DNA from: a virus
IMG/VR virus record: IMGVR_UViG_3300046001_006343
Span: 1 to 20,830 of that record
Length of the DNA: 20,830 nucleotides
Direction: 5' to 3' (one strand)
Shown here: positions 1 through 20,830 of the stretch, piece after piece
Numbering within the stretch: position 1 is the stretch's first letter
How the letters are laid out: the number at the start of each line of letters is the position of its first letter
The notes under the pieces: model-generated
What the model saw: the letters and a program-made list of their open reading frames with translations, nothing else
What the model was told of the DNA's origin: nothing
Databases searched by the model: none
Translations under genes and position numbers: made by a program

Positions 1-67
1 GAACGCCTGTTGGATTGTGGACTAGCAGTCCAGCTTCGCGGGCAAGTTCTAGAATTCGTTCGTTCAT
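1..67 (-). CDS. Partial small phage protein (N-terminus only)
   Basis: The first 22 residues of a minus-strand gene are visible, beginning MNERILELAREAGLL; the rest lies beyond the left edge. The ATG at 67 follows an AGGAAG ribosome site four bases upstream, and a consensus promoter sits at 98-126, so the start is well supported. Short phage proteins beginning MNERI.ELA are common in my recollection, but no function can be given. Confidence 0.7.
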   Translation of the reverse strand, partial: MNERILELAREAGLLVHNPTGV

Positions 68-97
68 CTTGCTTCCTTTTGCGTTGTTCATGTGTGT

Positions 98-126
98 ATT
101 ATAGCAAGGATCTTAGAGCTTGTCAA
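98..126 (-). promoter_or_regulatory. Sigma70-type promoter for the partial gene at 1-67
   Basis: Read on the minus strand: TTGACA (126-121), 17 bp, TATAAT (103-98), a perfect match to both boxes at the optimal spacing. The -35 box contains the TGA stop of the gene at 123-368. It lacks the RTAAAT element that follows the -35 box in several other promoters here. Confidence 0.85.
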
Positions 127-368
127 CCGTATTGGGTGAAGCCAAAAGTTTTGAGGTCTTCCCATGTCAGCTCACGGTCCAGGGCCAACACGGCATTGAA
201 CTTGTCCTCAGCTTCGGGACCTGTGTAGCTGAGTTCCCAGCCAACAGGCCCGCCTAAATGACAGCACAGATCCCCATCTTCAAACCTGAACAAGGAGAGT
301 CTGATATAACGGTCGTCATAGAGAACGTGCAGGTCCTGATAGAATCTGATGTAGCATTGTTTGTTCAT
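123..368 (-). CDS. Hypothetical small phage protein, 81 aa
   Basis: I do not recognise this protein. The ATG at 368 is preceded by AAGGAG five bases upstream, which decides against a longer GTG-initiated form starting at 434. It is a soluble, aromatic-rich protein with alternating hydrophobic and charged residues (IRLSLFRFEDGDL) and an acidic C-terminal half (LTWEDLKTFGF), with no membrane segment or catalytic motif. Its TGA stop is inside the -35 box of the next promoter. It is probably a member of the early accessory gene set; function unknown. Confidence 0.75.
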   Translation of the reverse strand: MNKQCYIRFYQDLHVLYDDRYIRLSLFRFEDGDLCCHLGGPVGWELSYTGPEAEDKFNAVLALDRELTWEDLKTFGFTQYG

Positions 369-404
369 ATTCGCTCCTTGTTGCTTTCTTGATTTGATAG
401 AACC

Positions 405-433
405 ATTATACCCAGATCCGGAATTACTGTACA
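405..433 (-). promoter_or_regulatory. Probable sigma70-type promoter for the gene at 123-368
   Basis: The minus strand has a perfect TATAAT (410-405) and, 17 bp upstream, TGTACA (433-428), which matches four of six bases of the -35 consensus. It is weaker than its neighbours, but position and spacing fit the pattern of one promoter per small gene. Confidence 0.6.
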
Positions 434-446
434 CAGGCTACGCTAG

Positions 447-469
447 TAGTTGACCGTTCTTGTCAACTA
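447..469. repeat. Perfect 8-bp inverted repeat
   Basis: TAGTTGAC (447-454) and GTCAACTA (462-469) form a perfect inverted repeat around a 7-base spacer, at the 3' end of the gene at 463-648. There is no T-run on either side, so it is not a typical intrinsic terminator. It could be an mRNA 3'-end hairpin or a protein-binding site. Both arms contain TTGAC, as in the local -35 boxes. Confidence 0.5.
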
Positions 470-648
470 TACAAAGCCTTTAGTCTCCAGAACATACGCC
501 ACTGCCTGCTGGCCCGTTCACGATGCCGACTTTGAGTGCCCACATAAACATGAGTACCGATAAACCTGACACAAGGGCGAGTGCCCTTTGAAGATTGATC
601 TTGAAGCAACCTATCACTTGTTCGTTCATACGCTCGGGGGAAGGTCAT
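463..648 (-). CDS. Hypothetical small basic phage protein, 61 aa
   Basis: Unrecognised. The ATG at 648 has AAGGAG six bases upstream and lies downstream of a perfect promoter at 681-709. The product is strongly basic, with many Arg and Lys residues (QSRHRERASRQWRMFWRLKA), and could bind nucleic acid. A second frame from an ATG at about 630 encodes a 49-aa peptide with a hydrophobic stretch, but it lacks so good a ribosome site, so the present frame is preferred. The stop overlaps a TTGACA sequence. Confidence 0.6.
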   Translation of the reverse strand: MTFPRAYERTSDRLLQDQSSKGTRPCVRFIGTHVYVGTQSRHRERASRQWRMFWRLKALYS

Positions 649-680
649 CACTTGCTCCTTGTTTCTCACTGTATGAGTAC

Positions 681-709
681 ATTATAGCACAAGGGCCATT
701 TATTGTCAA
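681..709 (-). promoter_or_regulatory. Consensus sigma70 promoter with shared ATAAAT element
   Basis: TTGACA (709-704), 17 bp, TATAAT (686-681) on the minus strand. The spacer begins ATAAATGG, as at 1230-1258. The TGA stop of the gene at 706-942 is embedded in the TTGACA. It drives the gene at 463-648. Confidence 0.88.
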
Positions 710-942
710 GTTCGGGTAGTTCCCGCAGTCTTCACAGTGCCGTACTCAGCAACACATCCTGCTGGAATGCCCCGGGTATGACCTTTGAACTGAACAAGCA
801 GACGGCCATTCTTGGACTCGCCTAGGACCATGCCACCACGGCCCACATACTTGCGAAGGTCGCGATGAATGCGGCCGCTCTTGGAGAGGATGCCAACAAC
901 CCAAACAAACTTACCCTGCCACAGCACTTCTTGGTATGTCAT
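706..942 (-). CDS. Hypothetical small phage protein, 78 aa
   Basis: Unrecognised. I start it at the ATG at 942 (MTYQEVLW), which lies one base after the TAA of the upstream gene (TAAAATG), so translation is probably coupled; a TTG at 957 is less likely. The sequence is rich in Gly, Val and basic residues (WVVGILSKSGRIHRDLRKYVGRG, then GRLLVQFKGHTRGIPAG), suggesting a small beta-rich fold. It forms one transcript with the gene at 944-1195. Function unknown. Confidence 0.7.
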   Translation of the reverse strand: MTYQEVLWQGKFVWVVGILSKSGRIHRDLRKYVGRGGMVLGESKNGRLLVQFKGHTRGIPAGCVAEYGTVKTAGTTRT

Positions 943-943
943 T

Positions 944-1195
944 TTAGACTCGCGCAATTCGGTTCAATTCTTCAATGAATGAAGCCTGCCGAGTCTTGGG
1001 CAACGTAGCAAGCAAGCTTGCCAACGCACTTTCCATATAACCCACACTAAACATAACCGCATCCTGCCGTTCATTGCCCTTGCCAACTTGCCGATCGATC
1101 ACTCGGGTAGCAGCTTGTCGGATAGCAGTGCTGAGAGAAGTATATTGACAGACAGATTGGGCAACAGCTTGTGACATATTAACGTTCTTGGACAT
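944..1195 (-). CDS. Hypothetical small helical phage protein, 83 aa
   Basis: Unrecognised. The ATG at 1195 has AAGGAA six bases upstream, and a perfect promoter lies at 1230-1258. The protein is Ala/Ser-rich and looks largely helical (MSQAVAQSVCQYTSLSTAIR, then YMESALASLLATLPKTRQ), with no membrane segment or known motif. It is the first gene of a two-gene transcript with 706-942. Confidence 0.75.
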   Translation of the reverse strand: MSKNVNMSQAVAQSVCQYTSLSTAIRQAATRVIDRQVGKGNERQDAVMFSVGYMESALASLLATLPKTRQASFIEELNRIARV

Positions 1196-1229
1196 GTTCA
1201 GTTCCTTAGTTCAGCGTTTCAATACAAGT

Positions 1230-1258
1230 ATTATAGCACAGGAGCCATTTATTGTCAA
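1230..1258 (-). promoter_or_regulatory. Consensus sigma70 promoter with shared ATAAAT element
   Basis: TTGACA (1258-1253), 17 bp, TATAAT (1235-1230) on the minus strand. The spacer (ATAAATGG, ending CTGTGC) is almost the same as at 681-709, which implies the two promoters are copies of one another. Confidence 0.9.
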
Positions 1259-1261
1259 CTT

Positions 1262-1612
1262 TTAGGCTAGCTTTTTTAGCGAAGATAGAAGTGGAGTAAA
1301 CTTGCCTTCAGTTGGTCCCTCACTAAGGATACTCAGCATCCACGCATTGTTCATCCACAAGTAGGTGTATTTGCAGGTGACAAATGCCCATCGAAGATCA
1401 GCCAATTTGGTAAAGGTTTTTGCTGTCCCGCTTGGATCTGGAATGAATGGGTTTATACTGATTAGTCCCCCAGCAGAAATCAATTTGTTAACTGCGCTAC
1501 CCTGATAGGCAGTGTGAAGGATATTACCTAGTTGTTGCAATCCACCCTGCTGACACCTGATACCCTTGAATACTCCATTGTCCTCCATCGCAATACAGGA
1601 GGATTTACTCAT
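1262..1612 (-). CDS. Conserved phage hypothetical protein, 116 aa
   Basis: The ATG at 1612 overlaps the TGA of the upstream gene (ATGA), so I place the start there and not at the upstream GTG at 1702. The N-terminal half has the pattern GVFKGIRCQQGGLQQLGNIL then VNKLISAGGLISI. This resembles a small family found widely in phages and plasmids, in which a K-x-I-x-C segment is followed by G-x-x-L and a 'LI.LGDLS'-like stretch; that is recollection, not a search result. The second half has aromatic clusters (KYTYLWMNNAWML). Function unknown. Confidence 0.7.
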   Translation of the reverse strand: MSKSSCIAMEDNGVFKGIRCQQGGLQQLGNILHTAYQGSAVNKLISAGGLISINPFIPDPSGTAKTFTKLADLRWAFVTCKYTYLWMNNAWMLSILSEGPTEGKFTPLLSSLKKLA

Positions 1613-1935
1613 TCTGACACCACACGTTGGAAGACATTGAATGTAGTTTCGCAACCTCGGCCGCCCAGTCCAGCAAAGCGGAAATCCAAATCCAATGCCC
1701 ACAATCCATCATATAGTAGCTCATTCATGTCCGCATCCTCCAACACGATTTTTTGCACCTTAACCATGAACTCAAAACAATGCGCCCGATAAACCAAGGT
1801 GTAGTTGACGCCAAACTTGTTTAGCACCTCGCAGGTGCCATCCCAGCACTCCTTGGTTTCACGGATATCCTGTTCAGTGGTTCCAATTTCGTAATACGCT
1901 ACGAAGACCAGTGGGGTATCAATAAGCAATTTCAT
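1609..1935 (-). CDS. Hypothetical phage protein, 108 aa
   Basis: Unrecognised. The ATG at 1935 is preceded by AAAAGGAACTGATA, a good ribosome site. It starts with a beta-strand-like run (MKLLIDTPLVFVAYYEIGTT) and has an acidic middle. It overlaps the downstream gene by four bases and lies 12 bases after the gene at 1948-2583, so all three are probably transcribed from the promoter at 2618-2646. Confidence 0.7.
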   Translation of the reverse strand: MKLLIDTPLVFVAYYEIGTTEQDIRETKECWDGTCEVLNKFGVNYTLVYRAHCFEFMVKVQKIVLEDADMNELLYDGLWALDLDFRFAGLGGRGCETTFNVFQRVVSE

Positions 1936-1947
1936 TATCAGTTCCTT

Positions 1948-2583
1948 TTATGAGCTTTTCACTCGGTTCAATTGTGTGCTGTTGTCACGATGAGCCTTGA
2001 CGGTACCGGCTACCGTCACCTTGCTACCAATAGTCATGGGGTTCTTAAAGCTAAAAAACACAACCTTTTCATCACTAGTAACGCCGGTGTTAAAGTAAAC
2101 TCCCCATTGTTGGGAGTAATTAGACTTTATAACCTCGATAGTGAGGGTTACCTTAGAACCGATTGCACCAACATACCCACCAGTCGCCTGCTCCACTCGC
2201 CGAGTAACGCCATCGCGGGCGATAGCTCGCACATAGCAACCCGGGAGACTAGTTATCACCGCAACATCGTAATTACCAGCAATGATATCCCGATTGGCTA
2301 TCACCATGGCGTTGTTATCAAACTCGTTAAGATTTTTGCCCTGCAAAATCTTAAACGTAAGGGCCTTGTAATACCGACGAACCGCAATCGCCTGCTCCCG
2401 ATCAGCCTCAGTGATTAGGGTAGTATCAGCCAGGCACCGAGCAACGATCTGCCGATTGGTTTCACCGATGGCATCTCCCAAAATCTCTTTGAGGTAAGAA
2501 CCATTGATGCGTTGTGCAGCACAAGCCGCAGCCCAAACATCATCAGCGTTAAGATTCAGAACCGGACGTTGATAGCGAACCAT
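1948..2583 (-). CDS. Conserved phage protein with OB-fold-like C-terminus, 211 aa
   Basis: The ATG at 2583 has GGAG six bases upstream, which decides against a longer form to 2646 that would run through the promoter. The N-terminal half is helical (DDVWAAACAAQRINGSYLKE, then LITEADREQAIAVRRYYKAL), with a conserved-looking LNEFDNNAMVIANRD segment. The C-terminal 80 residues look beta-rich and end GTVKAHRDNSTQLNRVK, a pattern I associate with OB-fold domains of phage proteins that act on nucleic acid. I recall similar proteins in other T4-like phages as unnamed. A role in DNA or RNA binding is inference. Confidence 0.75.
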   Translation of the reverse strand: MVRYQRPVLNLNADDVWAAACAAQRINGSYLKEILGDAIGETNRQIVARCLADTTLITEADREQAIAVRRYYKALTFKILQGKNLNEFDNNAMVIANRDIIAGNYDVAVITSLPGCYVRAIARDGVTRRVEQATGGYVGAIGSKVTLTIEVIKSNYSQQWGVYFNTGVTSDEKVVFFSFKNPMTIGSKVTVAGTVKAHRDNSTQLNRVKSS

Positions 2584-2617
2584 TTGTTTCTCCAATTGCT
2601 CAGTTTCAATACTACGT

Positions 2618-2646
2618 ATTATACACAGAAAACGATTTATTGTCAA
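2618..2646 (-). promoter_or_regulatory. Consensus sigma70 promoter with shared ATAAAT element
   Basis: TTGACA (2646-2641), 17 bp, TATAAT (2623-2618) on the minus strand. The spacer begins ATAAATCG. The TGA stop of the metallopeptidase gene (2643-2645) is inside the -35 box. It drives 1948-2583 and probably the two genes after it. Confidence 0.9.
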
Positions 2647-3077
2647 CCGTTTTTTATCAGTTTGATGATTTTATTTGTCAGGATACGTTCACGGCTGAAT
2701 GCCTCTAGTTCCCAAGGCCAGTCAAAATAGTCAGTGTAATACTTGCGGCCCAACCACTTAAATCCAACCTCACCGTTACGTTTGGTATAGAGTTTAAGTT
2801 GCCCCTTAGCGTGCTGTTTAGCGTGAACCATTTCGTGAGAGATAGTGGTACACAGTTGCTCCAGGGACAGCCGACTGTCAAGGGCCATCAGCAATTCACG
2901 GTCACCTGTTTTACTAATGGCGCCGTTCATCCCGCTATTCTTGGCCATTCCGGGGACAGTGTAAATGATGAGATTGTAGCGGCTGTTGTCAATTTTGAGA
3001 ACTTGAGCCAAATAAGAGGCTACCGCACGAATTAATTCTCGTTTCTCAGCCACCCTGTGTACCACTGTGATATTCAT
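2643..3077 (-). CDS. HExxH zinc metallopeptidase-like protein (SprT/minigluzincin type), 144 aa
   Basis: The motif HEMVHAKQ (H81, E82, H85) is the HExxH zinc site of small metallopeptidases; it sits in a helix (LEQLCTTISHEMVHAKQHAK) as in SprT-like and related proteins. A downstream PWELEAF (E123 or E125) can supply the third zinc ligand. At 144 aa with no signal peptide it is a compact cytoplasmic version. The ATG at 3077 follows the TAG of the upstream gene by six bases, with AGGTGA as ribosome site. The substrate is unknown; phages carry such proteins without assigned roles. The family level is confident, the function is not. Confidence 0.8.
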   Translation of the reverse strand: MNITVVHRVAEKRELIRAVASYLAQVLKIDNSRYNLIIYTVPGMAKNSGMNGAISKTGDRELLMALDSRLSLEQLCTTISHEMVHAKQHAKGQLKLYTKRNGEVGFKWLGRKYYTDYFDWPWELEAFSRERILTNKIIKLIKNG

Positions 3078-3083
3078 CCGGGA

Positions 3084-3311
3084 TCACCTAGCTATGAATT
3101 TGCTAAGGACACTGTCGGATTCAGTGAAGGTTCCTTGCAAGGTTTGTGCCAGATCATTCAACTCGATAGCACGAAGCCTAAGCAAATCAATGACGTATTC
3201 TTGGATATAGTCCTCTAAGCCATCGTACCAGAGCTTGAGAGAGTCCTCCCCCTCATATTGAAGTTTATTTTGTATAAACTGAATATTACCGGGGTCGATG
3301 TCTTTTTCCAT
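3084..3311 (-). CDS. Hypothetical small acidic phage protein, 75 aa
   Basis: Unrecognised. The ATG at 3311 follows the promoter at 3341-3369 by a short leader. The sequence is acidic and helical throughout (KLWYDGLEDYIQEYVIDLLR, then LRAIELNDLAQTL), without membrane or catalytic motifs. It is the first gene of a transcript that continues into the metallopeptidase six bases downstream. Confidence 0.7.
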   Translation of the reverse strand: MEKDIDPGNIQFIQNKLQYEGEDSLKLWYDGLEDYIQEYVIDLLRLRAIELNDLAQTLQGTFTESDSVLSKFIAR

Positions 3312-3340
3312 TAACTACTCTTTTTCACTAGAGAATATGT

Positions 3341-3369
3341 ATTATACTCTACCTGCGATTTACTGTCAA
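3341..3369 (-). promoter_or_regulatory. Consensus sigma70 promoter with shared GTAAAT element
   Basis: TTGACA (3369-3364), 17 bp, TATAAT (3346-3341) on the minus strand; the spacer begins GTAAATCG. It begins four bases after the TAA of the gene at 3373-3573 and drives 3084-3311 and the metallopeptidase. Confidence 0.9.
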
Positions 3370-3372
3370 CCG

Positions 3373-3573
3373 TTAAATAACAAATTCCTCGTTCAGCGAC
3401 AGGATGAGGTCCCTGACTGCTTCCCGATCGTGGCTATCACCCTCGAAAGTTTGCCCTTCAGGCATACGGCACTTGTAAAGTTGGGTAGCAAAGTTAATTT
3501 GGGCCCCAGTGAAACCCATGGGATAAACGCCATCGGCACCATAAAACGCAAGCATATATTGTGTGAACGACAT
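3373..3573 (-). CDS. Conserved small phage protein, 66 aa
   Basis: The ATG at 3573 has AAAGGA six bases upstream and its own promoter at 3606-3634. It begins MSFTQYMLAFYGADGVYPMG and ends in an acidic helix (FEGDSHDREAVRDLILSL). I recall phage proteins of similar length with 'FYG..G.YPMG' and 'FEGDS.DREAVRD' motifs, none with a known role. No catalytic motif is visible. It is a single-gene transcription unit. Confidence 0.75.
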   Translation of the reverse strand: MSFTQYMLAFYGADGVYPMGFTGAQINFATQLYKCRMPEGQTFEGDSHDREAVRDLILSLNEEFVI

Positions 3574-3576
3574 TTC

Positions 3577-3611
3577 GAGTCCTTTAATTAACTGTCTAAG
3601 TATGTATTATA
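3577..3611 (-). repeat. 35-bp promoter/leader/RBS repeat, copy 1
   Basis: These 35 bases are identical to 3928-3962. They run from the -10 box through the untranslated leader to the AAAGGACTC ribosome site just before the ATG at 3573, so the whole expression signal is duplicated ahead of two different genes. Confidence 0.9.
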
Positions 3612-3634
3612 GCAGAAAGACCATTTACCGTCAA
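3606..3634 (-). promoter_or_regulatory. Sigma70 promoter with shared GTAAAT element
   Basis: TTGACG (3634-3629), 17 bp, TATAAT (3611-3606) on the minus strand; one mismatch in the -35 box. The spacer begins GTAAATGG. It drives the gene at 3373-3573. Confidence 0.87.
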
Positions 3635-3638
3635 CCGT

Positions 3639-3923
3639 TTACATAGACCAATACGTCTCCGAACTTGGGTCGCAGCACCAAGGGGTGTCACTATCAATAA
3701 CCACGTCCTGACCGGACATCAGATTTTTGACTGTCTTTTTAGCAGGATAATAATCAAAACGATAGCCCTTCTTGGCGGGATATAAAGACTTCAAACCATC
3801 AATTTCTCGGCACATTGAGCGATCATCCCGATCACGCCAAACGGTCGATGAAATCAGACGATCACCTGTCAGTGTGCGCTTGTCTGCTTTGTAAATAGCC
3901 ATCGTCCAGTCTTGCTTAGTCAT
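3639..3923 (-). CDS. Conserved phage hypothetical protein, 94 aa
   Basis: The ATG at 3923 has AAAGGA seven bases upstream. It begins MTKQDWTMAIYKADKRTLTG and ends with TPWCCDPSSETYWSM. The adjacent Cys pair and the WSM ending match an unnamed phage protein family I recall ('LYPA.KGYR...P..KTVKNLM.G'), but no function is known to me. It is single-gene, with its own promoter at 3957-3985. Confidence 0.78.
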   Translation of the reverse strand: MTKQDWTMAIYKADKRTLTGDRLISSTVWRDRDDRSMCREIDGLKSLYPAKKGYRFDYYPAKKTVKNLMSGQDVVIDSDTPWCCDPSSETYWSM

Positions 3924-3927
3924 TGCT

Positions 3928-3962
3928 GAGTCCTTTAATTAACTGTCTAAGTATGTATTATA
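3928..3962 (-). repeat. 35-bp promoter/leader/RBS repeat, copy 2
   Basis: Identical to 3577-3611 over 35 bases: the -10 box, leader and ribosome site of the gene at 3639-3923. Beyond the -10 box the two copies diverge, although both promoters retain the GTAAAT element next to the -35 box. Confidence 0.9.
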
Positions 3963-3985
3963 TACCCAAAATGATTTACTGTCAA
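3957..3985 (-). promoter_or_regulatory. Consensus sigma70 promoter with shared GTAAAT element
   Basis: TTGACA (3985-3980), 17 bp, TATAAT (3962-3957) on the minus strand. It lies directly downstream of the terminator at 3997-4020, so it restarts transcription after the previous operon ends. Confidence 0.9.
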
Positions 3986-3996
3986 CCTCTGCAGCC

Positions 3997-4020
3997 AAAA
4001 AAATACCCTCAAAACGAGGG
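3997..4020 (-). terminator. Intrinsic terminator of the 4043-4824 operon
   Basis: On the minus strand a CCCTC/GAGGG stem closes a five-base loop (GTTTT) and is followed by TA and seven T residues, a textbook Rho-independent terminator. It lies 22 bases after the stop codon at 4043 and just before the next promoter. Confidence 0.88.
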
Positions 4021-4042
4021 CATTTATGTGTGGTTAACTAGA

Positions 4043-4321
4043 TTACCGTTTGTTAGTTGACTGATTTACAAAGTCATACATCTTTTGGGCGGTTTCTAGA
4101 ACCTTGTCGAGGCCGGGAAATTCAGGCATGCCCACTGTGGTAACAAGTTGCCCTGTTTTCTCATCGCGTTGCGCACTAAGCTCCCAACCTTGAAACTTAT
4201 ATTGATAGTCTGAACTAACCATATCCTTAGCCATTGCCAGGATGTCTGTCCGTAGTTCGTATCCGTTTTTTGTTGCCCGGAATTCGGGCATTTTTGGTAA
4301 ATTAAATTTAGTGTCAGACAT
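4043..4321 (-). CDS. Conserved phage protein, 92 aa
   Basis: The ATG at 4321 has AAAGGA seven bases upstream and starts one base after the TAA of the small upstream gene. It has a short N-terminal PKMPEFRATKNGYELRTDIL segment, a middle ending GQLVTTVGMPEFPGLDKVLE, and a C-terminal helix (TAQKMYDFVNQSTNKR). I recall similar unnamed proteins in T4-like phages of aquatic bacteria, with 'NGYE.RT..L.MAK' and 'PGLDKVLETA.KMY.FVNQ'. It is the last gene of a four-gene operon. Function unknown. Confidence 0.8.
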   Translation of the reverse strand: MSDTKFNLPKMPEFRATKNGYELRTDILAMAKDMVSSDYQYKFQGWELSAQRDEKTGQLVTTVGMPEFPGLDKVLETAQKMYDFVNQSTNKR

Positions 4322-4322
4322 A

Positions 4323-4421
4323 TTAGTATCCTTTATCTTGAAATTTTTCGGGGTAATTCAATCGTTCCCATTCTTCGTCAGAGACGGGCCACCAGCCGGT
4401 CATTGGTTGCCATTGGTTCAT
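4323..4421 (-). CDS. Very small phage protein, 32 aa
   Basis: A 32-codon reading frame (begins MNQWQPMTGWWPVSDEEWER) lies between two coupled genes. Its ATG overlaps the TGA of the upstream gene, GAGG stands five bases upstream, and its TAA is one base from the ATG of the next gene. It has five Trp in 32 residues and is acidic. The fit on both sides and the ribosome site argue that it is real; it could be a tiny inhibitor or accessory peptide, but that is a guess. Confidence 0.6.
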   Translation of the reverse strand: MNQWQPMTGWWPVSDEEWERLNYPEKFQDKGY

Positions 4422-4582
4422 AGAAACCTCTTGTTTGCCGATAACTCATATTCAAATGTTAACCGATCAATATCACCAACATTCTGTGGGCTACGGCTGG
4501 TAATGTATCGTTCTAGGTTAGCGCCATAAGTATTCCTCGACACCACTCCGAATAATGCTTTTAGTGTTTTTATTAGCACCAT
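4418..4582 (-). CDS. Small phage protein, 54 aa
   Basis: The ATG at 4582 lies two bases after the TAA of the upstream gene, and the TGA overlaps the next start (ATGA). The sequence begins MVLIKTLKALFGVVSRN and ends LTFEYELSANKRFL. The pattern YGANLERYITSRSPQNVGDI resembles unnamed phage proteins with 'LE.YI.SR.PQ...D...L..EY'. An N-terminal amphipathic helix may touch the membrane. Function unknown. Confidence 0.65.
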   Translation of the reverse strand: MVLIKTLKALFGVVSRNTYGANLERYITSRSPQNVGDIDRLTFEYELSANKRFL

Positions 4583-4584
4583 GA

Positions 4585-4824
4585 TTATTTGGCTTTCGAA
4601 GGTTTCATTATCTCATCAAAACATGCCTGAGAAGACATAATTGTTCCAAGAGCACTAGCGGTTTTCATTCCTGCGTCAATAGCAGATTTGGTGTATGCGC
4701 CTTGCGCATCAATGAATGAAGTTAGAGCGTTACTGATACCTTTATGTTGAATATAGGTTGTAACAAATTGGGTTTTGGCCGCTTGAATAGCGTCAACGGC
4801 ACCGTGAGTGAAGGTACTAAACAT
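4585..4824 (-). CDS. Phasin-like small helical phage protein, 79 aa
   Basis: The ATG at 4824 has AGGAG six bases upstream. The protein is almost entirely helical and Ala/Thr-rich. A segment near the end (AYTKSAIDAGMKTASALGTI) resembles the helical repeats of phasin-family proteins, which bind polymer granules or act as coiled coils. The match is by eye and weak. It is the first gene of the operon that ends at the terminator at 3997-4020; a CATAAATA motif upstream may be its promoter. Confidence 0.65.
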   Translation of the reverse strand: MFSTFTHGAVDAIQAAKTQFVTTYIQHKGISNALTSFIDAQGAYTKSAIDAGMKTASALGTIMSSQACFDEIMKPSKAK

Positions 4825-4876
4825 ATTTTTCTCCTGTGTGTGTAGTTGAGTTTTTACAGAACTCTAACTGTATTAC

Positions 4877-4884
4877 TATTTATG
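4877..4884 (-). promoter_or_regulatory. Possible T4-type late promoter (CATAAATA)
   Basis: CATAAATA on the minus strand matches seven of eight bases of the T4 late promoter TATAAATA. It would give a leader of about 47 bases before the ATG at 4824. No good -35/-10 pair is visible here, unlike the genes to the left. The region is AT-rich, so chance cannot be excluded. Confidence 0.35.
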
Positions 4885-4926
4885 CGTATGTTCTATGTAA
4901 AATAGTTATGTATTTAGAAATAGGGA

Positions 4927-5115
4927 CTAGCCCCATTTCTCGTCATACTTTTTCATTGCCAACAAGCGAGCAAGTAATAATCTAGTCTTTACATAGTCGG
5001 AAAGTTCTTCATCGCCATCGATATCAGCAACAATTTGAGCTTTACGGTAACCAACATGTAAATCTAGTTCATCAGGACCGATAAGAAAGTCACAGTCCTG
5101 AAAACTTAGATTACT
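4927..5115 (-). CDS. Startless 62-codon reading frame in the +1 frame of the upstream secreted protein
   Basis: This open frame reads from the end of the gene at 5111-5389 to a TAG at 4927 and looks like genuine protein (DELDLHVGYRKAQIVADIDG, then SDYVKTRLLLARLLAMKKYD). After the overlap there is no ATG, GTG, TTG or CTG until TTG-TTG-GCA-ATG close to its end. It lies in the +1 frame relative to the upstream gene, which ends GCA AAA AAG TAA over a run of six A (5120-5115); a run of seven A lies at 5151-5145. It could be reached by +1 ribosomal frameshifting or polymerase slippage, start at ATT or ATC, or be a gene remnant. Upstream of 5115 the frame is only a low-complexity shadow of the other gene. 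Confidence 0.5.
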   Translation of the reverse strand, partial: SNLSFQDCDFLIGPDELDLHVGYRKAQIVADIDGDEELSDYVKTRLLLARLLAMKKYDEKWG

Positions 5116-5389
5116 TTTTTGCTGCGTCAACAGCAGGTGCTGCCTTTTTTTCGTCCTTGACAGGGGCAGTTGGGGCCGCTTCGCTTTTGGTAGCATCAGA
5201 CTTCTTTTTTGCCAACTTAACTCCGTCTTTCTTAGCAGCATCAGCTTTGGGGGCTGAAGCAGCGGGTGCAGCGACAGCAGCCTTAGCAGCGGGGGCGGCA
5301 GCTGCCTTAGGGGCTGCAGGAGCGGGTGCATCAGCAGCAAATGCAGTAGCGGTGATTAGGGTAGCAATGAGGGTAGCGATTTTTTTCAT
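5111..5389 (-). CDS. Secreted Ala/Pro/Lys-rich protein, 92 aa
   Basis: The ATG at 5389 has AAAGGA seven bases upstream, which decides against longer forms to 5455. Residues 1-18 (MKKIATLIATLITATAFA) are a clear Sec signal peptide with cleavage before ADAPAP. The mature part is about 74 residues of Ala, Pro and Lys without hydrophobic segments, so it is probably disordered, basic and periplasmic. Such proteins are common in beta- and gamma-proteobacteria and occur in phages. Possible roles are binding to the envelope, lipopolysaccharide or DNA, none shown here. The gene ends on a run of six A from which a +1-frame tail continues. Confidence 0.78.
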   Translation of the reverse strand: MKKIATLIATLITATAFAADAPAPAAPKAAAAPAAKAAVAAPAASAPKADAAKKDGVKLAKKKSDATKSEAAPTAPVKDEKKAAPAVDAAKK

Positions 5390-5472
5390 TTTGGTTTCCT
5401 TTAAAGTGAATGAATAGAGAAAATTAATCTCTCTATATATATAACGTTTTAGCACATCATCCCGTTGACAAG

Positions 5473-5480
5473 AATAAATA
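5473..5480 (+). promoter_or_regulatory. Possible T4-type late promoter (AATAAATA) for a leaderless start
   Basis: AATAAATA matches seven of eight bases of TATAAATA. If transcription begins about six bases downstream, as in T4 late promoters, the message would start at or beside the ATG at 5485. That agrees with the absence of any ribosome site there. Confidence 0.4.
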
Positions 5481-5484
5481 ATAA

Positions 5485-5973
5485 ATGCAATATATATCTT
5501 ATTTGGGCATTTACGATGGTACTAATTTACAAGACGCGGGAACACCTGATCAACTAGGCAGAGCATTCAATTCTGGGTTCAGTTGTATGGTTAATGTTTG
5601 GCGTGTAGATGACATATTATACTTGGGTACTGACCAACCACTAACGCAAGTAACCGAAAAGTATATACAAGGTTCTCGTTTTTGGATTAATGCGATGAAT
5701 GACGATATGCAAACTTGGGTTGCTGCACAACCAATTAAACTATATCCAAACTATTTTTGGTTCCCCAATATCACTGAGAGCACTCCCGTGACTACCAGTA
5801 GTGGGAAAATTATTACTCCTGGGCCCGTCCCAATAAACGACACTAGCATTGTATTCCTTCCCGAGATACAGGATAGAGGAATGCTAAGCACTGTACACCT
5901 ACGCTGCTTTGGGGTATGTAGTACCTACTTGACTTTTATTAAACGAATGCGCAATGAGGGCGCCTGGTATTAG
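5485..5973 (+). CDS. PLC-like/GDPD-family protein, apparently catalytically inactive, 162 aa
   Basis: The layout recalls a family of short phospholipase C-like (GDPD-type) TIM-barrel proteins of phages and viruses. From memory these read 'SHRG', 'GF..E.DVW..., LGHDEP', 'LW.HAKN', 'NYFWH', then a 'PG..L...SI.VLPE' and 'C.GICSDY' ending. Here the equivalents are SYLG (5-8), GFSCMVNVW (31-39), LGTDQP (47-52), FWINAMN, NYFWF, TSIVFLPE and CFGVCSTY. The His, Arg, Glu and Asp positions needed for metal binding and catalysis are Tyr, Leu, Met and Asn, and the second His is Thr. It is one of only two plus-strand genes and has no ribosome site. Its TAG overlaps the convergent gene's TAA. The family assignment is by eye. 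Confidence 0.65.
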   Translation: MQYISYLGIYDGTNLQDAGTPDQLGRAFNSGFSCMVNVWRVDDILYLGTDQPLTQVTEKYIQGSRFWINAMNDDMQTWVAAQPIKLYPNYFWFPNITESTPVTTSSGKIITPGPVPINDTSIVFLPEIQDRGMLSTVHLRCFGVCSTYLTFIKRMRNEGAWY

Positions 5974-6374
5974 CGTGGTATTTTCACTGAAGCCAGATAA
6001 CTTTCTAAGTCACCGTACAGTGACATCATCATAGCTATTTTGCTATCATAAAATCTAATATAGGGCTTGTGTGGCTTGACATTTTTCTGCGTATTTAGAT
6101 AATACGGGCATCTAATTTTTTTAGTCAACTCTAAGAGAAAGCTATGATAGCTTTGTCCTTCTTGGACCAAAGGAAAATCATAATAAGCAATTTCGGCCAG
6201 CGTAAAGGCCGATACTCCACGATCTGTAAGCCGTAGCCCATCTTGCCTACCGGTACTCCACCATTTGAATATAACATCCTCGATCAGCAATTCGTGATCA
6301 GTGGACAAATGTTTGGGTATCTCGGCTAAAACAGCTTCAGTAATTTGTTGTTTTATTGATTTACGATTGGTCAT
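5970..6374 (-). CDS. Conserved phage hypothetical protein, 134 aa
   Basis: I start it at the ATG at 6374 (MTNRKSIKQQITEAVLAEIP), which overlaps the previous gene by 14 bases, rather than at the GTG at 6395. It contains FKWWSTGRQDGLRLTDRGVS, a basic winged-helix-like segment, followed by YYDFPLVQEGQSYHSFLLEL and IRFYDSKIAMMMSLYGDLES. I recall this combination ('WW..GR..GLRLT', 'IR.YDSK.AMM..LYGDL') in unnamed proteins of T4-like phages. A DNA-binding role is only suggested by the first segment. Confidence 0.78.
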   Translation of the reverse strand: MTNRKSIKQQITEAVLAEIPKHLSTDHELLIEDVIFKWWSTGRQDGLRLTDRGVSAFTLAEIAYYDFPLVQEGQSYHSFLLELTKKIRCPYYLNTQKNVKPHKPYIRFYDSKIAMMMSLYGDLESYLASVKIPR

Positions 6375-6660
6375 CTGGGTATACGCACGACCCACTGTTC
6401 ATAAACATCACGGTAAACAACGTAGTTTTAAATTGACTGTTAAGCTTCCTGCATAGATTTCTGGCATGTCCAGGATTAGAGAAACTTGTCTTTTTGTATT
6501 TAGGAGTCGACTCGCTATCCAAATAATGTTGAGATTTCAAATTAATCGGCTGACCATCATAAAACACAGCCCAAATGCCAGAGGCTTCTACCACCTGATC
6601 GCATTTATATGTTTTTTTGTCTACTATTTCTAGTAGCACTTTTGGGTGAGTTCGACTCAT
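6361..6660 (-). CDS. Conserved phage hypothetical protein, 99 aa
   Basis: The ATG at 6660 overlaps the TGA of the upstream gene (ATGA). The middle contains PKYKKTSFSNPGHARNLCRK, a motif I recall from unnamed T4-like phage proteins ('KYKKT.FSNPGHA.NLA..LN..F.T'). The N-terminal half is a short beta-rich domain (IWAVFYDGQPINLKS). No catalytic residues stand out. It belongs to a chain of coupled genes from 8271 down to 5970. Confidence 0.77.
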   Translation of the reverse strand: MSRTHPKVLLEIVDKKTYKCDQVVEASGIWAVFYDGQPINLKSQHYLDSESTPKYKKTSFSNPGHARNLCRKLNSQFKTTLFTVMFMNSGSCVYPDDQS

Positions 6661-6863
6661 TTAAAAGATCCGCCTTTAATATCGATTTGTATGACGGGGT
6701 TCTCGATAGGTGGTTTATCTAAGCTAGCTGAATAATGGTCAGCAAGGATCTTTGCTAATTCGTCACGTAGCCCGCGAGCCTCAATGATTGGAATAACAAC
6801 ATCCTTACCCTGCTTACTCTCTAAGATAGAAACCTTATCAATGAACCTCTTCACGTGAATCAT
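6657..6863 (-). CDS. Conserved small phage protein, 68 aa
   Basis: Both ends overlap neighbours by four bases (ATGA), so translation is probably coupled. It is a helical protein (RFIDKVSILESKQGKDVVIP, then EARGLRDELAKILADHYSAS) with a beta-strand tail ending IDIKGGSFK. I recall the pattern 'RFIDKVS..ES....V..P..EA..LRDE..KLL' with a 'GGSFK' ending from phage genomes. The function is unknown; a small DNA- or protein-binding subunit is possible. Confidence 0.77.
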   Translation of the reverse strand: MIHVKRFIDKVSILESKQGKDVVIPIIEARGLRDELAKILADHYSASLDKPPIENPVIQIDIKGGSFK

Positions 6864-7318
6864 AGATTATTTATCACATTTTCTGCTTCAGTCCGTGTTT
6901 TGTAAGGGCCCGAGTACTTATATCGTTGAATGAAGATGTACTTGGGACAAAAAATAATCTCATTCTCTCCAGACTGGTCGACTACAAACCATCCCGCTAC
7001 ATAAAAACATTTACTGTTTGGCGTTTTAGTGTATAGATGCACCCTGCGCTTAATATCTAAAATTGAATTATGTACCGGTTCTGTAGTTGGATAATGTGAG
7101 AATGGTAGTTCTATCTTTGTTTTATTGGTTTTTAGTGTTTGAAACTCAATACGGGTACTACGTTTTAGTTCAGTAGTGCTAGTGTAATGAGTATTGATCC
7201 CGTTTATTTTAAGATCCACCCCAGTACCGTTGGCAATAACATTTCCAACTTTCTTGTCACCGTCAGTGACAACCCAGTATTGATTTTTAATCACCGGTTT
7301 TGCAATTAGTGTTTTCAT
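6860..7318 (-). CDS. Conserved phage hypothetical protein, 152 aa
   Basis: The start at 7318 (MKTLIAKPVIKNQYWVVTDG) is chosen because it overlaps the upstream TGA as ATGA; an in-frame ATG three codons earlier sits too close to the ribosome site. The sequence is beta-rich (KKVGNVIANGTGVDLKINGI) with a C-terminal part reading FYVAGWFVVDQ, IFCPKYIFIQRYKYSGPYKT. That order matches a widespread unnamed family I recall from T4-like phages of aquatic bacteria. No catalytic motif is visible. Confidence 0.78.
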   Translation of the reverse strand: MKTLIAKPVIKNQYWVVTDGDKKVGNVIANGTGVDLKINGINTHYTSTTELKRSTRIEFQTLKTNKTKIELPFSHYPTTEPVHNSILDIKRRVHLYTKTPNSKCFYVAGWFVVDQSGENEIIFCPKYIFIQRYKYSGPYKTRTEAENVINNL

Positions 7319-7590
7319 ATATTCCATGTTCCTTTAGTATAATCCCAATGTCTATTATCATATATTTTAACAGAAAATACGTAACTTAGCAAGCCTATGG
7401 TTATTTCGGGGCCAGCATGATCCCTACCTCGCCAATGAAGATCACATTCAAAATATAATAGATTTTCAGAAAATCGAGTTAGCTCTATCTCCCAACATTT
7501 GTTTTTCGTAATAACTCCACTACGGCTAAAGATACTTTTGAAGGTATCTTGAATCCATGGTATGTCAATCACAAACTTACAATGTAGCAT
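7315..7590 (-). CDS. Conserved phage hypothetical protein, 91 aa
   Basis: The ATG at 7590 overlaps the end of the upstream gene by 14 bases, and the TGA overlaps the next start (ATGA). It looks like a small beta-sheet protein: CWEIELTRFSENLLYFECDL, then HWRGRDHAGPEITIGLLSYV and an aromatic end (IYDNRHWDYTKGTWNI). The 'RGRDHAGP' and 'YD.RHWD' motifs recur in phage proteins I recall, without function. The ribosome site is weak, consistent with coupled translation. Confidence 0.75.
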   Translation of the reverse strand: MLHCKFVIDIPWIQDTFKSIFSRSGVITKNKCWEIELTRFSENLLYFECDLHWRGRDHAGPEITIGLLSYVFSVKIYDNRHWDYTKGTWNI

Positions 7591-8038
7591 GGTCTTTCGT
7601 CAGTTCACATACCAACCTAAAATGGTCATATGCCTTTCGAACTGCCTCGTTCTGCATTAGCTTTTCGGCTTCGGCGATCATGGCCTGGACACCTGCTTCT
7701 ACACAGTCTTGGATACATAGCCCGCTCAGGGTGCAAAGATCATCTCCAAACTCTTTAGCAAGTTTATTCCAGGCCTTGCGCTGACCTTCTGTAATGGGAG
7801 TTCGCTGTGGTCGTAGTTCGCTTGCTTTACTGATGGCCTTGCAAATAGCATTCTCGGCAACTCGGCCTGCAGCAATCATAGCAGCGTGGTTGGGATTGAC
7901 ATTGTACCTACGACTAATCCCACCAGGATAACACATTACAAGATGGTCACCCTTTGGGAAACTAGCCAGATAGTCACCGTCGTACTCGGCTATAGGGTTG
8001 TACCTATTCCCGACTTTTTCATAGTAAATTTTACTCAC
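7577..8038 (-). CDS. Conserved phage hypothetical protein, 153 aa, GTG start
   Basis: The GTG at 8038 overlaps the upstream TGA (GTGA), and the conserved-looking N-terminus (SKIYYEKVGNRYNPIAEYDG) begins at once, so GTG is the likely start. It contains GDHLVMCYPGGISRRYNVNP followed by an Ala-rich helix (AAMIAAGRVAENAICKAISK) and a helical C-terminal half. I recall 'FPKG.HLV...PG..SRR..I.P..A...AA' in phage proteins of unknown role. Function unknown. Confidence 0.77.
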   Translation of the reverse strand: MSKIYYEKVGNRYNPIAEYDGDYLASFPKGDHLVMCYPGGISRRYNVNPNHAAMIAAGRVAENAICKAISKASELRPQRTPITEGQRKAWNKLAKEFGDDLCTLSGLCIQDCVEAGVQAMIAEAEKLMQNEAVRKAYDHFRLVCELTKDHATL

Positions 8039-8271
8039 AGCATATACTTTTTCAAATAGGCAGTGGTCATAGATAGGTCATCGGTATCGATGTTATCATC
8101 AATCTCAACCAACAACAATTGAATTAGCTGGTCAGCCATTGCAACCTCATCGCCACTCAGCGTATCTCGCCACTCTAGATAATCATCTTCAGAATCAATC
8201 GCCCACATTGTATCAAGCATAGCAACTTGCTTTGGTGTCAATCCAGTAATTACAATTCCATTCTTGTCCAT
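8035..8271 (-). CDS. Small acidic phage protein, 78 aa
   Basis: The ATG at 8271 with GGGAG six bases upstream is preferred to the TTG at 8301. It begins MDKNGIVITGLTPKQVAMLD and is strongly acidic (IDSEDDYLEWRDTLSGDEVA, then VEIDDNIDTDDLS). Phages often carry short proteins with 'GLT..Q..LLD.MW...' of similar length; none has a known function. Acidity could mean a DNA-mimic or a protein-binding role, but nothing here proves it. Confidence 0.72.
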   Translation of the reverse strand: MDKNGIVITGLTPKQVAMLDTMWAIDSEDDYLEWRDTLSGDEVAMADQLIQLLLVEIDDNIDTDDLSMTTAYLKKYML

Positions 8272-8293
8272 GATATTCTCCCAATGTATTATT

Positions 8294-9298
8294 TTACGCA
8301 ACGGTGAGGTTGCCTTTGTATGCAGAATTCAGCCACTTAGCATACGTTTCCGCTTGTTCACTGATTTTAGTAAGTTCATACTTACCACAGAACCGCATAA
8401 GATGCACCCCAACCTGAGGTGTAATAGTTCTGCGGACATTGTCGGCGATTGACTTATCAACTGATTCCTTGATTGAATCAGGCTGGGCAGTTAGATCGAT
8501 TAGGGTACGATTACGTTCATAATCGTCACGTACTCGGTGTTCTTCGCCATTATGGTCTACCCATCGTTGTAGCATTATGTTATTCCAATTAAAGCCCTGT
8601 TTATTCCTATCGGCATAGGCTTCAATCAATCCAACCTTATTTTTACTGCCCTTTGTGCGGACTCCCGGATAAGCACTGAATACATTGTCAGTCGCATCTC
8701 CGCGCATACATTTTTCAAATAAATGAAACGCTGGTTCACCCAACAGTTTTGGCTCTTTAGTTTTCTTATCTTTGACAATGCGTCCCTTGTCATCAAAATA
8801 ACCATCAAGTTTAATCAATTGGCCTGAAACACCATTGTATTGCTGTACATTTTCACTGATCAACTGTACATAATCCGTGTCACTTGAAATAATGTAATGA
8901 TTGTCATCTGGATGCAGATGCACAAATCGAGCGATGAGGTCATCAGCCTCCGCAGTTGCGTCACGCAGAACACTGACATTGGTCTTTTCACGTAGAAATG
9001 TAGTAAACAATTCATACGTTTCCCAGAACATCTTATTTTCTTCCTGTTCCGTCTCCGTCAATGCTTGAGCTACAACAGTACGATTGGCTTTATAAGGTTT
9101 GTAATGATCTTTCCGCCACGAGCGGCCTTCGAGGCAAAAGACAACGTGGTCGATTCCAAATTTACGAACAGCCTGATTAACAGACGATAGCGTAAGATGT
9201 AGTGCCATTCCGATCTTTTCCCAAGTATCACTGTTGCGTGATGCAACGTGTCGGGCACGGAAGAACGTATTTGCTGTATCGATTAGGGCATACTTCAT
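8294..9298 (-). CDS. rnh: RNase H / 5'-3' exonuclease (flap nuclease family), 334 aa
   Basis: This is a T4 RNase H-like flap nuclease. The acidic metal ligands of the PIN/FEN fold are visible: D7 (MKYALIDTANTF), EADD (117-120) in TAEADDLIARF, D140 and D142 in IISSDTDYVQL, and D201/D204 in MRGDATDNV, followed by the helix-hairpin-helix-like AYPGVRTKGSKNKVGLIEAY. In T4 the enzyme removes RNA primers from lagging-strand fragments and degrades DNA 5'-3'; the length fits (T4 about 305 aa). The ATG at 9298 has GGAG five bases upstream, and its own promoter is at 9325-9353, so it is transcribed independently ahead of the coupled small genes. Confidence 0.9.
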   Translation of the reverse strand: MKYALIDTANTFFRARHVASRNSDTWEKIGMALHLTLSSVNQAVRKFGIDHVVFCLEGRSWRKDHYKPYKANRTVVAQALTETEQEENKMFWETYELFTTFLREKTNVSVLRDATAEADDLIARFVHLHPDDNHYIISSDTDYVQLISENVQQYNGVSGQLIKLDGYFDDKGRIVKDKKTKEPKLLGEPAFHLFEKCMRGDATDNVFSAYPGVRTKGSKNKVGLIEAYADRNKQGFNWNNIMLQRWVDHNGEEHRVRDDYERNRTLIDLTAQPDSIKESVDKSIADNVRRTITPQVGVHLMRFCGKYELTKISEQAETYAKWLNSAYKGNLTVA

Positions 9299-9324
9299 TA
9301 AAACTCCAAAGTCTATGAAAAACT

Positions 9325-9353
9325 ATTATACATTAAACCATAATTAAAGTCAA
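9325..9353 (-). promoter_or_regulatory. Sigma70 promoter for the flap nuclease gene
   Basis: TTGACT (9353-9348), 17 bp, TATAAT (9330-9325) on the minus strand; one mismatch in the -35 box. The spacer starts TTAATT instead of RTAAAT. Confidence 0.82.
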
Positions 9354-9360
9354 TCTTTTT

Positions 9361-9810
9361 CTAACTTACCTCAGTTCTACCATTACCCAAATCCCTACTC
9401 CTAATCACCCGAACATCTCGGTTATCGGGATCAGCTTGATTTTGTTCGTAGATTTCTAAAGCAATATTCCTGCAGACCGTCTGAAACCAACGGTCCACGA
9501 TAACCGTATCAGCATCATCATCACGCATCTTGTATCCGGCTTTGATTAGATTCAACAAAAATTTGTCATTCCAATCCAACTCAAATGACCCGTTATTAAT
9601 ATCAGTTGGGTCGATTTCTACTTTAAGTATGTTGATATATGGTTGGTTGTTGAGTGTGGCGGTTTCTTTAGCAGTTGGCGGTGGAGGTTCAACCTTTTGA
9701 GGACGAGGCTTCCGTGGTTTCTTCTCCTTTACTACTGCAACGGGTGGAATATCTACAGGAGGGGGTGTTTCGGGTTCAGATGTAAACCATTTTTTAAATT
9801 TATTAAGCAT
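9361..9810 (-). CDS. Conserved phage protein with Pro-rich linker, 149 aa
   Basis: The ATG at 9810 has AAGGAA six bases upstream and overlaps the end of the UV endonuclease gene by eight bases; an upstream ATG at 9843 has no such site. A basic N-terminus (MLNKFKKWFTSEPE) is followed by a Pro/Lys linker (residues about 15-50) and a C-terminal domain reading FELDWNDKFLLNLIKAGYKM, then VDRWFQTVCRNIALE and a tail ending GNGRTEVS. I recall the C-terminal domain ('W...F...L...GY.G...D..VD.WF...CR') in T4-like phages. Function unknown. Confidence 0.75.
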   Translation of the reverse strand: MLNKFKKWFTSEPETPPPVDIPPVAVVKEKKPRKPRPQKVEPPPPTAKETATLNNQPYINILKVEIDPTDINNGSFELDWNDKFLLNLIKAGYKMRDDDADTVIVDRWFQTVCRNIALEIYEQNQADPDNRDVRVIRSRDLGNGRTEVS

Positions 9811-10840
9811 TAATTGTTCCTTGATTTTTAGTATATCTATCATAGAGTTGACGAGACCCTAAGTTTTTAGATTTGCACTCACACATTATATCAAATTCCT
9901 CTAGAAATGTCAATGCCCAATCATTAACTGCGTCTGACCACAGATAGTTACTATGGGCTCTGAGCTTTTGTTTCTTGTGTCCAGAAGCTAGTAGAGTGGC
10001 AAGATCGGGGCGCTGGTCTCCGGGAAAATCTCCGAGTACGTCTTCGCGAGATACACTGTAATGCATAGTAGGACGCTTACCTCGCCAACTATCAACAATC
10101 CTTTTAATACGGTCATCAGATGCTTCAATATATTCTCCTGTGTGTACCCAATGGTGATGCACATCTAACACCAAAGCGAGATCGTGTGCCAATTCGAGGC
10201 TAGAGTCGATTCCCCAGGTGAGTTCGTCATTTTCGATAGTAATACAGTTTCTCGCCTCTGGTGAGAGACGTTGAAGTGCGGCTTTAATACCGGCTGGACC
10301 TTCTCGACCTGATATGTGTACGTTGATTTTAAAGTCTTGGAAAGTCTTGCCGTATCCCAACCACCTGACCATATCTGCATGATATTCAAATTCCTCTATA
10401 CTCTTATTTACTACTTCTTCGCGGCTACTCGCAAGAACTGTGAATTGTCCAGGATGAAATGATAAACGCACATCATTTGCTCGGGCTGTTTCACCAATAG
10501 GAGCAAACCAATCAGCTAACATCTTTTGAATATCAGTAGATTGCCAAAAAGGTTTCCAATCCTCGTGAGTATAAAATGAAAGCATATCGCTGGTCAATCT
10601 AACCATGCGCAATTCAGGATCTAGTGAGCCTATTTTCTTAACTAGATTGTGCGTGTTAAGAATGTTGCGTTTGGCTATATCAAACACCCGTTCTTCGGCA
10701 ATAGCACGTTTGTTTCTAGTTGCCCAGGCAAGAGTCGTGCCACCAGTAGTCATTTCGGGTACACTAGAAACTTCGCCCTTCTGGTTGAGTGCACTGAACT
10801 TGCAGGCAAAGCCAATGCGCTTGATAGATGTATTTGTCAA
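9803..10840 (-). CDS. uvsE: UV-damage endonuclease (UvsE/UVDE family), 345 aa
   Basis: UVDE enzymes nick DNA on the 5' side of UV photoproducts to start excision repair. The family's TIM-barrel motifs are all present: IKRIGFACK at the N-terminus, SFHPGQFTVL (H129), INVHISG (H175), ITIENDE (E203), LDVHHHWVHTG (D226, H228), PTMHYSVSRED and MCECKSKN near the end. The length is slightly above the usual 300 or so. The start is a TTG at 10840 with no strong ribosome site; no ATG lies in frame before the first conserved motif. T4 uses the unrelated DenV for the same purpose. The gene has its own promoter at 10874-10902. Confidence 0.93.
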   Translation of the reverse strand: MTNTSIKRIGFACKFSALNQKGEVSSVPEMTTGGTTLAWATRNKRAIAEERVFDIAKRNILNTHNLVKKIGSLDPELRMVRLTSDMLSFYTHEDWKPFWQSTDIQKMLADWFAPIGETARANDVRLSFHPGQFTVLASSREEVVNKSIEEFEYHADMVRWLGYGKTFQDFKINVHISGREGPAGIKAALQRLSPEARNCITIENDELTWGIDSSLELAHDLALVLDVHHHWVHTGEYIEASDDRIKRIVDSWRGKRPTMHYSVSREDVLGDFPGDQRPDLATLLASGHKKQKLRAHSNYLWSDAVNDWALTFLEEFDIMCECKSKNLGSRQLYDRYTKNQGTINA

Positions 10841-10856
10841 GGTAAATATACGTAGT

Positions 10857-10864
10857 GATAAATA
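10857..10864 (+). promoter_or_regulatory. Possible T4-type late promoter (GATAAATA) for the lipoprotein gene
   Basis: GATAAATA matches seven of eight bases of TATAAATA and would give a leader of roughly 48 bases before the ATG at 10919. No convincing sigma70 pair faces this way. It lies inside the divergent uvsE promoter region. Confidence 0.4.
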
Positions 10865-10873
10865 AGAACTGCA

Positions 10874-10902
10874 AGTATACTACCTTTTTGCGTACTTGTC
10901 AA
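10874..10902 (-). promoter_or_regulatory. Sigma70 promoter for uvsE
   Basis: TTGACA (10902-10897), 17 bp, TATACT (10879-10874) on the minus strand, one mismatch in the -10 box. It gives a leader of about 27 bases before the TTG start at 10840. Confidence 0.82.
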
Positions 10903-10918
10903 CTATTATGGATAACAA

Positions 10919-11839
10919 ATGAAAATACTATTGGTAATATTAAGTCTACTTATGTTAGCTGGCTGTCAACCAGCCAAACAAGCTACGTTAACTTCGGCCA
11001 CCACAACAACCTTTAAACCTACATTTGAAGCAGATTATAACAACTGCGGCAATATGCCAGTGACCAGTGCCAACTCTGTTACATTTGGTTCCGGTAGTGA
11101 CTGCAATGCAGGCCGAGTTGTATCTGCTAAAGGTTACAAAAATATCACACAAATTCGCGCTACAGTGGATTTGAGTAAATTGAACAGTAATTTTGTGGTC
11201 AGTACATTCTACATGGTTTCAAACCCAACTAATCCCAGCTTGCAACCCAAAGGCGCAAACTACTGTGATGCAGGCGGTACACACAATGAATGGAATTGTC
11301 AAGAGATTGATTTTTTCGAAGCTAACAAAAATGTAGTGTTGCAACACACTATGCATCTGGGTGATGGCGGTAGTAATGCTCCACAGCGGTTTGAGTTCAG
11401 CTATACCAGCAGTACAGATGTCTGCTATCCAAACTTAGTGGATAGTCCAAGTACCGGTCTACATAAATGGAATGGGCTTGATGTCAGTAAACCAGTACAA
11501 ATGATAGTGGATTTTACCACTACCGCGATGAAAGTCACCTTTACTCAATCGTCAGTTAGCGTAGTGGTGTACGATTCTAGCGTTGGAACAGGTTATTCAG
11601 GTAGCGGAACACTAGACACTAGCAAGCTTGCATCCAGCATGGCCAATGGGTATTGGCTAACGTTGAGTATGTGGCAGTGGGATAGTTCAAAACAATCAGG
11701 TGCACCGTGGGCACCGGGTACAACACAAGGTTTTTATAATTGGACTAACCCACCATGTGGCTGGGGCACTCTTTGCAGCAAAGCAGGATCTTATTTTGGC
11801 GTGACTAACATTGAAGTTGATGCTGCCGGTGAAATCTAA
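10919..11839 (+). CDS. Lipoprotein with clan GH-B (GH16/GH7-like) glycoside hydrolase motif, 306 aa
   Basis: Residues 1-16 (MKILLVILSLLMLAGC) form a lipoprotein signal with lipobox LAGC, so the mature protein should be lipid-anchored at Cys16. Residues 129-134 read EIDFFE, the E-x-D-x-x-E active-site strand of clan GH-B, with nucleophile and acid/base Glu. The EAN that follows and an upstream NYCDA recall GH7 (E-x-D-x-W-E-A-N), while the size is nearer GH16. Many Ser, Thr, Asn and Trp residues and paired Cys suggest a secreted beta-sandwich. It stands alone on the plus strand with only a weak ribosome site (GGA), between uvsE and the epimerase, as expected of an acquired 'moron' gene. It may cut a host-surface or capsule glucan; the substrate is unknown. 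Confidence 0.72.
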   Translation: MKILLVILSLLMLAGCQPAKQATLTSATTTTFKPTFEADYNNCGNMPVTSANSVTFGSGSDCNAGRVVSAKGYKNITQIRATVDLSKLNSNFVVSTFYMVSNPTNPSLQPKGANYCDAGGTHNEWNCQEIDFFEANKNVVLQHTMHLGDGGSNAPQRFEFSYTSSTDVCYPNLVDSPSTGLHKWNGLDVSKPVQMIVDFTTTAMKVTFTQSSVSVVVYDSSVGTGYSGSGTLDTSKLASSMANGYWLTLSMWQWDSSKQSGAPWAPGTTQGFYNWTNPPCGWGTLCSKAGSYFGVTNIEVDAAGEI

Positions 11840-11848
11840 CAAAAGAAT

Positions 11849-12679
11849 TCAGACCTTCAACAACTCTTCTATGGTGTATAGGTTTTTCATATAGGGTGAC
11901 ACATCTTCTAGCACACTAGATTCAATGTCACCTTTTCTTCTGGGGCCTACTTTAACTGTAAAGTCAACACTGTTGACTTTTTTAAACATATCGACAATCT
12001 CGGTCACGGTTCGTCCAATCCCATGTCCTAAACATTCTACACTATTACTAGGATTCTCGATAGCTTGAAGTAATGAATTACATACTTCATTAACGTGAAC
12101 ATAATCACGCACACAAGTACCGTCTTTAGTATCATAATCATCACCAAAGACTGTAAACTCACCTGTCTCACCAGCTTGCATTAGGTTATACATCAACCCA
12201 TCTGGGTTAGTAGGATAAAAGCCATCACTCCCGATAACATTGTAAAACCTAAAAATAGTGTAGGGCATTGGATTATGCTTGGTACAGAACTCGCGGATAA
12301 CATCTTCCGCTGCACGTTTACTGACTCCATATGTACTCACGCAATCTTGTGCAGCTCCTGTACTTGAAAAGATAAAGTTGTTTGTATTAATCTTATTGAT
12401 GACATTCATCGTACCATTTAAGTTGGTGATATAATACCTGATAGGAATTTGTTCACTTGCCCCCACATTAACGAGAGCAGCCAAATGTATTACCGCATAA
12501 TATGGTTCAGTTTGGTCTGAGAGGGTGAATAGTCGATTGATATCAATCTGAAAAAATTTATCTATAGGTGCGATAGGTTCATTGACATCTAAGCCATGTA
12601 CCTCATATTTACCCTCTAATAGCTTACATAAGTGCGATCCTATATAACCTGAACAACCTGTAATCAAAATCTTTTTCAT
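11849..12679 (-). CDS. NAD-dependent nucleotide-sugar epimerase/dehydratase (GalE-like), 276 aa
   Basis: An extended short-chain dehydrogenase: the Rossmann motif GCSGYIGSH (8-16), FSSTGA (104-109), and catalytic YGVSK (Tyr117, Lys121). A later segment (TKDGTCVRDYVHV) is typical of UDP-glucose 4-epimerases. It is shorter than GalE (about 330 aa), mainly in the C-terminal substrate domain, so the sugar cannot be predicted. The ATG overlaps the TGA of the glycosyltransferase (ATGA). The pair probably makes and transfers one sugar. It ends ten bases from the convergent lipoprotein gene, with no terminator between. Confidence 0.88.
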   Translation of the reverse strand: MKKILITGCSGYIGSHLCKLLEGKYEVHGLDVNEPIAPIDKFFQIDINRLFTLSDQTEPYYAVIHLAALVNVGASEQIPIRYYITNLNGTMNVINKINTNNFIFSSTGAAQDCVSTYGVSKRAAEDVIREFCTKHNPMPYTIFRFYNVIGSDGFYPTNPDGLMYNLMQAGETGEFTVFGDDYDTKDGTCVRDYVHVNEVCNSLLQAIENPSNSVECLGHGIGRTVTEIVDMFKKVNSVDFTVKVGPRRKGDIESSVLEDVSPYMKNLYTIEELLKV

Positions 12680-14016
12680 AATCCGGCAAACAAGCTTGCG
12701 CCTTCTGCTTCCTCTGTTGGTTCGAAACTGGGATTTTTCGTCAAGTACGTATCATCATCAGTATAGATAACTCTAAATTTATGTTTGTTAGTTAACACAG
12801 AACGCGCATCATCAATACAAATTAGACTCCTATCCAAATCTTTGATGAACTCAGAGTATTGGATTGTTTCTTGTTGACAAATTTTTGCAGTGTTACTATT
12901 GGATTTCCTGCCATCAAACTCTTGGAAACATTCACTCCATTTACGAAATACTGAATCTTCCAATGAAGTAAAATGAGACAACGAACCCAAAGCATAATAC
13001 TTCTCGGCAGTCGGGTATTGATTGTATAACTGGGTGACTAGTTCTGCCATATTAGCTTTACTAGTCTCTCGAAAGAATGCTGGATTAAAATTCTTTGTCC
13101 ACCGCACTCCTTCAAGTGCCACTGTGGGTAGCTGAATCATTTGTTCATAGAACGCAATACCATAGCTTTCAACTGTGCTGGGATTAAATGCCACCCTACA
13201 ACTGGTTATGAAGTCAACCTTCTCTTGACCGATAATACCTACTTTTATCTGGTAATCGACCCCAATTTTCTTCAACTGAACTTCAAATTTCTTTGCTCCG
13301 GTTGCACTAGTCATTACTCGGGCAGGAAGATTGGTTTGTTTAATTAAATCAAGGTATACCTCTGGATTCTTACCTTCTTCCCATCGACCCACGAATAGTA
13401 CTCCCTCGCGAGGTGCGTTGTGTTCTTTCAAAAGATTCTTTTCAGGTAAAGGAATTGGCAAATGAAATCCACCTACCTCCAATTGATTAAATTTACTTTG
13501 TGTACCGATGTATATGTTAGACATTCCAAGTTGGAGTCTCATCATACTATTAACACTATGTAAAAACGGATTTTTAGTATCCTTAAATATTTGGCTTTCT
13601 AAATGAGTATATGCAATCACTTGAATACAATCATCCAATCCCATAGTTGAAGCCACCTGAACAGTCTCGTAGGTGTTACAAATCAATGCATCATATATAT
13701 TATGTTGCATTGCTTCTACGATAGCATTCCGAAAGTTTGCCATACGTTCATAACAATAACTATCCCCATACATAAAGATATTACTATGTGTGGTGTATGG
13801 CAAACTCTCACTTGGGTAAATAATATTTGCACCAAGTTGTTGTATCTCTCGTACAAAACTGCTATTTTGCGGATGTTTATCGGTAATAATATCAACCTTA
13901 ATATTATTAGCAGTCATCAATTCTACAAAGCTTTTAGCAAATTGACCGATTCCACCGTGGGGAATAAGAGTTTGATAGCTTACCAAAAAGCCAATTCGTT
14001 TGTCGTATGTTTTCAT
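12676..14016 (-). CDS. GT4-like (GT-B fold) glycosyltransferase, 446 aa
   Basis: A retaining glycosyltransferase of the GT4 type. The N-terminal domain has the glycine-rich PHGGIGQFAKSF (19-30). The C-terminal domain has VLFVGRWEEGKNPE (206-219), where such enzymes contact the donor phosphate, and the EX7E motif (Glu283 and Glu291 in VESYGIAFYEQM). About 80 residues beyond the usual end are unassigned. The ATG overlaps the upstream stop (TAATG) and the stop overlaps the epimerase start. The acceptor could be phage DNA, a virion protein or the host envelope; nothing in the sequence decides. Confidence 0.88.
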   Translation of the reverse strand: MKTYDKRIGFLVSYQTLIPHGGIGQFAKSFVELMTANNIKVDIITDKHPQNSSFVREIQQLGANIIYPSESLPYTTHSNIFMYGDSYCYERMANFRNAIVEAMQHNIYDALICNTYETVQVASTMGLDDCIQVIAYTHLESQIFKDTKNPFLHSVNSMMRLQLGMSNIYIGTQSKFNQLEVGGFHLPIPLPEKNLLKEHNAPREGVLFVGRWEEGKNPEVYLDLIKQTNLPARVMTSATGAKKFEVQLKKIGVDYQIKVGIIGQEKVDFITSCRVAFNPSTVESYGIAFYEQMIQLPTVALEGVRWTKNFNPAFFRETSKANMAELVTQLYNQYPTAEKYYALGSLSHFTSLEDSVFRKWSECFQEFDGRKSNSNTAKICQQETIQYSEFIKDLDRSLICIDDARSVLTNKHKFRVIYTDDDTYLTKNPSFEPTEEAEGASLFAGL

Positions 14017-14189
14017 TATGCCTCAACAATTGAGGGAACAGGTTTCCAATTGGTCCATTCTCTTCGCAAGATATGAGCACCGTCATCCGTCTTTGCGTTG
14101 TAATCATTCACCACTATTTGTTGCCTATATTGTAGTACTTTTTCAGATCCTTCACCCTCTTGACGAATAAGATATCGTAGCTCAAACAT
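14016..14189 (-). CDS. Small phage protein, 57 aa
   Basis: This frame runs from an ATG at 14189, just after AAAGGTAAATAT at the end of the previous gene, to a TAA sharing one base with the glycosyltransferase ATG (TAATG). The sequence begins MFELRYLIRQEGEGSEKVLQ and ends WTNWKPVPSIVEA. It resembles short phage proteins with 'LQYRQ' and 'W..WK.VP'. The tight packing supports it. Function unknown. Confidence 0.7.
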   Translation of the reverse strand: MFELRYLIRQEGEGSEKVLQYRQQIVVNDYNAKTDDGAHILRREWTNWKPVPSIVEA

Positions 14190-14193
14190 ATAT

Positions 14194-14424
14194 TTACCTT
14201 TTCAACATCCATATAATATGGGCATTCTTAGAATGCCATTTATATTCAAATATGGTATTACCTGGACCTGTCCACATAGCTGTTAGTCTATAAGACTTTT
14301 TTAGCCAGATACGTTTGCCTGTTAGATTACAAAGTTCGGGTAACCATGCAAATTTAAGTTCTGCACCTAAATATCTGTTACAATAGAAATCATTGTATGT
14401 GGTACCCATACTATCTAAAGGCAT
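14194..14424 (-). CDS. Small basic phage protein, 76 aa
   Basis: I start it at the ATG at 14424, which shares a base with the queE TGA (TGATG) and has GGGG six bases upstream; an ATG four codons earlier is possible. It contains FAWLPELCNLTGKRIWLKKS and WTGPGNTIFEYKWHSKNAHI, a beta-rich layout I recall from unnamed phage proteins ('W.P..C..SGKRIWLKK.Y...A.WTGPG'). Function unknown. Confidence 0.72.
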   Translation of the reverse strand: MPLDSMGTTYNDFYCNRYLGAELKFAWLPELCNLTGKRIWLKKSYRLTAMWTGPGNTIFEYKWHSKNAHIIWMLKR

Positions 14425-15290
14425 CACGTACCCCATTCGTTTTTGAATAATGGTACTTGAAGTCTATCACTGTATCGCAGACCATGCTTAATCGCAAATA
14501 ATGCTACATTACGATTGTTCATCTCGTAAACCTTTTCCGTACCACCAACTGGCATTAGATAAACCGGACCTTTAAACCCTGCTGCTCTATATTCAGCAGT
14601 AGCCTTCAAGGCATCTTGGGCATCTTCTTCACTGGCAACTACGAATTTTAGATAAGCAAATCCAACATTTTCATAATCACGTACAATTTCAGTACAGATA
14701 GCATCTTCCCATTTCTCACCACTACCCGGCAGTTTAGGGCTTACTGAAAATGTAATCTCTCCACCAGAACCATGTGGATATTGACGTTGATTCCATGTCT
14801 TCAGATACTTGGTAAATTCGTCAGTTAGTGGTTGAGTACCATTAGTCTCAAATGTAATTTCATTTAGTCCATTCATCTTTGGATGCTCAATCAAATCTGG
14901 GTAAGCACGTTGCCACCCCAATAATGGTTCTCCACCAGTGATTACTAGATGTTCATCACGCCACTCATTGAAGGGCAACATTTCACAAATACTATCAGCA
15001 ATGGTATTAGTGTCAAGCATAGGACTAAGATGCTTGAATGCAGGATCCCAGGACGCATAACTATCGCACCCTGTACTTACAAGTGGTAGCTCTTTGTAAT
15101 TGGCGTATGGACCAAATGCATCTAACGCCGCAATCTTGATACGCTCTTGACTTAATTCACCGCGAGGCATACCAAATCCACCACAAGTAAAATTACAACC
15201 AAATGTGCGAAGGAACACACTTGGCACCCCCATAAAACGGCCCTCTCCTTGGATACTATAAAAAAGTTCGCTTATTTTAAGATGTGACAT
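14424..15290 (-). CDS. queE: 7-carboxy-7-deazaguanine synthase (QueE), phage form with split Cys motif, 288 aa
   Basis: QueE is a radical-SAM enzyme that contracts 6-carboxytetrahydropterin to 7-carboxy-7-deazaguanine. The N-terminal LFYSIQGEGRFMGVPSVFLR, the HLVITGGEPLL strand and ITFETNGTQPL are diagnostic. The cluster-binding motif is unusual: standard QueE has C-x3-C-x2-C, but here Cys32 and Cys36 are followed by GGF and the third Cys appears to be Cys75 (TGCDSYASWDP), after an insertion of about 36 residues. I recall the same arrangement in other phage QueE proteins. The downstream ending (RYSDRLQVPLFKNEWGT) matches the family. The gene is coupled to small genes on both sides. Confidence 0.92.
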   Translation of the reverse strand: MSHLKISELFYSIQGEGRFMGVPSVFLRTFGCNFTCGGFGMPRGELSQERIKIAALDAFGPYANYKELPLVSTGCDSYASWDPAFKHLSPMLDTNTIADSICEMLPFNEWRDEHLVITGGEPLLGWQRAYPDLIEHPKMNGLNEITFETNGTQPLTDEFTKYLKTWNQRQYPHGSGGEITFSVSPKLPGSGEKWEDAICTEIVRDYENVGFAYLKFVVASEEDAQDALKATAEYRAAGFKGPVYLMPVGGTEKVYEMNNRNVALFAIKHGLRYSDRLQVPLFKNEWGT

Positions 15291-15297
15291 AATGTAT

Positions 15298-15465
15298 TTA
15301 CCAATGGCGAATAACGCCTGCTACAATAAAGAAATTTGTGATGATGTATGATAACACAATCATGGTGCGAAAGCAAGCGATTAAATCTGATTCTGTATCG
15401 GAATTGCCCGCTTTCTCACCAAGGGCTTTAGCCCATATACGCCAAAGCAGCTTAGAACTGATCAT
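15298..15465 (-). CDS. Small membrane protein, 55 aa
   Basis: The ATG at 15465 has AAGGAA five bases upstream. A soluble half (WRIWAKALGEKAGNSDTESD) is followed by one hydrophobic helix (MIVLSYIITNFFIVAGVIRH, residues 35-54) ending RHW. I recall similar unnamed phage proteins in which the same 'TN.FI.AG.IRHW' ending follows a 'LG.KAG..D.E.D' segment. It sits between queD and queE, and its stop is seven bases from the queE start. A link to deazaguanine synthesis is not indicated. Confidence 0.72.
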   Translation of the reverse strand: MISSKLLWRIWAKALGEKAGNSDTESDLIACFRTMIVLSYIITNFFIVAGVIRHW

Positions 15466-15483
15466 ACTTTTCCTTATTTTTTA

Positions 15484-15963
15484 TTAAAACAATTCTTCAT
15501 TATCTTCTCTATGCCCGATACGCATTGCCATATTTGAAGGGGTCTCTCGTACTTCTACTTTAGAACACCACAACCTATCTGCTTCAACTCTACCGTAATC
15601 TGGAAGAAAGATACCATTTACATATTTGTAAAGATAATCAGCTAACCCCTCACAGCCAGTCTTTTCAACTTCAGTGATTTTGGCCAATCCCAAATCACCT
15701 AGTCGTTTGATATCAGCGTAGTGAGGATCATCTTGTGCTAAGAGTAATGCATGGTCAAAATGTTCTTCAAGGAAGGACTTAAGTGGCCGCAGCCCGCCGT
15801 AATCCATTGCCCAGTTTCTCACATCAAGATCATCGCATTCAAACTCAAACTTAAATGATAACGCATATCCGTGAATGAGATTACAATGGCTATCTGCCCG
15901 CCATTGACGATACGCAACTGGCGCAATGTTAGAATATTCTTTAGTTGATATGTATTTTGCCAT
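15484..15963 (-). CDS. queD: 6-carboxytetrahydropterin synthase (QueD-like), 159 aa
   Basis: QueD converts dihydroneopterin triphosphate (made by FolE) to 6-carboxytetrahydropterin. Visible motifs: WRADSHCNLIHGY with His26, putative catalytic Cys27 and His31; the catalytic DH pair (70-71, FDHALLL); and the substrate-binding Glu140 in VEVRETPSN. The zinc motif, HGH in standard QueD, reads HGY here (31-33), so the third zinc ligand may be supplied elsewhere. I recall this HGY variant in other phage and proteobacterial QueD-like proteins. The ATG at 15963 has a modest site (AGAAAG). The first 41 bases of the gene are copied at 16198-16237. Confidence 0.88.
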   Translation of the reverse strand: MAKYISTKEYSNIAPVAYRQWRADSHCNLIHGYALSFKFEFECDDLDVRNWAMDYGGLRPLKSFLEEHFDHALLLAQDDPHYADIKRLGDLGLAKITEVEKTGCEGLADYLYKYVNGIFLPDYGRVEADRLWCSKVEVRETPSNMAMRIGHREDNEELF

Positions 15964-15983
15964 GATTTCTTTCTAAATGTTTT

Positions 15984-16187
15984 TTATTGAGCTTTGCGAC
16001 CAGCTGAAACTTTGTAAAAAGCTTCCACCTCAACCGAAGAATAAGCGTGTTGAATATGTTCAGCACCTTGTGGGGTGTTGGTTATTTTTAACTCACACAC
16101 CACCCCTAGTAAAGCTAGGTGTCGTATAGTCTCGTTAAGGTCTACTAGTTGCTGTTTGATCATCTGGCCCAACGCACGTTCGGTCAT
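15984..16187 (-). CDS. Hypothetical small phage protein, 67 aa
   Basis: Unrecognised. The ATG at 16187 overlaps the TGA of a 17-codon frame (ATGA), whose start is a copy of the queD start. The N-terminal half is helical (MTERALGQMIKQQLVDLNET) and the second half looks like a beta-alpha fold ending FYKVSAGRKAQ. It lies between the two queD-start copies, so it may have been brought in by the rearrangement that made them. Confidence 0.68.
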   Translation of the reverse strand: MTERALGQMIKQQLVDLNETIRHLALLGVVCELKITNTPQGAEHIQHAYSSVEVEAFYKVSAGRKAQ

Positions 16188-16237
16188 ACACCTGCCCGCA
16201 ATGTTTGACTATTCTTTAGTTGATATGTATTTGCCAT
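16184..16237 (-). pseudogene. queD 5' fragment forming a 17-codon leader frame
   Basis: Bases 16198-16237 copy 15923-15963 (the first 41 bases of queD) with two mismatches and one lost A. The lost base shifts the frame, so the copy reads MANTYQLKNSQTLRAGV and stops at a TGA overlapping the next ATG. It is a gene fragment that may now serve as a coupled leader. The TATAAT at 16248-16243 lies so close that transcription could begin at or next to this ATG. Confidence 0.7.
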
Positions 16238-16242
16238 TATCT

Positions 16243-16271
16243 ATTATAACACACCCATTGTAATTTGTATA
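16243..16271 (-). promoter_or_regulatory. Probable sigma70-type promoter upstream of the queD/queE genes
   Basis: Perfect TATAAT (16248-16243) with a weak TATACA (16271-16266) 17 bp upstream on the minus strand. It would put the transcript start near the ATG at 16237. It may drive the small gene, queD, queE and the glycosyl genes beyond. Confidence 0.55.
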
Positions 16272-16272
16272 T

Positions 16273-16286
16273 AGGGCAAATGCCCT
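16273..16286 (-). terminator. Short palindrome after the kinase/nucleotidyltransferase gene
   Basis: AGGGCA AA TGCCCT is a perfect palindrome eight bases after the stop at 16295. As RNA it could form a GGGC/GCCC stem with a four-base loop, but only a mixed A/T stretch follows, so termination would be weak. An operator is the alternative. Confidence 0.35.
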
Positions 16287-16294
16287 TTCTATAC

Positions 16295-17086
16295 TTATTT
16301 ACCTAAATTCAATTCTTTTCTAATGGTTGTTGCACTGATTTTTACAATGCTCTCGTCAAAAATTTCTTCGCCTGAAGTGTAGCCGACCCCTCGCCCCCAT
16401 CCAATATGAACAATATTAGGCACAACTTGTATTTCGTATTGCCCTTGAAAGAGTGGATCTAAATCGCGGCGAATAAACCTAGTAACCTGGTTAATAGCAA
16501 ATGGATTGCTACCTTGCCAACCCTGAACATCACGAATTTGTATTATCACTTGTCCGGTTCGTGCTATCAACCGTTCAAATAGCGCACGATGCCCGTCATG
16601 CCAGGGTTGCCAACGACCTAACATTTGTACCGTTTCTTTTTTCCAATCAAACACTGGTCGGCGCCGCTTGTCTAGGATATGGCCAGCAATAAATTCAGCC
16701 CACTTCTCTGCATCTTTTTCGTTAACACGAAAGTCATATACTTCCGGCTCTACAAACATAGCATTCGTATCCGCATATCGACCTTCTTGTATGGTGTCCA
16801 TCCAAATAGTCCAATCGGCTTTGTAGTTATTACGCATATCAACTAGCGGTGCTACAAAATCACAAATCACATATTGTTTGTATGACTCATCCGCCAATGC
16901 TCGCATACGCTTACTTTGTCGGATACGGCCTTCTTGGCTGAAATCCCAGTCATCGTATTTTTTCCTGATTTCATCTGCATTCAACCATCCAACTTCGCGG
17001 TCGGCTAGCATTAGTTCAATTTTCAATCTGTGAGCCAGGGTGGTTTTACCAGAGCCAGGCAAGCCCATTATCAATATTCGTTCCAT
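16295..17086 (-). CDS. P-loop kinase (APS kinase-like) fused to a nucleotidylyltransferase, 263 aa
   Basis: Two domains. Residues 1-140 are a P-loop kinase like adenylylsulfate kinase: Walker A GLPGSGKT (8-15), WLNADEIR (34-41), the RQSKRMRALAD segment (46-56) and VICDFVAPL (73-81). Residues 150-263 are a nucleotidylyltransferase of the HxGH type: GRWQPWHDGHRAL (157-169) and ISATTIRKEL (250-259), as in NMN adenylyltransferases and cytidylyltransferases. The ATG at 17086 has AAGGA seven bases upstream. It follows a second nucleotidylyltransferase by 15 bases. The fusion suggests phosphorylation then activation of one small molecule to a nucleotide-linked form. I recall such fusions in T4-like phages; the substrate is unknown. 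Confidence 0.87.
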   Translation of the reverse strand: MERILIMGLPGSGKTTLAHRLKIELMLADREVGWLNADEIRKKYDDWDFSQEGRIRQSKRMRALADESYKQYVICDFVAPLVDMRNNYKADWTIWMDTIQEGRYADTNAMFVEPEVYDFRVNEKDAEKWAEFIAGHILDKRRRPVFDWKKETVQMLGRWQPWHDGHRALFERLIARTGQVIIQIRDVQGWQGSNPFAINQVTRFIRRDLDPLFQGQYEIQVVPNIVHIGWGRGVGYTSGEEIFDESIVKISATTIRKELNLGK

Positions 17087-17101
17087 TGCTTTATCCTTAT
17101 C

Positions 17102-17578
17102 TTAGGTCAACTGCCATTCATCATTCTTTTTCTCAGCCTCTACCACTCGCTTTCTCAAACTACTAGAACTAAATGAATGATCTCTCCCATTGAAAACAAG
17201 ACGTATACCTCGTTGTTCACAAATGGTACGACCGGTAAAGGACCGTTCCATATATTCAACTCCCAGAATTCGCACATCTAGAGGCAAAGTTAGTAGAATG
17301 TCTTCCAAATCTTTTTCAGTATTATATACTACTATTTCATCAACAAACCTAACTGCACCGAGGCTAATCTGCCGTTCAACAATACTTTGAATTGGTTCAT
17401 TCTTTTCAGGGCGATCCCAAGTGGCATTATTTTGCAATCCCGCGATGAGATAATCGCAGTGATTTTTTGCCTCACTTAGCATTGCAATATGCCCTGCGTG
17501 AAGCAGGTCAAACTGAGATGCCACAAATCCAATTATCAATCCTTGTTCACGCAACTCTTTTAATTTGTCAAAAATCAT
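17102..17578 (-). CDS. Cytidylyltransferase-like nucleotidyltransferase (TagD/RfaE type), 158 aa
   Basis: The motif FDLLHAGHIAML (23-34) is the HxGH site, and SSSSLRKRV (137-145) is the family's second phosphate-binding motif. The size matches glycerol-3-phosphate cytidylyltransferases and the RfaE C-terminal domain, which join CTP or ATP to a sugar- or polyol-phosphate. The ATG at 17578 overlaps the TGA of the previous gene (ATGA), which I prefer to a GTG at 17596. Its neighbours suggest it helps make an activated sugar or polyol. Confidence 0.87.
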   Translation of the reverse strand: MIFDKLKELREQGLIIGFVASQFDLLHAGHIAMLSEAKNHCDYLIAGLQNNATWDRPEKNEPIQSIVERQISLGAVRFVDEIVVYNTEKDLEDILLTLPLDVRILGVEYMERSFTGRTICEQRGIRLVFNGRDHSFSSSSLRKRVVEAEKKNDEWQLT

Positions 17579-17811
17579 AATCTTATAGCTTTCCACACTG
17601 TTTCTTTACTATGTTGTTCTATGAATTCTTCTTCTCCTTCGAAGGAGCCTGTCCGTTTGAGAATATCATCTAGCAACCATTTCAACCTATATAGGTCTTT
17701 TTTAATTTCCCATTGATTGAACCCATCATTATATGGACTGTTCAATTCACTGCTGGCCCTATGAATCTGCTGTTTAATGCTAAGATAATCCATTGGTTTG
17801 TGAAATCCCAT
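17575..17811 (-). CDS. Hypothetical small phage protein, 78 aa
   Basis: Unrecognised. The ATG at 17811 has GAGGG five bases upstream and overlaps the previous gene by 32 bases. The protein is helical and charged (WEIKKDLYRLKWLLDDILKR, then EGEEEFIEQHSKETVWKAIR). It could be a small accessory subunit; nothing shows which. Confidence 0.72.
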   Translation of the reverse strand: MGFHKPMDYLSIKQQIHRASSELNSPYNDGFNQWEIKKDLYRLKWLLDDILKRTGSFEGEEEFIEQHSKETVWKAIRL

Positions 17812-17968
17812 CTATACCCTCTTTGTTACAGTTACAGTTTCTACCTTGATTGCAATCACTATTGCAATCTGTTTTATATTTGTTACCTACAATCCACCCG
17901 CATACAAATACGGCACCTATTATAACTAGCATACCATATACAACAGCATATGCGATACTATCAATCAC
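17780..17968 (-). CDS. Small membrane protein with Cys/Asn-rich tail, 62 aa, GTG start
   Basis: The GTG at 17968 overlaps the folE TGA (GTGA), and GGA stands upstream, so translation is probably coupled to folE. Residues 5-28 form one hydrophobic helix (IAYAVVYGMLVIIGAVFVCG). The tail holds four Cys among Asn, Asp and Gly (CNSDCNQGRNCNCN), which could bind metal or form disulfides if outside the membrane. Not recognised. Confidence 0.65.
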   Translation of the reverse strand: MIDSIAYAVVYGMLVIIGAVFVCGWIVGNKYKTDCNSDCNQGRNCNCNKEGIDGISQTNGLS

Positions 17969-18648
17969 CTTGATGATCCCTGCCTAGCAATTTGATAGAA
18001 TTCATTACGAGCAGCCACATCACTTTTGAATCCACCACCCAATTTACTTGTAACAGTAGAGCTACCGGTATCTTCCACACCTCTAGAGGATACACATAAA
18101 TGTTCAGCTTCAATCATCACTGCAATATCATCTGTTTCCAAAATGAATTGCAATGCGTGATAAATCTGTTCCGTCAATCGCTCTTGAATCTGCGGTCGTT
18201 TACTAAAGTATTCCACAACCCTGTTAATCTTGCTAAGACCAAGTACCTTTTTGTTAGGCACGTAAGCTACAGTGGCTTTACCTACGATTGGCAAAATATG
18301 ATGCTCACAGTTTGAATATACTGCTACTCCGCGCTCAACAACCATTTCATCGTATTTCATTTTGTTGTCAACTGCGGTACATTTTGGAAATGCATCGTAG
18401 TCCAGACCCCAAAAAATTTCATTGGTGGCCATCTTAGCCCAACGATTAGGCGTTTCAGCCAAGCTATCATCAGTGAGATCCAATCCCAATGTCTCCATGA
18501 TAGCAGTCATATGCATTTGAATTTTATCAATCTTGGCTTTTCGGTCTAGATTGTTTGGCTTCATTGGAGTTTCAACGCCCATTTTAACTAGATGAGCGTG
18601 AACCAGTTGGCCTAATTCGGGATTTGTTTTTGATTTATTGTAAGACAT
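17965..18648 (-). CDS. folE: GTP cyclohydrolase I, 227 aa
   Basis: FolE opens GTP to 7,8-dihydroneopterin triphosphate, the first step for folate, biopterin and 7-deazaguanine synthesis. Zinc and active-site motifs are clear: CEHHILPIVGKATVAYVP (114-131; Cys114, His117), QERLTEQI (155-162) and EAEHLCVSSRG (180-190; His183, Cys185), with the expected spacing to E. coli FolE. The ATG at 18648 has AGGAAGG four bases upstream; a GTG at 18705 would run into a hairpin. With QueD and QueE in the same block, its likely purpose is to supply QueD. The leader contains a strong hairpin and an A-rich stretch. Confidence 0.95.
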   Translation of the reverse strand: MSYNKSKTNPELGQLVHAHLVKMGVETPMKPNNLDRKAKIDKIQMHMTAIMETLGLDLTDDSLAETPNRWAKMATNEIFWGLDYDAFPKCTAVDNKMKYDEMVVERGVAVYSNCEHHILPIVGKATVAYVPNKKVLGLSKINRVVEYFSKRPQIQERLTEQIYHALQFILETDDIAVMIEAEHLCVSSRGVEDTGSSTVTSKLGGGFKSDVAARNEFYQIARQGSSR

Positions 18649-18679
18649 GGTACCTTCCTTTGTGATGGTATGTTTTTTG

Positions 18680-18707
18680 AAGTGTGCGACCTTTGTGCCG
18701 CACACTT
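18680..18707 (-). promoter_or_regulatory. Hairpin in the folE leader
   Basis: AAGTGTGCG (18680-18688) and CGCACACTT (18699-18707) are perfect 9-bp inverted arms around a ten-base loop. On the minus strand the stem is followed by CAAAAAACAT, not T residues, so it is not an intrinsic terminator. It lies between the TAA of the Hc1-like gene and the folE ribosome site. It may stabilise or regulate the folE message. Confidence 0.7.
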
Positions 18708-18721
18708 ATTTAGCGTCTTAA

Positions 18722-18910
18722 TTAAGCCTTAGCTTCTTTTCGTGCGTTCTTAGTCTCAGTAATTTCGTTGCGCCGGGCCTTGATCGCCTTAGCTAGTTCG
18801 GCCAATGCCTTGCGTGCGCGAGTTCCCGCGGCTGAATTACCTGCTTCAAACTTTGCAGATTCCGCTTGGTATGCTGCCATGTGTGTTTCGATTTCTGTAT
18901 TTGGGTTCAT
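18722..18910 (-). CDS. Histone H1-like (Hc1-type) small protein, 62 aa
   Basis: The ATG at 18910 follows AAGGAAAAGAAA. The central and C-terminal part (KFEAGNSAAGTRARKALAEL, then KARRNEITETKNARKEAKA) matches the pattern of short Hc1-like proteins often found in phages and bacteria ('F..GN.AAGTRARKAL.EL.K..K..R.EI.E.KN'), seen from memory. The protein is basic and helical and may bind DNA. Its stop precedes the folE leader hairpin by 15 bases. Confidence 0.78.
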   Translation of the reverse strand: MNPNTEIETHMAAYQAESAKFEAGNSAAGTRARKALAELAKAIKARRNEITETKNARKEAKA

Positions 18911-18933
18911 TTTCTTTTCCTTAAAGGTTAAAT

Positions 18934-19014
18934 TTATACCGGGGACTTTGAAGTAAGAACTACTTCAATTCCAGTTCGTCCAATGGCCTTAAGCCAAGTA
19001 TTTAATCTGTTCAT
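18934..19014 (-). pseudogene. Duplicated C-terminal fragment of the gene at 19025-19231
   Basis: The 26 codons from an ATG at 19014 to TAA at 18934 (MNRLNTWLKAIGRTGIEVVL then TSKSPV) repeat the end of the neighbouring gene (HRLNTWLKAIGRTGIEVIPV). The frame is +1 relative to that gene. It may be a remnant of a tandem copy, a tiny separate gene, or an alternative C-terminus reached by a +1 shift just before the TGA. Confidence 0.6.
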
Positions 19015-19126
19015 AATGACTGTATCATCCTTTGGGCGATGATACTGGAATTACTTCAATTCCAGTTCGTCCAATAGCTTTAAGCCAGGTATTAAGACGA
19101 TGAATGATAACTGAATCGTCCTTGGG
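18961..19126 (-). repeat. Tandem duplication, two 75-76-bp copies
   Basis: Bases 18961-19036 and 19052-19126 are diverged direct copies of one stretch, 91 bases apart. The first 25 bases or so are identical and the rest carries scattered changes, mostly leaving the protein alike (NTWLKAIGRTGIEV in both). Confidence 0.85.
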
Positions 19127-19231
19127 ATTATCAAAGCTAATAGATACATCCATTAAAGTATCATTAGTTGAATCTTCTCTGCTACCGAAAGACAGAGAGT
19201 AATTTGTATTGATTTTTTCTTGACTAGCCAT
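19025..19231 (-). CDS. Hypothetical small phage protein, 68 aa
   Basis: The ATG at 19231 has only a weak A/G-rich ribosome site. The N-terminal half is polar (MASQEKINTNYSLSFGSRED); the C-terminal half reads ISFDNPKDDSVIIHRLNTWL then KAIGRTGIEVIPV. The 'D..ii.rLNTWL.AIG' stretch recalls unnamed phage proteins. The 3' third of the gene is duplicated downstream. Confidence 0.72.
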   Translation of the reverse strand: MASQEKINTNYSLSFGSREDSTNDTLMDVSISFDNPKDDSVIIHRLNTWLKAIGRTGIEVIPVSSPKG

Positions 19232-19243
19232 GATATTCTTTCT

Positions 19244-20419
19244 TTAATATTTTGTTTCAACTGTATGTTTACGATAATCTGTACTCATTCTAAGCATAGA
19301 TTCACCATTTCCCTCAAGTATATCACATATGCGGTCAATAGTACCATCGTTGTAACTACTGATTGCACCCAACTTGGGATGAGGTGCTTCCAACAATACT
19401 TCTAGCTTATTCAACGCGTCCTCTATACTCCAAGGAACATACATGCGAGTATGATCATTGGCAAAAGTTTCAGGGAAAGACCTATAAGCAGGATATAGAA
19501 CATTACATCCCAAAGCGTCGGCTTCAGAAACGGTGTTTGAGACCCAGTCCTGCAGCGCACAATTAAACACAACACGGCTATCATTAACAATATTGTAGTA
19601 ATCATTCTTTCCTAGATTTTCATAAATTGTTAATAGACCTCGCTGTTGAAAGGAGCGGGTCCTAGCCATGTAGCTATCATTGTTTGACTTCAACGTAGCA
19701 CCACTACACACTGCAAATTCAACTGTACTTTCAGGATGCCGAGTAATGTAAGCATTAATCAGATCCATATAGAAATCAGGATTTTTTTCCTGATCCCATC
19801 TGGCTGAGAATACCACTCGCTTTTTACGTTCATTGAATGGATTGATAGAGTCAACCCGTGATTGCACTTCAGCCTTACCAAATGCCAAACCACTGATATT
19901 GTAAATTGGGGCCTTCCAGCCCGCAATCTTCATATGCATTACCATTTCTTCGTTAGTAGCTAGTACACCGTCAACGAAACTGTCGACCATCTTCTCATAA
20001 TGACCCATAAAGTCAGCCATGTCCCAAACGTGAACAAAATCGTCGGGGTCGATAGACTGAGCAAGGCAACGGACGAAAATCTTGGGCCTGCTGGTAACGG
20101 GAATCTGTTTCATTATGTAAGGCAATGATTCAATACCGGGTTGAAACATGTCCTCAAAATAAATAACGTCACCCGATCGTACTTCACCGGCCTTCATCAT
20201 CTTGACTAGATTCATCAATTGACTCATGCCAAAGTAGGTACGACCGTGTGCGTCTAACACCTGCCCAGTAACGATAGCCTGATCATTAGTCAGCGTTTCA
20301 CCTGGTACAATGAGATAGTCAATATTCCGTTGTTTGAATACAGCCTCATTCCATTGTTGCAGTTGATAGGTGTATCGGGCAACATAGGGCTCAAGTCCGC
20401 AATATATCAATCGTCGCAT
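19244..20419 (-). CDS. Phage GT-B glycosyltransferase, 391 aa
   Basis: A GT-B type glycosyltransferase. The N-terminus (MRRLIYCGLEPYVARYTYQL) begins the first Rossmann domain, and the second holds RVVFSARWDQEKNPDFYMDL (about 191-210), the counterpart of the donor-binding GRW..GKNP strand of the other glycosyltransferase here. Near the C-terminus DWVSNTVSEADALGCNVLYP and RSFPETFANDHTRMYVPWSI match phage glycosyltransferases I recall. The EX7E spacing is not clear. I use the ATG at 20419 with GAGG upstream; a GTG at 20431 overlaps that site. It is only remotely similar to the gene at 12676-14016. Confidence 0.82.
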   Translation of the reverse strand: MRRLIYCGLEPYVARYTYQLQQWNEAVFKQRNIDYLIVPGETLTNDQAIVTGQVLDAHGRTYFGMSQLMNLVKMMKAGEVRSGDVIYFEDMFQPGIESLPYIMKQIPVTSRPKIFVRCLAQSIDPDDFVHVWDMADFMGHYEKMVDSFVDGVLATNEEMVMHMKIAGWKAPIYNISGLAFGKAEVQSRVDSINPFNERKKRVVFSARWDQEKNPDFYMDLINAYITRHPESTVEFAVCSGATLKSNNDSYMARTRSFQQRGLLTIYENLGKNDYYNIVNDSRVVFNCALQDWVSNTVSEADALGCNVLYPAYRSFPETFANDHTRMYVPWSIEDALNKLEVLLEAPHPKLGAISSYNDGTIDRICDILEGNGESMLRMSTDYRKHTVETKY

Positions 20420-20437
20420 TCTTGTAGTCACCCTCTA

Positions 20438-20647
20438 TCAATCGACCTTGGCGTCGATTTCCCACATATCCTTCGCTGGCTTGCCTGAAAGATACTTGGT
20501 GAATTGCCGATATGCAAAACTTTTGTTGTTATACAAATCAGTTTCGTCCATATTATATCCAAACCGCTTGCAGAAATCTAGATATTTTTCCAGATCGTCG
20601 AAAAGTTGATGAACCCGTGGGTTGGATTGAAAGATAATTTTTGCCAT
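20438..20647 (-). CDS. Conserved small phage protein, 69 aa
   Basis: The ATG at 20647 has AAGGAG six bases upstream. It is helical and aromatic: VHQLFDDLEKYLDFCKRFGY, then NNKSFAYRQFTKYLSGKPAK and an acidic end. I recall 'YLDFC..FGY...E.DLYN....Y.Q..K...GK..K..WE.D' from T4-like phage genomes. Function unknown. It ends 18 bases before the glycosyltransferase start. Confidence 0.78.
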   Translation of the reverse strand: MAKIIFQSNPRVHQLFDDLEKYLDFCKRFGYNMDETDLYNNKSFAYRQFTKYLSGKPAKDMWEIDAKVD

Positions 20648-20657
20648 TTGGTTCTCC

Positions 20658-20830
20658 TTAGATGGCTAGTTGTTGAATAGGTTGATGTGTTTTATAACTA
20701 ATAGTAGCACCGTTCTCACCGTCTTCACTGACAGTAATCTCGATGTCACGCTTGGGATAACGAGTAGCAATAACCTCATACAGGTCATCACTAATCATTT
20801 CACAACTCTTGAAATTCAATTCAATGGTCC
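20658..20830 (-). CDS. Partial phage protein, C-terminal 57 residues
   Basis: The frame is open from the right edge to a TAA at 20658, so the N-terminus is outside. It reads IELNFKSCEMISDDLYEVIA then TRYPKRDIEITVSEDGENGA and ISYKTHQPIQQLAI. The helix followed by a strand with V-S-E-D resembles the end of pterin-synthase-like folds, but this is weak and I do not assign a function. The next gene's ribosome site follows its stop directly. Confidence 0.65.
   Translation of the reverse strand, partial: TIELNFKSCEMISDDLYEVIATRYPKRDIEITVSEDGENGATISYKTHQPIQQLAI

Follow-up and report, generated by a model that had tools for sequence, protein, structure and literature searches.

A conserved family of exported phage proteins with a predicted GH7-like fold and active site

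Enzymes of family GH7 are retaining and are central in cellulose breakdown; in Cel7A, C172 and C210 are joined by a disulfide. The neighbouring GH16 family of clan GH-B does not, to our knowledge, carry the YCD signature of GH7. One published GH7 phylogeny contains eukaryotes only, its homologues being those of fungi, oomycetes, protists, amoebae, sponges, and crustaceans (PMC6555040). No paper linking GH7 to viral auxiliary metabolic genes came up in a literature search, within a coverage incomplete enough that an earlier report is possible. The gene described here lies in a viral contig (IMG/VR record IMGVR_UViG_3300046001_006343, positions 1 to 20,830), and the whole 20,830-nucleotide stretch analysed is called the window below. 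A first-pass annotation of this DNA had noted, in a putative lipoprotein, a motif resembling the GH7 active site. Family membership, conservation, fold, residue register, export signals, and genomic placement were computed for this protein and its relatives.

The open reading frame in question is a genuine gene, found exactly where the first-pass annotation had placed it, and it has the following features.

10919-11839, plus strand: gene for the GH7-like exported protein, 306 amino acids, stop codon included in the coordinates
10841-10918, no strand: divergent 78-base gap to the UvdE gene, which must contain the 5' signals of the GH7-like gene
10919-10966, plus strand: signal peptide, residues 1-16, with the lipobox LAGC at residues 13-16, matched by LPAM_1
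11261-11278, plus strand: YCDAGG, residues 115-120, its YCD aligned to Y171-C172-D173 of Cel7A; Y115, C116, and D117 invariant (n=67)
11297-11320, plus strand: CQEIDFFE, residues 127-134, with the predicted nucleophile E129, D131, and the predicted acid/base E134; C127 aligned to C210 of Cel7A
11348-11356, plus strand: T144-M-H146, matched to T226-P-H228 of Cel7A by motif spacing; T144 and H146 invariant (n=67)
11672-11677, plus strand: W252-Q253, with W252 aligned to W367 of Cel7A

The encoded protein has the N-terminal residues MKILLVILSLLMLAGC, with NYCDA at residues 114-118 and EIDFFEAN at residues 129-136. No promoter-like site was found on the plus strand near the gene. Searched alone against Pfam, PHROGs, NCBIfam, and the PDB, the protein returns just its lipoprotein signal or chance matches, and the bare pattern E-x-D-x-x-E is by itself weak evidence because three open reading frames of the window contain it.

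Comparison across relatives is more informative. Stepwise widening of the search raised the number of viral contigs encoding relatives from 23 to 72 and then to at least 84, with identities to the window protein mostly of 45-60%. A contig with about 67% identity in matching stretches supplied the first diverged relative, and scans of viral contigs also returned four more copies with a protein sequence identical to that of the window, on near-identical contigs. Close pairs of members have a median dN/dS of 0.09, a sign of strong purifying selection and hence of a protein maintained by selection. The motif noted in the first-pass annotation goes beyond chance resemblance: E129, D131, E134, Y115, C116, D117, C127, and H146 are identical in 67 of 67 aligned members, as are N136, Q142, T144, C169, and W246, while R66, W252, Q253, C280, and C286 are invariant among members whose sequence reaches them and Y98 has one exception (n=67). 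The residues with which a retaining GH7 enzyme performs catalysis all occur in the family.

Almost all relatives found are viral. No relative was found among 50,697 records of cultured phages, plasmids gave one chance-level match, and no true GH7 turned up when viral contigs were scanned for GH7 signature peptides. A pattern-based scan of 84,980 prokaryote species, at one genome per species, yielded a single relative, carried by one contig in a single-cell genome of Chlamydiae, and among 234 Chlamydiae genomes this one alone carries it; a PF00840 search of Chlamydiae genomes gave no matches, but its controls were equally silent, which makes it uninformative. In the tree, the Chlamydiae copy is nested within phage sequences (support 99/95, though on a long branch) and therefore looks acquired rather than ancestral. 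This only cellular relative found (L033:7971-9302 of CACLRR010000005.1) pairs a GH7-like domain with a downstream acidic repeat linker and roughly 140 C-terminal residues without a Pfam match, has no evident signal peptide, and is flanked by ordinary bacterial genes (glutamine synthetase, OmpA-like, and C1 peptidase).

Structure prediction places the family closest to GH7. AlphaFold2 gave an unreliable model for the window protein as a single sequence (pLDDT 32) and a confident one with 51 family members (pLDDT 87.9, pTM 0.90). When this model is compared with the PDB, ranks 1-29 in Foldseek are all GH7 enzymes (best E 1.4e-9), as are ranks 1-46 in VIA-align (Z 16.1-17.8, 240-251 residues aligned), the top VIA-align entry being RsSymEG1 (PDB 8pof, Z 17.8), whose title describes a smaller form of GH7 endoglucanase. 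GH16 enzymes come next in both rankings, with the GH16-type VvEG16 (PDB 5dze) following the GH7 entries in VIA-align at Z 15.4, and the best matches among predicted viral structures (BFVD) are GH16-like and weaker than those to GH7. On the strength of this model, the window protein is predicted to have a clan GH-B fold of the GH7 type. A single predicted strand (model residues 111-119) carries the motif, which aligns with the GH7 triad; the contrary outcome named in the first-pass annotation, a lectin with its motif outside the cleft, was not seen in these comparisons.

Sequence profiles point to the same family. When the family profile is compared with a profile of five GH7 enzymes, the match has a probability of 95.7% (E 9.1e-9, score 67.6), and 40 column-shuffled control versions score at most 22.7. 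Two of the five GH7 sequences match PDB 1cel/4p1h and 1eg1 over their full length, and three were taken from printed alignments. Against a small GH16 profile, built from three sequences only, one of them a lichenase, the probability is 0.14%. In both the profile alignment and a merged alignment, E129, D131, and E134 fall in register with the triad E212, D214, and E217 of Trichoderma Cel7A, and further aligned pairs include Y115-C116-D117 with Y171-C172-D173, C127 with C210, Y98 with Y145, and W252 with W367. By analogy with Cel7A, we infer that C116 and C127, at the positions of C172 and C210, form the same disulfide bond. The merged alignment shows no counterpart for the GH7 residues W38 and W40 or for the loops in which R251 and D259 lie.

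The resemblance to GH7 proposed in the first-pass annotation is supported by fold, profile, and residue-by-residue alignment. A GH7 assignment as such stands only in part: the fold, the triad, and YCD agree with it, but none of the 51 members scanned matches Pfam Glyco_hydro_7 (PF00840), even at E 10, and the tunnel loops are missing. The GH16 model PF00722 likewise matches none of the 51 at E up to 10. HMMER profiles found nothing among PDB sequences, so the relation to GH7 becomes visible only by fold and profile-profile comparison. With no Pfam GH7 match in any scanned member, the family is filed as an unnamed family of clan GH-B, sister to GH7, and not as GH7 as defined today.

LPAM_1 matches residues 2-17 of the window protein with E 0.0018 and 19.0 bits, slightly below its 20-bit cut-off, and the lipobox Cys is present in 52 of the 56 family sequences that have that column. 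No lipobox-bearing member has Asp at +2, and under the Lol sorting rule a lipoprotein without Asp at this position goes to the outer membrane, which is therefore the predicted destination; outer-membrane lipoproteins often face the periplasm. In place of the lipobox, four relatives seem to carry a membrane anchor (L016, L024, L032, and L063) and three a plain signal peptide (L020, L047, and L059). It follows that export is conserved and lipidation is not: the lipid anchor read from the window sequence alone is the commonest export mode of the family but not its only one.

The genomic setting of the family suggests when the protein is made. In 44 of 67 loci, the GH7-like gene is at most four genes from nrdA/nrdB, whose family assignments were confirmed, and in 18 it lies directly between them. 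In many of these loci its start codon follows shortly after the nrdA stop, the spacer holding a ribosome-binding site, AAAGGAAAA, an arrangement that suggests joint transcription with nrdA/nrdB before lysis. ATAAATA boxes resembling late promoters are not enriched upstream of the gene (2/44 versus 43/569). The window copy is outside this nrd context; its two neighbours, a UvdE gene and an epimerase gene, are encoded on the other strand. Almost every other plausible gene in the window is minus-strand, except a 162-residue open reading frame at 5485-5973 on the plus strand, itself a weak match to phrog_34507 (E 1.2e-4). The gene is therefore a strand outlier in the window, as the first-pass annotation had remarked, but this is not a property of the gene, since in 62 of 67 loci its orientation matches that of the neighbouring genes, and only the window copy runs against them.

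That the gene resides in phage genomes is confirmed by its relatives. The T4-type capsid protein Gp23 occurs on three large relative contigs (E about 1e-98); one, a contig of 303 kb, combines Gp23 (E 7.8e-99) with a terminase, and a terminase is also found on another contig. The relatives are T4-like phages. Their NrdA has its nearest match in Xanthomonas phage X1 (59%). A lysogenic role, offered earlier as one option, found no support, the relatives being T4-like and the gene often lying in a ribonucleotide reductase region. The genes of the window are nearest to those of Synechococcus phage BUCT-ZZ01 (Kyanoviridae); the two resemble each other in gene content near queE, queD, and the GTP cyclohydrolase gene. 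The two phages also share divergent glycosyltransferase-like proteins, encoded in the window at 19244-20431 and 12676-14016 (both minus strand; 65% and 39% identity to the BUCT-ZZ01 counterparts), a pair that suggests that phages of this group modify glycans or DNA. Elsewhere in the window, the adjoining minus-strand genes at 16295-17086 (kinase-like; phrog_10255, with an APS-kinase-like N-terminus) and 17102-17596 (cytidylyltransferase-like) possibly form a nucleotide or NAD salvage pair. The window also contains a 45-base inverted pair (15922-15966 and 16197-16240, 91% identity) and a 60-base repeat pair (3577-3636 and 3928-3987, 85% identity). In one relative, a gene near the GH7-like gene encodes a porin-like outer-membrane protein (L057:11031-11930), weakly similar to an Azoarcus porin, a single weak match as a pointer to the host; a phage-borne porin would be unusual.

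The protein is probably an envelope-tethered, open-cleft, endo-acting hydrolase of beta-1,4-glucan type, made by infected cells and belonging to a clan GH-B lineage that is sister to GH7; the surface glucan hydrolase of the first-pass annotation stays plausible. We infer its mechanism, endo action, tethering, substrate, and benefit as follows. The protein would leave the cytoplasm by Sec export, undergo lipoprotein maturation, and be retained in the host's outer membrane during infection; for many relatives, co-production with ribonucleotide reductase genes is probable, and so production before lysis. By analogy with GH7 chemistry, hydrolysis would follow a retaining double displacement in which E129 attacks the sugar, E134 gives and then takes a proton, and E129 is assisted by D131. 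Given the lack of tunnel-forming loops, an open cleft cutting inside beta-1,4-glucan-type chains is expected, as opposed to processive movement along them. The substrate may be cellulose-like, for example bacterial cellulose, or some other beta-glucan in the envelope or matrix of the host, and the likely benefit would be either a loosened matrix for progeny escape or removal of a surface glycan, preventing re-adsorption to debris. The substrate is the weakest step of this proposal: since GH7 far-subsite residues have no counterpart in the family, it may differ from that of GH7.

That step is where a competing explanation enters, which we regard as possible though unlikely: an active hydrolase or transglycosylase of clan GH-B that is not of cellulase type and acts on another envelope or matrix polymer, such as a beta-1,3 or mixed-linkage glucan, a capsular glycan, or an amino-sugar glycan, with, for example, removal of a receptor and exclusion of superinfecting phages as its role. 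Triad and fold are common to the whole clan, several GH7 far-subsite residues are absent, and GH16 enzymes, which have many substrates, come next in the fold rankings; yet both profile and fold match GH7 specifically better, and the GH7 features YCD, W367, and the C172/C210 positions are conserved. Non-catalytic carbohydrate binding on a GH7-like scaffold, for adhesion or receptor masking, would fit a short open cleft and a concanavalin-like fold that is frequent in lectins. We consider it highly improbable, as the three catalytic carboxylates, together with D117, T144, and H146, never vary among the 67 aligned members, even at about 45% identity, and binding alone would not require such invariance.

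Part of the evidence might instead indicate a component of the virion or of lysis, either a spanin-like lipoprotein or a particle-borne enzyme. Some members have weak PHROG matches to Rz-like spanins, and PAAR and cell-wall hydrolase genes occur a few genes away in some relatives (a PAAR protein at L080:2306-2587 and a SleB-type cell wall hydrolase at L051:6376-6963). The PHROG matches of the window protein, however, are limited to the lipoprotein signal and its immediate surroundings, and in most loci the gene has nucleotide-metabolism genes around it rather than a tail or lysis module. We consider this explanation highly improbable too.

If the tethered glucanase is the correct reading, it suggests a phage strategy in which beta-glucan on or around infected cells is remodelled by an enzyme displayed on them. 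More speculatively, phages of prokaryotes may hold an old, separate GH7-type lineage, sharing its origin with eukaryote-associated GH7 or ancestral to it, and used as a pre-lysis displayed enzyme that cuts host cellulose or a similar glucan; this broader picture is doubtful. A sister family conserved in viruses could also serve as a prokaryotic-side outgroup for GH7.

Among described systems, the viral GH16-like proteins in BFVD (for example, of Pithovirus LCPAC202 and Siphoviridae sp. ctLfk13) are also virus-encoded proteins with the clan GH-B fold, but they match at E 1e-6 and weaker with 9-13% identity, and those that have names bear GH16 or laminarinase-like annotations rather than GH7-like ones. 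GH16 itself (PF00722; VvEG16 and marine laminarinases) shares the clan GH-B fold and the E-x-D-x-x-E motif with the phage family, whereas its alignment covers 192 residues compared with 243 for GH7. From GH7 (PF00840), the phage family differs in being viral and usually lipid-anchored, in its mature chain of 289 residues (321-445 in every GH7 entry listed), in a YCD-to-nucleophile distance of 13 residues (about 25-40 in GH7), and in lacking Cel7A-type tunnel loops and a Pfam GH7 match. The closest likeness is nevertheless to GH7, to RsSymEG1 before the Cel7A cellobiohydrolases and the Cel7B/EG I endoglucanases, and extends over the fold, the E-x-D-x-x-E motif, the YCD signature, the Cys pair at the C172/C210 positions, Y145, W367, and an SxW ahead of the C-terminal part, making the phage family a small natural version of the GH7 fold.
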